A stretch of 64,000 nt of DNA from Hormoscilla sp. GUM202 (GTDB taxonomy: Bacteria > Cyanobacteriota > Cyanobacteriia > Cyanobacteriales > Desertifilaceae), in the NCBI GenBank assembly GCA_005518205.2, contig RFFC02000007.1, positions 168,226-232,225 of the forward strand. Direction: 5' to 3'. The notes beneath the pieces were generated by a model. That model was not told where the DNA came from. It saw nothing but the letters and a program-made list of their open reading frames with translations, and ran no database searches. Positions within the stretch are counted from its first letter, which is position 1. The number at the start of each line of letters is the position of its first letter. Shown here piece by piece: positions 1 to 64,000 of this stretch. The position numbers and the translations under genes are program-made.

Positions 1-233
1 GCCGTCATCAGTCCCGCACCATCACCGGAATCATTATCTGCACTACAAGCACCCCGATGTTCCATGCAAATCAGACCCGACAATGCCTCTACTATTATAT
101 CATGCCGAGCCCCACCTTGGGGGTTAGCCACTAAACCCACCCCACAAGCATCTCGTTCCGTTTCATTTGCTGTATCCCGATCGATTTTTCGCGCAGGACA
201 CGCAGCCCTGTGCTTTTGAACCTTATTCATCAT
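1..233 (-). CDS. gltB: Glutamate synthase (GOGAT) large subunit, N-terminal part, cut by window edge
   Basis: The minus strand is open from an ATG at 233 to the window edge (77 codons seen). After a lysine/arginine-rich leader it reads [16 protein letters not shown] and then [20 protein letters not shown]. This is the start of the class II glutaminase domain of glutamate synthase. In the family the Cys of ACGVG becomes the N-terminal nucleophile after the leader is removed; that domain releases ammonia from glutamine for glutamate formation from 2-oxoglutarate. Cyanobacteria carry a ferredoxin-dependent (glsF) and sometimes an NADPH-dependent form, and this short piece cannot separate them. 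A second ATG at 230 is equally possible as start. Confidence 0.88.
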
Positions 234-534
234 TGTATTTATCCTGAATATTTGCTGTTTATTCATTTGTTTTTCTACCAATTCATGATAATACGCTCTT
301 CTTTTTTACTTCATTTTTCGATAAATAATGTACCGAGTCATTACAGTTTACTCTCTTGTCGTGACTTAAGGAGAGAAGATAAATAATGGCGATCGTCGAG
401 CCTGCCAGGGGCAGGACTAGAAAAGTTAAAGGAGCGATCGCCCCATCACAGCCTTCAGGAGTTTACCTGCAGACAGCAACTCCGATTTTTCGCCAGATCC
501 CCGGGTAACGCTGCGAGTGGGATCGTCGTGCTCT

Positions 535-725
535 ATGTTTATCAATCATAGCTCATGTACCGTTCCTGAAAACCTATAGAAACTTAGGCACGTAGATCGA
601 ACAGTCTTATCTACGATTCGAGCAAAGGAATCTCGCCTTTGACCAGAAGTGTCACGCGGACTTGCCAACAATCCCACCGCTGGAGCTACAGCTCGGGGGA
701 CGGATCAACTGAAAGCTTGACCACT
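535..725 (-). ncRNA. Candidate TnpB guide (omega) RNA and element right end
   Basis: The end of tnpB and the sequence just beyond it contain several short inverted repeats, for example CGTAGAT paired with ATCTACG around 590-615 and CGAG paired with CTCG around 620-635. In IS605-type elements the omega RNA overlaps the tnpB 3' end and runs to the right end of the element, so this is where it should lie. The boundaries are a guess and no cleavage site or target motif was identified. The rest of the gap back to 234 shows no gene, only HIP1-rich sequence and the glutamate synthase upstream region. Confidence 0.3.
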
Positions 726-2230
726 GGTTCGCTGTTTGCGACTCTGGAGGTGAAAAGATCATGACGACGGAACGGCAGACCTTTTCGTAGCGCATTCCAA
801 TGCGACCAGACGTGCTTAGAGGTGTCAACTTGTCCCCCTAAGGCGTTCCTGGAAGGAATGCGCTCCTTAAGTCCTAGACCACGTCTAGCAATGGCTAGAG
901 CTGCTGCGGTGTCGGAAGATAGACCATACATTGACATGAATTTCACCATGCCTATGGTGCTGCTATAAGCCGGATTGCGATGCATCAACTGAACGCCGAA
1001 GCGGTCGCACCGACTCAACAACATTTGGTCAAACTTGGAATAAGCAAAGTTCGAGAGCATACGGCTGTAGCGAGTGCCTTGCTCCTTCATCGTTGCTTTC
1101 TTTTTGGAAAAATCTAGTGTTTCTACAACTATGGGACACCCCCAAGTTTCAGCTCGCTGAACAATATGCTTAACTAGATCACCTAAAATTGCTTCGGTTT
1201 GCGCGGAAGTTTGATCTTGTAGATTGACTTTGAACTGACCACGATCTACAAGATTACCCTCAGCATCACAGTAGGCCCAACCAACAACACCTGGGTTAAG
1301 GTCAACACCAATGGCACCGTTACGCCTAGAAGAAATAAACGGGACTTCAGGACGGTCGATAGTAACGAATAAGTACCATTTGTCGTTTTTCTGGGCTATC
1401 CGGTAGGACAGCGATTGACCACCGTCTTGGTTGAGAGCGGCGATCGCATCATCCTGCCCCCAGTTGAAGTTGATACCGGAAGCGGTCACATATTGTCCAT
1501 GCGCTCCCTCTAGTGCTTTGGGAACACGAATCTTGATGTTCCCTTCGGTATCTAATTGGAAAATCTGACAACCAGCAGTTTCGTCCTTAGAGCCGAGGTA
1601 GAACGATTGAGAGTTACGGTGCTGTTGCCAATCCTTCAGCCATTCTGAGTGATTAGCGTATCCATTGGCCTCAAGGTTAAACTGTGCATTCCAAAGCTTA
1701 CGGCCACCAAAAATGATAGTAGGCTCAGTCTCTTGCAGTTTCTTGAGGCGCGAGGAACAAGTTACTAGATGACGTTTTTTCTGGTGTTGCTGGAACTTCA
1801 ACCACTGCTTGACCGTGTAGCCTTTGCGCTTGATAGGGCACGCCTTAGGAGCTTTCTTGATTCCCTTGGTCAGGGACTTGATTTTCTTTTTAAGTCCAGT
1901 GATACGCTGCTTCAGTTCCTTGATTTGTCGCTTGTGACATTCCTTGCGGCTTTTAATTTTGCCTTTGAGAACAGCATGAACAGAGTTGAACTGGTCGTGT
2001 CCAGAGACGCCCACCCTGTCGCTCGCCCGACATGGGTGGGCGCTCTCGGACACGAGACGCGCATTTATGCCGAACTCTACCTGGTAGCGACGCTTTAAGT
2101 CTTTCAAAGCCTCACCTGATTGCAGGTCAACATAGAGGCTGCGCTCAACCTCAGACATTAGATTGCCCATGGCTACCCCAAACGGTATTAAATTGTCAGG
2201 CAATCGGGTCTGATAGGTTGCGCTTCCCAT
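686..2230 (-). CDS. tnpB: TnpB-family RNA-guided nuclease (IS605/IS1341 accessory protein)
   Basis: 514 residues. A basic helical region (about residues 80-160) precedes a RuvC-like nuclease with its three acidic positions visible: Asp310 in GVDLNPGVVGW, Glu370 in VVETLDF and Asp440 in GLSSDTAAALAIARRGLG. Known TnpB proteins are RNA-guided DNA nucleases that help IS200/IS605 elements persist. No TnpA gene is nearby, so this is an IS1341-like solo element. The CxxC zinc finger usually found between the second and third RuvC motifs is absent, as in a divergent cyanobacterial TnpB branch. Residues 59-79 (VSESAHP...VGVSGHD) are an in-frame insertion of a palindromic element between Arg58 and Gln80; relatives would read straight through as GINARQFNSV. 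The reading frame is intact, so the protein may still be made. Confidence 0.85.
   Translation of the reverse strand: MGSATYQTRLPDNLIPFGVAMGNLMSEVERSLYVDLQSGEALKDLKRRYQVEFGINARLVSESAHPCRASDRVGVSGHDQFNSVHAVLKGKIKSRKECHKRQIKELKQRITGLKKKIKSLTKGIKKAPKACPIKRKGYTVKQWLKFQQHQKKRHLVTCSSRLKKLQETEPTIIFGGRKLWNAQFNLEANGYANHSEWLKDWQQHRNSQSFYLGSKDETAGCQIFQLDTEGNIKIRVPKALEGAHGQYVTASGINFNWGQDDAIAALNQDGGQSLSYRIAQKNDKWYLFVTIDRPEVPFISSRRNGAIGVDLNPGVVGWAYCDAEGNLVDRGQFKVNLQDQTSAQTEAILGDLVKHIVQRAETWGCPIVVETLDFSKKKATMKEQGTRYSRMLSNFAYSKFDQMLLSRCDRFGVQLMHRNPAYSSTIGMVKFMSMYGLSSDTAAALAIARRGLGLKERIPSRNALGGQVDTSKHVWSHWNALRKGLPFRRHDLFTSRVANSEPVVKLSVDPSPEL
1994..2056. repeat. In-frame palindromic element, copy 1 (inside tnpB)
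   Basis: A hairpin of about 60 bp with outer arms CGTGTCCAGAG / CTCTCGGACACG and inner arms CGCCCACCC / GGGTGGGCG around a short loop. Read on the tnpB strand it adds 21 codons without breaking the frame. It matches the copies at 3238 and 62868. Its inner arms are in the opposite arrangement to those in the psbA copy (CATGTCG and TGTCG swapped), as if the inner stem had flipped. Confidence 0.85.
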
Positions 2231-2283
2231 GCTCTACACCACCTCCAAAGGCTTCTTGTTTTTCTTACACCTCTATAGTATAG

Positions 2284-2797
2284 CAAGGTGCTCACTAATT
2301 TTCAATATCAATCTACAGATTTATACAAGATTTTAGTCAACTATTCTTACCCGTTCGCTCGTGGCACAATCAAGTGCCACTTGGCAGTAGATTCACAGAG
2401 AAGTTAAAATATCAGGGTTTTATTAATGGCCCGATCGTCTAGAACATGGCTGCGCCAGCCGCAGGCGTTCGGCCGAGAACCCCACCGGTAGGAACAGACT
2501 AACTATGGTACAACTTGCTGTAGGGGCGGTTAGTCAAATTCAATCAGTTCGTTGCCGTTTGGGTTGAACCGGTGCAAGCTGTTGTACTGTAAGGGTGATG
2601 TAAAGGTAAAATGGTGTAATATGAAGTTTAATTGTGGAATGGCTTCCAGAGCAGGATCGCGGATGACACCCGGCCTGGATCGTCTGTTATGTTTGGGTTA
2701 GTAGACCCGGTACAAGCGGGTGGTGGAATGGAAATCATGGCGGATATGGCATCAATCTGATGCCATTGTCACCAGATTATCTCAAGGAGACATATAG
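2284..2797. other. Intergenic region upstream of the cupin gene
   Basis: No convincing gene. It contains the presumed upstream side of the TnpB element and the promoter/leader region of the cupin gene. An inverted repeat (GTACAACTTGC near 2509 and GCAAGCTGTTGTAC near 2574) could form a long-range stem. A clear ribosome binding site (AAGGAG) sits just before the ATG at 2798. Confidence 0.5.
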
Positions 2798-3229
2798 ATG
2801 AGCACACTACAAGAAACTACTCTTCATAAGGCCCTACCATTACCAGCAGCAGCAGCACCCAAAGGAGTTGCGGCCACAGAACTGCGACCTTGGGGTTCCT
2901 TCACAGTGCTAGAAGAAGGGCGGAGATATAAAATTAAGCGGATCGAAGTCAAGCCAGGTCACCGGCTGAGCCTGCAAATGCACCACCATCGCAGCGAACA
3001 TTGGATCGTAGTCTCAGGTACGGCCAAAGTGACCTGCGGCGAGCAAGAGATGATGATCGGCAGTAATCAGTCTACCTACGTGCCCCAATGTACAGCACAT
3101 CGCTTAGAAAACCCAGGAGTCATACCCTTGGTACTGATCGAAGTCCAGAATGGTGAATACCTCGGAGAAGACGACATCATTCGCTTCCAAGATGACTACG
3201 CCCGCACCGAGTCCAAAACCCGCAAATAA
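2798..3229 (+). CDS. Cupin protein, mannose-6-phosphate isomerase type II C-terminal-like
   Basis: 143 residues. After a low-complexity N-terminus (about 25 residues with Ala/Pro runs) a single cupin domain follows: RPWGSFTVLEEGRRYKIKRI, PGHRLSLQMHHHRSEHWIVVSG and YVPQCTAHRLENPG. The His-rich LQMHHHRSEHW stretch and the later H in TAHRLEN fit the metal-binding positions of the family. The domain matches the C-terminal isomerase cupin of bifunctional mannose-1-phosphate guanylyltransferase/phosphomannose isomerases, but there is no nucleotidyltransferase part, so its substrate is uncertain. It is preceded by AAGGAG at good spacing. It lies upstream of the IscA-like gene and the str operon, but a 180-bp gap with a palindrome suggests a separate transcript. 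Confidence 0.82.
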   Translation: MSTLQETTLHKALPLPAAAAPKGVAATELRPWGSFTVLEEGRRYKIKRIEVKPGHRLSLQMHHHRSEHWIVVSGTAKVTCGEQEMMIGSNQSTYVPQCTAHRLENPGVIPLVLIEVQNGEYLGEDDIIRFQDDYARTESKTRK

Positions 3230-3237
3230 ACAACAAG

Positions 3238-3309
3238 GTCGCGTCCGGGAGCACCCACCCTGTCGTGTCGCTCCCGCGCACGACATGGGTGGGTGTCTCC
3301 GGACGCGAA
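3238..3309. repeat. Palindromic element, copy 2 (intergenic)
   Basis: A 70-bp palindrome with arms TCGCGTCCGGGAG / CTCCGGACGCGA and inner arms CACCCACCC / GGGTGGGTG, just after the cupin stop. Read on the plus strand it is open and encodes a peptide with THPVVSLP and TWVGVSG. This closely matches the peptide encoded by the psbA copy, although here it is outside any gene. It may also serve as a transcription terminator for the cupin gene. Confidence 0.8.
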
Positions 3310-3409
3310 GCTACAGATAGAACTCGATCTTATTAGACCTTGCGCCAAGCTAGATAGAGCGCAAGGTTAAAGGTATAATAAATCAAATGTAGCTAAAAAT
3401 ATAGAAATC

Positions 3410-3769
3410 ATGATCAAATTGAGTCCAGCAGCAGCCGTAGAAATAAAACGGATGAAATCAAAGCATAACAGCCAGAAGGTCTTCTTGAGACTGGGAGTAA
3501 TAGCCGGCGGTTGTCAGGACTGGGTGTACACAATGGAGTTATCCGACCAGATGCAAGAGTCAGACAAGCTATATGAATGTGAGGGGATGCAAGTGGTAGT
3601 AGATGCCAGCGGGACCGAATACATAGATGACCTGACTCTAGATTACTCGGAAGACCTGATGGGGGGAGGGTTTCGTTTCCACAACCGGAAGGCGACGCAA
3701 ACCTGCGGCTGTGGGCAGTCTTTTTCCATTGAAAAAAAATTTGACACAGCGCCGAGGAAATCGTTATAA
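3410..3769 (+). CDS. HesB/IscA-family iron-sulfur assembly protein
   Basis: 119 residues, typical A-type carrier length. The fold signature is visible: IKLSPAAAVEIKRM at the start, GGCQDW near residue 38, LDYSEDLMGGGFRFHNRKA, and CGCGQSF near the C-terminus. The three cysteines (one in GGC, two in CGCG) are the expected Fe-S ligands. Such proteins carry nascent iron-sulfur clusters to target apoproteins. The C-terminal extension (SIEKKFDTAPRKSL) is slightly longer than usual. It lies 52 bp upstream of rpsL in the same direction and may be cotranscribed with it. Confidence 0.88.
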   Translation: MIKLSPAAAVEIKRMKSKHNSQKVFLRLGVIAGGCQDWVYTMELSDQMQESDKLYECEGMQVVVDASGTEYIDDLTLDYSEDLMGGGFRFHNRKATQTCGCGQSFSIEKKFDTAPRKSL

Positions 3770-3821
3770 TAAGCAATTGTCGTGATGATTTACCGAAAAG
3801 AAGCCAGATACGGCGTAACAC

Positions 3822-4193
3822 ATGCCCACTATACAACAATTAATTCGTAGCGAACGCCAGAAAGTCGAAAAGAAGACGAAATCACCGGCTCTGAAGAGTT
3901 GTCCTCAGCGTCGCGGCGTCTGCACCAGAGTTTACACAACAACTCCGAAAAAGCCAAATTCGGCCCTCCGCAAAGTAGCGCGGGTCCGCCTGACATCGGG
4001 ATTTGAGGTGACAGCATACATCCCAGGAATAGGTCACAACTTGCAAGAACACTCAGTGGTGATGATTAGGGGAGGTCGGGTGAAGGACTTGCCCGGTGTA
4101 AGATATCACATCATTCGCGGCACCCTGGATACGGCAGGAGTGAAGGAGCGCCGTCAGGGGAGATCCAAATATGGAGCTAAGCGTCCGAAATAG
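3822..4193 (+). CDS. rpsL: 30S ribosomal protein S12
   Basis: 123 residues, full length. It starts [15 protein letters not shown] and contains the conserved [17 protein letters not shown] and [17 protein letters not shown] blocks that line the decoding centre. The lysines in KKPNSALRK and VKDLPG are the classical streptomycin-sensitivity positions and look wild type. First gene of the str operon (rpsL, rpsG, fusA, tuf, rpsJ). Confidence 0.98.
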
Positions 4194-4335
4194 ACGGTAC
4201 TACAGGGTTGCTAGCAAAATAGCGCAGAGGGCCTGTAGGAAACGCCAGGTCTGCCGGACCAAAATGTAAAATGGTCCGGTAAATTGTGAGCAGGTAGGTT
4301 CAAACTGTATTAGGGAGAAAAAAGAAAGGCTAATT

Positions 4336-4806
4336 ATGTCTCGTCGTGGAGTAACGAAAAAACGTACAGTACCCCCAGATGCTGTGTACAATTCCCGCCT
4401 GGTAAGTATGACGATCAGGCGGATAATGAAGCATGGAAAGAAGTCCTTGGCCTCCAGAATAGTATACGGGGCCTTGAAGACCATTGAAGAAAAAATGGGG
4501 ACAGATCCTCTAGAAGTGTTTGAAAAGGCAGTGCGGAATACGACGCCTCTGGTGGAAGTAAAGGCGCGGCGGGTGGGTGGTGCTACCTACCAAGTGCCGA
4601 TGGAAGTGCGTGCTGACCGGGGCACAAGTCTGGCCCTGCGCTGGTTGATCAGATTCTCTCGGGCCCGATCGGGCAAATCAATGGTCAACAAGTTGGCGAA
4701 CGAACTGATGGATGCGGCGAACGAAACCGGGAATGCCATACGGAAGCGGGAAGAAACCCACAGAATGGCCGAGGCAAATAAGGCTTTTGCCCATTATCGG
4801 TACTAA
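4336..4806 (+). CDS. rpsG: 30S ribosomal protein S7
   Basis: 156 residues, full length. It starts [20 protein letters not shown] and contains [35 protein letters not shown] and the C-terminal [20 protein letters not shown] typical of bacterial S7, which nucleates assembly of the 3' domain of 16S rRNA. It lies 142 bp after rpsL; the spacer holds no gene. Preceded by an A/G-rich binding site (GGGAGAAAAAAGAAAGG). Confidence 0.98.
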
Positions 4807-4935
4807 ACCGGAAGGGGACTGGTGCATGGGTCGCAGAGAAATGCAAAATAACAAATCCCCAAGTACCAGTTTGGTGAAAAAAGTATAGAATTGTAAAACA
4901 AGTAGTAAGAAAGAACGCTATCCAAGGAGGTAACC

Positions 4936-7011
4936 GTGGCACGAACAGTACCGCTGGAGCGAGTGCGGAATATGGGCATTGCCGCCCACATAGATGCGGG
5001 CAAAACGACGACAACAGAGAGAATTCTGTTTTATTCGGGCGTGGTTCACAAAATTGGTGAAGTCCACGATGGCACCGCAGTAACAGACTGGATGGCCCAA
5101 GAGCGAGAGCGCGGGATTACCATCACGGCGGCGGCAATCAGCACGAACTGGAGGGACCATCAAATCAATATTATTGATACCCCCGGTCACGTAGACTTCA
5201 CGATCGAGGTGGAACGCTCCATGCGGGTGCTAGATGGCGTAATCGCTGTATTCTGTTCGGTGGGAGGCGTTCAGCCCCAATCAGAAACGGTGTGGCGGCA
5301 GGCAGATAGGTATAGCGTGCCTCGGATTGCCTTTGTCAACAAAATGGATAGAACGGGGGCAAACTTTTTTAAAGTATACGAGCAGCTCCGCGATCGCCTC
5401 CGTGCAAATGCAGTGCCCATACAGGTGCCGATCGGCAGCGAAGGGGAATTCAGAGGCATTGTAGACTTGGTGCGAATGCGAGCCAAGATCTACACCAACG
5501 ACCTGGGCACGGATATCGAAGACGCGGAAATTCCAGAAGACATTCTGGAAGTGGCCGAAGAATATCGTACCAAGCTGATCGAGTCGGTAGCAGAAACAGA
5601 TGATGCCCTCACAGAAAAGTATCTGGAAGGGGAAGAACTGACGGAAGCAGAAATAACGACGGCCCTGCGGAAAGGTACCATAGACGGTACGATCGTGCCA
5701 GTGCTGTGCGGTTCTGCTTTCAAAAACAAGGGGGTGCAATTACTCCTGGATGCAGTGGTAGACTACCTGCCAGCGCCAATAGACGTGCCAGCAATTCAAG
5801 GAACATTGCCAGACGGGGAAGTAGTAGCTCGGAAAGCAGACGATGAAGAGCCGTTCTCAGCATTGGCGTTCAAAATCATGGCAGACCCCTATGGCCGGCT
5901 GACATTTATCCGGGTATACTCCGGGGTGTTGAAGAAAGGCAGCTACGTCCTCAACTCAACCAAAAACAAGAAAGAGCGAATTTCCCGCCTGATTATCTTG
6001 AAAGCAGACGATCGCATCGAGGTAGACGAAATGAGGGCCGGGGATTTGGGAGCAGCATTGGGGTTGAAGGACACCTTTACAGGAGATACCCTCTGCGAGG
6101 AGAAGGCCCCAGTGATCCTGGAGTCTCTGTACATCCCAGAACCAGTAATCTCGGTGGCAGTGGAGCCCAAAACCAAGCAAGATATGGAGAAGCTATCGAA
6201 AGCACTCCAATCTCTGTCGGAAGAAGACCCGACATTTCGGGTCAGCGTGGATGGAGAAACCAACCAAACCGTGATTGCGGGAATGGGCGAACTACACCTG
6301 GAAATTCTGGTAGACCGGATGCTGCGAGAATTTAAGGTGGAAGCAAACGTAGGTGCGCCTCAGGTGGCATTCCGGGAAACGATTCGCAAGGCAGTTAAGG
6401 CGGAGGGTAAATTTATCCGCCAGAGTGGTGGAAAAGGTCAGTACGGTCACGTAGTGATAGAATTAGAACCGGCAGAGGAAGGGAGCGGCTTTGAATTCAT
6501 CTCCAAAATAGTAGGGGGGGCGGTGCCGAAAGAGTACATAGGCCCAGCAGAACAAGGGATGAAAGAAGCATGCGAATCGGGAGTTTTGGCAGGCTACCCG
6601 GTGATAGACCTGAAAGTAACCCTGGTAGACGGGTCTTTCCACGAAGTGGACTCCTCGGAAATGGCATTCAAAATAGCTGGCTCAATGGCGCTCAAAGAGG
6701 CAGTAAACAAGGCATCACCGGTGCTGTTAGAGCCGATGATGAAGGTGGAAGTAGAAGTACCCGAAGAATTCATCGGCGATGTGATTGGAGACTTGAATTC
6801 CCGTCGGGGCCAAGTAGAAGGCATGGATACGGAAGATAGTATTAGCAAGGTATCTGCTAAAGTACCATTGGAACAGATGTTTGGCTATGCGACAGATATC
6901 CGGTCGAAAACTCAAGGTCGTGGTATATTCTCAATGGAGTTTAGCCACTACTCGGAGGTGCCTCGGAATGTGGCAGAAGTCATCATTGCTAAGAACAAAG
7001 GTTCGGCCTAG
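4936..7011 (+). CDS. fusA: Translation elongation factor G
   Basis: 691 residues, full length. GTPase motifs: [17 protein letters not shown] (P-loop), [13 protein letters not shown] and NKMD. The later domains show [13 protein letters not shown] and [22 protein letters not shown], both typical of EF-G domain IV. EF-G translocates tRNAs and mRNA on the ribosome. The start is GTG (GTGGCACGAACAG), preceded by AAGGAGG 7 bp upstream, which settles it. Third gene of the str operon. Confidence 0.98.
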
Positions 7012-7102
7012 GGGAAAGGCTCTGGGGATGAGGATATGGTTCATCCCCAGAAAAAAATCCCGATCGATCGCATAATGATTATAGATTGGTTAATTCATCA
7101 GT

Positions 7103-8332
7103 ATGGCACGCGCAAAGTTTGAAAGGAATAAGCCTCACGTAAACATAGGTACCATTGGTCACGTTGACCACGGGAAAACAACACTAACCGCCGCAATAAC
7201 CATGTCCCTGGCGGCCCAAGGAAAGGCAAAGGCGAAAGCTTACGCAGAGATAGATGCAGCACCGGAGGAAAAAGCCCGGGGTATCACGATCAATACGGCT
7301 CACGTTGAGTATGAGACAGAGGGTCGGCACTATGCTCACGTGGACTGCCCCGGTCATGCTGACTACGTGAAAAACATGATCACTGGAGCGGCTCAAATGG
7401 ATGGGGCGGTCCTGGTGGTGTCAGCGGCAGATGGGCCAATGCCCCAGACCCGGGAGCACATCCTCCTGGCACGTCAGGTAGGAGTTCCTAACCTGGTGGT
7501 GTTTTTGAACAAGCAAGACCAAGTGGACGATGAGGAACTGCTGGAGCTAGTGGAATTGGAAGTCCGGGAACTGTTGAGTGATTATCAATTTGATGGTGAT
7601 AATATTGCCATTGTCGCGGGGTCAGCATTAGAGGCGGTGGAGGCTCTGACAAAAAGCCCGAGCATTGGCAAGGGTGAAAATGAGTGGGTAGATAAAATCC
7701 TGGCACTCATGGATGAAGTAGACGCTAATATCCCCACCCCAGAGCGGGAGGTGGATAAGCCGTTCCTGATGGCGGTGGAAGATGTATTCTCGATCACTGG
7801 TCGGGGAACGGTGGCAACCGGTCGGATTGAACGGGGCAAGGTGAAGATTGGCGAAACATTAGAACTGGTGGGCATCAAGGACACCCGCAGTACCACGGTG
7901 ACAGGTGTGGAAATGTTCCAGAAAACCCTGGATGAAGGGATGGCCGGGGATAATGTGGGACTGTTGCTCCGGGGGATTCAGAAGGAACAGGTGGAACGGG
8001 GTATGGTGATAGCTAAGCCCGGTTCGATCAATCCTCACACGGAATTTGAGGCGGAGGTGTACGTGCTGAAAAAGGAAGAAGGTGGTCGGCACACTCCTTT
8101 CTTCTCTAACTACCGTCCTCAGTTCTACGTGCGGACTACGGATGTAACGGGTACGATCAAGTCCTTTACGGCAGATGATGGCAGTGCGGCAGAAATGGTG
8201 ATGCCCGGCGATCGGATCAAGATGAACGTGGAACTGATAAATGCGATCGCGATCGAGCAAGGGATGCGGTTTGCGATTCGGGAAGGCGGTCGCACGATCG
8301 GTGCGGGTGTGGTCTCGAAAATAGTAAAGTAG
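7103..8332 (+). CDS. tuf: Translation elongation factor Tu
   Basis: 409 residues, full length for cyanobacteria (including the roughly 10-residue insert after the NKQD region). Motifs: [52 protein letters not shown] and [16 protein letters not shown]. It delivers aminoacyl-tRNA to the ribosome as a GTP complex. Fourth gene of the str operon, 91 bp after fusA. Confidence 0.98.
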
Positions 8333-8344
8333 ACAGCAATAATA

Positions 8345-8408
8345 GGGTACTGGGCGAAGTATTGGCGCAGAATAATCTCGGCAAATGCTTCGCTCACTGG
8401 CAGTACCC
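8345..8408. terminator. Long hairpin between tuf and rpsJ
   Basis: GGGTACTG (8345) pairs with CAGTACCC (8401), and CGAAG with CTTCG inside. There is no following T-run, so it may be a processing or attenuation hairpin rather than a full terminator. Confidence 0.45.
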
Positions 8409-8446
8409 ACCGAACAGAACCTTGAAAAGTTAATCAGAGTGAGAAA

Positions 8447-8764
8447 ATGGCAGCAATAGGGCAGCAGAAAATAAGAATCCGTATGAAAGCATTCGATCGG
8501 CGTTTATTAGATACGAGTTGCGACAAAATAGTAGATACAGCAAATCGCACCAATGCTACGGCAATAGGGCCAATTCCGCTACCAACAAAGCGTCGTATAT
8601 ACTGCGTACTGCGATCACCCCATGTGGATAAGGATTCCCGCGAACACTTTGAGACTCGCACCCATAGGCGGATTATAGATATATACCAGCCATCATCGAA
8701 AACGATAGACGCGCTAATGAAAATGGATTTACCGGCGGGCGTGGATATTGAGGTAAAACTGTAG
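8447..8764 (+). CDS. rpsJ: 30S ribosomal protein S10
   Basis: 105 residues, full length. It reads [32 protein letters not shown], then [34 protein letters not shown], ending VEVKL-like (GVDIEVKL). S10 is both a 30S head protein and a transcription antitermination partner (NusE). Its place after tuf is the standard cyanobacterial arrangement. Confidence 0.97.
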
Positions 8765-9102
8765 GGATGCATCTGGGAATGGAAAATTGAGAAGGGAAAA
8801 TGTAAAATTGAGAACAGAGAATGGAAAATTGCCCAATTTGAGATTCTGAATTCGCAATTTTACATTTTCAATTGGCAAAGTGAAATGCTCCCAAATGTAA
8901 GTAGGTGTGCATTGGTAAACTGCTGAATGTAAAATGCATGTAAACTTGGGAAAAAATAACTGAAATCCTCTCCCAGAGAGAGGTTCAGCTATGTTGACAT
9001 TCCAACTCAAAAAACTACGAACTACGAACTACGAACTACGAACTACTTAGTGTCCCGTTTAGTTTTGTTAAAATTGCAATACATTATAAACCATTACCCG
9101 GG
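8765..9102. other. Intergenic region with a heptamer tandem repeat
   Basis: No gene seen. 8780-8880 is AT-rich with repeated GGAAAATTGAGAA-like motifs on both strands. 9014-9047 is a tandem array of the 7-bp unit AACTACG (about 4.5 copies), an STRR-type heptanucleotide repeat as known from filamentous cyanobacteria. The promoter of the following gene should lie near 9050-9100. Confidence 0.6.
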
Positions 9103-9780
9103 ATGGAAAGAAAAATGACATCCTCTGCATCTATAGGAGTCCGAGAACTGCCCCTGTTTCCCCTACCGGAAGTTGTGCTGTTTCCCGGCAGACCCCTGCC
9201 ACTGCACATCTTCGAGTTTCGCTACCGGATGATGATGAACACGATCCTAGAGGAGGATCGCCGCTTTGGAGTGTTGATGTGGGATCCAGTGGAAGAGAAA
9301 GCCGCAGCGGTGGGGTGCTGTGCAGAAATTTTACAATATCAACGGTTGCCAGACGATCGGATGAAAATGTTGACCCTCGGACAGCAGCGATTCCGGGTGT
9401 TGGAGTATGTGAGGGAAAAGCCCTATCGGGTAGGGTTGGTAGAGTGGATTTCGGATGAGCCGCCAGTAAAGGATTTGAGACCGCTGGCGGCTTCGGTAAA
9501 TCAGCTGCTAAAGGATGTGGTTCATCTATCGGCAAAGCTGACTGATAAAGAAATAGAATTGCCCGATAAGATTCCTGACTTACCGAGAGAATTGTCTTAT
9601 TGGGTGGCTAGCAATCTATATGGTGCGGCGGGGGAACAACAAGCCCTACTAGAAATGCAATCCACGTCGGATAGACTGGAACGGGAAGCGGAAATTATGA
9701 ACAACACTCGCAATCAGTTAGCGGCCCGCACGGCGCTCAAGGACACATTCAATGGCTTTAATAATAACGAAGAAAATTGA
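9103..9780 (+). CDS. LON-domain (LonB substrate-binding-like) protein
   Basis: 225 residues. The N-terminal half shows the LON domain signature: RELPLFPLPEVVLFPGRPLPLHIFEFRYRMM, then EEDRRFGVLMWD and MLTLGQQRFRVLEYVREKPYRVGLVEW. The C-terminal 90 residues are helical. No ATPase or protease domain is present, so this is a stand-alone LON domain protein, not Lon protease. Its position just downstream of rpsJ is conserved in cyanobacteria; its role is unknown. ATG 9103 is used here; an in-frame ATG 12 bases downstream (9115, MTSSASIGVRELPLF) is also possible. Confidence 0.85.
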   Translation: MERKMTSSASIGVRELPLFPLPEVVLFPGRPLPLHIFEFRYRMMMNTILEEDRRFGVLMWDPVEEKAAAVGCCAEILQYQRLPDDRMKMLTLGQQRFRVLEYVREKPYRVGLVEWISDEPPVKDLRPLAASVNQLLKDVVHLSAKLTDKEIELPDKIPDLPRELSYWVASNLYGAAGEQQALLEMQSTSDRLEREAEIMNNTRNQLAARTALKDTFNGFNNNEEN

Positions 9781-9851
9781 GAATTGAAAATGGAGAATGG
9801 TTGCATAGTCAATTAACAATTCTCGATTAGCAATTAGCAATTCATAATTCA

Positions 9852-10721
9852 TCATCGATCGTTGGTAAAAATTTGAATGTTGTAGCTGCCAAAGATTTTC
9901 AGGATTTCAGTGTAAGCTGTTAGTTCGGCAAGTGCAGCTTGGGTTGATGGGGCTTTGGCGTCGGCTTCCAGGTCCAGAAAGAAAACATAGTCTCCGAGCG
10001 ATCGCTTGCTGGGACGGGATTCTATGCGGCTGAGGTTGATACCCCGACTGGCAAAAGCCTGTAGGGGTTTGACTAAGGCTCCCGGAACATTGGCAGGAAC
10101 GCTGAAGGCGATGGAGGTATGACTTTTATCCTCTTCGGGGGAACCGAAGAAGGGAGATGGTTGTAGACCGATCACCCAGAAGCGGGTACAGTTGTCGGGA
10201 TGGTCGTTGATGGGGTAGGCTAATACTGGTTTCTGGTAGAGTTCCGCTGCCCTACGAGAGGCGATCGCGCCAGCAGTCGGATCGGAATCTAGATACTTTA
10301 ATGCTTCGGTAGTCGAGTTAGTGGGAATTAACTGCAATTCTGGGAGGAAATTTTTCAACCACCCGTGGCACTGGGCGAGGGCCTGGGGATGAGAATAAAC
10401 TGTTTTGATTGCCGACAGGTTGCTGGCAAGTGATAGCAGTGCATGAGAAATTGGCAAGACATAAGCCTGCTGGATTTGCAGCTGGTCCAGTTGCCATAGG
10501 GTATCTAGGGTAATAGTGACAGTACCTTCTAGAGAATTTTCTACTGGCACAACTGCCAGCTGGGCCCCATCTTCTGCTGCTGTCTCGATCGCCCGGGCAA
10601 TACTGGGACAAGCAACTAAGAGCGTTTCCACTCCTAGATCCTGCAGCGATCGGGCAACAGAGAGCGCCGCTGCTTCTGAATAAGTCCCTGTAGGGCCTAA
10701 ATGGGCGATCGATACTGCCAT
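9852..10721 (-). CDS. pheA: Prephenate dehydratase
   Basis: 289 residues. The catalytic domain opens with SIAHLGPTGTYSEAAAL and has VVPVENSLEGTV and the TRFWVIG motif (NCTRFWVIG), where the Thr is catalytic. An ACT regulatory domain follows: ALVKPLQAFASRGINLSRIESRPSKRSLGDYVFFLDLE, the ESRP motif being part of the phenylalanine-binding site. The enzyme converts prephenate to phenylpyruvate and is usually feedback inhibited by phenylalanine. There is no chorismate mutase domain. It is convergent with the LON-domain gene. Confidence 0.95.
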   Translation of the reverse strand: MAVSIAHLGPTGTYSEAAALSVARSLQDLGVETLLVACPSIARAIETAAEDGAQLAVVPVENSLEGTVTITLDTLWQLDQLQIQQAYVLPISHALLSLASNLSAIKTVYSHPQALAQCHGWLKNFLPELQLIPTNSTTEALKYLDSDPTAGAIASRRAAELYQKPVLAYPINDHPDNCTRFWVIGLQPSPFFGSPEEDKSHTSIAFSVPANVPGALVKPLQAFASRGINLSRIESRPSKRSLGDYVFFLDLEADAKAPSTQAALAELTAYTEILKIFGSYNIQIFTNDR

Positions 10722-11000
10722 AGAGTTTACTCCTAAATTTTATATTACTTATTGCTTATTGCTCGGAAGTTGATTATCTGTGCTCGTGGACGAGTTGGAA
10801 CTCACGAGCAGTACTATTGTCATTTTAAATCAGATTTATGGTTAATCTTCCCTGGATGTTATACCATTGGATAGTAAATATCCACCTTTGGGAATAAGTC
10901 TTTGGGCCATGGTTGACAAGCCACAACTGACACTGAGTGAGATAAGCTTAAAAATTGTAAAATATATTTACACAAGGTAACTTACTTTAACAGATCTCTC

Positions 11001-11582
11001 ATGTATACCAGGTTTTTTGCTTCCCAATCGGTTGAACTGGCGGTACCGGATGAGTCGGTTTCAATTCGGCATTATCTGCGCAAGCCGAAGCGCTTGGTGG
11101 ATGCCTTGACCTGTTCTAGTCAGATATTGCAGCTGAGCGAGGAATATTTTCGCCTGAAAATGCGCCCGTTGACCTTCATGATTTTCTCGTTACAACCAAC
11201 GGTCGATATGAGAGTGTGGGCGGGGGACAATGGCACGATTCACTTGCAGTCAGTAGCCTGTGAAATTCGTGGGATCGAGTATATCAATCAACGATTTGCT
11301 TTTAACCTGGTAGGGAAACTTTATCCTGAAGAGCGACATGGCCTCACTTACTTGAGTGGAAAGGCGGATTTAGAGGTGAAGGTAGAAGTGCCTCCTCCCT
11401 TGAATCTCACGCCTGCGCCAATTATGGAGGCATCGGGAAATACTCTGCTGGCAAGTGTTCTCTTGACGATTAAACAACGATTGATGAACCAACTGTTATT
11501 GCATTATCGCCAGTGGGCACGCTCTCAGGGGACGGGATCTGTCTATTCTCCCCAAGAGAAGCTATCAGCAATTAGCTATTAG
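11001..11582 (+). CDS. DUF1997 family protein
   Basis: 193 residues. It starts MYTRFFASQSVELAVPDESVSIRHYLRKPKRLVDALTCSSQ and contains YFRLKMRPLTFMIFSLQPTVDMRVW and LNLTPAPIMEASGNTLLASVLLTIKQRLMNQLLLHYRQW. This is the pattern of the DUF1997 family shared by cyanobacteria and plastids. No catalytic residues are recognisable and the function is not known. No signal peptide or membrane segment seen. Convergent with panC/cmk. Confidence 0.85.
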   Translation: MYTRFFASQSVELAVPDESVSIRHYLRKPKRLVDALTCSSQILQLSEEYFRLKMRPLTFMIFSLQPTVDMRVWAGDNGTIHLQSVACEIRGIEYINQRFAFNLVGKLYPEERHGLTYLSGKADLEVKVEVPPPLNLTPAPIMEASGNTLLASVLLTIKQRLMNQLLLHYRQWARSQGTGSVYSPQEKLSAISY

Positions 11583-11625
11583 CGATCCGATTTGATTTGC
11601 GAATTTAAAGATGCCCAGAAAGCCC

Positions 11626-11659
11626 AGAAACCCGGTTTCGCCCAAGTTACCGGGTTTCT
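11626..11659. terminator. Bidirectional hairpin terminator
   Basis: AGAAACCCGGT (11626) and ACCGGGTTTCT (11649) form an 11-bp perfect stem between two convergent genes; A and T runs on the sides suit termination in both directions. Confidence 0.75.
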
Positions 11660-11676
11660 AAACTTCTCAAGAAGTT

Positions 11677-13224
11677 CTACGCAACTGACTGGGGAGTTAC
11701 TTTCTGGCGGTAGAGGCTAATAATTCGCTCCGTTACTTCATCAATGCTGAGATTATCTGTTTGGATTTCAATGGCGTCAACTGCTTTTCGTAACGGCGCT
11801 ATGCTGCGACTGCTGTCGAATAAGTCCCGATCGCATATTTCTTTCTCCAACTGTTCTAGACTAATATTATCGGCTGCTTGTTTGGCCAAATCTTGCTGAC
11901 GCCTGCGGGCCCGTTCTCCGACAGAAGCTGTTAAAAAGATTTTCAGTGCCGCATCAGGGAATACATTAGTACCAATGTCCCGCCCTTCGGCAACTATGCC
12001 TCCTTTTTCGCCCCAGCGCTGCTGTTCTTGAACCATGACTCGACGCACGGCTTTTTGAGCTGCGATCGCGGATACCTGGGATGTCACTTCTCTGCTACGA
12101 ATTTCTTGGGTGACGTTATGACTATCGATCCATACTTCTGTAGGAGTTAGTTGAATTTGACAGTTGCTGACTAATTCTGCTACCTCTGGTTCATCTGTCA
12201 CATCGATGCCCGATCGCAGCACCAACCAGGTTACAGCCCGGTACATGGCCCCAGTATCAAGATAAAGTAATCCTAAACCCTCAGCCACCAGACGGGCGAC
12301 AGTGGATTTTCCGGCCCCCGCTGGACCATCGATCGCCACTATTGGTTGGCGTACCCCCAGGACTATATTATCGATCAAGCGAGTGGCACCCACATAAGCG
12401 GCGCAGGCTAACAGTCCTTTATCCTCTATTTTGTCCAAAGGGCTCAGGGTATCTGGGTCAACCAAATCAACATACTCCAACTGTACCTGTTTTTCCACTG
12501 CTACAATGGACTGAAATGCTGAGAGCAAAACTTGGCGCGATCGCTCTTTTCCCTTAAATAGCCGTTCGGCTTGCTGCAAGCCGCGATATAATACTGAGGC
12601 AACTTCTTTTTCCGACGCTGTCAGATATTGATTGCGGGAACTATATGCCAGTCCCGACTCTTCTCGGACGATCGGACAAGCAACAACGGACAGTTCATAG
12701 TTTTGGTCGGCTACCAGACGGCGGATAATTGCCAGTTGCTGGGCATCTTTCTGACCAAAATAGGCCCGCTGAGGCTTGACGATGTTAAATAGTTTAGTCA
12801 CGATCGTGGCTACGCCCTGGAAATGACTCGATCGAGAGAGACCGCACAACCGCTTAATCATAGAGTCAGGGGGAACCACCGCGATCGCGATGCCATTTTC
12901 GACTCCCATTTCCACAGCAGTCGGGGCGAAAATTACATCCACCCCTGCTTGGGCGCATAGTTGCTGGTCCCCTTCCAAATTGCGGGGATACTGTTGCAAA
13001 TCCTCCGTCGGGGCAAATTGCAGAGGGTTGACAAAGATGCTGACTACACAGATATCATTTTCTCGCCTCGCCCGTTCGATCGAGCTCAGATGACCAGCAT
13101 GTAATCCTCCCATCGTCGGTACTAGGCCGATCGATTTGCTCTCGCAGAAGCTGCGCTGCTGTTCTAAGTAACAGCGCAGTGCCGCAACCGTCGTATACAG
13201 GCGCACTTTTTTTCTCCCTGTCAA
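11677..13224 (-). CDS. panC/cmk: Bifunctional pantoate--beta-alanine ligase / cytidylate kinase
   Basis: 515 residues, a two-enzyme fusion characteristic of cyanobacteria. Residues about 1-285 are pantothenate synthetase (VPTMGGLHAGHLSSIERAR, VSIFVNPLQF, KLFNIVKPQRAYFGQKDAQQ), which joins pantoate and beta-alanine using ATP. Residues about 293-515 are CMP kinase (IDGPAGAGKSTVARLVAEGL P-loop, YLDTGAMYRAVTW, EGRDIGTNVFPDA, ASVGERARRR). The two activities belong to coenzyme A and pyrimidine nucleotide pathways and the reason for the fusion is not established. It lies 74 bp downstream of rlpA on the same strand. Confidence 0.95.
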   Translation of the reverse strand: MTGRKKVRLYTTVAALRCYLEQQRSFCESKSIGLVPTMGGLHAGHLSSIERARRENDICVVSIFVNPLQFAPTEDLQQYPRNLEGDQQLCAQAGVDVIFAPTAVEMGVENGIAIAVVPPDSMIKRLCGLSRSSHFQGVATIVTKLFNIVKPQRAYFGQKDAQQLAIIRRLVADQNYELSVVACPIVREESGLAYSSRNQYLTASEKEVASVLYRGLQQAERLFKGKERSRQVLLSAFQSIVAVEKQVQLEYVDLVDPDTLSPLDKIEDKGLLACAAYVGATRLIDNIVLGVRQPIVAIDGPAGAGKSTVARLVAEGLGLLYLDTGAMYRAVTWLVLRSGIDVTDEPEVAELVSNCQIQLTPTEVWIDSHNVTQEIRSREVTSQVSAIAAQKAVRRVMVQEQQRWGEKGGIVAEGRDIGTNVFPDAALKIFLTASVGERARRRQQDLAKQAADNISLEQLEKEICDRDLFDSSRSIAPLRKAVDAIEIQTDNLSIDEVTERIISLYRQKVTPQSVA

Positions 13225-13298
13225 GTAATGACCGATCGACTTTCCTAGGTATACAGAAGTGGGTACCTGCTTTCATGATAGATGATAGTTGAAAGAGG

Positions 13299-13859
13299 CT
13301 ACCTACCCAGAACATCTACACGCACTGGAACCACCCCAGACTGTCGCATCCTTACCTCCTGCGCCGCAGCAGCGGAAACATCGATGATCCGACCTCGTAT
13401 ATATGGACCCCGATCGTTAATGCGAACCACGACGCTGAGGTTATTATTCAGATTTGTCACCCTCACCCAGGTGCCAAAGGGCAAGTTAGGATGAGCAGCT
13501 GTCAGATCGTACTGGTTGAAGATTTCACCATTGGCGGTAAGATTGCCATGTAACCCTGGACCATACCAGGAAGCCCAACCCTTCTGGCTATAACCCCGCC
13601 ACTCCTTTTCAAGAGATCGCCCGATCGGGTGGGCGCTCGCCTCTGAGGCTTTTGCCGACTCTTCCACGTTGACTATATCTGTCAAGCGATCGGCTAAATC
13701 AGATAAAAGGCGAGGCGCAGTTGCTTTAATTTTCTGGATGTAGCCAACATCAGCCGTTTTTGTTTGTTCCAGGTGATTTGATAATCCTATCCCTGTTACG
13801 ATCAGGGCAGTTGCGATACTCTTTCCCACTTTTTGATGCATAGGCTTTGCTGCTTCCAT
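13299..13859 (-). CDS. RlpA-like septal ring lytic transglycosylase family protein
   Basis: 186 residues. The N-terminal 30 residues contain a hydrophobic stretch ([15 protein letters not shown]) consistent with a signal peptide. The C-terminal 95 residues form the double-psi beta-barrel: [39 protein letters not shown] and [20 protein letters not shown], with the conserved His and Asp residues. RlpA acts on denuded glycan strands at the cell septum. There is no SPOR domain, as is usual for cyanobacterial versions. An internal ATG (MHQKVGKS) could be the true start. Confidence 0.87.
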
Positions 13860-14477
13860 ATCCTTTGTTAAAGTTATCTGAAAACGCTATTTACGAGCAC
13901 AGCAAATATGCGAATTGCTGTAGATGCAACCGCGATTTCGTTCTCTTTCTGTTTCCACCTTGCGGAAAACACCTGTCATGATTGACCATTAAATCTTTTT
14001 TGGGTTCTATCTTTAGATAGATCTTTGGCATTCATTAATATTTTTGCTAAAACCAATACAAAATACTGCGCTCTTGCCAGAGCCGTTATGCAAAAATGAT
14101 AAACCTCGATTATCACGATCATTAGTTATAGTTATCATGTAGAGGCAGTAAATGTGTTATTATGTGTTGGCGAGGTATTAAGTAATAAAAGATGATTTAC
14201 GAGTCAATTATGACACGGAGAAAAGCGTGAAAAAGATAGTTTTATTTACTATTACAGGATCGGGAGGCAGATTCTCTAATAAGCGTTCCCAGGGAGACAG
14301 AGGGAAAGAAAAGAATAATGGGTGCAACTTTGTTGGGTTGACTGAAACCCAACAAGGGCAACACGCTTCGCTAACAACATCTCGCGGGTTGGGTTGAGGC
14401 ACGAAACCCAACCTACGACATTAATATTTTTGCAAATATGCAGTGTACCCATAATAATAAACATAGATAGAAAAAAT
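13860..14477. other. Intergenic region between rlpA and purM
   Basis: About 620 bp between divergent genes with no supported coding sequence. 13860-14200 is AT-rich and should hold the rlpA promoter. Near 14329-14353 the pair GTTGGGTT / AACCCAAC forms a small palindrome, and 14386-14417 is a copy of the GTTGGGTTGAGGCACGAAAC repeat also found near 31903, 33440 and 38203. Confidence 0.6.
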
Positions 14478-15515
14478 ATGGACTACAAACAAGCTGGTGT
14501 AGATGTAGAAACTGGTCGCAAATTTGTCGATCGCATCAGATCGATGGTGTCTAGCACCCGGCGAAAGGAAGTGTTAGGTGGACTGGGAGGTTTTAGCGGG
14601 TTATTCGCCCTTCCCAGCGGCTACAAAGAACCGGTTTTAGTCTCGGGCACCGATGGGGTCGGCACCAAGTTGAAACTGGCAACGGCACTCGAGCGCCACG
14701 ACACTGTGGGCATCGATCTAGTCGCTATGTGTGTCAATGACGTGCTGACTTCAGGGGCGGAACCGCTGTTTTTTTTGGATTATTTGGCAACCGGGAAATT
14801 AAATCAAGCCCAGTTAACTCAGGTAGTCGCAGGGATCGCCGCAGGATGCCAGCAGGCCGGGTGTGCTTTACTGGGGGGCGAAACGGCAGAAATGCCCGGT
14901 TTTTACCCCCCAGGTGAGTACGATATGGCGGGTTTTGTGGTGGGCATTGTGGAAAAAAGTATGCTATTAGATGGCTCTCGGGTAAAGCTGGGCGATCGGG
15001 CGATCGGCCTAGCAAGTAGTGGGGTCCACAGTAATGGCTTTAGTCTCGTGAGAAAAATAGTAGCAGAGTCTGGCTTGGGCTGGGACTATTGCCCAGAAAT
15101 GCTATCTGGTCGCAGCTTAGGGGAAGTTTTATTAACACCGACTCAGATTTATGTTAAACCAGTGTTAGAGGCCCGTCGTATAGGACTGGAAATTCACGGC
15201 ATGGCCCACATCACTGGGGGCGGTTTACCAGAAAACTTGCCCCGCTGTCTGGGTAAAGACCAGTCCGTCCGCCTTGACCCCAGCAGTTGGACTGTCCCGG
15301 CAATTTTTGATATAATCGCCCAGGCGGGTCGGGTTAGTCCCGATGCCATGTTTAATACCTTTAATATGGGCATCGGGTTCGTGCTGCTGGTACCACCTGA
15401 CCAAGTAAATGGGGCAATTTCCTGGTTTGCCCAGTATAATATTAATGCTTGGGCGATCGGGGAAGTAGTTGCGGGCACGGGTAGCGTACTTGGCATCCCC
15501 TCAGCTAAGGGCTAA
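14478..15515 (+). CDS. purM: Phosphoribosylformylglycinamidine cyclo-ligase
   Basis: 345 residues from ATG 14478. It starts [20 protein letters not shown], the usual PurM opening; the upstream in-frame extension is repeat-derived, so it was not used. Motifs: [52 protein letters not shown] and [13 protein letters not shown]. It makes aminoimidazole ribonucleotide from FGAM with ATP in purine synthesis. The binding site is weak (AGAAAAAAT). Confidence 0.96.
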
Positions 15516-15520
15516 ATTAA

Positions 15521-15551
15521 GAAACCCGGTTTTTTCACAAAACCGGGTTTG
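15521..15551 (+). terminator. purM terminator hairpin
   Basis: GAAACCCGGTT and AACCGGGTTT form a near-perfect stem six bases after the purM stop. The T-run is part of the loop rather than following the stem. Confidence 0.7.
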
Positions 15552-15588
15552 GAGGGTTACTGGTGAAAACTGTATTATCATAGATCTA

Positions 15589-16230
15589 ATGGACATTGAA
15601 GCAATACGATCGGGTAAAATCAAGCAGCTAGCGGGGGCTGATTTAGAAGACGAATATCTTTCGGGAAGTCAGCTAGAACGGGTTAATCTGGCAGGTGCAA
15701 CCCTAGTGGGGACGGATCTTTCTGGTTGTAACCTGAAAGGGGGGCGTCTAGATGGTGCTAACATGATTGGGGCCCAGTTGGAATCGGCAGATTTACGAGC
15801 AAATCTGCTGGGTGCTAATTTGATGCAAGCGGATTTAACAACTGCTGATTTGCGGGGTAGTAACCTGCGGGGCGCTAATTTCATGGGGGCAAAACTGACT
15901 CAGGCATCTTTAGCAGGTGCGTTTTTGAGTGGTGCGAATTTAATGGGCGTTAACTTGCAGGGAGTTGACTTGCGAGGTGCGGAGTTGCGGGGGGCAAATC
16001 TCAATAATGCTAACCTCAAAGGTGCGGATTTGAGTTATGCTGATTTACAGGGGGCTTCTTTGAGTGAAGCGAATCTAGAGGAAGCTGATTTGCGGGGTGC
16101 TAATCTCGCAGGTGCTGCTTTGATGGGGGCAAATCTCCTCTGTGCTGAGTTAGAAGGCGCTAATTTGACTGGGGTTAATCTCGATCGCGCTTGCGTAATT
16201 GGCACAAATGTCACCCCGCTAGCTTCCTAA
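15589..16230 (+). CDS. Pentapeptide repeat protein
   Basis: 213 residues from ATG 15589 (MDIEAIRSGKIKQLAGADLE). About 30 tandem five-residue repeats of the A(D/N)LxG type (GADLSYADLQGASLSEANLEE) run nearly to the end and predict a right-handed quadrilateral beta-helix. No signal peptide or other domain. Such proteins are abundant in cyanobacteria, mostly of unknown role. The longer in-frame opening upstream runs back through purM and the hairpin, so it was rejected as a start. Confidence 0.9.
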   Translation: MDIEAIRSGKIKQLAGADLEDEYLSGSQLERVNLAGATLVGTDLSGCNLKGGRLDGANMIGAQLESADLRANLLGANLMQADLTTADLRGSNLRGANFMGAKLTQASLAGAFLSGANLMGVNLQGVDLRGAELRGANLNNANLKGADLSYADLQGASLSEANLEEADLRGANLAGAALMGANLLCAELEGANLTGVNLDRACVIGTNVTPLAS

Positions 16231-16274
16231 GATGATCTCTTAAAAGGGGGGGATAATAATTCTCTCTCTTCGTT

Positions 16275-16335
16275 GTTAGCCCGCCGGGGGTTCAAACCCC
16301 CGGCTAATAGCTAAAGTCAGTTAAAACTGACTAAC
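16275..16335. repeat. Paired-palindrome REP-like repeat (family R1), copy 1
   Basis: GCCGGGGGTTCAAACCCCCGGC followed after CTAATAGCTAAA by GTCAGTTAAAACTGAC: two adjacent hairpins. The same arrangement recurs near 28575, 29011, 31484 and 40004, with compensating changes in the arms that keep the stems paired. Confidence 0.8.
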
Positions 16336-16433
16336 AAAATTTGGAGTAAATGCTGCTATAAATGTTCATATGTAATGTATTGAGAACGAAAAAAACTGCA
16401 AGGAATATATAATAGCACATATGGGATATTGTT

Positions 16434-17003
16434 ATGATGATCGCACTCCCTAAATCTAAAAGCTTGGCAGATTTCTTACAACTGCCGGATATTGACTCAT
16501 CGCCTGCTTGGGAATTTATAGAAGGAGAAATCTGTCAAAAACCTATGCCTGGTGGAAAACACAGTCGCCTGCAAGTACGCTTGGCAAGTGCTATTAATAT
16601 AGCTGTCCAAAGCTATGAGGCATTTTCCGAACTGCGCTGTACCTTTGGGGGAAGATCGATCGTGCCAGATCTAGCAGTGCTTGCTAGCATCCGCATCCCG
16701 ATCGACGAAAATGGAGAAATCATCAGTACGGGAATTGATTTTGCGCCCAATTGGGTAATAGAAATTCTTTCTCCAGACCAGAGTCACACCCGAGTCACCC
16801 GCAAGATCTTGCATTGCTTGCGTCATGGATGCGAGATTGGTTGGCTAATTGACCCCATCGATCGAGTGGTGCTAGTCTATCGGGGCGATCGGCTGCCCTC
16901 CGAGTTCACCGGCGATATGCTACTGCCTTGTCTGGAGGAAATCAGCTTAGACTTGACCGTAGACCAGATGTTCGGTTGGCTGAAAGTAGCCCGAAATCCC
17001 TGA
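16434..17003 (+). CDS. Uma2 family (PD-(D/E)XK-like) protein
   Basis: 189 residues. Pattern of the Uma2/DUF820 family expanded in cyanobacteria: WEFIEGEICQKPMPGGKHSRLQ near the N-terminus, then GGRSIVPDLAVLASIRIP and WVIEILSPDQSHTRVTRKI, followed by GCEIGWLIDPIDRVVLVYR. The Asp of VPDLAV and the Glu of EILSPDQS fit the restriction-endonuclease-like core. The substrate is unknown and nuclease activity is mostly inferred. Stand-alone gene. Confidence 0.87.
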   Translation: MMIALPKSKSLADFLQLPDIDSSPAWEFIEGEICQKPMPGGKHSRLQVRLASAINIAVQSYEAFSELRCTFGGRSIVPDLAVLASIRIPIDENGEIISTGIDFAPNWVIEILSPDQSHTRVTRKILHCLRHGCEIGWLIDPIDRVVLVYRGDRLPSEFTGDMLLPCLEEISLDLTVDQMFGWLKVARNP

Positions 17004-17046
17004 GGGGACTTCGGGCAATGTCTTAGATATCAAGGGTTTGGGGCTA

Positions 17047-17118
17047 TGGGTGACCAGGGATTCGAACCCTGAGCCAATGGATTAAGAGTCCAGTGCTCTA
17101 CCGTTGAGCTAGTCACCC
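17047..17118 (-). tRNA. tRNA-Lys (CTT)
   Basis: On the minus strand the cloverleaf closes well: acceptor GGGTGAC/GTCACCC, D-stem GCTC/GAGC, anticodon loop CTCTTAA with anticodon CTT, T-arm CAGGG-TTCGAAT-CCCTG and discriminator A. The CCA end is not encoded. A complete IS630 element begins 34 bp beyond it. Confidence 0.93.
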
Positions 17119-17152
17119 ACTAAAGTTATTGTAGCTTACTTAAAACAGTATA

Positions 17153-18331
17153 AGTAGTTGGACAAAATTAATTGCACAAAATCGAGAAAACTTGTTATAC
17201 TAGATATAGCTACTCGTACATGTAGCAGATTTTTGTCAAACTAACGGGGAGTCGGTTTTCATGCTCATCCCCGGCCAGATATATTTGACATAATATGACG
17301 ATAAATTAGGAGAAATTAAGAAGGATTTTAATGCGCGAAATAAATGAGCTTTCTGCAAAATTGCTCTTACGAATTTATCATCAAAGTCGCCATCATCAAG
17401 TTCGTCAAAGAGCACATTGTTTACTTTTGCGAGATCGAGAACATAAAAAAGTTAAAGAACTTATGGAAATCTTTGATGTTAGTTATAGAACTATCTACAA
17501 TTGGATTAAAAATTGGGATTCCGAGGGAATGGTCGGACTATATAATAAGTCTGGAAGAGGTCGTAAGCAAACCTTTAGTCTCGAACAAAAAGAAAAAATT
17601 AAAGCCTGGACTGAAGAAGAACCGAGGCAATTAAAAAAAGTGGTGGCTAAAATCAAAGAAGAATGGGGAATTGAAACAAGTGTTAAAACTGTTCAGAGAA
17701 TATTGAAAACAATGAATATGAGTTGGCATCGGATGCGTAAAGGGGTAGCTGTCAGCCCCCCAGCTCAAGAGTATGAGGAAAAAAAAGCACAACTTGAACA
17801 ACTGAAACTGTTAGACAATTTGGGGGAAATTAATTTGTATTATTTAGATGAAAGTGGGTTTTATTTAATCCCTTGTGTCCCTTATGGATGGCAAAATATT
17901 GGGGAATATATAGAAGTACCTAGTCGGAGTAGCCGCAGATTAAATGTATTAGGAATAATGAATCGCCACAATCATTTAGAAGCGTATGTATCTACTCAAA
18001 ATATTAATTCAGATGTAGTCATAGCTTGTATCGATGCATTTTTTCCCACGAGAATGGAAAAGCAAACAGTAATTGTAGTAGACCAAGCATCTGTCCATAC
18101 TAGTGATGCTATTCAAGATAAGATTGAAGAATGGAAAGAACGCAATATTACTATATTCCATCTCCCCACTTATTCACCTCATTTGAATTTGATTGAAATC
18201 TTGTGGCGGTTTATTAAATACGAATGGATTGAAATCGATGCTTATTCTTGCTGGAAAAACTTAGTTGATTCCGTTGAAACAATCATAAAAAATTTTGGAG
18301 AAAAATATGTAATTAATTTTGTCTGACTACT
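17153..18331 (+). mobile_element. Complete IS630-family insertion sequence
   Basis: 1179 bp with imperfect terminal inverted repeats AGTAGTTGGACAAAATTAAT (left) and, on the opposite strand, AGTAGTCAGACAAAATTAAT (right). It is flanked on both sides by TA (17151-17152 and 18332-18333), the target duplication expected for IS630/Tc1-type elements. It carries one transposase gene and is more AT-rich than its surroundings. Confidence 0.9.
17331..18326 (+). CDS. IS630 family transposase
   Basis: 331 residues in one frame. The N-terminal helix-turn-helix region includes RQRAHCLLLRDREHKKVKEL and FDVSYRTIYNWIKNW. The DDE catalytic core shows YLDESGF (Asp), VVDQASVHTSD (Asp) and YSPHLNLIEILWRFIKYEWI (Glu), the standard IS630 pattern. 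Many IS630 elements need a frameshift to make transposase, but this copy is a single open frame and looks active. Ribosome binding site AAGGA lies before the ATG. Confidence 0.95.
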   Translation: MREINELSAKLLLRIYHQSRHHQVRQRAHCLLLRDREHKKVKELMEIFDVSYRTIYNWIKNWDSEGMVGLYNKSGRGRKQTFSLEQKEKIKAWTEEEPRQLKKVVAKIKEEWGIETSVKTVQRILKTMNMSWHRMRKGVAVSPPAQEYEEKKAQLEQLKLLDNLGEINLYYLDESGFYLIPCVPYGWQNIGEYIEVPSRSSRRLNVLGIMNRHNHLEAYVSTQNINSDVVIACIDAFFPTRMEKQTVIVVDQASVHTSDAIQDKIEEWKERNITIFHLPTYSPHLNLIEILWRFIKYEWIEIDAYSCWKNLVDSVETIIKNFGEKYVINFV

Positions 18332-18630
18332 TAACCACATCTTGCCAGGTTGGGAGTGAAAAATTTTTCCCTCTGGTCGCCAGTAGTGCTACCGGTAGGA
18401 TACGATCGCCCGGTCCGAAAGGCGCAAGTGCTTCGTCCCTATTGTCAAAATTTGGAGAAATAGCTGCTTATATCCGGTTCACAAGAGTCCAGTGTAGAGG
18501 AGACAGTCCACCTGAACGCTACCGGTAGTAGACAACCTGTCAATTGGCCTCAGTCACTGGTCACTGGTCACAGAAGAGCGCCCGATCGCTTATGGCAAAA
18601 TAAATAAAGCTACTACTAAAGGTGAATATC

Positions 18631-20188
18631 ATGCTGGTGCCGGGAATAACACTGCGGAATCACTATTACATCATCAAAAAGCTGGGAAGCGGGGGATTTG
18701 GGGACACCTACCTGGCTGAAGACCGAGATTTACCTGGAAATCCTCAGTGTGTGGTCAAACACCTGAAGCCGAAATCCTCCCAATCCAAAAGTTTTGTCAG
18801 TTGCTAGACACCTTTTCGACTCGGAAGCACAGGTTCTGTACAAGTTAGGCAATGACAGCTACCAAATTCCCCGACTTTTCGCCCACTTTGAAGAAAATGG
18901 GGAATTTTATCTCGTCCAGGAATTCGTTGATGGGCAGGATCTCAGCAAAGAACTCACCCCAGGTAAACGGTCGAGTAAGAAGGAAGTGGTTAAACTGTTG
19001 CAGGACATCCTGGAAGTTTTGAAGGTTGTCCATGAGAACAATGTCATCCACCGAGATATCAAGCCCCAAAATCTAATGCGTCGCCAGAAAGATGGCAAGA
19101 TTGTACTGATTGACTTTGGGGCGGTTAAGGAAATTACCACCTTAATGCCTAATCATCAGGGGCAAACGGTAGTATCGGTTGCTGTTGGCACTCCTGGCTA
19201 TATGCCGGGTGAACAAGCATCGGGTGTGCCCAAATATTGCAGCGATGTCTATGCTGTGGGAATGATTGGTATTCAAGCCCTTATAGGCGTAACGCCTGAC
19301 AGATTACAAAAAGATCCTAACACGTTGGAAGTCATTTGGCGCGATCGGGCACGGGTTAATCCCAAGCTAGCAGATATTTTAGACAACATGGTGCGCTATA
19401 CTTTTAGCCAGCGTTACCGGGATGCAGCAGAGGCGTTAGAGGCGTGGCAATCTCTTATCTCCACTATTACATTACCAACTTCACCGTCTTCTGCCATATC
19501 CACTCAAGTAGTCTCGCCAAACAATCCTAAATCTCCAAACAATCCTAAATCTCCACCGTGGAAGGTTTTGATCGGATCGGGAATTGGATTGTCAATAGCA
19601 GCAGTTGTCATTTTTATTATACTTAGTCTAGCAGAACCACCACACACAGAACTGCCACAAACAGAACCGCCACAAACAGAACCGCCACAAACAGAACCGC
19701 AACCAATATCATCTGATGATATCAAAAAAGGAAATAATTTGTATGAGGAAGGCAAGAAGCTATTAAAATCGTATAAATACGAAGAAGCAATTGCCGCTTT
19801 TGATCGAGCAATTGAAATTAACGAAGAACTATTCGAGGCGTGGCATAACAGAGGAGACGCACTGAGAAAATTGGGACAATATGAAGAAGCAATTGCCTCC
19901 TACGATAGAGCAATTAAAATTAATCCAGAATCTTTTTGGGGTTGGAATAACAGAGGTGTTGCGTTCAGGGAGTCGCAACGGCACGAAGAAGCGATATTCT
20001 CCTATGATAAAGCCATTGAAATCAACCGTTACTTCTATGATTCTTGGTTTAATAAGGGCTTTTCGCTGTATCACTTGAATCGATGTCAAGAAGCGGCGGA
20101 TGCCTTTGAGAAAGCTTTACAAATCAAGGCTGATGCTGCGGAAGCGGCGGCATGGCGAAAAAAGGCGCAAGATGAATGTACAGAATAA
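18631..20188 (+). pseudogene. Ser/Thr protein kinase with TPR repeats, frameshifted
   Basis: The first part (18631-18805) gives ITLRNHYYIIKKLGSGGFGD, a glycine-rich loop, and VVKHL with the catalytic lysine. The frame then stops, and the +1 frame continues from about 18798 with SVARHLFDSEAQVLYKLG. It shows HRDIKPQNLM, IDFGAVKEI (Asp-Phe-Gly) and VGTPGYMPGEQ, one membrane helix (GIGLSIAAVVIFIILSLA), a PPQTE repeat linker and three TPR units. Removing one base in GTTTTGTCAG (18791-18800) restores a continuous protein of about 518 residues. The rest is undamaged, so this is either a recent inactivation or a sequencing error. Confidence 0.82.
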
Positions 20189-20371
20189 AGTTAGCTTTCC
20201 TTGGCGCTGTTTACATAACAGTTGTCGCGATCATACATGTTGTCATGTATGATCGCATCAAATTTAATTCCCTCGAAAATTTAATAAGTGAAAGCTGCTT
20301 TGGATAGCAATATTTGCATCTATATCAAAAGCTGATATAATGGTTGCAGAGAGATATCAAAGAGGTGAGAT

Positions 20372-20947
20372 ATGACAAACACGCAAACAAGCACCGGCTT
20401 AGGCGGGACAGTATCCGTGGCTATCGCCTCATTGCCAGACTCCCCAGAACCGAGTAAACATAAACCCGGAATTAAGGAATTGCTAGCCCAGTTGCAAGAC
20501 GCGATCGCATCGGAGTCGAACCTAGACGAAGATGATAAAGAGAACGCACTGAAACAGTTGAATAACCTGGCAAAAGCTGTAAAAAAACCGGGGGACGGCG
20601 GCGTAGCAAATTCAACCCTCGAACGAACTGAAATAGAATCCCTAGAAAAGTTGTACAGCTTCAAGGAACCCCAAGCAGTCTATGATTTTCTGGAGTCAAA
20701 TCCATTTCTGGTTCCCCTATTGCAAGAAGCCCACGGAGAGATTCGCAAACATTTTCCCAACTCACGGCTGTTTCTGCAATATATCACCGATCCGGAAATT
20801 TATAACCCGCAGCTAGCAGTCTTTCTTACCAGACCGGAAAATCTTGATGTGGAAGAAAGGATCGATCTGCTGGAACGCCTTGGGGATGATTGGTGGCTCG
20901 ATGCCAAACCCCGATCGCAAAGAAAAATGATTATCTGTTTTGAGTAG
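20372..20947 (+). CDS. Uncharacterised HEPN-partner protein, copy 1
   Basis: 191 residues, family not recognised by name. Residues about 25-70 (PGIKELLAQLQDAIASESNL, then DKENALKQLNNLAKAV) form a helical segment like the tails of many cyanobacterial pentapeptide proteins. Residues about 85-190 form a compact domain: YSFKEPQAVYDFLESNPFLV, EIRKHFPNSRLFLQYITDPE, LDVEERIDLLERLGDDWWLD and the end KMIICFE. No nucleotidyltransferase GSxxxG/DxD motif is visible, so it is not a standard MNT antitoxin. A GAGGTGAG binding site precedes the ATG. The linked HEPN gene is reduced to a 16-codon stub. Confidence 0.7.
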   Translation: MTNTQTSTGLGGTVSVAIASLPDSPEPSKHKPGIKELLAQLQDAIASESNLDEDDKENALKQLNNLAKAVKKPGDGGVANSTLERTEIESLEKLYSFKEPQAVYDFLESNPFLVPLLQEAHGEIRKHFPNSRLFLQYITDPEIYNPQLAVFLTRPENLDVEERIDLLERLGDDWWLDAKPRSQRKMIICFE

Positions 20948-20950
20948 AAA

Positions 20951-21001
20951 ATGAGTTTTGATTGGTCGCAATATTTGTATCTAGCACGGGAACTGATATA
21001 A
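20951..21001 (+). pseudogene. HEPN gene stub left by the duplication
   Basis: ATGAGTTTTGATTGGTCGCA opens a 16-codon frame (MSFDWSQYLYLARELI) that matches the first residues of the intact HEPN protein at 21627 (MSFDWSQYLHLAQELA) and then stops where the second repeat unit begins. Confidence 0.85.
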
Positions 21002-21032
21002 TGGTGACAAAGAGATATCAAAGAGGTGAGAT

Positions 21033-21623
21033 ATGACAAACACGCAAACAAGCACTGGCTTAGGCGGGACAGGATCGGTGGCGATCGCCTCATTGCCAGA
21101 CTCCCCAGAACCGAGTAAACATAAACCCGGAATCAAGGAATTGCTGGCCCAGTTGCAAGACGCGATCGCATCGGAGTCGAACCTAGACGAAGAGGATAAA
21201 GAGAACGCACTCTCGCAGTTGAATAACCTGGCAAAAGCTGTAAACAATCCGGGGTACGGCGGCCAAAAAAGCCTCGGCGTAGCAAATTCAACCCTCGCTC
21301 CAACTGAAATAGAATCTATAGAAAAGTTGTACAGCTTCAAGGAACCCCAAGCAGTCTATGATTTTCTGGAGTCAAATCCATTTCTTGTTCCCCTCTTGCA
21401 AGAAGCCCACGGAGAGATTCGCAAACATTTTCCCAATTCACGGCTGTTTCTGAAATACGTCACAGATCCGGAAATTTATAACCCGGAACTAGCAATCTAT
21501 ATTACCAGACCGGAAAATATGGACGTGGAAGAGAGGATCGATCTCCTGGAACGCCTTGATGATGATTGGTGGCTCGATGCTGAACCCCGATCGCAAGGAA
21601 AAATGTTTATCAATTTTGGATAG
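21033..21623 (+). CDS. Uncharacterised HEPN-partner protein, copy 2
   Basis: 196 residues, a near-identical paralogue of the 20372 gene. It differs by a six-residue insertion (YGGQKSLG region) in the linker and scattered substitutions, many in the last third (LFLKYVTDPE, LAIYITRPENMDVEERIDLL, KMFINFG). It ends 3 bp before the HEPN gene, so translation of the two is probably coupled. Same GAGGTGAG ribosome binding site as copy 1. Function unknown; partner of a HEPN ribonuclease-like protein is an inference from context. Confidence 0.75.
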   Translation: MTNTQTSTGLGGTGSVAIASLPDSPEPSKHKPGIKELLAQLQDAIASESNLDEEDKENALSQLNNLAKAVNNPGYGGQKSLGVANSTLAPTEIESIEKLYSFKEPQAVYDFLESNPFLVPLLQEAHGEIRKHFPNSRLFLKYVTDPEIYNPELAIYITRPENMDVEERIDLLERLDDDWWLDAEPRSQGKMFINFG

Positions 21624-21626
21624 AAA

Positions 21627-21989
21627 ATGAGTTTTGATTGGTCGCAATATTTGCATCTAGCGCAAGAACTTGCAGAAGAAACTACAGATGAAGCCAAAAT
21701 GCGATCGGCTATTAGTCGCGCCTATTATGCTGCTTTCATCAAGGCCCGAAATTATTTGCAAGAACGGGAAGGTTTGACAATTCCCACCCAAAACAGCCAC
21801 CAGTATGTTATCAACCAATTTAAGGATAGCGAAGAAAAAGTGCGTGAAAAGATAGGTAACAGGTTGAAACGCCTGCGGGATCATCGTAATCAAGCTGATT
21901 ATGATAATACATTTCCAGACTTAGCTGATAGGACTCGGGAGTCGTTAACCTTGGGTAGGCGGATTATTTCTGGATTGGGTAATCTCTGA
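21627..21989 (+). CDS. HEPN-domain protein (possible toxin RNase)
   Basis: 120 residues. AISRAYYAAFIKARNYLQER and RLKRLRDHRNQADYDNTFPD fit the HEPN four-helix fold. The second stretch holds the R-x4-6-H motif that forms the RNase active site in HEPN toxins. The gene follows its partner by 3 bp, a toxin-antitoxin-like layout, but the partner is not a nucleotidyltransferase of the known HEPN/MNT type. It is followed by a strong terminator. Confidence 0.82.
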   Translation: MSFDWSQYLHLAQELAEETTDEAKMRSAISRAYYAAFIKARNYLQEREGLTIPTQNSHQYVINQFKDSEEKVREKIGNRLKRLRDHRNQADYDNTFPDLADRTRESLTLGRRIISGLGNL

Positions 21990-21998
21990 TATTGTTAA

Positions 21999-22030
21999 GA
22001 AACCAGGTTTTGCCGGAATTACCTGGTTTC
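21999..22030 (+). terminator. Terminator hairpin after the HEPN module
   Basis: GAAACCAGGT and ACCTGGTTTC form a perfect 10-bp stem with a 12-base loop, ten bases after the HEPN stop. It may also serve the convergent gene at 22082. Confidence 0.75.
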
Positions 22031-22081
22031 CGATCTACTGGTGAATAGGCCCGCAGCTTAAATCTCAATCTCCATTTCATG

Positions 22082-22372
22082 TTATCCTCTATGGTATTCG
22101 ATCTCCTTGATTCTATCTTTGTCTTTGAGTAGACTTTCCAGCATCCAAGCTTCTCCCATCCACTCGTCAAAATCTAATGTATGCTGAAACTCATTATTGT
22201 TGAAGCGACGCCGAAAATCCTCTGTAGATAACTCATACTTAGCTTCAAATTCTTGCAGGAGATCGGACGTGCGCCGGATACCTGCTTCCGTAGATTGCAG
22301 TGCAGCGGCGATCGCCCCTTCGATGAGGGTCCGTAAGTTAGGATGCTTGGAGATTAGCTTAACTTCTTCCAT
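22082..22372 (-). CDS. Small acidic protein, antitoxin-like, function unknown
   Basis: 96 residues. The first 20 (MEEVKLISKHPNLRTLIEGA) match the opening of the extended DUF433 reading frame at 23054, and the upstream DNA (TCTCTGGTAAATA) is also duplicated. The remainder (LLQEFEAKYELSTEDFRRRF, EWMGEAWMLESLLKDKDRI) resembles small antitoxin-like proteins with a 'KYxxSxEDFxxRF...EWxxE' pattern. No toxin is adjacent downstream. The gene could be an orphan antitoxin or a third member of the neighbouring module. Confidence 0.55.
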   Translation of the reverse strand: MEEVKLISKHPNLRTLIEGAIAAALQSTEAGIRRTSDLLQEFEAKYELSTEDFRRRFNNNEFQHTLDFDEWMGEAWMLESLLKDKDRIKEIEYHRG

Positions 22373-22396
22373 GTTATACTCTCTGGTAAATACGAT

Positions 22397-22753
22397 CTAT
22401 GGTAATGGGCGCTGACGTACTATATTTCTATCCAAAACTGTAAACATGCGCTCGAAAGATATGCTTTCTTCCATTATCATGTACAGTAAGTGTTCAGCAG
22501 GTTCATCTGGTGTGTTCGACTGATATCGAAAGTATAAAACACCAACGGGAGAGGGCATCCTCAGTCGGTAAATTAATTCACCGTAGTCTCGATCGAAAGT
22601 GAGGATAAAGCACCCTTCACGGACAGCGCGTTCCAAAACTTCTGCATCTTCTACTCCCGGTGAATCTTCCTGCACGGATACGACATCTATCCCTCTATCG
22701 CGCAAAAGCCTTACACTCGGTAGAGGAAAATTTTCATTCGCCAGAAACTTCAT
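22397..22753 (-). CDS. DUF5615 PIN-like protein (putative toxin)
   Basis: 118 residues from ATG 22753, which has AAAGGAGG just upstream. MKFLANENFPLPSVRLLRDRGIDVV and ILTFDRDYGELIYR carry the Asn/Glu and Asp-x-Asp acidic positions of PIN-like nucleases of the DUF5615 family. It overlaps the end of the DUF433 gene by 20 bp. The pair matches the DUF433-DUF5615 arrangement, a VapBC-like toxin-antitoxin system: DUF433 as antitoxin and the PIN-like protein as RNase. Confidence 0.85.
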   Translation of the reverse strand: MKFLANENFPLPSVRLLRDRGIDVVSVQEDSPGVEDAEVLERAVREGCFILTFDRDYGELIYRLRMPSPVGVLYFRYQSNTPDEPAEHLLYMIMEESISFERMFTVLDRNIVRQRPLP

Positions 22754-22991
22754 TATCCTCCTTTGGTGAGATAGCATAAAATGACAGATCGCGCATACAG
22801 TCAGCCGCAAACGCAAATACAGCCCGTAAACCTTCAGATGTCAATCCTGGATAGCTTTCCAGCACTTGTGTTTCTGTCCATCCAGCAGCAAACAGCCCCA
22901 GGAGGAACTCCACTGATAGCCGAGTTCCTTTCACGACGGGCTTGCCTACCAGAATGTTAGAGTTAGAATGAATGTATTCTTGCCAGTCCAT
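22734..22991 (-). CDS. DUF433 family protein (putative antitoxin)
   Basis: 85 residues from ATG 22991: MDWQEYIHSNSNILVGKPVV, KGTRLSVEFLLGLFAAGWTE, LESYPGLTSEGLRAVFAFAADCMRD. This is the winged-helix DUF433 pattern. The frame is open back to an ATG at 23054 and adds 21 residues (MEEVKPYSKHPNLRTLGADWK) that match the start of the 22082 protein. DUF433 proteins normally start at the MDW position, so the extension is probably a duplicated leader. Confidence 0.83.
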   Translation of the reverse strand: MDWQEYIHSNSNILVGKPVVKGTRLSVEFLLGLFAAGWTETQVLESYPGLTSEGLRAVFAFAADCMRDLSFYAISPKEDNEVSGE

Positions 22992-23157
22992 TTTCCAATC
23001 TGCCCCCAGGGTCCGTAAGTTAGGATGCTTAGAGTAAGGCTTAACTTCTTCCATGTTATCCTCTCTGGTAAATATGAGATTTACTGTCGATTATATCAGG
23101 TGCGAATGATAACCGATCAGCCCGCGCAGGCGGGCTTAGTTCATGTAGCCCGACCCT

Positions 23158-24015
23158 TTAGGGTTGGGGCGGCGGCGGTCTGTGGGTGGCATTGTATCGC
23201 CTAGATATCATCCTCAGAAAAACAGCGATCGCGCCCAAAGAGATCAACCCCACAAACCCAGCCAAAGGATTACCATCAATACCAGTTACCCAGGTAGGGA
23301 CTTGTGGAGAATAGGCCAGCAACTGACCGACATTAACGATATAATAGCCCCAAACTAACCCCCCGTGGAGACCGATCGGGAAACCGAGGCGTCCGCGAGT
23401 AGAACGTTTAGCCCAAACCAAATTCAACCCCAGCAGCAGCAAACCCGGAAACTGGGCCGCTGTCCGGATCATTTCCAGAAGAGGTTTAATAAAGTGCAGC
23501 AGGGCAAATAAAAAAGCGTCAAGCCAGAGTGACGCCTCGATCGTATAATCTCTCTGTAACTCATCCAGCAGCCAGCCTCGGAAGCACAACTCTTCTGCAA
23601 AGCCCACTGCCAAAGCCACCAGTAACCCTTCGGGAATTATTACTGGCCGGAATGCACCGGGTAGCCGCCAGTCAAGCCAACCCAGAAGTTCCTGGACAGT
23701 CAACATAGACAGGATGCTAACCAGGCCCAGGCCGAGTCCTGCTAGCAGTTCTAAACCATTCTGTCTAGTTAATTTCAGACCATAGCCCTGCAATACTCGG
23801 GGTTGTCCGTAAACCCTCTTACCCCACAGCCTGACTAGAAAGATAAATTCCCCGTACAGCAGGGCCATCGTGATGATGCTGACCGCATTGCGATCGCCCA
23901 CCCACAAATAGATTGGTGCTGCCAGGGGAACCCAAAGCAACAATAAAATCAATAGGAAGATAGCCATCCGGACTGGGGCCGGATAGCCAGCTAAATGGCT
24001 AGTCCTCTGGTTCAA
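23158..24015 (-). CDS. CPBP family intramembrane metalloprotease
   Basis: 285 residues, mostly hydrophobic, with about seven or eight membrane helices. The protease motifs are FAEELCFRGWLLDEL (EExxxR) followed by FALLHFIKPLLEM (FxxxH). The family (formerly Abi/CAAX protease) cleaves or processes membrane-anchored substrates; some members act in bacteriocin immunity. The gene overlaps the end of clpS by 17 bp, so the two are translationally coupled, a pairing seen in other cyanobacteria. Confidence 0.87.
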   Translation of the reverse strand: MNQRTSHLAGYPAPVRMAIFLLILLLLWVPLAAPIYLWVGDRNAVSIITMALLYGEFIFLVRLWGKRVYGQPRVLQGYGLKLTRQNGLELLAGLGLGLVSILSMLTVQELLGWLDWRLPGAFRPVIIPEGLLVALAVGFAEELCFRGWLLDELQRDYTIEASLWLDAFLFALLHFIKPLLEMIRTAAQFPGLLLLGLNLVWAKRSTRGRLGFPIGLHGGLVWGYYIVNVGQLLAYSPQVPTWVTGIDGNPLAGFVGLISLGAIAVFLRMISRRYNATHRPPPPQP

Positions 24016-24280
24016 TGGTACTGGTCAGGCCGTGAAGCTTCAAATTTTCGCAATAGAACTCAGCATGTTCCAGGGCACAGACTATCACCAAAGCAATCCC
24101 ATTATTGTGGGCTTCCATCATAATACTGACAGCCTGGGGTTCCGTCAGACTGCTGACCGTCTTCAGCAACACCTCCACCACGAACTCCATACTATTGAAG
24201 TCGTCGTTATGAAGTAGCACCCGATAGCGAGGGGCTAGTTTACGAGTAGTCTTTGGCTTATCTAGAGTTTGTACGGACAT
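23999..24280 (-). CDS. clpS: ATP-dependent Clp protease adaptor ClpS
   Basis: 93 residues. It has APRYRVLLHNDDFNSMEFVV, the substrate-binding Asn-Asp-Asp loop, then MMEAHNNGIALVIVCALEHAEFYCENL. ClpS delivers N-degron proteins to ClpC/ClpAP. Where most ClpS proteins have HxxG in the middle helix this one has AHNNGIALV, which is normal. AGAGGTGAAG precedes the ATG as ribosome binding site. Confidence 0.95.
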   Translation of the reverse strand: MSVQTLDKPKTTRKLAPRYRVLLHNDDFNSMEFVVEVLLKTVSSLTEPQAVSIMMEAHNNGIALVIVCALEHAEFYCENLKLHGLTSTIEPED

Positions 24281-24573
24281 ATTGCTTCACCTCTTTCTGT
24301 CTCAAATGTCATGCGATCGCGCCATCGGGCTAATTCCACCCTGCTGCTGGCCCTATTTTGGCGGTTGACAGAATAATATTTTTATGGTATTGCTTTCTCC
24401 ACCGCCACAATTGACAACTAGTAGGCCGAATTACCCTGGCGATCGCCATTGAGTGTTAATATTTTTTATAGCATTCAATTATTCGATCTGACAGACATCT
24501 GCTGTACATTTGTCAATACTGAAATCAGACAGGGGGTAACCCCGTGCTTAGGCACAGATCAGAGCCAGTGAAT

Positions 24574-24933
24574 ATGAACCGCGAATTTCAGCCACACCAA
24601 ATCCTCTACCTAGAATCAGGAGGTGCGAGGCTGTATGCAGAAGCGATCCAAATAGTCAAATCTCGCCAGTTAGCCTGGGTACGCCCCATAATGCTAGCAT
24701 CTGCAAGCAGCGTAGATCCCAGTCTCGGGCCAACCTTGTACGACATGCGTAATGGTGCTGATTTGCTCTGGCCCATAGCTTTATTCCGGCCAGCCCTCGA
24801 TACCGAAGTCATTCCCCTGCTAGTCCAGCTGGAAGTCCACCAGACCGATAAGCTAGGACCACCACCAGCTGCTCAAAAACTCAGAGCCTTTGTCGAGCAA
24901 GTTTGGCTTGACCACCAAAATGTTTTTCAATAA
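24574..24933 (+). CDS. Conserved cyanobacterial hypothetical protein
   Basis: 119 residues from ATG 24574 (MNREFQPHQILYLESGGARL); a GTG 30 bp upstream is in frame but has a poorer context. WVRPIMLAS, YDMRNGADLLWPIALFRPAL and LRAFVEQVWLDHQNVFQ are notable blocks. No signal peptide, membrane segment or known catalytic motif. It looks like a small soluble protein family conserved in cyanobacteria, function unknown. Confidence 0.65.
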   Translation: MNREFQPHQILYLESGGARLYAEAIQIVKSRQLAWVRPIMLASASSVDPSLGPTLYDMRNGADLLWPIALFRPALDTEVIPLLVQLEVHQTDKLGPPPAAQKLRAFVEQVWLDHQNVFQ

Positions 24934-25075
24934 TTCCCCATATTTGCCAGCATGAAAATAATTATATTCACAAGATTTTTCCCGCCAGACATCACTATGT
25001 TTAGCACCCCGATCGCAGTTGATTGAAAATTAATTTCAAATCAAAAACTCTCACCAATATTACATGCTATCTAGC

Positions 25076-25270
25076 TTATGGGCTAGGTACTAATTGAATC
25101 CGACCAGCGTCCATCTCAGCCATCATCAGTTCCAGGGCCTCGTAATCAACATCAGAGATATAACCCAGTCGCGTCAGTTCGGTATTAATTTCATTCTCGA
25201 TCTCAGGGGTAAGTTTCTTGATGTAAAGGACTCGTTCTACTAGCTGACGAATAACACCTGTAGCTTTCAT
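25076..25270 (-). CDS. Small conserved protein of unknown function
   Basis: 64 residues, entirely helical in appearance: VIRQLVERVLYIKKLTPEIE, NEINTELTRLGYISDVDYEA, LELMMAEMDAGRIQLVPSP. Strongly charged and without known motif. The spacing from neighbours and the codon pattern support a real gene. No function can be assigned. Confidence 0.6.
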   Translation of the reverse strand: MKATGVIRQLVERVLYIKKLTPEIENEINTELTRLGYISDVDYEALELMMAEMDAGRIQLVPSP

Positions 25271-25776
25271 GGTAAAAATCCCAACTCGTTTACTAAAATA
25301 ATCTTCTTGCTATACTTAAATTATCTCCTGAATAATTGCCAGTAAACGTGATCTATTGCGGAGAGATAAAGTGATTGTAATCACCGAAAACAGAGAATTA
25401 AAGAAGATTATGTGGTAAAATGGATGGAGTTGCAGTAGCATGCAATACAAGACATCGGCAGGAGGGCCTCATGACTGGTCGGCAGACCCCTTGCCGATAA
25501 ACAGGGCCCAGGCCGTAGAAAATAGACTAGAATAGCTAAACTGGACCAAAAGCACCAAGTCAGGTAGAACCGGTAGGTGCAGCTCGTTCGGTGCAGCTAT
25601 GATCGTGAAAGAGTAAGCTGTAGCGCATTGAAATTGCTACGGCCCAAGAGCTGAAACCCTTGCTCTAAAAGGCTTTACCCTTCGCGCCGGCTTAGCAGTG
25701 TAGCAATAGCGCAGCGTGTGCAGCCAGATTTTGAATTTTGAATTTTGAATTTTGAATTGCTTAGTGAGGTTTGTTC
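25271..25776. other. Leader region with possible structured RNA and a heptamer repeat
   Basis: No coding sequence seen. 25450-25650 is rich in pairable segments: CATCGGCAGG with CCTTGCCGAT (25452 and 25490), and GTGCAGCTCG near GTGCAGCTAT. This could be a structured leader of the radical SAM gene or a small RNA; it matches no riboswitch consensus I know. 25732-25758 is a tandem array of the heptamer TTTTGAA. Confidence 0.45.
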
Positions 25777-28365
25777 GTGGCAGTCCCAGTCGAAAAGTTA
25801 TTGACCCCAGAGATAATTAAGCCAAGTCGTTACCTGGGAAATGAATTAAACTCAGTTCACAAGCCTTGGAACTCGGCAGATGTGTACTGGGTGCTGACTT
25901 ACCCAGATCTATATGAAGTGGGCGCTTCCAGTCTCGGCCATGTCATCCTCTACAATATTTTGAATGCTATGCCTCGCCAACTGTGCGATCGGGCATATCT
26001 GCCGGCACCAGACCTAGCAGCAAAACTGCGCAGCACCCAAACACCGCTATTTGCAGTGGAGTCCCGCCGTTCGCTGAGGGACTTTGATATTATCGGATTT
26101 AGCCTCAGCTACGAACTGGGTGCCACGAACATCCTGGAAATGCTGGACCTGGCGGGCATACCCCTCACCTGGCAAGAACGGCGACAGGGGAACTATCCCC
26201 TCATATTTGCCGGTGGGCCAACGGCAACCTCTAACCCAGAACCCTACGCCGACTTCCTGGACTTCATCGCCCTGGGAGATGGGGAAGAACTGCTACCAGA
26301 AATAGGTAATGTATTAGCAGCAGGTAAAACTCGCTCCCTGGACCGGAAAGCAGTATTGCTAGACTTGGCCCAAGTAAAGGGTGTATATATACCTGAGTTT
26401 TACGACATGGCCCCAGATGGTTCGGTCCATCCCAACCGTCCGGATGTACCCAAGCAGATCCTGCGGCGAGTAGCCACTCCCATGCCAGAATACTCAATAG
26501 GACTGGTTCCCTATGGAGAAACAGTCCACGACCGGCTGACAATAGAGGTGCGGCGGGGCTGTACTCGGGGCTGTCGTTTCTGCCAACCGGGGATGCTGAC
26601 GAGACCGGCGCGAGATGTGGCACCGGACAAGGTAGTAGAGGCTGTAGAACGGGGCATGGTCGAGACGGGTTACAATGAGTTTTCCCTCCTGTCCCTGAGT
26701 TGTTCGGACTATCTGGCATTGCCAGCAGTGGGCATGGAAATCAAAAATCGGCTCAAAGATAAAAATATTTCCCTGTCCCTGCCCAGCCAGCGGGTAGACA
26801 GATTTGACGAAAACATTGCTAAAATCATCGGGGGAACCCGGACTAGCGGCCTGACCTTTGCCCCGGAAGCAGGCACCCAGCGGATGCGGGATATCATTAA
26901 CAAAGGCTTGACTAATGCAGAATTGCTCAGAGGGGTGAAAACAGCCTACGAACAAGGCTGGGATAAAGTTAAGCTATACTTTATGATCGGGTTGCCCGGT
27001 GAAACGGATGTAGATGTATTGGGAATTGCCGAGACGGTCCGGTGGTTACAGCAGGAATGTCGCGGTCGGGGTAGAAAACGCCTACTGGTTAATCTGACCA
27101 TTTCTAACTTTACCCCCAAACCCCATACCCCTTTTCAGTGGCATTCAGTGTCAACCGCTGAGTTGCAACGGAAGCAGGAGTTACTGCGGGCAGAGTTTCA
27201 GTCTATGAAGGGCCTGAAGGTGAATTTCACCGATTTCAGACTCTCTGCCATGGAAGATTTCCTCGGTAGGGGCGATCGCCGCTTAGGACCGGTAGTACGT
27301 CGGGCTTGGGAACTGGGGGCTGGCATGGATGCCTGGTGGGAAAGCTTAGACCGCGCTTTCGCAGCTTGGACGGAAGCGATAGATGAGGCGGGTCTGAGTT
27401 GGAAATACCGGCAGGTGGAACGGGGGGAATGGAATGCCTGCGAGGGGGAACAAGGGGATCTGGACATTCCTTTGCCTTGGGACCACATAGATACGGGGAT
27501 AGATAAGCAATGGTTAAAAGCTGATTTCCAAAAAGCTTTGGCCGCAGGGACTGTTCCAGACTGTTCCTTTGAGGGATGTTCTCACTGTGGTGTTTGTGGC
27601 ACAGATTTTGGTCATAATATTGTTATCAAACCCCCACCAATACCGGAATTTGCCGGCCACTATACTCCCAACCAAGAAAAACAACAGCGGTTGCGGGTCT
27701 GGTTTGGCAAGCAGGGAGATATGGCCCTGGTTAGTCATCTAGATTTGGTGCGCATGTTCGATCGGGCGGTGCGACGATCCTCACTCCCGATCGCCTATAC
27801 TGGGGGATACCATCCGGGACCGAGGATTATGATAGCTTCGGCGTTGCCTTTGGGGGCAACTAGCAGTGGCGAGATCGTGGAGTTTGAACTGACAGAACCC
27901 ATGTCGGTGGAAACTTTCCGCGAAAAGTTGGTAGCGCAACTACCTGAAGAGATTCCGGTTTACGAGGTCTTGGATGTGGATTTGAAGATGCTCTTGGCAA
28001 CGAGAGAGCTGGACCAAGCGGAATATTTAATTACAGTAGATGCTGGAGATGCTGTATCGGAGTCAAGTTGGAGAGAATGGATTGAGGCGGTGAAAGCAAC
28101 TGAGGTAATATGGTTGGAGGGCACTACAAAATCTGGTAAGCTCAAAAGGGTGAATCTGCGATCGCGCCTGGAAGCATTGGAAATATCCGAGACAGGCCCA
28201 GAGAATAGCGCCGTCCTCCGCTACCGAGGAGCCTGCCGCAATGACGGCACCTTGTTGCGACCCGCTGAGGTAATTTATATGCTCGAACAAGTTACCCACC
28301 GCAGCTTTTCTCTACTGCATATTCACCGCAGTCGGTTGATCCTAGGTGGGACTTCGTCCTCATAA
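25777..28365 (+). CDS. B12-binding-type radical SAM protein fused to DUF2344 (TIGR03960-like)
   Basis: 862 residues from GTG 25777, which has GAGG about 8 bp upstream; the TTG at 25771 is less likely. Order of parts: N-terminal cobalamin-binding-like domain (VYWVLTYPDLYEVGASSLGH, IGFSLSYELGATNILEMLDL), radical SAM core with the cluster cysteines in RGCTRGCRFCQPGM, then a Cys-rich segment (DCSFEGCSHCGVCGTDFGHN), then a DUF2344 domain (LRVWFGKQGDMALVSHLDLVRMFDRAVRRS and PGPRIMIASALPLG). Cyanobacteria carry this fusion; the reaction is not known, though a link to RNA or ribosome modification has been suggested from its neighbour RNase E. Confidence 0.87.
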   Translation: MAVPVEKLLTPEIIKPSRYLGNELNSVHKPWNSADVYWVLTYPDLYEVGASSLGHVILYNILNAMPRQLCDRAYLPAPDLAAKLRSTQTPLFAVESRRSLRDFDIIGFSLSYELGATNILEMLDLAGIPLTWQERRQGNYPLIFAGGPTATSNPEPYADFLDFIALGDGEELLPEIGNVLAAGKTRSLDRKAVLLDLAQVKGVYIPEFYDMAPDGSVHPNRPDVPKQILRRVATPMPEYSIGLVPYGETVHDRLTIEVRRGCTRGCRFCQPGMLTRPARDVAPDKVVEAVERGMVETGYNEFSLLSLSCSDYLALPAVGMEIKNRLKDKNISLSLPSQRVDRFDENIAKIIGGTRTSGLTFAPEAGTQRMRDIINKGLTNAELLRGVKTAYEQGWDKVKLYFMIGLPGETDVDVLGIAETVRWLQQECRGRGRKRLLVNLTISNFTPKPHTPFQWHSVSTAELQRKQELLRAEFQSMKGLKVNFTDFRLSAMEDFLGRGDRRLGPVVRRAWELGAGMDAWWESLDRAFAAWTEAIDEAGLSWKYRQVERGEWNACEGEQGDLDIPLPWDHIDTGIDKQWLKADFQKALAAGTVPDCSFEGCSHCGVCGTDFGHNIVIKPPPIPEFAGHYTPNQEKQQRLRVWFGKQGDMALVSHLDLVRMFDRAVRRSSLPIAYTGGYHPGPRIMIASALPLGATSSGEIVEFELTEPMSVETFREKLVAQLPEEIPVYEVLDVDLKMLLATRELDQAEYLITVDAGDAVSESSWREWIEAVKATEVIWLEGTTKSGKLKRVNLRSRLEALEISETGPENSAVLRYRGACRNDGTLLRPAEVIYMLEQVTHRSFSLLHIHRSRLILGGTSSS

Positions 28366-28574
28366 CTTGCCAATAGATTCGCGATCCATTAGCCTAAAAT
28401 CATTGGCAAAGGTAATCGACAGGCTATAATGGCAAGTTATCAAAGCCTTGGACCCAGGCCCGATCGCAAGGAATTGTACAAATTAATTCATCAAATCTCG
28501 TCTGCTACCAATTCGGGACTGGAAATGTCTGATACCATTTTGGAAAAAAATCTTGTACCATTCTCGATTGGCTT

Positions 28575-28635
28575 CATGGCCCGCCGTGGGTTAAAACCCA
28601 CGGCTAATAGCTCAAGTGGGTTAAAACCCACTGAA
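28575..28635. repeat. Family R1 repeat, copy 2
   Basis: GCCGTGGGTTAAAACCCACGGC, then CTAATAGCTCAA, then GTGGGTTAAAACCCAC: two adjacent hairpins with the same layout as at 16275. Confidence 0.8.
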
Positions 28636-29010
28636 AGCCTTGTAAAGAAAGGATTTAGTAGTTGCATTGGTAGGGTGGGCGCGGTGCCTGTCATTCGCGG
28701 GTTTGGGCAACAACAACCAATTGGGAAGTGACCACACCCAGTCTACTTTGGTAAACTTGGGATTTTAGCCTCTATTTTTGACCAGAGGCTGCTTGTTGCC
28801 ACAGGTGCAAGATGTGAGTTTTAATCGACATTAGCGATGACGCGGGGTTTGAAAGGGTGCATCCCATATTTGCCTCGCTGCCCGAACCCTAAAGGGCCCG
28901 GCTACACTGAACTTGCGCCCGCCTGCGCGGGCTACATTACAAAAGTGAGATGCACCCGTTTGAAACCCCGGGCGGACGAAGTGCTAAGTGTAGGTAGCAA
29001 CTTAAGTTAT

Positions 29011-29064
29011 TAGTCGGTTTTAACCGACTTTAGCTATTAGCCGGGGGTTAAAACCCCCGGCGGG
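29011..29064. repeat. Family R1 repeat, copy 3 (reverse orientation)
   Basis: GTCGGTTTTAACCGAC, then TTTAGCTATTAG, then CCGGGGGTTAAAACCCCCGG: the same double hairpin in the opposite orientation. Confidence 0.8.
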
Positions 29065-29340
29065 TGAAGTGCGAAGTGAGAGAACTTTCGCACAGGAATT
29101 GTAGCAAAATTTTTGACAAAAGGTATGAGTTCGGTGGTGATAGCGGATAGATTTTTAAGAATTGTCAATGTGGAATAAGGAAACTGTAAATAGTTTCCCA
29201 TCGGAATGCTTTACAGAGTGCTGAAGTGCTTATAGGAAGTGCGGGTAGCACTAGAGCTTTCTTTGGGTTTTGGTAATGAGTAAGAAGACAGAGGAACCCA
29301 TTACCAATAACAAATTACCAAGGATTTTTGAGGAAATTGA

Positions 29341-31470
29341 ATGCCGAAGCAAATAATAATCGCTGAGCAGCATCGTCTTGCTGCTGTATTTAGTTCAGAT
29401 CAAATTCAAGAACTCGTAGTGGCTACGGGTAGCCATCAAGTAAGTGACATATATCTGGGCATTGTCGAGAATGTATTGCCTGGAATAGATGCCGCCTTTG
29501 TGAACATTGGAGATGCCGAACGGAATGGATTTATTCATGTCACCGACTTAGGACCTTTACGACTAAGGCGGACCTCCGGTGCGATTACGGAATTATTAAT
29601 GCCGCAGCAAAAAGTCCTAGTCCAGGTGATGAAAGAGCCGACGGGAAACAAAGGTCCCCGGCTGACAGGTAATATTACCATGCCCGGTCGCTATTTGGTG
29701 CTGATGCCTTATGGGCGAGGTGTAAATCTCTCCCGGCGGATTGTTTCTGAGAACGAACGCAACCGTTTGAGAGCACTAGCAATCTTGATCAAACCTGCAG
29801 GTATGGGTTTGCTAGTGAGAACGGAAGCAGAAGGAATGGCAGAAGAAGCCATCATGGATGATTTAGAGTTTCTGCAAAAGCAATGGGAAACTATTCAACA
29901 GGAAGCTAGTTCCACCAAGCCTCCAGCGCTACTCAATCGCGACGATGATTTTATTCAGCGGGTGCTGCGGGATATGTATAGCAGTGATGTCAATCGCATT
30001 GTGGTGGACTCCCAAACCGCAGTCAAGCGGGTGAAGCAACAAGTCATGATGTGGAATGGGGGTAAAGCACCCCAAGGCATTTTGGTTGACCATCACCGCG
30101 AGAGGACTAACATCCTGGAATATTTCCGGGTCAATGCCGCGATTCGCGAAGCCCTCAAACCCAGAGTCGATTTACCATCAGGTGGGTACATTATCATCGA
30201 GCCCACAGAAGCGCTGACAGTAATTGATGTGAACTCAGGTTCCTTCACCAAGTCTAGTACTGCCAGGGAAACTGTGCTATGGACGAACTGCGAAGCGGCA
30301 ACGGAAATCGCTCGTCAGTTGCGCCTGCGGAATATAGCTGGGGTGATAGTTGTTGATTTCATTGATATGGACTCGCGGCGGGACCAGTTGCAAGTGCTGG
30401 AGCATTTCAATAAGGTACTCAGCGCCGACAAAGCCAGGCCCCAGATCGCCCAACTTTCCGAACTGGGCTTGGTGGAATTGACTCGCAAGCGCCAAGGTCA
30501 AAATATTTACGAGATTTTTGGTCAGACTTGCCCCAGTTGTAATGGGTTAGGTCACTTGCTGCGTCTACCGGGTGAATCTGAGAGTTCCCCACAGGCTATT
30601 ATCGATCGTTCTGCCATTCCAGCGAGCCAAGCAGTTCCAGAATTGCGCCGGGCGGGGAATGGGGCACTTATCTTGCCAGGAGACCAGGAAGATCGGGTCT
30701 CTCAGGAGAATTTGTCCGATCTTGGCCTCAGACTGGATCCGAACAATGCCTATGATGCACAAGAACTAGATCTGACGAATCATCCCAGCTATCAAGAGCG
30801 TGGGGTTCTCAACAATAACCGTCGTCGTCGTCGTCGCATCGGGGTGAATGGTGAATCAGAAGCTCCCGCACCGCCGTTGTTGGATAAAGGGGCAAGCGAT
30901 CGTGAAGAGGGGCAATTCCAGGAGGCTAAAGATGATTGGGAAGAGAAAGCTATTTCTACGGAACGGTTATCGCCGAGGCTGAGACGTCAACTGCATAAAG
31001 CTACGGTGGAACCCAAACAGGTGATAGAAGTAGAAATGACACCCTTGGAACAGGATGTGTATGCCTTGATGGGGATTTCGCCCCTAATGTTAAAGGACCG
31101 CAATGAGGTGAAGAATCCTAAATCCGCGATCGTTTCCGTGACGCTGCCAGGGCGGAGCAGAGGAAGTACCGCATCAGAGAGCGATCGGAGTGAAGCAGAT
31201 TTGACGGAAATGGAAACAGACTCTGATGAGAATATCACATCATCGGCTCCAGCAATAGAGGAATCTGTAACTGATGATGAAGTAGCTTCAGGGGAGATGC
31301 CCGAGGTAGAAAATGCCGAGGTAACGCCTAGTTCTGAGATAGTTACGGAGCAAAGCACGGAATCAGAAACTGGTCCAGGAGATTCTGAAGCCGAAGATGC
31401 CGATAGTGAGGTCAAGAGTGAGCCAGATGTTCGGCGTCGGCGTCGGCGTCGTTCCTCTGCCATTGAATAA
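29341..31470 (+). CDS. rne: Ribonuclease E/G
   Basis: 709 residues. The S1 RNA-binding domain (about 35-120) has IYLGIVENVLPGIDAAFVNI. The catalytic core includes EPTEALTVIDVNSGSFT with the catalytic Asp and the Zn-link TCPSCNGLGH. The C-terminal 300 residues are acidic and low in complexity, ending in an arginine run (RRRRRRRSSAIE) conserved in cyanobacteria. RNase E is the main endonuclease for mRNA decay and rRNA/tRNA processing. An RNase HII gene often follows in cyanobacteria but not here; the downstream sequence is repeats. Confidence 0.95.
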   Translation: MPKQIIIAEQHRLAAVFSSDQIQELVVATGSHQVSDIYLGIVENVLPGIDAAFVNIGDAERNGFIHVTDLGPLRLRRTSGAITELLMPQQKVLVQVMKEPTGNKGPRLTGNITMPGRYLVLMPYGRGVNLSRRIVSENERNRLRALAILIKPAGMGLLVRTEAEGMAEEAIMDDLEFLQKQWETIQQEASSTKPPALLNRDDDFIQRVLRDMYSSDVNRIVVDSQTAVKRVKQQVMMWNGGKAPQGILVDHHRERTNILEYFRVNAAIREALKPRVDLPSGGYIIIEPTEALTVIDVNSGSFTKSSTARETVLWTNCEAATEIARQLRLRNIAGVIVVDFIDMDSRRDQLQVLEHFNKVLSADKARPQIAQLSELGLVELTRKRQGQNIYEIFGQTCPSCNGLGHLLRLPGESESSPQAIIDRSAIPASQAVPELRRAGNGALILPGDQEDRVSQENLSDLGLRLDPNNAYDAQELDLTNHPSYQERGVLNNNRRRRRRIGVNGESEAPAPPLLDKGASDREEGQFQEAKDDWEEKAISTERLSPRLRRQLHKATVEPKQVIEVEMTPLEQDVYALMGISPLMLKDRNEVKNPKSAIVSVTLPGRSRGSTASESDRSEADLTEMETDSDENITSSAPAIEESVTDDEVASGEMPEVENAEVTPSSEIVTEQSTESETGPGDSEAEDADSEVKSEPDVRRRRRRRSSAIE

Positions 31471-31483
31471 AGAGTAACTTCGC

Positions 31484-31545
31484 TGTTAGCCCGCCGGGGG
31501 GTTAAACTTCGCTGTCAGCCAGCCGGGGGTTCAAACCCCCGCGTG
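31484..31545. repeat. Family R1 repeat, copy 4 (rearranged)
   Basis: Two partial copies in a row: GTTAGCCCGCCGGGGGGTTAA, then GTCAGCCAGCCGGGGGTTCAAACCCCCG split across the sequence. It lies 14 bp after rne and may act as its terminator. Confidence 0.7.
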
Positions 31546-31653
31546 ACCAGGGGTCGCCAGGTAACTCGGTAGGAGTCGGTTGAAAACCTAATGCTACGGG
31601 CGAAATCAATTGTATCCTCTTGTTGGGGGAAGGGAACAGGGAACTCGGGCGCA

Positions 31654-31748
31654 GGGAACAGGGGAACAGGGGAACAGGGGAACAGGGGAACAGGGGAACA
31701 GGGGAACAGGGGAACAGGGGAACAGGGGAACAGGGGAACAGGGGAACA
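31654..31748. repeat. 8-bp tandem repeat (GGGGAACA)n
   Basis: About 11 to 12 uninterrupted units of GGGGAACA. Open frames here are translations of the repeat and are not genes. The perfect array implies recent expansion. The rest of the rne-32223 gap holds a GTTGGGTTGAGGCACGAAAC repeat at 31903-31931 and a transposon-derived element at 32034. Confidence 0.95.
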
Positions 31749-32041
31749 GCAGCAACTTCCTTCACTTGATGCCGGGAAGATGCCATTGAGCTAGTCCACG
31801 CACCAAAATGGCCCCCTGAAAATCCAATTCTTAGTAGCATTTGGTTGAAAACCGACTAATATAATGTCAGATTAAAAGCCCATAATAAAAATTAAATCAT
31901 CTGTAGGTTGGGTTGAGGCACGAAACCCAACGGGTTGAAAACCGACTAATAAGATGATGCTTCAAATAATTGTAGCATTGCTCGTGTAAAAATGGATAAA
32001 AAACCTGGTCTATATGTACTCGAAGACAAGGACTATATATC

Positions 32042-32173
32042 AATACTACGGACAATTATTATACGCCAGAACGACCAGAAGGCAAGGGTTGCAGCCTACG
32101 GCCCTTATTTTTTTCAATTGTCTACCCGGGGCTAACTTGCCAAAAATTGCTCTATCGATGGTCCGGACTATTG
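32042..32173. mobile_element. Short non-autonomous element (CAATACTCCGGAC family), copy A
   Basis: Ends are CAATACTACGGAC and, on the other side, GTCCGGACTATTG, imperfect inverted repeats. ATATAT flanks both ends and is compatible with a 6-bp target duplication. The interior (CAAGGGTTGCAGCCTAC, GGCTAACTTGCCAAAAATTG) is shared with copies at 41868 and 60433. Confidence 0.75.
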
Positions 32174-32222
32174 ATATATATCACAACTTTAATAACTTGG
32201 TTAAGTTTAGGAATTAGAGGTT

Positions 32223-32825
32223 ATGCCTTATAGTAAATTTACCCTCAGTAAAGCTATAGAGGATTTTAAACTCACTCTCCTTGAAGGCGATCGCTTTCTG
32301 GGGGAGGCCACGGGAGTCAATCCCAGTGCTTTGCTCAAAGATACCCTGAAAGAAACAGTACCTTGGGCGATCGCAGTTGGCAGCGAAAAAGCGCGTTCAG
32401 AAGGAATTATCAATCCGGTATTGTTAGAAGTAAAACGTCAACTGAAAGGACAAATAAGTGTCTTTTCGGGAGAAGAGTTTACCGTAGAACCAGAGGTTGA
32501 CTTAACTGGGTATGTCGATTTTCCGATCAGCCGCTCTCCAGAGCAGTTGTTTATTAAAGCTCCGGCGGTGGTCTTGGTAGAAGCGAAGAAAGAAGACCTC
32601 AAACCAGCACTGGGGCAATGTTTAGCCGAGATGGTAGCCGCTCAACGCTTTAATCAACAGAAGCAGCAGCCGATTTCAACCATCTACGGAACGGTGACTA
32701 GCGGTACTGTTTGGCGATTTCTCAAACTAGAAGGACAAATAGTCGCGATCGATCTAACGGATTATCCCTTGCCCCCAGTGGAGCAAATTTTGGGATTTCT
32801 GGTTTGGATGGTGCTCAATGGCTGA
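32223..32825 (+). CDS. Hypothetical protein with restriction-endonuclease-like core
   Basis: 200 residues. YVDFPISRSPEQLFIKAPAVVLVEAKKEDLKPALGQCLAEMVAAQRFNQ carries a likely PD-(D/E)XK signature (Asp earlier, then VEAKKED). The N-terminal half is helical (FTLSKAIEDFKLTLLEGDRF). Similar proteins are common as stand-alone genes in cyanobacteria with no known target. The ending (GTVTSGTVWRFLKLEGQIVAID) resembles type I restriction R-subunit N-terminal domains. The gene stands alone. Confidence 0.68.
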   Translation: MPYSKFTLSKAIEDFKLTLLEGDRFLGEATGVNPSALLKDTLKETVPWAIAVGSEKARSEGIINPVLLEVKRQLKGQISVFSGEEFTVEPEVDLTGYVDFPISRSPEQLFIKAPAVVLVEAKKEDLKPALGQCLAEMVAAQRFNQQKQQPISTIYGTVTSGTVWRFLKLEGQIVAIDLTDYPLPPVEQILGFLVWMVLNG

Positions 32826-32863
32826 TGCAAGTAAGCAATTGGAAATTCAATGTAAGATTATTC

Positions 32864-33406
32864 TCAGGTAAGATGAAGGGATGTCCAGATAGTCCAGCTA
32901 TCTACCAAGAGCAAAAGCAGAGTAAAGCCGAACAAGATCGAGTACATCCAGGGTTGTGCCAGGGGACGGACATCGGTAGTATCAATACCTGTCTTAGCTT
33001 CCACTTCTCTGACCAATTTAGCAAATCCCGCCACTCGCATCGGCAACAAATAAGCGCCTCCTGACTGAGAGAGAAAGTAGTAAACCAGTCCACCTTGTCC
33101 GGTAGTATGGGGTTTGAGAGCTTTAATTTCCGACCAAGGTAAGGACCAACCTTTGCGAAATAAACTAGGGACCCAGTTAGGATAGGTGACCTGAATAGCC
33201 CGATCGTCTAATATAACTCGTTCGCTCAATGCCCCATAAAGTGCAACTAATCCTAAACCGATACCCAAGCACAGTAACCAAGTTGGCGTGGCGTTGTTTA
33301 GCCTGGATAAAAATGGTAATGGTATTGTCAGAGCGATATAAAGCCCCAACAGGGTGATTCTAATCACAGGGGAGATCCGAAAGATGCTGGGCGAGGTCAT
33401 AAGCAA
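32864..33406 (-). CDS. Predicted membrane protein with PH-like domain
   Basis: 180 residues. Two N-terminal membrane helices (VIRITLLGLYIALTIPLPFL, WLLCLGIGLGLVALYGAL) are followed by a soluble beta-rich stretch (ERVILDDRAIQVTYPNWVPS, WSLPWSEIKALKPHTTGQGG, GAYLLPMRVAGFAKLVREVE) and a C-terminal helix (SILFGFTLLLLLVDSWTIW). The layout resembles bacterial PH-domain membrane proteins. Conserved in cyanobacteria; function unknown. Confidence 0.7.
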   Translation of the reverse strand: MLMTSPSIFRISPVIRITLLGLYIALTIPLPFLSRLNNATPTWLLCLGIGLGLVALYGALSERVILDDRAIQVTYPNWVPSLFRKGWSLPWSEIKALKPHTTGQGGLVYYFLSQSGGAYLLPMRVAGFAKLVREVEAKTGIDTTDVRPLAQPWMYSILFGFTLLLLLVDSWTIWTSLHLT

Positions 33407-33439
33407 TTCAAAATTCTCTCATTCAAAATTCAAAAAGCC

Positions 33440-33580
33440 GTAGGTTGGGTTGAGGCACGAAACCCAACAAGTGATGCGATCGGCGTTGCGTGCCCTGTTC
33501 GTTGTTCGTTGTTCGTTGTTCGTTGGGTTTCCTAAGGTCAACCCAACCTACGGGAGACCCAACCTACGGGAGATATTTCT
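33440..33580. repeat. GTTGGGTT-type repeats with heptamer array
   Basis: 33440-33468 is TAGGTTGGGTTGAGGCACGA followed by AACCCAAC. 33498-33529 is a tandem GTTCGTT heptamer. 33540-33580 holds two ACCCAACCTACGGGAGA units. Together they form an imperfect inverted pair downstream of two minus-strand genes. Confidence 0.75.
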
Positions 33581-34004
33581 GGACAACAGTCCAACCCGTA
33601 AGGGAAACCAGAACCAAACCGAAAAACAGAACAGCGTTTGTCGTGATATGAACAGTTCTCGCCCAAGGTCGGTAGGGACCAATTTGGGTAGCGGTGTAAG
33701 CTGAGAGCAACACTAAAGCCACCACGGCCAAACCTGCTGGCAGATGAATGGAGTGGCCCAGGCTACCATAGTGACCCAGGGTGCCGACGATTCCAATAGC
33801 AAGCAGCAGTAATACTAAGCTTACCAGAATCCCGCCCAGGAGATAATGCAGCTTGCGGACCAGGAACCGAGGTCCCCATCGGCGATGCTGCCGAGCCCAA
33901 AACATCCAGCCACCAGAGATAGCTAGGAGTAGGTAGGCCAACAGTGAGAAACCCATGGACCAGGCTGCGATTTTCCACAACCAGAGAAAATCAGGTAGAT
34001 TCAA
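33564..34004 (-). CDS. DUF4079 family membrane protein
   Basis: 146 residues with four membrane helices (IAAWSMGFSLLAYLLLAISG, KLHYLLGGILVSLVLLLLAI, LPAGLAVVALVLLSAYTATQ, ITTNAVLFFGLVLVSLTGW) and regularly placed histidines (LHYLLGG, GHYGSLGHSIHLPAG, VHITTNAV). These suggest a cytochrome b561/haem-type fold; that haem is bound is only an inference. Cyanobacterial family of unknown function. Confidence 0.8.
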   Translation of the reverse strand: MNLPDFLWLWKIAAWSMGFSLLAYLLLAISGGWMFWARQHRRWGPRFLVRKLHYLLGGILVSLVLLLLAIGIVGTLGHYGSLGHSIHLPAGLAVVALVLLSAYTATQIGPYRPWARTVHITTNAVLFFGLVLVSLTGWTVVQKYLP

Positions 34005-34065
34005 GAATGTTATCTTTTTTCGTCAGGATGGTACAGTCAATAGCCCCGGTGGGCTAAAAAAATAT

Positions 34066-34099
34066 TTTACCCCACCCTCAACAGCGAGGGTGGGGTAAA
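34066..34099 (-). terminator. Strong hairpin terminator
   Basis: TTTACCCCACCCTC and GAGGGTGGGGTAAA form a perfect 14-bp stem with a 6-base loop, and on the minus strand it is followed by TATTTTTTTA. It lies downstream of the DUF1830 gene and upstream of the DUF4079 gene. Confidence 0.85.
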
Positions 34100-34227
34100 G
34101 CTAAAAAACTTTTTCAAAGGTATTTTCTAGTCGGATTATTTGCTAAACTATTCCCGATCCAAAAAATCCGTGGTGAATTATCAGTCCTGGGGCGACTTTT
34201 CCATCTAGATGCTAGAGAGTGAAATTT

Positions 34228-34590
34228 CTAATCGACTGAGGTCAAAGCCGGGGCTTTAATCACCTTTGCGGCCTGTTTGGGCAGTGTAAATCCTTCTACC
34301 TTTACCGATCTGCTGCGGTCCTTGGGAATTTCTAATTCATGCAGCATCAGGCGATCGCAGGGGATATTATCCGACAAGATCGCGCTAGCCATCATGCCAG
34401 TGTGGATCTCTAGGACAGCTTCATGGACAGCTTCAAACACCAGCCGCTGTCCGGGAAAGACAACCCGCTCGAAGTACCAGTTCGGGATATTGGAGATCCG
34501 AGCGACCTGCACCTTACTGGTGGCATTTACGTAGCAGCAAAGGATGCGGCCAGATTGATTAAGAGGTAGGGGATCGAGAATTTGAGCCAT
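34228..34590 (-). CDS. DUF1830 family protein
   Basis: 120 residues. ILCCYVNATSKVQVARISNIPNWYFERVVFPGQRLVFEA matches DUF1830, a small cyanobacterial family. The C-terminus ends with LPKQAAKVIKAPALTSVD, perhaps disordered. No motif points to an activity. Confidence 0.82.
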   Translation of the reverse strand: MAQILDPLPLNQSGRILCCYVNATSKVQVARISNIPNWYFERVVFPGQRLVFEAVHEAVLEIHTGMMASAILSDNIPCDRLMLHELEIPKDRSRSVKVEGFTLPKQAAKVIKAPALTSVD

Positions 34591-34757
34591 GACTTATAAC
34601 AGAAACAATCCTAAATAATCCTGACTATCTCACCTTAACACTATGGGATCCCAGCGTGTTGTAACCCCGACTACCATCAGCATAAATTCTCATGCTCGAT
34701 CCCAGCGCCTGTAAGGGCTTGAGCTGTAGGCCAAGTTTTTCTTATCTTTACCATCGA

Positions 34758-36171
34758 GGCTCTTCGGTACCTGAGTTGCTAAACTATCAAATAAATACTC
34801 GTCAAATTAAACTAAAATTGTTATACTTGAAGAGTAAACATATTGCTGTACTTGACTTCTGGCATTTTTAATGCTTTACTGAAATTGAGGACAAAGTGAA
34901 AACTGAGGTAAAATTATCATGGCTTCAAAAGGACAACTCAAACTACTAACAGATTTTCTGAACATCCCAGATGTTAAAGTTACTCATTTCGTACAAGATA
35001 CATCTCTAGGAAAAATCCTCTCCGTAGCGAGTTTAACTTCAGAAGTAGCCTGCCCTCATTGCGGTCAAATGAGTCAGAAAATTCACTCCTATTATTCACA
35101 TCTAATTAAAGACTTGCCTATGAATGGTCAAAATGTTTATTTACAGGTAAATAAACGAAAAATGAAATGTGAAAATTGTTTAAAAATTTTTAGTGAGCCT
35201 TTGGATTTTTGTGAACCAAAACGCAACTATACTAAAAGACTTGCCGACGATATATTGAATCAGGTAAAACATAGTAATATTAAAAGTGTTGCCGAAAGAA
35301 CCGGGGTAAGTGAGTCAGAAATTGAAACTATGTTAAAAGATTTAAAAAAAAGTTTGGTAGGTCAAAAACCTCAAGACTTAAAACGATTGGGGATTGATGA
35401 AATTAGCCTGATAAAAGGACAAGGTAATTATTGTGCGGTATTAGTAGATTTGGACAATAGTCAACTTCTAGCTTTAGTCCCCGATCGAACCCAAGAAGCC
35501 ATTGAAAAAGTGTTGCTATCTTGGGGAATAGACGTGTTATCAGGCATAGAAGAGGTTAGCATTGATTTATGGCGTCCCTATAAAACTTTGGTAGAAAAAT
35601 TAATGCCTCACGCCGAGGTAGTAGCTGATAGATTTCATGTAATGAACCAGGTTCAAGAAGAATTAGACAATGGTCGTAAGCAAACAAAAAAAGAAGTTAA
35701 TAACATGGATGATAAGAAGAAAAAAACTGCAAAACTCAAGGTGCTTCATCACAGTAAATATGTCCTTCTTGCTAATTCCGATGATTTAAATGAAGCTCAA
35801 AAAAGCCAATTAGAAGAAGTCAATAAAGAATTCCCGAAGCTGCAAAAGATGCATGAATTAAAAGAAAATTTTAGGAAAGTATTTGAAGAGAGCATAAATT
35901 GGTTTGATGGCTTATTGAATTTAGCAGAATGGTTGAAACAATCAGCAGAATTATTTCCCAAAAGTCAAGGAACAATCCGTCGCTGGTTAGTGGAGATAAC
36001 AGCAGATTTTGAGCAAAAAACAACTAATGGCATTGTTGAAGGTATTAACCAAAAAATTAAGTTAGTTAAACGGTGCGGATTTTGTTTTCGTAACATAGAA
36101 AATTTTGAGCTAAGATGTTTATTAGCTTTTCAAAATTAGCAATAGTTTAGCAACCCAAGTACCGAAGAGCC
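34758..36171 (+). mobile_element. Complete ISL3-family insertion sequence
   Basis: 1414 bp. Terminal inverted repeats start GGCTCTTCGGTACCTGAG on the left and GGCTCTTCGGTACTTGGG on the right (opposite strand) and extend about 30 bp with two mismatches. An exact 8-bp target duplication ACCATCGA flanks it (34750-34757 and 36172-36179), the size typical of ISL3. It looks intact and recent. Confidence 0.95.
34919..36139 (+). CDS. ISL3 family transposase
   Basis: 406 residues. The N-terminal zinc-binding region has VACPHCGQMSQKIHSYYSHL and KMKCENCLKIFSEPLDFCEP, both ISL3 signatures. The DDE domain includes LGIDEISLIKGQGNYCAVLVDL (first Asp), VSIDLWRPYKTLVEKLMPHAEVVADRFHVMNQV (second Asp) and TTNGIVEGINQKIKLVKRCGFC (Glu). 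The frame is intact. Codon use is more AT-rich than the neighbouring housekeeping genes. Confidence 0.95.
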   Translation: MASKGQLKLLTDFLNIPDVKVTHFVQDTSLGKILSVASLTSEVACPHCGQMSQKIHSYYSHLIKDLPMNGQNVYLQVNKRKMKCENCLKIFSEPLDFCEPKRNYTKRLADDILNQVKHSNIKSVAERTGVSESEIETMLKDLKKSLVGQKPQDLKRLGIDEISLIKGQGNYCAVLVDLDNSQLLALVPDRTQEAIEKVLLSWGIDVLSGIEEVSIDLWRPYKTLVEKLMPHAEVVADRFHVMNQVQEELDNGRKQTKKEVNNMDDKKKKTAKLKVLHHSKYVLLANSDDLNEAQKSQLEEVNKEFPKLQKMHELKENFRKVFEESINWFDGLLNLAEWLKQSAELFPKSQGTIRRWLVEITADFEQKTTNGIVEGINQKIKLVKRCGFCFRNIENFELRCLLAFQN

Positions 36172-36179
36172 ACCATCGA

Positions 36180-36532
36180 TAATATTTATCAATGGATCGT
36201 GGCAGGCAATCGCTCATTATACTATAGGATAGACATTATTTTCTAAACCCCCGCTCTTCTGAAGACATATCTATATTTGATAACTACAATTTGGGCGAGA
36301 TTATCTTTAATTAGTTTATGTCATAAATTATATATGTGTAGCATATATAACATGATAGATCGAGGTTTTCCAGTTGTGGAGACGACCGGGGCGAAATTGA
36401 AAGACCGGCAGTAAGGGGGTGAAGTCTGAGGGGATACCAGAGCTGGAGGGAAAAGCGATGCTATTGTGAAGTTATATGAAAAACTGTTTCATAATTCTTC
36501 ATGAAGACAGAGACCTCTAGGAGTCCATACTC
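36180..36532. other. Intergenic region upstream of the radical SAM gene
   Basis: No gene seen. 36360-36470 is GC-richer than its flanks, with several short complementary words (for example GACCGGGG / GACCGGCA, GGGTGAAGTCTGAGGGGATACC), and could be a structured 5' leader. AGGAG at 36519 is the ribosome binding site of the next gene. Confidence 0.4.
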
Positions 36533-38122
36533 ATGGCAAACCGGATTCTATACGTTCGCCTCCCCTGCAACCCCATCTTCCCGATCGGGGTTGTGTACCT
36601 AGCGGATGGCGTTCACAAGCTGTTTGGGGAGGTGGAACAGCGGATTTTTGACCTGGGAACTGTGCCGCCCCTAGATTTTGCCAGTGCATTAGACCGGTGC
36701 ATTGATGAATTTCAGCCCACGCTGCTGGTCTTCTCCTGGCGGGATATTCAGATCTATGCACCGGTGGGCGGTAGAGGGGGCAATCCGCTGCAAAATGCCT
36801 TTGAGTTCTACTATGCCCGCAATCCTGCGATCAAGTTGCGGGGGGCTTTGGGAGGCTTGCGCTTGGCTACTTCTTACTACGGCGAACTCTGGCGCAACCT
36901 GAGATTGATCGAACGGGGACTCAAACGGGCCCGCAAATATCATCGTGACTGTCGCCTGCTGGTGGGAGGCGGTGCTGTGAGCGTGTTCTACGAACAGTTG
37001 GGGACTATGCTGCCCATCGGGGCGATCGTCTCTGTGGGCGAAGGGGAAGCATTGTTAGAGAAGATGGTGCGGGGTGAAGATTTCAGCGACGAACGCTGTT
37101 ATGTGGTGGGGGTTACTCAACCCCGTCAGCGGATGATCCACGAACAACCGGCCCCGATGGAGAAAACTGCCTGCAATTATGACTATATTGCTAGCATCTG
37201 GCCGGAATTTGACTATTACCTGCAAGACCAAGATTTCTACCTGGGGGTGCAAACCAAGCGGGGTTGTCCCCATAATTGCTGCTACTGCATCTATACAGTA
37301 GTGGAGGGCAAGCAGGTGCGGATCAACCCAGCGGATGAGGTGGTCTCGGAAATGCGCCAGCTATACTCGCGGGGGATTAGAAACTTCTGGTTTACTGATG
37401 CTCAGTTTATCCCGGCCCGGAAGTTCATACCAGACGCGGTGGAACTGTTGCAGAAAATCCTGGATGCCGGGATGGATGATATCCATTGGGCAGCATACAT
37501 TAGGGCGGATAATTTGACACCCGAGTTGTGCGACCTGATGGTGAAAACGGGGATGAATTACTTTGAAATCGGCATTACTAGCGGTGCCCAGGAACTGGTG
37601 CGCAAAATGCGCATGGGTTATAACCTGCGGGTGGTGCTGGAAAACTGCCGGGATTTGAAAGCAGCTGGGTTTAATGACTTGGTTTCGGTCAACTATTCAT
37701 TTAACGTGATTGATGAAACCTATGAGACCATTCGCCAGACGATCGCCTATCATCGGGAGTTAGAGCGGATATTTGGCGCGGATAAAGTGGAACCGGCAAT
37801 CTTCTTCATCGGCCTGCAACCCCACACTCATTTAGAACAGTACGCTTTCAAAAATAATATCCTCAAACCGGGTTATAATCCGATGAGTATGATGCCCTGG
37901 ACAGCCAGGAAGTTACTCTGGAATCCCGAACCATTGGGTTCCTTCTTTGGAGAGGTTTGTCTGGAAGCGTGGCGGCGCAACCCGAATGATTTTGGGCGCG
38001 AAGTGATGCAGATACTGGAGGAAAGATTGGGTTGTGCTCCCTTAGCAGAAGCTCTCAGAAGTATGCCAGTTAAAGTTCAGCAGACTCAGCCAAAGAAAAT
38101 GGTTGCTGTATCCTCTAAGTAA
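36533..38122 (+). CDS. Photosystem II high-light acclimation radical SAM protein
   Basis: 529 residues. The N-terminal domain resembles a B12-binding fold (ILYVRLPCNPIFPIGVVYLA). The radical SAM cluster is KRGCPHNCCYCIYTVVEGKQ, with three cysteines in CxxxCxxC spacing. Other blocks: FWFTDAQFIPARKFIPDAVE, YFEIGITSGAQELVRKMRMG, LQPHTHLEQYAF. It matches the cyanobacterial family annotated as 'photosystem II high light acclimation radical SAM protein'; the substrate is not known. AGGAG at the proper distance sets the ATG at 36533. Confidence 0.82.
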   Translation: MANRILYVRLPCNPIFPIGVVYLADGVHKLFGEVEQRIFDLGTVPPLDFASALDRCIDEFQPTLLVFSWRDIQIYAPVGGRGGNPLQNAFEFYYARNPAIKLRGALGGLRLATSYYGELWRNLRLIERGLKRARKYHRDCRLLVGGGAVSVFYEQLGTMLPIGAIVSVGEGEALLEKMVRGEDFSDERCYVVGVTQPRQRMIHEQPAPMEKTACNYDYIASIWPEFDYYLQDQDFYLGVQTKRGCPHNCCYCIYTVVEGKQVRINPADEVVSEMRQLYSRGIRNFWFTDAQFIPARKFIPDAVELLQKILDAGMDDIHWAAYIRADNLTPELCDLMVKTGMNYFEIGITSGAQELVRKMRMGYNLRVVLENCRDLKAAGFNDLVSVNYSFNVIDETYETIRQTIAYHRELERIFGADKVEPAIFFIGLQPHTHLEQYAFKNNILKPGYNPMSMMPWTARKLLWNPEPLGSFFGEVCLEAWRRNPNDFGREVMQILEERLGCAPLAEALRSMPVKVQQTQPKKMVAVSSK

Positions 38123-38616
38123 GTCTCCATTAGCCCTACCCTAAAGGGTAGGGCTACAGAGACAAAGCCCGCCTGCGCGGACTGCGATGGTGTAGTATTA
38201 ATGTAGGTTGGGTTGAGGCACGAAACCCAACAGCGACAAGGCTAAAAATCCGAATATCTGACATAAAATGAGCTTGGTAGCGCGACTACTAATTTGTAGT
38301 AATATAGCAAGCATTGCAGGAGTTGTGCAATAATTTTTTTTGCTGTAATTATTACCTATGGGTTGAGCGGCATTTAACCCCCCCCTTTTTTTTGCACAAA
38401 TGATTTAGGATCACTATACCATTTTAAAAAAGATATGATAAACTTGACTAGGTACTCCTGACAAGGAGGCGGGAGCCTCAGAAGACCGTTTCCAGGTAGA
38501 ACCTGGGAACGAGAGGACGAGAGAATAGCGTTTTTTTCGAGATAGCAACTTGACAAATTGCTATAAGGTGGGCAGGAACGAGGTTTTAAAAACAGATCTT
38601 AGATAGAACCAAAACC
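38123..38616. other. Intergenic region with palindromes
   Basis: No gene. It holds CCCTACCCTAAAGGGTAGGG followed by a GCCCGCCTGCGCGG word (38133-38180), a GTTGGGTTGAGGCACGAAAC repeat (38203-38231), a C/T run (near 38381-38395) and a hairpin GTTTCCAGGT / ACCTGGGAAC with CGAG following (38488-38512). The last is a common cyanobacterial palindrome type, also hinted at near 54249. Confidence 0.6.
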
Positions 38617-39993
38617 ATGTTAAAAAAATCCATTTTAGAAAAGCTCGATCGCGAGCATCGGGGCAGTAAAAGACCATTAAACTTTGGGGTGTACTATAAA
38701 AATACCCTGGTGGCTCTCTGTCATGCTCTGGAAGATTTTATTCTGGAGTCAGAGGGAAACCCGGTGATGATTACGGCATTTCAACTGGGGAAATGGTACC
38801 TCCAAGAGGCCGATCGCTACGGAGAAATTGCCCAGGTGGCCTCTGATGTTGTAATTATGGCGGCATCGGGGACTGGGTTTACCGAACATCCTACCAGTCA
38901 GTTGGCAAACGTGACCTTGGTGGGCTTAGAACCAACGGATCCGGTGGCCCAAGAGTGGCATTTGATGATTCTTTCGCCCCAATACACGGCAATGGTACTT
39001 TGTCAAGAGTTGTCGGCTGCTGATTATGGGGCAAAAGGACAACCAAGTGAAGATAAAGAAAGGAAATTCTATGGTTTCTGGACTTTTGAACCAGATTTAG
39101 TCCGGGAAACGGTGGAACTGGCGATCGCGCATGTTGGGGGCTACGATCGGGAGTTGGAACAGAAGTTAACAGCCTCATTACAGGGAATGACTGGCGGCCA
39201 AATGTCAGGGAAAGATCTGGGGAAAGTGGTGTCGCGGGTGGTAAAATATCTGCAAACGAGTCAGCAGGATTTGCCGGATGCTAGCTATCAACAAGTGCTA
39301 GATGAAAATCTGGTGTCTAATAAAATGCAGGCATTCTTACGGATGGCACAGTTGATCGATCGGGCGGATGTCAGAAATCCCATGGCAGCAGCGGAGGTAG
39401 CGACGCTATCAGAAGCAATGGGGCAGTTATTGGATCTGCCAGCATGGCAAGTGAAGCGTCTGCGTCTGGCGGGGTTACTGCATCGTATGGCACCATTACA
39501 AGGAGTGGAGGAGGTACTTTCTCCAGGTAAATCAGCGGCCCAGCAAGTGGCAATGCAGGAGAGTACAGAAATACCCAAAGCATCAATTTTGCGGATTATG
39601 CCCCGGTTGAAGGCGATCGCCCAGATCGTGGCCCATCAGACAGAAAGCTGGGATGGTACCGGGCAACCAGATGGTTTAGCCTATGACGGAATTCCCTTAG
39701 AATCAAGGATATTAGGGTTAGTGGCAGAATTTCAGCAGCGAGTTACAATATATAAAGACGATCGGTCTAGAGAAAATCCCTTGACTCGGGCATTAGCAGA
39801 TTGTCAGGCCCAAGCGGGAGCCAAATTTGACCCCAAACTGGTAGAAAGCTTAGAGTTGCTAGTCAGAGGATTGCAGCAGGGGTTAAGTTTGCATGCAACT
39901 CAACCTAAGATTGCAGCGGGGATGTGGTTACTAGATGGCCAGTCCGATCCCGAAGCACAACTTCCCCTTCAGGCCAAGCTATTAGCCACATAA
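38617..39993 (+). CDS. DICT-domain sensor protein with degenerate HD-GYP-like region
   Basis: 458 residues. Residues about 1-140 form a DICT sensory domain (RPLNFGVYYKNTLVALCHAL, VMITAFQLGKWYLQEADRYG, SDVVIMAASGTGFTEHPT). The C-terminal half resembles HD-GYP domains: LRLAGLLHRMAP, IVAHQTESWDGTGQPDGLAYDGIPLESRIL. The leading HD and GYP triad residues are altered (GQPDGL where HxxxxxGYPxGL is usual), so phosphodiesterase activity is doubtful. DICT domains are linked to light and diguanylate signalling in cyanobacteria. Confidence 0.82.
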   Translation: MLKKSILEKLDREHRGSKRPLNFGVYYKNTLVALCHALEDFILESEGNPVMITAFQLGKWYLQEADRYGEIAQVASDVVIMAASGTGFTEHPTSQLANVTLVGLEPTDPVAQEWHLMILSPQYTAMVLCQELSAADYGAKGQPSEDKERKFYGFWTFEPDLVRETVELAIAHVGGYDRELEQKLTASLQGMTGGQMSGKDLGKVVSRVVKYLQTSQQDLPDASYQQVLDENLVSNKMQAFLRMAQLIDRADVRNPMAAAEVATLSEAMGQLLDLPAWQVKRLRLAGLLHRMAPLQGVEEVLSPGKSAAQQVAMQESTEIPKASILRIMPRLKAIAQIVAHQTESWDGTGQPDGLAYDGIPLESRILGLVAEFQQRVTIYKDDRSRENPLTRALADCQAQAGAKFDPKLVESLELLVRGLQQGLSLHATQPKIAAGMWLLDGQSDPEAQLPLQAKLLAT

Positions 39994-40003
39994 TCGGATT
40001 GGC

Positions 40004-40070
40004 CTCATGGCCCGCCGTGGGTTAAAACCCACAGGCTTTTAGCTCAAGTGGGTTAAAATTAAAACCCACT
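40004..40070. repeat. Family R1 repeat, copy 5
   Basis: GGCCCGCCGTGGGTTAAAAC, CCACAGGCTTTTAGCTCAAG and TGGGTTAAAATTAAAACCCA: the same double-hairpin design, here with a short insertion in the second loop. It lies 11 bp after the DICT gene. Confidence 0.75.
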
Positions 40071-40206
40071 CAGAGAGCATTATCTAGAAAGGATTTAGCC
40101 CACGCTTTGTGTACTTTTGCTCTTAGCCTCTGTTTTAACCGTCCCTCATCTGACGGGACATAAATCCGGTTTCTACAGAAATAGCCTACAAAAAAAGGAG
40201 ACATTT

Positions 40207-41100
40207 ATGCGCCCTAAACGTTCTTCTCCCTGGATTCATCGTAAGTCGCGTTTTATAATTGCGATCGTCGCCACTTTAGGTGCGGTGACAACGGCATATC
40301 TGACTGCGATTAAGTTTGCAGGAGAATCAGCTGCCTGTCCCACGGAGGGTTGTGATAAAGTCCTGTCTAGTCCCTATGCCATTATTTTTGGCTTACCTCT
40401 GGCATTGTTCGGTTTGTTAGCCTATGCTAGTATGGCGGGGATGGCAGTGTCGCCCTGGTTGCTCAATCCTGACTCCCAAAAGGAATTGCGTTCAAAGCTA
40501 GAAAACTGGACGTGGTTGTTAATGTTCGCAGGGGGGACATCAATGGCGCTATTCAGCGGCTATCTGATGTACGTGATGGCATTTGAGATAAAATCCCTTT
40601 GTCTGTACTGTATTTTTTCCGCTGTTTGCTCCCTGAGTTTATGTATACTAGCATTCATCGGTCGTGATTGGAAAGATATCGGGCAAGTGCTTTTCATCGG
40701 AGCGATCGTGGGAATGATTACTCTGGTGGGAACTTTAGCAGTTTATGCTCCCATTAATAATCCCCGGGCCGAACAAGGCGGCTATGCGATTACGACTACT
40801 TCAAATCCGGCAAAAATTGCCCTAGCGAAGCATCTAAAAGCAGCGGGAGTTAAAATGTATGGAGCATTTTGGTGCGGTCACTGCCAAGATCAAAAGAAAT
40901 TATTTGGAAAAGAAGCTGCTGCTGAATTAAACTACATTGAGTGTGACCCGAACGGGAAAAATCCCCAGACTTCTTTATGCAGAACGGCGGGGGTCCAAAG
41001 CTATCCGACTTGGGAATTTAAGGGTCAGTTGTACCCAGGAGTGCAAGGGTTGAACCAACTGGCTGAGTTATCGGGATATACAGGCGATCGCAACTTTTAG
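40207..41100 (+). CDS. Vitamin K epoxide reductase (VKOR) fused to a thioredoxin-like domain
   Basis: 297 residues from ATG 40207, which has AAGGAG 6 bp upstream; the 30-residue upstream extension overlaps repeats and was not used. Four or five membrane helices (IIAIVATLGAVTTAYLTAIK and others) carry the VKOR cysteines in ACPTEGCDKV and the CLYCIF motif. A C-terminal thioredoxin-like domain has YGAFWCGHCQDQKKLFG with a CGHC active site. This fusion oxidises protein thiols in the periplasm/thylakoid lumen using quinone; its Synechococcus counterpart is structurally known. The stop overlaps the GCGATCGC-rich end. Confidence 0.92.
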   Translation: MRPKRSSPWIHRKSRFIIAIVATLGAVTTAYLTAIKFAGESAACPTEGCDKVLSSPYAIIFGLPLALFGLLAYASMAGMAVSPWLLNPDSQKELRSKLENWTWLLMFAGGTSMALFSGYLMYVMAFEIKSLCLYCIFSAVCSLSLCILAFIGRDWKDIGQVLFIGAIVGMITLVGTLAVYAPINNPRAEQGGYAITTTSNPAKIALAKHLKAAGVKMYGAFWCGHCQDQKKLFGKEAAAELNYIECDPNGKNPQTSLCRTAGVQSYPTWEFKGQLYPGVQGLNQLAELSGYTGDRNF

Positions 41101-41250
41101 CGCGTAGGGAGAAAAAATTGGGAGCATGTCTAATTGCTAATGTCAGTATATCTGCCATGTTCCCGAAAAAATTAAGGTAAACTTGAAGATAAGTTAGGGT
41201 TGAGTAAAAATCCAGCATAATAGACAAAGCAAATCAACTGAAATCCTGCC

Positions 41251-41538
41251 ATGTCAGAACAAATTACGCCCCAAATTAGCGATCGCATCTGCAAGCACAT
41301 GAACGAAGACCACGCCGAGGCGATCGCCCTTTACGCCCAAACCTTTGGCAATAGTCCCGAAACGACATCAGCTTACATGAACTCAATAGACCCCGAAGGA
41401 ATGGATCTCACAGCCCAAATCAACGGTTCGGAAGTTCCTGTACGGATAAAATTCGACCATACTCTGGCCGATGCTGAAGACGCCCATCATACCTTAATCG
41501 CAATGGTCAAACAAGCACGACAGCTTACCCAAAAATAA
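41251..41538 (+). CDS. DUF2470 family protein
   Basis: 95 residues. ISDRICKHMNEDHAEAIALYAQTFGN, MNSIDPEGMDL and HHTLIAMVKQARQL match the DUF2470 fold found at the C-terminus of HugZ-type haem oxygenases and, in plants, in tetrapyrrole-linked proteins. As a stand-alone domain it may bind haem or tetrapyrroles; this is inferred from relatives. Confidence 0.87.
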   Translation: MSEQITPQISDRICKHMNEDHAEAIALYAQTFGNSPETTSAYMNSIDPEGMDLTAQINGSEVPVRIKFDHTLADAEDAHHTLIAMVKQARQLTQK

Positions 41539-41548
41539 GCGGCGATAC

Positions 41549-41647
41549 ATGGAAAAATCGCGCGAGGGTCAGTTTTCCCCAGGAATGCAAGGGTTGGAGA
41601 AGCTAGCAGAGTTATCGGGGTATACAGGCAAACCCATTACTGTGTAA
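41549..41647 (+). pseudogene. 3' remnant of a VKOR-thioredoxin gene
   Basis: An ATG-started 32-codon frame reads EGQFSPGMQGLEKLAELSGY, TGKPITV, matching the last residues of the VKOR fusion 450 bp upstream (GQLYPGVQGLNQLAELSGYTGD). Differences at about a third of positions show it is not a fresh copy. It is probably what remains of a second VKOR gene or a recombination scar around the DUF2470 gene. Confidence 0.75.
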
Positions 41648-41867
41648 GTGTTTGGAGGCTTTCAAGAGCGAATTTAGCCGCCACAGGTACGGAAGAACCA
41701 GGTTGTATAGATCGCAACTTGAATTATGCTATTATATAACCGTGCTTTGTAAAAATACTCAATTCCCGGGGCTTTTAGCCATGCACTGGTGCAAACGGAA
41801 TGCTTAAATCAAAGCACAATAATAATTTCGATGGCTCGAAAGTCAGTCAAGTTAACTTTTGTTAAAA

Positions 41868-42205
41868 CAATACTCCGGACAGTTTTTAGACTCCAGAACC
41901 ACCACAGAGCAAGGGTTACGGCATACTGGCATGATTTGTTTCAAGGTCTGCCCCAGAGCTGACTTGCAAACAATAGCCCGCTCTCCCAAAGGCTTACGCT
42001 GTAAGGCTTACAGCGGGGGAATCTCACCTTTGCATCTGTACCTATTATAGACTTAATCCTATAGTAACTATTATTTATTTCTACGATTAAGGGATCGGGA
42101 TACATGATTCTGTGATATATTGAAATTGAAGTGAAAGACATTGTGTTGCTTGCATTATGAACCCAACCTTACAGCACAGCTACGTTCCCAAAAGTGTCCG
42201 GAGTA
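41868..42205. mobile_element. Non-autonomous element (CAATACTCCGGAC family), copy B
   Basis: Ends CAATACTCCGGACA and TGTCCGGAGTATTG are perfect 14-bp inverted repeats, flanked by TTAAAA on both sides (41862-41867 and 42209-42214 region), a likely 6-bp target duplication. Its first 140 bp and last 45 bp match copy C. About 150 bp in the middle (42010-42160) are not shared and look like a second insertion. It ends exactly at the ribosome binding site of the next gene. The upstream stretch 41648-41861 holds no gene. Confidence 0.75.
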
Positions 42206-42228
42206 TTGTTAAAAGGAGAATGTTGCTC

Positions 42229-42837
42229 ATGAGCAGAATGATTACTGCTTTGTTACTCGCCCTCTGTTTGAGTCTGTCTCTAGGTCAGGGAACCGCATTA
42301 GCATTTCCCGCCCATAACTTCATGTTCGTAGGGCCTGTGGCGGTGATCGAGCTTAATGTGCCTCCGGCAGAGATAGTGAAACCTGGTCCTCCACCTACGA
42401 TCAGATTGAATGATTGGTACTACAAAGTATTCAACACAAAAGAGCAAGCCGAGAATGTTGAGGCGCAATGGAAAACAGTTGAGAATAATGGAGGAGTACC
42501 TGTGCCCAAATATGAAGTCAAGGAGGTGCTTTATCAAGGAAGAAACATGTGGGGCTTTCGGTCGCATGGAGTGAACGGCACGTTTTTCCAGGTACAGAAG
42601 CCAGGCAAGATCAAACCATTGATGGACTGGGTAAAAGTACAGACTGATCGGAAGGTACTCGAACGTGCGAGAAATATCTTCATCTATGTCAAGGGTAACA
42701 TGGGAGATGCACAGGGTTACGTGGAGATAAAGGCTGGTCTGGGTATGAACTTTATTGACATCAACACCCCTGGTACCAGTCCAAATGCTGAAGATGTGAT
42801 TAACGCGATTAACGAAAAACTCAACAGTCTTCCGTGA
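42229..42837 (+). CDS. Secreted protein of unknown function
   Basis: 202 residues from ATG 42229, 10 bases after AGGAG; ATG 42220 is too close to the site. The N-terminus (MITALLLALCLSLSLGQGTALAFP) is a clear signal peptide with an AxA-like cleavage site. The mature part (LNDWYYKVFNTKEQAENVEA, KVLERARNIFIYVKGNMGDA, YVEIKAGLGMNFIDINTPG) has no recognised domain and is rich in Lys/Asn. Its own promoter is displaced, because element copy B lies directly upstream. It is convergent with the ATPase module and its end abuts the truncated DUF4276 gene. Confidence 0.72.
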   Translation: MSRMITALLLALCLSLSLGQGTALAFPAHNFMFVGPVAVIELNVPPAEIVKPGPPPTIRLNDWYYKVFNTKEQAENVEAQWKTVENNGGVPVPKYEVKEVLYQGRNMWGFRSHGVNGTFFQVQKPGKIKPLMDWVKVQTDRKVLERARNIFIYVKGNMGDAQGYVEIKAGLGMNFIDINTPGTSPNAEDVINAINEKLNSLP

Positions 42838-42844
42838 CATCAGC

Positions 42845-42939
42845 GTAGTCTTCTGTTGAAGGCGCAACTTGAGTAAATCTAGCAATACAGGCTTAAATGC
42901 CCTTTCCGTTGCGCCTTCAACCAGAATAGCAATTTTCAC
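42845..42939 (-). pseudogene. DUF4276 (TOPRIM-like) gene, 5' remnant
   Basis: Starting at GTG 42939, which overlaps the ATPase stop codon (GTGA), the minus strand reads VKIAILVEGATERAFKPVLL, DLLKLRLQ, the conserved start of DUF4276 proteins, where the Glu of VEGATE is the TOPRIM-like acidic residue. Similarity stops after about 28 residues; the frame then runs antisense through the secreted-protein gene. The 150 or more residues expected after this are gone. Confidence 0.78.
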
Positions 42940-44081
42940 GGTCTGCCTCCTATCAAGTTCATGGCCCAAATCTCGTCTAAACTATAGTCTATCAGCCATT
43001 TATCTAAATCTAGAGAGTCAGCCCAAGTCATAGTTGTCAGCCCAGAGACAGCATCACAGACCAGGACTTCTCTCGGATCGAGAAATCTAATTAACCTATC
43101 TGAATGGGTTGCTACAATCAACTGAGTGCGTTGAGCAGCTTCTCGCATGACATCCGCCAGCAGTCGCAACAACTCTGGATGCAAGCAAACTTCTGGCTCG
43201 TCAATCATAGTGACAGCAGATAATTCCTGACTTTGTAAGAGAGTCACTAGCCAGAGAAACCGCAATGTTCCTTCCGATAGCTGGTCCATGTAAAAGGGTT
43301 CGGAAAAGTTTTTATCCTTCCAAGTCAATGCTAAGGTTCCTGCTGCTACTGGCGGAAACCCCAATCGCTCGAAATCTGGAAATGCCGCCGCTAAGGTATC
43401 TTGTACGATCTCAAAGCGATCGGGATTTGTTTCTCGCAGATAGTAAAGACAAGAAACCAAAGTCTCGACCTTTGCCCCTGGTAATTTAGCTGGACGCATC
43501 TGTTGGGGAAGACGCGCGGGGCTTCTAGGGGAAACATTTAAGTTCCCAGCAGAATAAAAAGCACAGTTAGCCAATCTAGTTCTGATATTTTCTGGCTGCT
43601 GATACATCTTGGGAACCTGAGATAGGGACGTTTCTAAAGGATTATGTTCCCAGTTAGGGCGCAATAGCTGCCCATCTTCGGTGCTATAATACTTGATATC
43701 CAAGCCACGAGAGTCAATGTACTGCATAGAGACAGCATCAGCATGTTGGGCCAAAGTTTCTCTAGCAATTTCATAGAACTGACCTTTGAGAACGAGTTTA
43801 AGGTAGTAATGCAGCGGTTGCCCATCCGGTACGGGCACGGACAAGGAAATTCCTATAGCATCAGTCTTGTCTCGCGTCACTATTTGACTCAGACCGCTCA
43901 ATTCTGAAATTTGGGACTGTAACTGACCTTTTGCTGACGCTGCTAGCAGGGAGAAGATTTCCAAGAAAGAAGTTTTCCCCACACCATTAGCACCAATCAT
44001 CACAGTCAGGGGTCGCAGCTCCAGATTCAGGTCAAACAACCGCCGGTAGCCCTCGATGGTAATTTGTGTAAATGCGTTCAT
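42936..44081 (-). CDS. AAA family ATPase (OLD/RecF-like)
   Basis: 381 residues. Walker A in PLTVMIGANGVGKTSFLEIF, ABC-like signature LSEGTLRFLWLV, Walker B with VTMIDEPEVCLHPELLRLLA, and the switch histidine in IVATHSDRLIRFL. These are the features of SMC/RecF-like AAA15/AAA21 ATPases. Genes of this type are usually paired with a DUF4276 or other TOPRIM protein, and related pairs act in phage defence. Here the partner survives only as a 28-codon stub joined by a GTGA overlap, so the module is probably inactive or works alone. Confidence 0.88.
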   Translation of the reverse strand: MNAFTQITIEGYRRLFDLNLELRPLTVMIGANGVGKTSFLEIFSLLAASAKGQLQSQISELSGLSQIVTRDKTDAIGISLSVPVPDGQPLHYYLKLVLKGQFYEIARETLAQHADAVSMQYIDSRGLDIKYYSTEDGQLLRPNWEHNPLETSLSQVPKMYQQPENIRTRLANCAFYSAGNLNVSPRSPARLPQQMRPAKLPGAKVETLVSCLYYLRETNPDRFEIVQDTLAAAFPDFERLGFPPVAAGTLALTWKDKNFSEPFYMDQLSEGTLRFLWLVTLLQSQELSAVTMIDEPEVCLHPELLRLLADVMREAAQRTQLIVATHSDRLIRFLDPREVLVCDAVSGLTTMTWADSLDLDKWLIDYSLDEIWAMNLIGGRP

Positions 44082-44117
44082 AACTGAAAACTCAGATGCT
44101 ATGCTATAATCTTACCT

Positions 44118-44483
44118 ATGATTGACATTAACATTCTCTGGGAATTCTCCAGGAACCACTGCATCGCCATTTGTGCCTTTCTGGTGCCAGTTAACCTGCT
44201 GGCAACTTTGCTGACTATGATTCTGGTGACCGTCGGTCGCCCTCGGGTTCAAGTCTGGTGGGCGGCAGGATTTGCGTCACTACCGGCGATCGCCATGTTT
44301 CTGCACGTGCTGAGTTGGTTCATCATTGGAGTAGTCATGGCACCTACCTACATCCTGTTCTTTCTAGGATGTACTTGTCTGCTGATTAATTTCTGGGCAG
44401 TTATCGATCGACAAAGCATGTCCGGTCTCCTGCGAATTCCTTATCTCAAACTTCGCTCGATCGTCGTGCCGATTTCAGGATAA
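44118..44483 (+). CDS. Small integral membrane protein
   Basis: 121 residues with three membrane helices (HCIAICAFLVPVNLLATLLT, VWWAAGFASLPAIAMFLHVL, APTYILFFLGCTCLLINFW). It is transcribed away from the ATPase with only 36 bp between starts. No known domain; function unknown. Confidence 0.62.
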   Translation: MIDINILWEFSRNHCIAICAFLVPVNLLATLLTMILVTVGRPRVQVWWAAGFASLPAIAMFLHVLSWFIIGVVMAPTYILFFLGCTCLLINFWAVIDRQSMSGLLRIPYLKLRSIVVPISG

Positions 44484-44828
44484 GCATCTCATGGATAGCA
44501 AGGATAACAATTGGTTTTGATCGAAGTTTTTAAAACTATTAAACTCAGTCTAGAGGAGATGAGAGTCTGTAATTATACGATGAAGGCAATTTTTACGATC
44601 GTGGCATTCTCCAAGACTAACTGGAAGCCAAAATTACAGAAATCAATGAATTGAAGAAATCAAAAAGATAAAAGGAGAAATTCAGAGCAGAATTCGGGTA
44701 ATCCCGAATCGTGAAAAACAAGATAAGATGCTGAAAATATTACCTGCGATCGCATGTAAATAGGTGAATAAACAATTGTTTCTACTGTTCGAGAAACAAT
44801 TGTTTATCGGGAAATTTGCTGATAACTG
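44484..44828. other. Intergenic region, lipA 3' side
   Basis: No supported gene. It is AT-rich. A stretch at 44620-44670 (AAAATTACAGAAATCAATGA and following) could be a decayed C-terminal coding piece but cannot be assigned. The notable feature is the long hairpin at 44768-44807. Confidence 0.5.
44768..44807 (-). terminator. lipA terminator, perfect 16-bp stem
   Basis: ATAAACAATTGTTTCT and AGAAACAATTGTTTAT pair perfectly around ACTGTTCG, 22 bases past the lipA stop. Each arm contains the palindrome AACAATTGTT, so alternative foldings are possible. The stem is AT-rich, unusual for an intrinsic terminator. Confidence 0.75.
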
Positions 44829-45728
44829 TTAGACTTCTCCGGCGTGATAGGAACTGCGAACTAGGGGACCGGAACGGACATGAGAAAAACCTATCTCCCG
44901 GGCGATCGCGCCCAATTGATCGAACTCCTCTGGGGTCCAGTATTTCTGCACCGGCAGGTGTGCGAGGGAAGGGCGCATATATTGACCGATGGTGAGGCGA
45001 TCGCACCCGACGGCCCGCAGATCGGCCATAGCTTCGATAGTTTCCGCTTCCGTTTCCCCAAGTCCCAGCATTAACCCCGACTTCGTGGGTATAGTCGGAT
45101 CCAACTCTTTGACAAAACGTAACACATCTAGGGAGCGATCGTACTTGGCCCCGCGACGAACCGGTCCTTGCAAGCGTCGCACCGTCTCCAGATTATGATT
45201 ATAACAAGCGGGTTTAGCTTGCACCACCTGAGCCACTAATTCCTTTTGTCCCCAAAAATCCGGTGTCAGCACCTCAATTTCCGTTTCTGGGTTCAACTGG
45301 CGCACCGCAGCCATTGTGGCCGCAAACCAACCCGCCCCCCGATCGGGCAAATCATCTCGGGCCACGGCAGTCAGCACCACATAGCGCAACCCCAGCAACT
45401 GCACGGACTCTGCCACCTTTTGCGGTTCGGTGGGATCTAGGGGCATGGGTGCGTGACCCTTATCCACTTGACAAAAAGCACAAGAGCGAGTACAAGTAGG
45501 CCCCATCAGCAGAAAAGTCGCCGTCAGATTAGCATAGCACTCTCCCCGGTTGGGACAGCGTCCCTCCTCGCAGATCGTGTGAATTTGACGTTGCTTGATA
45601 ATTCGCTGTACTGTAGAAATATCACTAGCGTTACCGACGGGGCGTCGCAACCAAGGTGGGAGACGATCTCCTGAGGCACGGCGCTGCCTGGCAGCGGACT
45701 GAGTTTGGTCAGATTTGGTCATGGACAT
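44829..45728 (-). CDS. lipA: Lipoyl synthase
   Basis: 299 residues. The auxiliary cluster cysteines are in [19 protein letters not shown] and the radical SAM cluster in [27 protein letters not shown] and [10 protein letters not shown] are also typical, and the C-terminal Ser in RSSYHAGEV coordinates the auxiliary cluster. The enzyme inserts two sulfurs into protein-bound octanoate to form lipoate for 2-oxoacid dehydrogenases and the glycine cleavage system. Two in-frame ATGs (45728 and 45722) are possible starts. Confidence 0.95.
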
Positions 45729-45934
45729 GTAGTATATTCGGCCAACTCTGTAGGTTAATATGTGGAACTGAATTGATTAATTTCCCTTGGCCAGAGGGTA
45801 TTCTAGTTGAAGCAGTGTAAATTTAACCCACCTGTCGGTCATGCTGATATTTTTAACAGCAACTGGGGCATCAATATCTTCAACCTGTGAACTCATAATA
45901 TCATCTTTACACTCACCATCACCAGGAGTCAGTC

Positions 45935-46549
45935 GTGGCACAAAAACACAAGATATTAGTTATCGATGACAGTAGAGTTATCCGGATGCGGGTGCGGGAT
46001 ATGTTGCGAGAAGGTAACTTTGAAGTCCTGGAAGCCAAAGATGGCGAAGAAGGACTGAAATTTATCCGCCAGGAACGCCCAAACCTGATCGTGCTAGATT
46101 TCCTGTTGCCTAAAGTCAGCGGTTGGGATGTATTTCAGAATATTCGCGGTCATGCTCAGTGGCGGAAGATTCCGCTGGTGTTAATGTCTGGTCGGAAAGA
46201 AGAGGTAACGGAGAAAATCCTGGAACCCTTCGAGTTTTGGGAGTTCATCGAAAAGCCTTTTGAGCAAAAACAGCTGATTAGCGCGATCAAATCAGCCATG
46301 AAAAAGGCGACCAAGGTGCAACCACCACTAGAACAGGAAGCTTCCGCCCCAGCGGCCACAACTGCGCTGTCCGAGGCCGCAGCCCCAGCCACAGCCGGTG
46401 CTGGCTCGGCTGAGATTGAACAGCTCAAACAGCAGATGGCAAAAATGCAGGCTGAGATTCAAGCCTTGAAAAAACAGGTGGCCCAGATAGAGCCCTTGAA
46501 ACAGCAATTGGTCAAGATTTTTAACTTCGTCAAACAGAAGGTTAAGTAG
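45935..46549 (+). CDS. Response regulator with C-terminal coiled coil
   Basis: 204 residues from GTG 45935 (AGGAG upstream). A CheY-like receiver domain with Asp11-Asp12, phosphoacceptor Asp55 in LIVLDFLLPK, MSGRKEE and EKPFEQ (Lys) occupies residues 1-125. An Ala/Pro/Thr-rich linker leads to a coiled coil (IEQLKQQMAKMQAEIQALKK, QIEPLKQQLVKIFNFVKQKV). No DNA-binding domain: output is probably by protein interaction or oligomerisation. The cognate kinase is not nearby. Confidence 0.9.
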   Translation: MAQKHKILVIDDSRVIRMRVRDMLREGNFEVLEAKDGEEGLKFIRQERPNLIVLDFLLPKVSGWDVFQNIRGHAQWRKIPLVLMSGRKEEVTEKILEPFEFWEFIEKPFEQKQLISAIKSAMKKATKVQPPLEQEASAPAATTALSEAAAPATAGAGSAEIEQLKQQMAKMQAEIQALKKQVAQIEPLKQQLVKIFNFVKQKVK

Positions 46550-46749
46550 TACTAGTACCCACGCAGGTAATATCAAATCAGTGTAGGCGGACTTAGTCTG
46601 CGTAGCGCAGGTGACCTGCGATTTTAGCGGACTTCCCTTGTAGCTGTGTCCCTTGACATGATTGATTAAACTGCTAGCAGCAATACCGAGTAAACCCCTG
46701 CACCGATAAGGAAAGACCAGAAACAACTTTCGCGATTTTCGGGGATTTA

Positions 46750-47546
46750 TTCCTTGAGGACATTCAGGATTATCCTGCCAGCTACGAAAGCCCAGAGAGT
46801 CGCGATCGCAGCCTCGTCAAGATGTATTGAGTTTCCCAGCACCCAGCCCAAAATAATCGCCCCTGCTAATACCCAGCGCCCCCTGCGATCGTAAGCATGT
46901 TTGTGGTGTTCTCGCAAGCTGTAGTCGTTAACAATGAAATGTCCGGCCGGTATCTGGAACGTGCCGAGTCCTTCAGGACAAGAGCACGTGGAAGATGCCG
47001 GCCAAAGCTACAAACAGCAGCAAGGCACTAACTAAGCCACGTTCTTCCGCATCGCTTAATAAGTTTCCAAAGAACCAATATGTACCCAGAAAACCCCAAG
47101 AGAAGTACAGTCTTGAGTATTGCGGTTGGACTGGCGCGATCGCTGGGCTAATAACTCCAGCCCGATCGAGGCCGCCAAACCGATCGGCGCTCGAATGTAA
47201 ACGTGCTTTTCCAGATATTCTACAATGGGGCTTCGATTTCCTCTTGAGCGCAATGCAACTCCGGTAAGATGTCGAGAAAAATGTAGGCAATAGATATCCC
47301 TGCACCTAGGGAAAACCAGCGATAACGGGGCATAAGATCCAGCCAGCGCAGCTTCCCAGCAAAGAGATGTAAGAGAACCAGGCCCCTTGGCAGTAACAGA
47401 TACAGAAAGCTCATAAAATTCTGTCGGTGGAAAGTTAATTGTCTCATGTCAAGGGACAAAATCCAGGATCCTGGATTTTCCAGGATACAACTGGCTTTGA
47501 GATTTCTTCCGTACAGGGGAAACTTCCTGAGAGTAAGCTTAATCAT
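46750..47546 (-). pseudogene. ZIP-like membrane protein gene, multiply frameshifted
   Basis: Pieces of one protein appear in three frames along the minus strand. 47546-47220 gives FSLGAGISIAYIFLDILPEL, then VEYLEKHVYIRAPIGLAASI, then FGNLLSDAEERGLVSALLLF. Finally 46940-46750 gives HFIVNDYSLREHHKHAYDRR, GRWVLAGAIILGWVLG and LWAFVAGRIILNVLKE. In order they match a conserved cyanobacterial multi-pass membrane family (ZIP-transporter-like), which would be about 240 residues if intact. At least three frameshifts or small insertions break it. Its start overlaps the recR stop by 8 bp. Confidence 0.78.
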
Positions 47547-48135
47547 CCAGTGCGCGGCGTCCTGCCAGCGCTCGTGCTAAAGTAACTTCATCAGCGTACT
47601 CTAAATCGCCCCCCATCGGTAAACCAAAGGCGATGCGGGTGACTTTCGTAAACGGCTTGAGCAGTTGACCGATATAGAGGGTAGTAGTTTCACCTTCAAC
47701 GCTGGGGTTGATAGCCAAAATCACTTCTTGAATATGTGGCTGACTGGCCCGCCGCACTAAGGCTTGAATGGTCAACTGTTCTGGACCAATGCCATCCATT
47801 GGAGAAATCATCCCGCCCAACACGTGATACTGACCGCGATATTCCCGCGTTTTTTCCAGGGCGATCGCGTCCCGGGAGTCCGCCACCACGCAAATGGTGT
47901 TTTTGTCGCGGTTCTGGTTGCGGCAAATTTCGCAGGTGGGTTCGGCGGACAGGTGAAAGCATACCTGACAGAGACCGACTTGTTTTTTCGCCTCGACTAA
48001 GGCTTGGGCTAAGGCTTGTACCTCGGCTTCCGGTCGCTTCAGGATATGTAATGCCAGTCGTTGAGCTGTTTTAGGCCCAACTCCAGGTAAGCGCTGTAAT
48101 TGCTCGATCAGGCGAGCTAAAGGTCGAGTGTAAAC
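47539..48135 (-). CDS. recR: Recombination protein RecR, atypical start codon
   Basis: 198 residues if started at 48135, the normal family length. [30 protein letters not shown] is the N-terminal helix-hairpin-helix; [19 protein letters not shown] the zinc finger; [32 protein letters not shown] and [10 protein letters not shown] the TOPRIM domain. RecR acts with RecO/RecF in gap repair. The expected first codon (GTG before TAC ACT CGA) reads GTT, with GGAGG 9 bp upstream; no ATG, GTG or TTG occurs in frame between the upstream stop (48172-48174) and residue 80 or so. A GTG within the zinc-finger/TOPRIM part is the only downstream standard start and would remove essential domains. Confidence 0.88.
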
Positions 48136-48264
48136 GGTTGTAGTCCTCCAGAGTAGAGTTCTATCCCGATCTTAAACTACGGAGCGGTCCCTCTGACCTT
48201 CCCGATCGGGGAATCTGATTGTATAATACTACTACTGATTCATAACATCTGATAACTCACAACT

Positions 48265-48882
48265 ATGGTAGAAACAATTTCAGCTAAAGACGTCACTCTG
48301 AAGCAATTAAAAACTATCTTCGATCTTCAGCCAGTTGAAGATGACCAATTTTTCCGCGAGTGGCAAGAAAACTTACCAGAAATTACTGATTTGCAAAAGC
48401 AAATGTTAGACCGGGTAAAAGCTGGATATTTTAATTTACTCTATTACCCGCCCTTGCTAGAAAAGCCAGTCAATATGGCGATCGTCTCACCCCTGCTTTT
48501 TATCGGAGAATTTTATCTTTCACCTGTTCACTTCAAAGCGGAAAATGCTGTAGAGATTTCAGCCTCTGATGAAGAAATAGTAATCAAGGGTAGCATTGAT
48601 ACCCTTGTTTTGCAAGAGCAATTGTGGGTAATGGTAATCGAATCTAAACGGGCTAGCTTCTCCATAGAAGCTGGACTCCCACAAATTCTAGCTTATATGC
48701 TGGCAGACCCAGATCGAGAGAAACCGTGCTTTGGCATGATAACCACTGGTGGCACCTTTATTTTCATCAAATTAGTCAAAGGTGAAGCCCCAAGATACGC
48801 GACATCTGCTGAATTTTCCCTGCGCAACCCCGGGAATGATTTGTATCGGGTTCTGAGCATTCTTAAACGCCTCAGTTCGTAG
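48265..48882 (+). CDS. Restriction-endonuclease-like (PD-(D/E)XK) hypothetical protein
   Basis: 205 residues. IKGSIDTLVLQEQLWVMVIESKRASFSIEAGLPQILAYMLAD shows the Asp...ExK core and the following Gln of type I restriction R-subunit N-terminal domains. VSPLLFIGEFYLSPVHFKAE precedes it. Stand-alone cyanobacterial family; target unknown. It is a different family from the 32223 gene. Confidence 0.75.
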   Translation: MVETISAKDVTLKQLKTIFDLQPVEDDQFFREWQENLPEITDLQKQMLDRVKAGYFNLLYYPPLLEKPVNMAIVSPLLFIGEFYLSPVHFKAENAVEISASDEEIVIKGSIDTLVLQEQLWVMVIESKRASFSIEAGLPQILAYMLADPDREKPCFGMITTGGTFIFIKLVKGEAPRYATSAEFSLRNPGNDLYRVLSILKRLSS

Positions 48883-48922
48883 GTTGGAGACCCAGTTGTG
48901 AGCATTACGTAGCGCATTACTT

Positions 48923-49624
48923 CTATTTCCCCTGAACGAGACGACCGTCTTCCATATAAACAATGCGATCGGCAATATATAAAATGCGATTGTCGTGGGT
49001 CACCATTAAAATCGTACAATCCCGTTCTCTTGCCAACTTCTGCATTAAATTTACCACATAGCGACCCGATTTACTATCGAGGGCTGCCGTCGGTTCGTCC
49101 GCCAAAACAATCGGAGGTTGACCGACTAAAGCGCGGGCGATCGCCACTCGTTGTTTTTGACCGCCAGATAAATTTTCTGGATAGTAATGCAACCGTTCTC
49201 CTAGACCCACTTCTACAAGTATTTCTTCAGCGCGATCGCTCATTTCTGTTGGGGATAAATCTCCATTTACTTCCAACCCCATCCGCACGTTTTGGAGAGC
49301 AGTTAAACTCTGATGCAGGTTGTGTGCTTGGAAAATATAACCAATGCGCCGCCGCACTTTTACCAACTGTTCCCGCGTTGCACCGCACAGTTCGAGATCC
49401 AACACTTTTAAGCTTCCATACTGCACCGATCGCAGTCCGCCAACGAGGGTTAAAATCGTGGTTTTTCCAGAACCAGACGGTCCCGTGGTAATGACGATTT
49501 CCCCTGGGTAAATATCTAGGTTAATATCGAATAGTGCTTGTTTGCGAAGCTGTCCGCGACCGAAATAATGGTCCAGGTGTTGCAGAGAAATCGCCAGCTT
49601 GGTTTTCGTTATATTACTCGACAT
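48923..49624 (-). CDS. devA: DevA-family ABC exporter ATP-binding protein
   Basis: 233 residues: Walker A VITTGPSGSGKTTILTLVGG, signature LSGGQKQRVAIARALV, Walker B PIVLADEPTAALDSKSG, and switch His in MVTHDNRIL. Closest pattern is the DevA ATPase of the DevBCA/MacAB-like exporters of cyanobacteria. It is third in the devB-devC-devA order on the minus strand. Confidence 0.9.
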   Translation of the reverse strand: MSSNITKTKLAISLQHLDHYFGRGQLRKQALFDINLDIYPGEIVITTGPSGSGKTTILTLVGGLRSVQYGSLKVLDLELCGATREQLVKVRRRIGYIFQAHNLHQSLTALQNVRMGLEVNGDLSPTEMSDRAEEILVEVGLGERLHYYPENLSGGQKQRVAIARALVGQPPIVLADEPTAALDSKSGRYVVNLMQKLARERDCTILMVTHDNRILYIADRIVYMEDGRLVQGK

Positions 49625-49742
49625 AGCTGTTAATCCTCCCGAAGGAAGTGAAAATTAAAAAGTGGATGATTTTATGAGTTACTGTTCATCAAGCAGTGAT
49701 AGGATAGTAAACTGACAACTGACAACTGACAACTGCGATTTC

Positions 49743-50921
49743 TTAGAAAATATCTGCGGGATCTGCCGATCGCAGTCTGCGAGTAGCGATCGCCCCTGAG
49801 AACCCGCACATCACAATCGTCAGGGCAAAAACAAAGACAACTCGCCCTAAAGGAAGTACAATTGGTAAGGCCGTAGCCTTGCGAGTTAAAGCATACAATC
49901 CCGTGGAAACGGCAACCCCTGGAACAAATCCCAAGACCGCTAAAATAATCGCTTCTTCAAACACCACGCCCAGTAAATAGCGATCGCGATATCCCATTGC
50001 CTTAAACGTAGCATACTCGGAAAGATGAGCGTTAACATCGGTGGATAGCACTTGATAAACGATGACAACGCCGACAATAAATCCCATGGCGCTACCCAGT
50101 CCAAAGATAAACCCAATGGGCGTACGCGTATTCCAATAATTTAATTCAAAATCGATATATTCGGCGTGGGTAAAGGCATGTACGTCGTCTGGTAAATACT
50201 CGTTTAAGGCAGCTCTGATTACTTCGGGATCTGTACCGGGTTCCAGTTCGATCTTCCCCATGCTGACAGTTCCCGCTTGCCAGCGAGTAAATAGTCGTAA
50301 AAAAGTTTGTTGGCTAGCAATTAACGTGCCGTCAACAGCAAAAGATGCCCCTAAATTAAAGGTTCCAGCAATGGTAACCGTAATGCGATCTATTTCGCTA
50401 GTTATAGTTTCGCCCGCTTGTAAACGGGCGATCGCCTCGGAATAATTTCCGCGAGAAGCGGCATCGAACAACAGGGTATCTGGTTTTTTGAGCGCTGACA
50501 ACTGTCGGTTAACTGCTGGTAAATCAAAAGCAGGTTTGCTAGGATTTTGTCCCACGACTAACATCGGTGTTTTTTGCTGCGTCTGGGGATTTTTCCAATC
50601 TAAAGAACTGACATAAAGGGCTTCCACAGACTTCACCCCAGGAACGTCCATCGCTTGCAATAGCCGCCGTCGGGGAAAGGTATACAACCGCGTCAGATCT
50701 ATTGCTCTGGGACTAATCAAAACCAGATCCGCTTCTAAACTGCGCTGAAGCCCCGTATTGGTATCGAACAAAGCACCCCGAAACCCCAGTTGCATGAAAA
50801 TCAAAATATCGGCAAAAGCAATACCTGCCATAGCAACGAGCAAGCGCGTTTTGTGGTGGCGCAGTTGCAGCCATCCTAAAGGGGTTCTGCGCCGCAGTTG
50901 TTGCCTAAATCTCCCGATCAT
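49743..50921 (-). CDS. devC: DevC-family ABC exporter permease
   Basis: 392 residues from ATG 50921, which overlaps the devB stop (ATGA); longer frames upstream lie inside devB. It starts MIGRFRQQLRRRTPLGWLQL, with the first membrane helix LLVAMAGIAFADILIFMQLG, a large periplasmic domain, and three C-terminal helices (IGFIFGLGSAMGFIVGVVIV, AIILAVLGFVPGVAVSTGLY, VVFVFALTIVMCGFSGAIA). MacB/FtsX-like topology. Confidence 0.9.
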   Translation of the reverse strand: MIGRFRQQLRRRTPLGWLQLRHHKTRLLVAMAGIAFADILIFMQLGFRGALFDTNTGLQRSLEADLVLISPRAIDLTRLYTFPRRRLLQAMDVPGVKSVEALYVSSLDWKNPQTQQKTPMLVVGQNPSKPAFDLPAVNRQLSALKKPDTLLFDAASRGNYSEAIARLQAGETITSEIDRITVTIAGTFNLGASFAVDGTLIASQQTFLRLFTRWQAGTVSMGKIELEPGTDPEVIRAALNEYLPDDVHAFTHAEYIDFELNYWNTRTPIGFIFGLGSAMGFIVGVVIVYQVLSTDVNAHLSEYATFKAMGYRDRYLLGVVFEEAIILAVLGFVPGVAVSTGLYALTRKATALPIVLPLGRVVFVFALTIVMCGFSGAIATRRLRSADPADIF

Positions 50922-52213
50922 AGCTCGATCTCCACAGTTACTTGCAAGTTGGCAAAACGTTCGGCTTTTTTGCTCGAAGCTTCGTCCAGTAGCACCCACA
51001 CTTCCACTACTCGGGCGTCAATATTTGCCGCTGGATCGGAGTTGACGACGTTCTGACGCTGGACTTGCCAGCCAATGCGATCTATACTTCCGTGCAGGGT
51101 TTCGGTTAACGCTTCGCTAGTAATGGTGGCTTGTTGTCCCAGTTGTATTTTGTAGATGTCGCTCTGGTAAACTTCCGCAATGGCGTACATTTGGTCAGTT
51201 TGTCCCAGTTCGGCAATACCATCGGCAGAAATGGGTTCCCCTGGACGAGTATGAATCTCTAGAACTCTTCCATTAATGGGCGATCGCGCGTGGGCTTGTT
51301 CTAAGTCTGCCCGGGCTTTCTCTACATCTGCTAAGGCGCTGTTGAGTTCGGCTTGTGCTACCCGAACGTCGGCGGGACGCACTTCCGCGATCGCTTCTAA
51401 TGCTGCCTTATTTTCAACGATCTGCCGTTCTAAGGTACGGCGGGTGCGCTCCAGGTTAGCCAAAGCTTCGTTGATTTGTTCCTGTCTAGAGGTGGCAATG
51501 CGGTTGAGGTTGGCCCGTGCTTCTGCCAGTCGCTCTCGGGCCGTGGCAGCTTGCAAGCAGAAGCTATCCCGTTGAGAAGCAGATACAGCGCCATCAGCGT
51601 ACAAACTTTGGTAGCGATCGCATTCTGTTTGGGCGTTTTCTAGTTCCGCTGCCAGGCGATCGATGGCGGCAGAGGTAGCGCTGATTTCTCCCTGCATCTG
51701 GGCTTTCAAACTAGCAACAGCGGCTTGTTGGGCCCTTATTTGCCCTTCTAACTCGGCACGCGATCGTTCAAACCGGGCTTCCTGGGCTCGGATGTCTCCA
51801 GTTTTGGCACCGGCGCGCACTTGCTCTAACTTCGCCCGGGCGGTTTCGACCCGGGCTTCGGCTTGTTTGAGGGCGGCTTGTAGGCGATCGCGGTTGTCTA
51901 AAATCGCAACTATTTGCCCTGCTTCTACGCGATCGCCTGTTGCTACGAGTAACTCTTCCACCCGCGGGAACGCACTTGCAGAGGGGGCTGTCAGTTGCAC
52001 GATCTCCCCTTGGGGTTCCAAACGCCCCAAGGCTGTCACGGTTTTGACTTGCGACAATAAGGCCGCAGCTTGCTCTTGCTGGGAGGGTGCGGGGGACTGA
52101 GAAAGCTGATAGGCGGTTACTCCTCCCCCCACTAACAAGACAATGGCTGCTAGGGCTAGGGTAGGGCGCAGTAGGGGTTTGTCTGAGAATCGGTCTTTGG
52201 CTGTGGCATCCAT
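50918..52213 (-). CDS. devB: DevB-family membrane fusion protein (HlyD type)
   Basis: 431 residues. One N-terminal membrane anchor (PTLALAAIVLLVGGGVTAYQ), then a split lipoyl domain (LGRLEPQGEIVQLTAPSASA; GRVLEIHTRPGEPISADGI) around a long alpha-hairpin coiled coil rich in Ala/Glu/Arg, and a beta-barrel (IQLGQQATITSEALTETLHG). With devC, devA and a TolC-like protein it forms a tripartite exporter. The heterocyst DevBCA exports glycolipids; other cyanobacterial paralogues have other cargo, and this one sits beside a TetR regulator. Confidence 0.92.
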   Translation of the reverse strand: MDATAKDRFSDKPLLRPTLALAAIVLLVGGGVTAYQLSQSPAPSQQEQAAALLSQVKTVTALGRLEPQGEIVQLTAPSASAFPRVEELLVATGDRVEAGQIVAILDNRDRLQAALKQAEARVETARAKLEQVRAGAKTGDIRAQEARFERSRAELEGQIRAQQAAVASLKAQMQGEISATSAAIDRLAAELENAQTECDRYQSLYADGAVSASQRDSFCLQAATARERLAEARANLNRIATSRQEQINEALANLERTRRTLERQIVENKAALEAIAEVRPADVRVAQAELNSALADVEKARADLEQAHARSPINGRVLEIHTRPGEPISADGIAELGQTDQMYAIAEVYQSDIYKIQLGQQATITSEALTETLHGSIDRIGWQVQRQNVVNSDPAANIDARVVEVWVLLDEASSKKAERFANLQVTVEIEL

Positions 52214-52271
52214 AGGAACGCTCCCGATCGCAATTAAACTATACGGTTTAGTTCTCTTTCTTTTAAACTAA

Positions 52272-52544
52272 CCTAAGTTGCTACCTATAGAAAATCAAGG
52301 TCAAGATCAACCAAAATCATCCCATATCGCCTTGTAATGGGTGCGGTCAAAAGTAGTTGATAGAGTAGAGCAATTTTATCCGGATGTGGTCAAAACCCGT
52401 TGATAAATGGGATGGGGGGGATCCTCTTACCAACGGGTTTTGACCACACCCCCTTGTAATTTACCCCAAAATGGCATTTTGGTGGATTCAATTGCCAAAA
52501 ATGGCTGTTTCGGACGTAGAAATTTTTATAGGTAGCAACTTGAG
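52272..52544. mobile_element. Outer non-autonomous element in the devB/tetR promoter
   Basis: Inverted ends CCTAAGTTGCTACCTATA and, on the opposite strand, CTCAAGTTGCTACCTATA; TTAAACTAA (9 bp) is duplicated on both sides (52263-52271 and 52545-52553). It carries the inner element at 52339. The end word GTTGCTACCT recurs near 57270 and (reversed) 28991. Confidence 0.75.
52339..52451. mobile_element. Inner non-autonomous element (GGGTGTGGTCAAAA family), copy 1
   Basis: 113 bp with ends GGGTGCGGTCAAAA and TTTTGACCACACCC; CCTTGTAAT (9 bp) is duplicated exactly on both sides (52330-52338 and 52452-52460). It contains a further internal palindrome GTGGTCAAAACCCGTTG / CAACGGGTTTTGACCAC. Copy 2 lies at 56492. 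Confidence 0.85.
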
Positions 52545-52593
52545 TTAAACTAAACTGTATAGTATGGTTTTGTCAACCATCTACAAAAGAAAA

Positions 52594-53226
52594 ATGGACA
52601 AGCCACAAGCAGGCGATCGCCAGCAGCCCTCGGCAAAAGCAGAAGCGATCGTTGCGGCAGCGATGCGAGAGTTTTTAGCCCACAGCTACGCGGCCACCAG
52701 TATGGATCGGGTGGCGAAAGCAGCGGGACTGTCCAAAGCTACTGTCTACAGCTACTTTGAAAATAAAGAAGAGTTGTTTTCTACCTCGATCGAACGGTTC
52801 GCAAAGGAAAAGTACGCCGCTGTCTTCAACCCGACTGGCGATCGCCCCTGGGAAGGGGAACCGCGAGTGGTACTGAGGCGCATTGTCAGTAATTTCCTGG
52901 AAATGGCAGCGGGAGATCCCCAACTGCAAGACTTCATGCGATCGATGATGGGAGAGTCGAAGCGGTTCCCGATATTAGCGCAGGTTTACGTTCGCTACAT
53001 TGCCAAACCCGTTCTGGAAACGATCGCTGGGTATCTCGCTTCTCATCGGAGTCTTCCCATTGCCGATCCGGAAGCGACCGCGCGTATTATCTTAGGTTCG
53101 ATGGTTTATTTTCATCTTTTGCAGGAAGTGATGCACGGTAAGGATATTTTGCCCATGGAGCGCGATCGCCTTGTCAATAGTCTTGTGGATCTGGTACGTG
53201 CCCCCCTTAGAACATCTTTCAAATAG
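52594..53226 (+). CDS. TetR/AcrR family transcriptional regulator
   Basis: 210 residues from ATG 52594 (MDKPQAGDRQQPSAKAEAIV). The helix-turn-helix is REFLAHSYAATSMDRVAKAAGLSKATVYSYFENKEELF. The C-terminal ligand domain (LETIAGYLASHRSLPIADPE, ILGSMVYFHLLQEVMHGKDI) is of the common AcrR-like C-terminal type. Divergent from devBCA and very likely its regulator. The ATG at 52564 is in frame but lies in the putative operator. Confidence 0.88.
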   Translation: MDKPQAGDRQQPSAKAEAIVAAAMREFLAHSYAATSMDRVAKAAGLSKATVYSYFENKEELFSTSIERFAKEKYAAVFNPTGDRPWEGEPRVVLRRIVSNFLEMAAGDPQLQDFMRSMMGESKRFPILAQVYVRYIAKPVLETIAGYLASHRSLPIADPEATARIILGSMVYFHLLQEVMHGKDILPMERDRLVNSLVDLVRAPLRTSFK

Positions 53227-53406
53227 AACATTCTCGTCATAGAAGTGTGTGGGTTTTTTTGCTTCTACTGTATGCTGGATTAACAGCAGACACCTATTTA
53301 CATAAAAAACCATCCCTTGACTTAATACCAAAAGGCCTAGGCGGTGCCCACCCTACTAATACAACTACTTTTGACCACACCCGACAACAACTGATCGATA
53401 AAAAAA

Positions 53407-53985
53407 TTATACTTCGTCAGAATTGCCAACATTGGTAGCCGCCTTCTTAAAAGAGCTTTCAGGGAATTTTTCAGTAATCATCATAGTCGGCTTTCGGTTA
53501 GACCAAACACAATAGGTACGAAATAGAAAATTTTCTCCCGCTTCTATATTAAAGTATCCAGATATATTGTTTGCGGTTTCTTTTCCAGTATCGATAATTT
53601 CCTTAAAACTTTCTACTCTTTGAGCTCGCCAAATTTGACCAATGGGAGTTTGGGTTTTTAGCAACTCTTCTCTAAATTTTTCATCCATCCTATCTAAAAC
53701 GAGCAATGACTCCGCATAAATATAATTCCGGCGACTGATTTTTCCTTGCAACAAGATTTTCCTTTCAAGGACCTCAGTTCCCTGCTGCAAGTCCATCGGC
53801 GGAATATCCCGCCCCAGGATTACTAATTCTTCGGATAATTTGACCAATTGAATTGACTCAAAAAAATATGCCTCCAGCATGTATGTAACGGTGCCATCAG
53901 TCGTCAGCAAAATTCTCTGAAATGTACTCAAGGCAGATTTATCTATCTGACTGCGATTTAGGGATTGGCTTAGATCGTCTCTCAT
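53407..53985 (-). CDS. Chorismate lyase family protein (DUF98)
   Basis: 192 residues. FQRILLTTDGTVTYMLEAYF, VLERKILLQGKISRRNYIYAESLLVLDRM and TPIGQIWRAQRVESFKEI match the DUF98 / chorismate pyruvate-lyase family, which makes 4-hydroxybenzoate from chorismate (plastoquinone synthesis in cyanobacteria, and p-hydroxybenzoate derivatives in mycobacteria). The basic Arg and Glu in LERKI and YAESL fit the active site. The C-terminus (KKAATNVGNSDEV) is unusually extended. Confidence 0.82.
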   Translation of the reverse strand: MRDDLSQSLNRSQIDKSALSTFQRILLTTDGTVTYMLEAYFFESIQLVKLSEELVILGRDIPPMDLQQGTEVLERKILLQGKISRRNYIYAESLLVLDRMDEKFREELLKTQTPIGQIWRAQRVESFKEIIDTGKETANNISGYFNIEAGENFLFRTYCVWSNRKPTMMITEKFPESSFKKAATNVGNSDEV

Positions 53986-54112
53986 AATTGTTGCTGATAG
54001 TGTTAACTACTTTGAGTAAGCTGTCGCTCATCTAAACTGCATAGTTGGCTATCGGGCCAACTCGTGGCAACCCTGGATCCATAAAGGTTTTAGCCAGAAT
54101 GGTCATTTTTCA

Positions 54113-54298
54113 ATGTGTAATTTAAATGCGCGACAGCTTATATCTACGTTTTCTTTTGGACCTACAGCCTTGTTGCTTGTGAAGTTGGGGGGCACTCAGG
54201 CGATCGCTGCCCCCCAAAGCGTTGTTTATGGCAAAATTCCTTCGCACCTTCCCAGGCAGAGCCGTGGGAACGAGGGGGAGGTCACATCAACTCTTTAA
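54113..54298 (+). CDS. Possible truncated secreted peptide gene
   Basis: 61 codons: MCNLNARQLISTFSFGPTAL followed by LLVKLGGTQAIAAPQSVVYG looks like a signal peptide and the start of a mature protein. The frame then enters a TTCCCAGGC / GCCGTGGGAA palindrome (54249-54275) and stops. It may be the 5' end of a gene cut by repeat insertion, or chance. Confidence 0.25.
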   Translation: MCNLNARQLISTFSFGPTALLLVKLGGTQAIAAPQSVVYGKIPSHLPRQSRGNEGEVTSTL

Positions 54299-54403
54299 GG
54301 GAAGTCCAAGTAAATAATCCTCCAAGATTATCCAGCGGTCTGGATGCACCAGTTGGTATAGCGATAAAAATTGGAGAGTTTATTTTTTTAAACTCTCTAA
54401 GGC

Positions 54404-55036
54404 TTACTGCTGTGCCCCCGTCATGAGACTTGTGACAAATTCTTTGAAGCCTCCACCCTTGTTAGCGTTTGGAAAAGCTTGTTGTGGCACATCGACCTCT
54501 AAGAATTCACACAATGGTTCCCAACCCTCAGTCACATTGTAAACTAGCAGCTTATCGGCAGGAACAAATTCCTTCACGCCCTCAACATAATTCTCAAAGA
54601 AGCAAACCATCTGTGCTTTGTCATTTCCCTTGCCCTCGAAAAACTCTTCCATCATTCTAAGCCTAATAAACCGTCGTAAACGCTGCAAGCGTGGAATCGG
54701 TAGATTAATACTTAGGACTTGCTGCCAGACGGCTTTAAAATTTTTGAACCATTCTTCGGGGTCACGTACTGTAATCATCACTTTTGCCTCAGGGTAAGCC
54801 TTGATGATTTCTTTGTAAAAGAAGGCAACAGGCCAATCCGCTACTTCATAATCGGCGAAGAATGTACGCCAATCAATGGTTTGACCTTCACAAGCGGCTT
54901 CCCATACATCCAGATACTTAGTATTTGTGAAAAGGTCAGGGGCATGGAAGACGGGAGCAATGCCAAGCATTTCCAGGGCGGCTTTCAGCGAAGTGGTCCC
55001 CGTACGTCCGAGACCCGTATTGATAAGTTTCATCAT
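54404..55036 (-). CDS. Sulfotransferase family protein
   Basis: 210 residues. The PAPS-binding loop is INTGLGRTGTTSLKAALEML, and MITVRDPEEWFKNFKAVWQQ holds the 3'-phosphate-binding Arg/Ser-type motif. It fits the Sulfotransfer_4 type family. The end (KGGGFKEFVTSLMTGAQQ) is near the usual terminus. It lies 15 bp downstream of the CYP110 gene and is likely cotranscribed with it, suggesting sulfation of an oxidised product. Substrate unknown. Confidence 0.85.
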   Translation of the reverse strand: MMKLINTGLGRTGTTSLKAALEMLGIAPVFHAPDLFTNTKYLDVWEAACEGQTIDWRTFFADYEVADWPVAFFYKEIIKAYPEAKVMITVRDPEEWFKNFKAVWQQVLSINLPIPRLQRLRRFIRLRMMEEFFEGKGNDKAQMVCFFENYVEGVKEFVPADKLLVYNVTEGWEPLCEFLEVDVPQQAFPNANKGGGFKEFVTSLMTGAQQ

Positions 55037-55051
55037 CCTCTCCTTATTTTT

Positions 55052-56413
55052 TTATTTAGGGGATGCTAATGCCCCCCTTTTTCCTTTAAAAACCATTTGG
55101 ACTCCTCTATCTGGGGCTAGACGCGCACCCCGACGTTTGGGGAATTCAGGTCTGTTATCTGCTAGTTCGAGGTCATAATTAGTCAGAATTGTGGCGATCG
55201 CAAGTTTGACTTCAAACTGAGCCATAGCCTGTCCAATACAGGTACGCAGGCCACCACCAAAGGGAATAAATTCGTAGGGGGAAAACTCACGCTCTAAAAA
55301 GCGTTCTGGTTTAAACTGTTTGGCATCAGGATAAACATCCTCTCTTTGATGCAGTAGATAGATACATCCTGCGACTAGCTGTCCTGGTTCGAGTTCATAC
55401 CCTAATACTTCTGTTTTTTCCTGCACTACCCTTGGCAAAGTTAACATTCCTACAGGATAGATACGAAGCGTTTCTTGACACACTGCATTGAGATAGGGCA
55501 ATTTTGCAATTGTTACAGGGTCAGTAGCTTTTCCCAAGCTAGCAATTTCTGCAAGTAATTTGCGCTTGACTTCTGGTAAATGATGAATCCAATACAAAGC
55601 CCAAGACATGGCAATTGCAGTTGTTTCATGTCCTGCAAATGTCAGAGCCATCAACTCATCTCGTAACTCAAGTAAAGTTAGAGAATTGCCTGCTTCATCT
55701 TTAGAAGAAATTAATAGAGAAAGGATATCTCGACGGGAATCATCAGGATTAGCTTTCCTCTCTTTTATTTTTTCGTAAATCGCCTGATCGATTGCTTCTC
55801 GTTGCCGGAGAAAACTACCCCAAGGACTCCAAGCGCCTAAATCTTTTTGTAACCAAGGAAAGAATAGAGAGGCGGTCTTAAGGGGAGAACGAAAGATATC
55901 AGCCATTTTAGCAACCGATTGTCGCAGAGCACGGTCGCCGTCTTGTAAGCCATACACTGCCTCTAATATGACTTGTAGAGATATCTCTTTACATACCGTT
56001 ATTCCTGTGAATATTTGATTGGGGGTAAGTTGCCCAAAAGCTTGGAGCGTCAAATCGCAAATTAGCTGACCATAAGCTTGAATTCTATCCCCGTGAAAAG
56101 AGGGTAGGAGTAGCTTACGGCGCTTTTTGTGGCGATTACCATCTAATCCCAATATAGAATTATTACCTATTATGGGTCGTAGAAGATGGGTTTTCCCTGA
56201 AGCAATAAAATTCTGGCGATCACCTGTCAGTATCTGTTGGACGGCTTGGGGATGCTGAACAACAACTGTTGGACCCCCTTCGCCAACGATGTTTGCTAAG
56301 AACAGATCCGGATAATCTTTAACAGCTGTCTCCAAATATTTTACAGGGTCAGTAATCCATGTAAACCCTTGTTCTATTGGATGTTTTTTTAACTTTGGTA
56401 TAATTTTACTCAT
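55052..56413 (-). CDS. Cytochrome P450, CYP110-like
   Basis: 453 residues. I-helix LTFAGHETTAIAMSW (AGxET), ExxR in CQETLRIYP, PERF in FKPERFLEREFSPYEFIPFG and haem loop FGGGLRTCIGQ with Cys392. The N-terminus (KLKKHPIEQGFTWITDPVKY) and overall pattern match CYP110 of filamentous cyanobacteria, which hydroxylate long-chain and terpenoid substrates. No reductase or ferredoxin is nearby. First gene of a two-gene unit with the sulfotransferase. Confidence 0.9.
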   Translation of the reverse strand: MSKIIPKLKKHPIEQGFTWITDPVKYLETAVKDYPDLFLANIVGEGGPTVVVQHPQAVQQILTGDRQNFIASGKTHLLRPIIGNNSILGLDGNRHKKRRKLLLPSFHGDRIQAYGQLICDLTLQAFGQLTPNQIFTGITVCKEISLQVILEAVYGLQDGDRALRQSVAKMADIFRSPLKTASLFFPWLQKDLGAWSPWGSFLRQREAIDQAIYEKIKERKANPDDSRRDILSLLISSKDEAGNSLTLLELRDELMALTFAGHETTAIAMSWALYWIHHLPEVKRKLLAEIASLGKATDPVTIAKLPYLNAVCQETLRIYPVGMLTLPRVVQEKTEVLGYELEPGQLVAGCIYLLHQREDVYPDAKQFKPERFLEREFSPYEFIPFGGGLRTCIGQAMAQFEVKLAIATILTNYDLELADNRPEFPKRRGARLAPDRGVQMVFKGKRGALASPK

Positions 56414-56491
56414 GATTACATCTCCAATTCTGGATGGTCAACTTCGATCAGCTCTGTCTAAGGCTTTGAGGTACTTGTATCAAGCAGTATG

Positions 56492-56674
56492 GGGTGTGGT
56501 CAAAACCCGTTGGTGAAAGAAAAATATGGCTGCGCCCCCAGCGCTGCGCTATCGGGGAGGCCCTCGCGTTTCAGAAACCGGGTTTCTTAATGCATATTCG
56601 CTTTGTGCGCCTGATGAAAGTCGAAGAAACCCGGTTTCTTGTCTGCCTGACTAATCAACTGCTTTTGACCACCC
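56492..56674. mobile_element. Non-autonomous element (GGGTGTGGTCAAAA family), copy 2
   Basis: 183 bp with ends GGGTGTGGTCAAAA and TTTTGACCACCC, flanked by an exact 9-bp duplication AGCAGTATG (56483-56491 and 56675-56683). It interrupts the end of an FMO fragment: without it, the fragment would read AFKTILLDTSTSKP and stop. The interior has a CAGAAACCGGGTTTCT-like hairpin. Confidence 0.85.
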
Positions 56675-57135
56675 AGCAGTATGGTCTTGAATGCATTCAA
56701 AGCCACTACTACAGCAGTTATTATAGCAGATTTGATGAGAGGAGCAGGTAAACTATTTACATGTAGTTTCATCAGCAGTTTTTGAGCCAAGGATTCCTTA
56801 TTGCCAGGACCCCGCAGGCGAAACTGGGTAGCCTGGGTGGCAGCAAATACTAGGTGTCGCCAGATGCGGGTGTGCAAGAAAAAGTACTTCCAAAATGGAG
56901 GCTCGCACCCAATCAAACTCGCCATGTCATCCATATAGCGACGATAATCTACCAAGCTTCTTATGCGATGGGCATTATGTTCAAACTGTTCCAACCAGGC
57001 AGATCGATTTAGGCAGGTAATTCTCTCCATTTCTGCAGGAGATGGAAGGGTTCGTTCCCCAGTGCATATCTGTGCAAAGAAACGCGCCTGCATTTCCATA
57101 ATGGGAAACTGGCTTCCCAAGTTAGGGCGTGCCCA
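56587..57135 (-). pseudogene. C-terminal fragment of a flavin monooxygenase
   Basis: From WARPN (57135) it reads GSQFPIMEMQARFFAQICTG, SLVDYRRYMDDMASLIGCEP and TQFRLRGPGNKESLAQKLLM, matching the last 170 residues of the two intact FMOs nearby (57273 and 60801) at a level closest to the 60801 copy. The N-terminal two thirds, including both nucleotide-binding motifs, are missing. A non-autonomous element replaces its last residues. A probable product of tandem FMO duplication followed by decay. Confidence 0.88.
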
Positions 57136-57154
57136 GTGCGTAATGTAGGATCTA

Positions 57155-57270
57155 ACCTAAGGGACTTGCAATTTATTAAAGTACCAATCTTCTTGGGTGG
57201 TGTTACCGACCGTTCCTCCGTTCCCCCCGGCTTTTTCATTGGTACTTTATTTTCTTGCTCGTCCCTAAGT
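57155..57270. mobile_element. Short element between FMO genes
   Basis: Long imperfect inverted repeats: CCTAAGGGACTTGCAATTTA TTAAAGTACCAAT on the left and, on the opposite strand, CTTAGGGACGAGCAAGAAAA TAAAGTACCAAT on the right, about 33 bp each. The interior is GC-rich (CGTTCCTCCGTTCCCCCCGG). No clear target duplication. The right end adjoins the stop codon of the FMO at 57273. Confidence 0.7.
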
Positions 57271-57272
57271 TG

Positions 57273-58799
57273 CTACCTACCTAGCCTAGATAAACTCAAG
57301 GCATCAGCCAAACTTTGCCTTAGCAAACCTTTGACGATAGGAGTGGGAACGATTATAGGTAGTTTTATCAGGATTTTTCTAGCCAAGGATTCCTTATTGC
57401 CAGGACCTTGTAATCGAAACTGAGTTCCCTGGATAGCAGCGAATACAAGAGGCAGGCAGATGCGGGGGGCGGAGAAAAGGTACTTCCACAGCGAAGGCTT
57501 ACATCCAATCAAACTGGCCATGTCATCCATGTAGTGATGATAATCGACTAAGCTTCGCACTCGGTAAGCATGATGGTCAAACTGCTCCAAGTTTGCAACT
57601 CGATCTATGCAGGCAACTCTCTCCATTTCCGCCGTGGCAGGAAGAGCTAGTTCTCCCTTGCAGATCAGTGCAAACAACCTTGCCTGCATTTCCATAACAG
57701 GAAACTGGCTTCCATAGTTGGGACGTGCCCAGCCAATCCAAACTATTTTGTCCCGATACTTCGGATGAAACATATGTTTGTAAAGACTGCGGGGGTCAGT
57801 TTGCTTTAGTTCCTCTGGCAAGAAGGACACAGCATTTTTGTAACCCGTAGAAAAGACGACAGCATCGACATTTTCCAGGCATTCCCCCTCTGCCGTATGT
57901 AATGTTCTTCCTCCATCTTCCACTTTGACTATTTCACCGACCACTTTACAGCCGTGGTACACGATCGCTTTGGGGAAGGAAAAGTTTTTAGTTCCAAAAA
58001 TTCCCCAGATGCCATTGCTCCCTTTTATCTTTTTGTTGAGTTCGACTGCTGCATCAAAAACTGGATCTTGCTCGATCAAATCAGCTTGCTGGATGACTTT
58101 GGTTATAGTTTTTCCAGACATAGCCCACACTAGCCGATTCAAAGCGACATCGGCAGCGACGACATTTCCCTCCAGGCTTCTCTTGCGGGTAGCCACCCAT
58201 CCCATCGTGTTACGGATGCTCACCCAGCACTGGGAAGCTACGCTGGATAGTTCTAGGGCTATGTCTGCACCAGACTCGCCTCCTCCCACGGCTAAGACGT
58301 TCTTATCATGAAACATGTCTGCGTTACGATATTCCTGAGAATGAAAATATTCAACATGGGTTAATAAATTCTTCCACTCTGGATAATTGGGAATAGCGTT
58401 GTTCCCAGTGGCCAGTGCCAACCTTTTTGAAAGCAAGATATCTCCAGATTCTAACTGAATCTGCCAACCTTCACGACCTTGTTCAACTACAGCCACTACT
58501 TTAGAGTTAAAACGGATGCGTTCGAGAACACCAAAATGTTCTGCGTACCTCTTCCAATAATCAACTGCTTCGTCCTTAGTCCAGAACTCGTGCTGATTAC
58601 CATCCCCAATCCAGAAATCAGAAAACATACTGATCGTGGCTGAGGAAGTCAACACTAAACTGTCGTAGGCATTGGCAAAAACACCCCCGGCATCCTTAGC
58701 TTGTTCTAAACATACAACCTCCTGCAGACCTTGCTCGATTAATTCTTTCGTACAAACCAGACCTCCAGGTCCGGCTCCAATTACAATGCAATCTAACAT
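57273..58799 (-). CDS. Flavin-containing monooxygenase (FMO)
   Basis: 508 residues. FAD motif VIGAGPGGLVCTKEL, ATG motif in LATGNNAIPNYPEW, the FMO region EYFHSQEYRNADMF, then NADPH motif VLAVGGGESGADIAL. VDAVVFSTGYKNA marks the later FMO signature. The arrangement resembles eukaryotic-type FMOs that oxygenate N or S atoms, rather than Baeyer-Villiger enzymes. The N-terminus (MLDCIVIGAG) is well placed and the upstream AGGAGGTG is a strong ribosome binding site. Probably follows the CYP2-like gene in one transcript. Confidence 0.9.
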   Translation of the reverse strand: MLDCIVIGAGPGGLVCTKELIEQGLQEVVCLEQAKDAGGVFANAYDSLVLTSSATISMFSDFWIGDGNQHEFWTKDEAVDYWKRYAEHFGVLERIRFNSKVVAVVEQGREGWQIQLESGDILLSKRLALATGNNAIPNYPEWKNLLTHVEYFHSQEYRNADMFHDKNVLAVGGGESGADIALELSSVASQCWVSIRNTMGWVATRKRSLEGNVVAADVALNRLVWAMSGKTITKVIQQADLIEQDPVFDAAVELNKKIKGSNGIWGIFGTKNFSFPKAIVYHGCKVVGEIVKVEDGGRTLHTAEGECLENVDAVVFSTGYKNAVSFLPEELKQTDPRSLYKHMFHPKYRDKIVWIGWARPNYGSQFPVMEMQARLFALICKGELALPATAEMERVACIDRVANLEQFDHHAYRVRSLVDYHHYMDDMASLIGCKPSLWKYLFSAPRICLPLVFAAIQGTQFRLQGPGNKESLARKILIKLPIIVPTPIVKGLLRQSLADALSLSRLGR

Positions 58800-58928
58800 T
58801 AGGGGTTCACCTCCTTATTCCTAGGATTTTGTGCTTTATTAACAGTAAATATATCAAACCCCGATGCTGCCGAGAGTTTGAGTAACATATGTGAGGTAGA
58901 GCTTGAAACCCCGAGTTGGAAGACTCAT

Positions 58929-60392
58929 TTAAAAGCGAGGTTTTACTACAACTTTAAAGTCCTGTGGGGTTGAGAAAACTCCTCCTAGTAGAGACTCAAA
59001 ACTTAATTGCTTTCCATGAACTTTTTCAAACTTACATTTATGCATCAGGTTAGTGAATAATATAAATACCATCAAACGTCCTAAATACTCTCCTATACAC
59101 CGACGATCTCCCATTCCAAAAGGATAGAACTTATCAAGAAGGTCCTTTCTTGGTTGCCCGTTTTCATCTAGAAACCGATACGGGTTAAATTTTTCAGGTT
59201 CTTCCCAATAGCGGTCATCACGGGTTAGAGCATAGTAATTGATGACTAAAGGGGTATTTTTGGGAATAAAGTAACCCTCCAAAGTGGTATCAGCGGTAGT
59301 AGCGTAGTTGATGGGGGGCATATTAGTCAGAGAAGAGTGGCGCAATATTTCGTTAATACAAGCTTCCGTTAATGGTAATTTACCACGATGTTCTAAGCGT
59401 GGTTGTTGTTCTCTACCGACCACTTCATCAAGTTCTTTTTGGATTTGTGTCTGAATATCTGGGTGAGTAATCATGTAAAGCAAACCCCAGCGTAATATAA
59501 AACTGGGAAGACCTCCACCAGCTCCCGCAAACTGCATCAACGATCCATTAACAATGTCATTGTCACCTAATCCAAGCTCGTTTCTATCTGACTCAGTTAG
59601 TTCGCTGCTAGCTTGCAAAAGTCCATCGGTAATGTCCCGCAAATTCTCTGGATGGAAGGATTCTCGATGCTGTTCTACGTTTTGGGAAACATAGTGTTCC
59701 AGTGCAGCTAAAGCCTTGAGAAACTTTGGTACTGTTTTCCAACGCGATAATTTGAATATTAGCCGCCACAATCCCGGAACAAACTCTAATTTAACACCCT
59801 CAATAACACAAGGAATATATCTTAAGTTGTAAGCATATTCAGTCAATGCAGGATCTTTTTTAGCCTCCTCAATACCACCTCTTTTATTAAAGATGAGTCT
59901 TTGTATAAACTTCGATGTGGCTAGAGGTACATACAAATCAGGGTCAATAGGTTGGCTGCCAAATTTGAAAAGCGTATTTGCCAAGTCTTCTGCTTGTTCA
60001 AGAGCCCAACTTTCAATAGTGTCTGATTTGCTCACCACAAATGTATGCATGGCTTTACCTACAATACTATGGTGTTTTTTCCAGTTCTCACCACTTTTCA
60101 GTTCCAGGAAGTGACGTTGAGGTGGTTGTTGAAAGACATCAAAATCTGCCCTAGCGTTAAAACTATCCTGCTGCTTTAATAAAGCTTCTTTGACAGTCTC
60201 AAGGCTATTTAGTACAACTAACTTTTTACCACCTACACGAAGCTGAAAAATACTACCATACTTTTTGCCGAGTTTATGCAATTCTATATGTAAGTACTTA
60301 CTGAAGAAGGGCAACATACTGACAAAGGGAAGGGCAGGGGGGCCTGGCGGCATCTTACGGCTGTCGTTAAAGGATGATTTTTGCAAACCCAT
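58929..60392 (-). CDS. Cytochrome P450, CYP2-like
   Basis: 487 residues from ATG 60392 (MGLQKSSFNDSRKMPPGPPA); an in-frame start at 60431 abuts an element and is less likely. The proline-rich PPGPPALPF, KYGSIFQLRVGGKKLVVLNS and ETVKEALLKQQDSFNARADF blocks are reminiscent of animal CYP2 enzymes. I-helix region MQFAGAGGGLPSFIL lacks the usual AGxxT threonine. ExxR lies in INEILRHSS, and the haem loop is YPFGMGDRRCIGEYLG with the Cys near residue 432. No N-terminal membrane anchor. The missing I-helix Thr suggests altered oxygen activation. Confidence 0.88.
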   Translation of the reverse strand: MGLQKSSFNDSRKMPPGPPALPFVSMLPFFSKYLHIELHKLGKKYGSIFQLRVGGKKLVVLNSLETVKEALLKQQDSFNARADFDVFQQPPQRHFLELKSGENWKKHHSIVGKAMHTFVVSKSDTIESWALEQAEDLANTLFKFGSQPIDPDLYVPLATSKFIQRLIFNKRGGIEEAKKDPALTEYAYNLRYIPCVIEGVKLEFVPGLWRLIFKLSRWKTVPKFLKALAALEHYVSQNVEQHRESFHPENLRDITDGLLQASSELTESDRNELGLGDNDIVNGSLMQFAGAGGGLPSFILRWGLLYMITHPDIQTQIQKELDEVVGREQQPRLEHRGKLPLTEACINEILRHSSLTNMPPINYATTADTTLEGYFIPKNTPLVINYYALTRDDRYWEEPEKFNPYRFLDENGQPRKDLLDKFYPFGMGDRRCIGEYLGRLMVFILFTNLMHKCKFEKVHGKQLSFESLLGGVFSTPQDFKVVVKPRF

Positions 60393-60432
60393 GGCTATTT
60401 CAGATAAATTGAGTACAACTATTACTACCAAC

Positions 60433-60597
60433 CAATAGTCCGGACACTTTTGGGGAACGTGGCTGTAAGGCTTCTGCCTTTGCTCAATAGAGCAATTTTT
60501 GGCAAGTTAGCCCTAGGGCTGACATTGAAAAAAATGAGGCCAGTAGGCTGGAACCCTTGCATTGTGGTCGTTCTGGGGTATAAAAACGGAGTTCTGA
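60433..60597. mobile_element. Non-autonomous element (CAATACTCCGGAC family), copy C
   Basis: Reverse orientation. CAATAGTCCGGACACTTTT at 60433 matches the end of copy B. The interior CAATTTTTGGCAAGTTAGCC, TGCATTGTGGTCGTTCTGG corresponds to copies A and B. The far end (AAAAACGGAGTTCTG) is degraded and no target duplication remains. It lies just upstream of the CYP2-like gene. The rest of the gap to 60800 has no gene. Confidence 0.65.
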
Positions 60598-60800
60598 GCA
60601 GGGAGAGGGGAGCGGGGGGAGTGAAAAAGCAGGTCAAATCCTTGCTAGGGCGGTCTTCCAAAACCCCCACTGTGGTATGCTTCAACTTTTGACCCCCCCA
60701 GCCTTCGCAGCAGATACATCTTGCTTAAGCGGGAGCGCTAGCAATCTCCAACACACACACTCGGCAGTACCTAACCTTTCGCAGTATAACATGGGTAAAA

Positions 60801-62390
60801 TCAGGATGAAACCCTAGAAACTGCCAGGGAAGATGACGATTTTCGGGAACCTTCAAGACCAACAAAGATTATTTTGGGAATTAGAGCCTTGAAGGCATAA
60901 ATCACGCGCCCTTTGAGACCTGCTTTGACTATGTGAGTAGGTTTACTTACAGGTAGTTTCATCAGCAGTTCTCGAGCTAAGGATTCCTTATTGCCTGGAC
61001 CGCGCAGTCGAAACTGAGTGGACTGGATAGCACCGTATACCATGCGCAGCCAGATGCGGGGATGTAAGAAAAAGTATTGCCACAATGGAGGCTCACACCC
61101 AATCAAACTGGCCATGTCATCTATGTAGCGATGATAATCGACTAAACTTCTGACTTGGTGAGCATTATTCTCGAACTGCTCTAGATAGGTAGCTCTATCT
61201 ATACAGGCAACTTTCTCCATTTCTACCGGGGCAGGAAGAGCGAGTTCTCCCTTGCAGATCAGTGCAAACAACCTTGCCTGCATTTCCATAATCGGAAACT
61301 GGCTGCCAAAGTTAGGACGTGCCCAGCCTATCCAAACGAGCTTGTCCTGATACTTCGGATGAAACATATGTTTGTAAAGACCACGGGGGTCCGTTTGTTT
61401 TAGTTCCTCTGGCAAGAAGGACACAGCATTTTTGTAACCAGTAGAAAAGACGACAGCATCGACATTTGTTAGGCATTCCCCATCTGCCGTATGCAATGTT
61501 CTTCCGCCATCTTCCACTTTAACTATTTCACCAACCACTTTACAGCCGTGGTTCACTATTGCCTTAGGTAAGGAAAAGTTTTTAGTTGCGAAAATTCCCC
61601 ATATGCCTTTTTTGGCTTCAACCTTTTGATTGAGTTTTACTACTGTATCATAAACGGGATCTTTCTGGCTCAACTCGGCTTGATTAACAGCCTCGGTCAG
61701 AACTGCTCCATAATCCCGGGGAAGCCCCCACACGCCCCTATGGGTAGAAATATCGGCTGCATTTATGCCTCTTCTTCGGGGGACAATCCACCCCGCAGAA
61801 TTACGGAGGCTCACCCAGCACTTGGAAGCTACGCGGGATATTTCTAGGGCTATGTCTGCACCAGACTCGCCTCCCCCGACTGCCAACACAGTTTTGCCCG
61901 CAAATCTGTCAGCATTACGGTAATCCTGAGAATGAGAATACTCAACCTCAGTTAATAACTCCTTCCACTCTGGATACTTAGGGATAGCATTGTTCCCGAT
62001 GGCCAGTGCCACCCGTTTCGTTAGTAAATTCTCTCCGGATGCCAACTGAACCTGCCAGCCTTCACCACCTTGTTCGACTACAGCCACCACTTTAGAGCCG
62101 AAACGGATGTGTTCTCGAACACCGAAGTGTTCTGCATACTTCTTCCAATAATCGACTACTTCGTCCTTAGTCCAGAACTTATGCTGGTTGCCATCCCCAA
62201 TCCAGAAATCGGAAAACATACTTATTGTCGCCGAGGAAGTCAACACTAAACTGTCGTAGGTATTGGTAAAAACACCACCCACATCCTCCGCTTGTTCCAA
62301 ACAGACTACCTCTCCCACGCCTTGTTCGAGTAGTTCTTTGGTTGTTACCAGGCCTCCTGAGCCAGCTCCAATCACAATACAATCCAGCAT
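60801..62390 (-). CDS. Flavin-containing monooxygenase (FMO), second intact copy
   Basis: 529 residues, close paralogue of the 57273 gene. FAD motif VIGAGSGGLVTTKEL (Ser replaces the Pro of the other copy), AIGNNAIPKYPEW, EYSHSQDYRNADRF, NADPH motif VLAVGGGESGADIAL, VDAVVFSTGYKNA. The canonical ATG triplet motif reads AIG rather than ATG here. It has an extended C-terminus (GLEGSRKSSSSLAVSRVSS). AGGAGG precedes the ATG at 62390. First gene of the co-oriented set running to 54404. Confidence 0.9.
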   Translation of the reverse strand: MLDCIVIGAGSGGLVTTKELLEQGVGEVVCLEQAEDVGGVFTNTYDSLVLTSSATISMFSDFWIGDGNQHKFWTKDEVVDYWKKYAEHFGVREHIRFGSKVVAVVEQGGEGWQVQLASGENLLTKRVALAIGNNAIPKYPEWKELLTEVEYSHSQDYRNADRFAGKTVLAVGGGESGADIALEISRVASKCWVSLRNSAGWIVPRRRGINAADISTHRGVWGLPRDYGAVLTEAVNQAELSQKDPVYDTVVKLNQKVEAKKGIWGIFATKNFSLPKAIVNHGCKVVGEIVKVEDGGRTLHTADGECLTNVDAVVFSTGYKNAVSFLPEELKQTDPRGLYKHMFHPKYQDKLVWIGWARPNFGSQFPIMEMQARLFALICKGELALPAPVEMEKVACIDRATYLEQFENNAHQVRSLVDYHRYIDDMASLIGCEPPLWQYFFLHPRIWLRMVYGAIQSTQFRLRGPGNKESLARELLMKLPVSKPTHIVKAGLKGRVIYAFKALIPKIIFVGLEGSRKSSSSLAVSRVSS

Positions 62391-62458
62391 GAAATTAACC
62401 TCCTCTTGTTGCGCGTCATCAGTAGGGAGTCCCCAAAAATCAATTACGCAGATCGCAC

Positions 62459-62588
62459 GATCGCATTTGGGTTGGGCACAACTGCACCGGAGTTGTTGCC
62501 GTACAGCAGAGAACCTGCAACCGGTTCGCGGATACCATCAATGTCCACAGGAGGAGCAGATGAAAGCGATGATGTAGCAGGTGGCAGC
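62459..62588 (-). pseudogene. psbA: psbA fragment (photosystem II D1, N-terminal part)
   Basis: Reads [10 protein letters not shown], then after a 2-base loss [20 protein letters not shown], then N and [11 protein letters not shown]. Intact D1 has [20 protein letters not shown] and GNNIISGAVVPSSNAIG, so two codons are missing and SS has become NP. These are D1 residues of about 40-87. It sits 70 bp upstream of FMO-60801 on the same strand. 77 bp of it (62486-62562) are repeated exactly at 63924-64000. Confidence 0.88.
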
Positions 62589-62734
62589 TGTCAGCTGGGT
62601 GTTTTCCAGGTACGTCGTTAGTTTGTTTTCCTTACTGAATACACATTAGCTAAAAGAGTTAGTTTTGTCAACCCCTGTTAATTTGTTTTACTTATACCTC
62701 ATATAAGCAGAGATTATTGGCAGGTAGCAGCCAG

Positions 62735-63072
62735 TCAGCCAAACAAAGGAGGCCAGGGGAAGTTGCGAGCATTCCGCTCGTGCATTACTTCCATCCCCAG
62801 GTTAGCACGGTTCAGGACATCTGCCCAGGTGCCGATCGCGCGACCTTGTGAGTCGATAATGGACTGGTCGTGTCCAGAGACGCCCACCCATGTCGCTGCG
62901 ATGTCTAAAGCGCAGACATCGACGGGCAGGCTCCCGACAGGGTGGGCGCTCTCGGACACGATGTTGAAGTTGAAACCGTTCAGGTTGAAGGCCATCGTGC
63001 TCACGGGCTGTGAACCAGATACCGGGAGAACAGCGATCCGCCGAACACGCCAGCTACACCCAGCATGTGGAA
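62735..63072 (-). pseudogene. psbA: psbA fragment (photosystem II D1, middle and C-terminal parts)
   Basis: [16 protein letters not shown] (D1 about 197-212) is joined directly to GIWFTA and [14 protein letters not shown] (about 282-303), deleting about 65 residues. After the 32-codon palindromic insertion it continues [37 protein letters not shown] and then unrelated PPLFG. The Mn-cluster ligand His337 is Arg, and Asp342 and the Ala344 end are lost. Non-functional. Confidence 0.9.
62868..62963. repeat. In-frame palindromic element, copy 3 (inside a psbA remnant)
   Basis: About 96 bp, inserted between the Asn (303) and Gln (304) codons of psbA; 32 codons added, frame kept. Outer arms GTGTCCAGAG / CTCTCGGACAC and inner arms CGCCCACCC / GGGTGGGCG match copy 1. 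A longer centre holds a nested palindrome (GATGTCTAAAGCGCAGACATC). The encoded peptide contains [12 protein letters not shown] and TWVGVSGHD. Confidence 0.88.
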
Positions 63073-63147
63073 GGTGGTTGAAGCTGTGACAATTGGACTC
63101 CGCTACAATAGCGGAGCCCCCCAGGGAGAACAACGGGGTTACAGTAA

Positions 63148-63645
63148 CTAAACAAAATCATCCGCCCTAATAACCTCATAATCAATTCCCGACAAAATTG
63201 CCAACACTTCCCCAGAAGCCGCGACCTTAATGGAAGTCGAACTGCCCTGATGAGAGGCAATTTCTAGTTCAGTAAAAATCAAACCTCCTTCTAACCGGAT
63301 TTTGTCCGTGTGATTCGTAAAGTCGTCGATGGTATCCTGGCCCATGCCCGGGGCTAAGACAAAAGTATCCACACCATCGCCTCCGTAAAGCGTGTCGCTT
63401 CCGTTACCCCCGTCGAGGAGATCGTCTCCCTCTTGGCCATAGAGGGTATCGCTACCCTCGCCCCCATAGAGGCTGTCGTTGCCCCTGTCTCCGGAAAGTG
63501 TGTCTGCGTTTTCAGTGCCCTGGAGCTCGTAGTCTTTGGGAATGCCCGTGATGGGAGACGATACCTCAATATTAAATACATCTTCTACCCGGCCTTTCGC
63601 ATGATCCGATGCAGTTACCGTCACAGTAAAATTGCCCAAAGTAGT
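63148..63645 (-). pseudogene. RTX (haemolysin-type calcium-binding) protein, C-terminal fragment
   Basis: GNFTVTVTASDHAKGRVEDV is the end of a cadherin-like domain. Then four or five GGxGxD nonapeptide repeats follow (RGNDSLYGGEGSDTLYGQEG, GNGSDTLYGGDGVDTFVLAP), and the tail (TIDDFTNHTDKIRLEGGLIF) is typical of calcium-binding RTX ends secreted by type I systems. The usual large N-terminal part is missing; instead the frame is joined to the amino-acid-binding-protein fragment. Confidence 0.85.
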
Positions 63646-63652
63646 AGGCCTG

Positions 63653-64000
<348 letters not shown>

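Follow-up and report, generated by a model that had tools for sequence, protein, structure and literature searches.

Inspection of a 64,000-nt stretch of the Hormoscilla sp. GUM202 genome (hereafter the window) and of two same-genus sister genomes reveals a family of short hairpin DNA elements that resides in genes and spacers alike and is specific to Hormoscilla, a group of cyanobacteria symbiotic with sponges. On balance we favor the view that these hairpins form a non-autonomous transposon moved in trans as a single-stranded hairpin, with copies in conserved genes that are mostly a multiple of three nucleotides long and would be translated as short linkers predicted to be disordered. The best reading is a new family of gene-tolerated mobile palindromes, and the element is likely a mobile parasite.

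The window forms the end of a 232-kb contig in a genome of 6.87 Mb and 70 contigs. An earlier note on this DNA had described three copies of one palindrome family, and all three are confirmed, at 1995-2055, 3239-3308 and 62868-62961. The copies and their hosts are as follows.

1995..2055, minus strand: palindromic element of 61 nt within tnpB, a net insert of 63 nt (21 codons); its arms, as read from the sequence, are TCGTGTCC-GAGAG-CGCCCACC ... GGTGGGCG-TCTCT-GGACACGA.
686..2230, minus strand: tnpB-like ORF of 514 aa that hosts the 61-nt copy, matching NCBIfam TIGR01766 above its cut-off.
3239..3308, plus strand: intergenic copy of 70 nt, of the CGCGTCC subfamily, a net insert of 74 nt relative to its empty counterpart.
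62868..62961, minus strand: copy of 94 nt whose apex holds an additional inner palindrome, CGATGTCT...AGACATCG; its net insert is 96 nt (32 codons).
62735..63133, minus strand: psbA remnant ORF with the insert between FNFN and QSIIDSQGR, as judged by comparison with sister-genome psbA.

Comparison with insert-free counterparts bears out the 21 and 32 codons said to be added to tnpB and to the psbA remnant, at 63 and 96 nt, the latter measured against psbA in one sister genome, where four copies or remnants are continuous at that point. Both coding copies encode VSESAHP...VGVSGHD ahead of a CAG codon, also as claimed. The tnpB site is empty in two sister genomes, where CGCGTC runs directly into AGTT, and the insert is therefore not ancestral to TnpB; the host ORF also matches NF040570 below that model's cut-off and gave no match in a Pfam scan. 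A second psbA remnant of the same genome carries a 115-nt form at the site of the 94-nt copy. The net 74 nt of the intergenic copy is not a multiple of three; this copy begins 10 nt past the last base of an ORF ending at 3229 and lies inside the upstream extension of an iron-sulphur gene, the ATG of which (3410) comes after it. Folded as single-stranded DNA, the copies at 1995, 3239 and 62868 reach z scores of -6.96, -9.0 and -7.3, respectively, with none of 200 shuffles of each as stable. Two further repeats were noted in the window, namely a minisatellite with the 8-base unit GGGGAACA (31654-31757) and, at the end of the contig, an 82-nt sequence repeated directly with 98% identity (62481-62562 and 63919-64000).

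Genome-wide searches indicate that the first observation was right and far larger than first noted. The arm CGTGTCC-RRRRR-CGCCCACC, with up to three mismatches allowed, is matched 359 times in this genome and its reversed control 7 times, which shows that the copies are not due to chance. The same arm gives 340 and 160 matches in the two sister genomes (controls 5 and 5) and stays at background level in the seven genomes examined from the same family (0-6 matches; 3-7 for the controls). At two arms per copy, these numbers correspond to ~180, ~170 and ~80 copies in the three Hormoscilla genomes. With at most one mismatch, the arm occurs in 3 of 291 Cyanobacteriales genomes, all Hormoscilla, and in none of the 288 others searched. 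An exact 21-mer was found in 57 stretches of a species-genome collection, all from two Hormoscilla assemblies, in a search that misses diverged relatives and in a collection from which the window genome's own records may be absent. Viral contigs searched with the exact pattern, and plasmids and phages searched for distant relatives of one copy, gave no match. Within the collections searched, the family is genus-specific.

Structural anatomy was drawn from 111 distinct sites in the three genomes, which were collected through well-matching arms among the matches listed, such that decayed copies are under-represented, and because copies share descent, the per-copy counts for stem and open frames are not independent. 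Watson-Crick pairing in the 109 elements of at least 42 nt reaches 88-100% at stem positions 1-8 and 14-21 and just 3-11% at positions 9-13, where GAGAG stands opposite TCTCT, exactly so at 89 of the 111 sites. At those 89 sites the two ends are non-identical, with GAGAG on one side and AGAGA on the other. The paired outer arms covary, with G-C in 83 and T-A in 21 elements at position 5, C-G in 95 and T-A in 12 at position 14, and G-C in 93 and A-T in 13 at position 15. DNA folds re-pair the middle one base out of register, which leaves a single-base bulge in each arm (7 of 7 folds, six copies). That is to say, the mispaired mid-stem is a fixed feature that lends nearly all copies a direction. 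The REPs of E. coli are imperfect hairpins with a conserved bulge, and the pairing table and the folds both place that trait here. Most elements measure 43-47 or 70-72 nt, and the full spread runs from 38 to 168 nt. At seven loci the element is repeated head to tail, each unit being ~55 nt long.

To establish whether the copies were inserted, the joined flanks of 100 sites were searched against the sister genomes. Empty counterparts exist for 51 of the 111 sites, a few of them paralogous or insertion-sequence copies at another locus, and indicate true insertions. Insertion typically adds the element and 0-2 further bases, with a neighboring base altered at some junctions. The empty-site comparisons revealed no constant target-site duplication, the flanking bases at 111 sites show no fixed position and no constant GTAG or CGTC tetranucleotide, and outer arms in the opposite direction were not found at any shared site.

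These insertions bear on two other accounts of the family. The first holds that copies spread chiefly through recombination, gene conversion and insertion-sequence hitchhiking, as opposed to transposition of their own. Copies of one insertion sequence do share a 38-nt palindrome at a fixed position, and three copies have the 168-nt form (eleven loci together), tandem arrays occur, and apices differ among same-site copies, all of which such exchange could produce. Dozens of unrelated single-insertion sites with empty counterparts nevertheless require an insertion step, and we regard this account as improbable. The second account takes the family to be a regulatory RNA or DNA hairpin under selection for function, with its copies in genes incidental. 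The conserved stem with its fixed mispaired middle is what such a hairpin would show; against it, many sites are empty in sister genomes, sites are spread over unrelated genes, and an Rfam search left the three window copies unmatched (the sole gathering-score match was a tRNA elsewhere). We give this account very little credence. Insertion of a mobile hairpin is the reading retained below.

Net insert lengths depend strongly on coding context. Of the 18 inserts in non-mobile genes with a family match, 16 have a length divisible by three; a DUF6883 gene and a HEAT-repeat gene hold the two frame-breaking ones, of 70 and 73 nt, respectively. This contrasts with the sites lacking coding support, where 7 of 20 are multiples of three, about the chance level (Fisher, p = 0.0009). 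Transposase-type genes give 3 of 5. Removal of one doubtful gene leaves 15/17 (p = 0.002), and addition of the mobile genes gives 19/23 (p = 0.002). An earlier, smaller set had yielded 14/16 versus 5/9 (Fisher, p = 0.14), after which sites were added regardless of ORF status to reach p = 0.0009. Among the 18 genes, DUF748 and LPG synthase score under the Pfam cut-off, and in MreD, M23, infB, LPG synthase and HEAT the insert site lies outside the matched stretch. The 20 non-coding calls comprise 18 sites where the longest ORF has no Pfam match, one site with ORFs of at most 58 aa, and the window copy at 3239. Eight of the 51 sites, 4 of them multiples of three, were left out because their coding status was uncertain or the comparison was paralogous or nested; a second, poorer comparison for locus L078 (38 nt, against L240) was likewise left out. 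The claim that the palindrome family is inserted in frame in unrelated coding sequences is upheld by the 16 of 18.

Since only 7 of 20 non-coding inserts are multiples of three, selection after insertion best explains the in-frame lengths, and the insertion step does not have to preserve frame. Copies that break the frame of a needed gene would have been purged by selection, and selection on the translated product is the simplest account of the in-frame excess, one that speaks against skipping or splicing. A strong hairpin within essential genes might suggest that the element is skipped in RNA or by the ribosome, in the manner of a mobile bypassing element, an intron or an intein-like segment, in which case length would be irrelevant. 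The difference between 16/18 and 7/20 is at odds with this, as are the 70 of 111 copies that lack stop codons in every one of the six frames; together, in-frame lengths and stop-free copies point to read-through, and we consider skipping highly unlikely. As far as the sequences tell, the cell most likely reads the inserts as codons, and the insert peptide would then be made.

Insertion occurs in both orientations, in all six frames, and in genes and intergenic DNA alike. The earlier note had proposed one shared orientation and frame, which does not hold as a rule: among 27 family-matched ORFs the element lies sense in 11 (codon phases 0/1/2 = 1/7/3) and antisense in 15 (6/8/1), and in the remaining ORF the direction is ambiguous because both arms read AGAGA. 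Of the 11 sense copies, 7 use the frame originally described, more than any other (one-sided p = 0.039). At three loci among the 27 ORFs the element is placed ahead of the matched domain, perhaps before the actual start codon.

In the three genomes, working genes that match a protein family and carry inserts include those for dnaX, pheT, infB, lpxC, a dnaE intein and a histidine kinase, together with nirA with a ferredoxin domain, a TolC-type protein, DUF4058, DUF547 and DUF3153; the family matches span or border the insert in these genes. For dnaX, the one match above the family cut-off in this genome is the gene that carries a 48-nt insert, such that an insert in the only clamp-loader gene would be translated as an extra loop, likely harmless. 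The lpxC gene of this genome has two in-frame family inserts, the second compound; in one sister genome the family occupies only the second place, and the other sister genome has an insert at neither. Three neighboring observations come from the sister genome with the single lpxC family insert. Its lpxC has an unrelated palindrome-like in-frame insert of the GATGC...GCATCG type at the first place, its dnaE intein (ORF 3-3020, minus strand) has a 44-nt palindrome in frame, and its dnaX is interrupted in frame by a segment whose ends are intein-like, at a point where dnaX of the other genomes follows its protein family unbroken.

Openness in all six frames is common across the family. The stop-free copies include 43 of the 62 elements of 70-72 nt, against 3.2% of shuffles, likewise when stem pairs are kept. 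Because copies share descent, this openness is nearer to one event at a 3% prior than to 43 events. In the DUF4058 protein, the 24-aa insert is missing from all 41 aligned homologues (chosen from 120 listed), which have at most one residue there. The structural model of this protein gives the insert a pLDDT below 50 between flanking stretches at 86-93; residues 58-101 likewise fall below 50, and this second low-confidence stretch indicates that predicted disorder is not special to the insert.

Elements at the same site differ between copies mostly at the apex. Two or more different sequences occur in 18 of the 111 site clusters, of which ~14 are by reading true shared sites, while in the remaining clusters the flanks are themselves element sequence. 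Four clean gains or losses, of 25, 25, 130 and 9 nt, leave the arms intact. In addition, nirA shows an in-frame difference of 27 nt, two psbA remnants differ by 21 nt, and a 3-nt loop is exactly inverted at one shared site. This inversion agrees with the earlier description of inner parts that flip orientation. The commonest inner module adjoins outer-arm halves in 30 of 30 loci read (from 54 matches), one of them with a changed right half. This adjacency rules out, for the commonest module, a candidate explanation in which the inner module is an independent element nested later; the module is probably not independent, and short copies probably lost it. Short apices would then derive mostly from deletion of the inner module.

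A more ambitious proposal, which we put forward only tentatively, is that the family has been shaped to survive in genes. It would combine a soft loop readable in six frames, a twin-bulge mark for a putative single-strand transposition enzyme, and a swappable apex cassette that alters protein lengths between sister species.

As regards mechanism, the fixed bulges, the direction they confer, the lack of a constant target duplication and the hairpin form favor a route like that proposed for REPs, in which the hairpin would move in trans as single-stranded DNA. The hairpin would be the transposition substrate, the two conserved bulges may be its recognition mark, and an enzyme acting in trans would move the element in single-stranded form. 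One competing account is an ordinary MITE, derived by deletion from a DDE insertion sequence and mobilized in double-stranded form through its terminal inverted repeats. A short inverted-repeat element in high copy, with DDE-type transposase genes at some sites, has the outline of a MITE. Among the loci read, however, no full-length element bears TCGTGTCC...GGACACGA ends, and 14 loci with unpaired arms proved on inspection to be short, degenerate, nested or tandem copies. Target duplication is not constant and the ends differ (GAGAG versus AGAGA, 89 of 111 sites), features that also count against a MITE, and we hold this origin to be unlikely. With respect to the single-stranded route, 21 Y1 transposase loci from four genomes were inspected, and no element arm was seen in the DNA examined around them. 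Separately, a Y1 transposase gene at two loci, one in each of two genomes, is flanked on both sides by inverted GTGGGTTAAAACCCAC repeats, and from its sequence this GTGGGTTAAAACCCAC-bordered gene resembles a REP-transposon accompanied by its REPs. A related repeat is scattered through the window, at 16279-16332, 28579-28632, 29012-29064 and 40011-40064.

Among known systems, the behavior of the Hormoscilla family is by analogy closest to that of Rickettsia palindromic elements (RPEs) and intragenic REPs, and it showed neither an RPE family-model match in the proteins scanned nor the REP tag. The best-known palindromes lying in frame within protein genes are those of Rickettsia, whose mobility and tolerance remain hard to test. 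RPE protein-domain models are included in NCBIfam, and 10 insert-bearing proteins matched none of them at E ≤ 0.01 (for two proteins, among the best 25 families). The exact 21-mer is absent from Rickettsia in the species-genome collection, where it occurs in Hormoscilla records only, in a search that diverged relatives would escape. The likeness to RPEs drawn in the earlier note is supported in that both are repeated palindromes that a host-bound bacterium carries in frame within protein genes unrelated to one another (PMC3733652, PMC10969869, as far as the available text of these sources goes). RPEs are described there as ~150 bp with 44 integrations in R. conorii (PMC3733652, PMC10969869), whereas the Hormoscilla element is mostly 43-47 or 70-72 nt with ~180 copies. 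RPE-4 and RPE-6 are classed with CGTC-tagged repeats in the same partial text (PMC3733652), a tag that the Hormoscilla element lacks.

The likeness to REPs and REPINs lies in short, high-copy hairpins. The part of PMC3733652 available describes REPs as such hairpins, found inside genes of several species, many of them replication or repair genes, with most REPs intergenic; it also reports GTAG REPs from cyanobacteria and CGTC repeats that likewise have no RAYT gene. In contrast to REPs, the Hormoscilla element has no GTAG or CGTC next to its stem and no Y1 (RAYT) transposase beside it at the 21 loci examined, and whereas REPs are mostly intergenic, 26 of this genome's 62 sites lie inside ORFs of at least 200 aa (such ORFs hold 57% of window bases).

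Small dispersed repeats are small mobile repeats of cyanobacteria, and Nezha, a cyanobacterial MITE, is similar as a small mobile cyanobacterial repeat. Both are set apart by their descriptions, the consulted portions of which do not present them as in-frame gene inserts. In line with the earlier remark that no named cyanobacterial equivalent was known, searches of the open-licence literature turned up no account of elements of this kind within genes of cyanobacteria. The string "palindrom" is absent from the Hormoscilla GUM202 genome paper (PMC6520454) and appears once, in a CRISPR reference, in PMC7313196. Nematomorpha mitochondria resemble the present case in having inverted repeats within protein genes, and differ in that those repeats, in the accessible text of PMC6649704, are perfect, up to 284 bp long and in mitochondrial genes.

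Set beside the Rickettsia elements, the Hormoscilla hairpins provide a second, unrelated family that is polymorphic between species and resides in a large-genome cyanobacterial symbiont. They offer clean pairs with and without the insert for the essential proteins encoded by dnaX, pheT and infB, and they turn evolved six-frame openness and the moving enzyme into testable questions.
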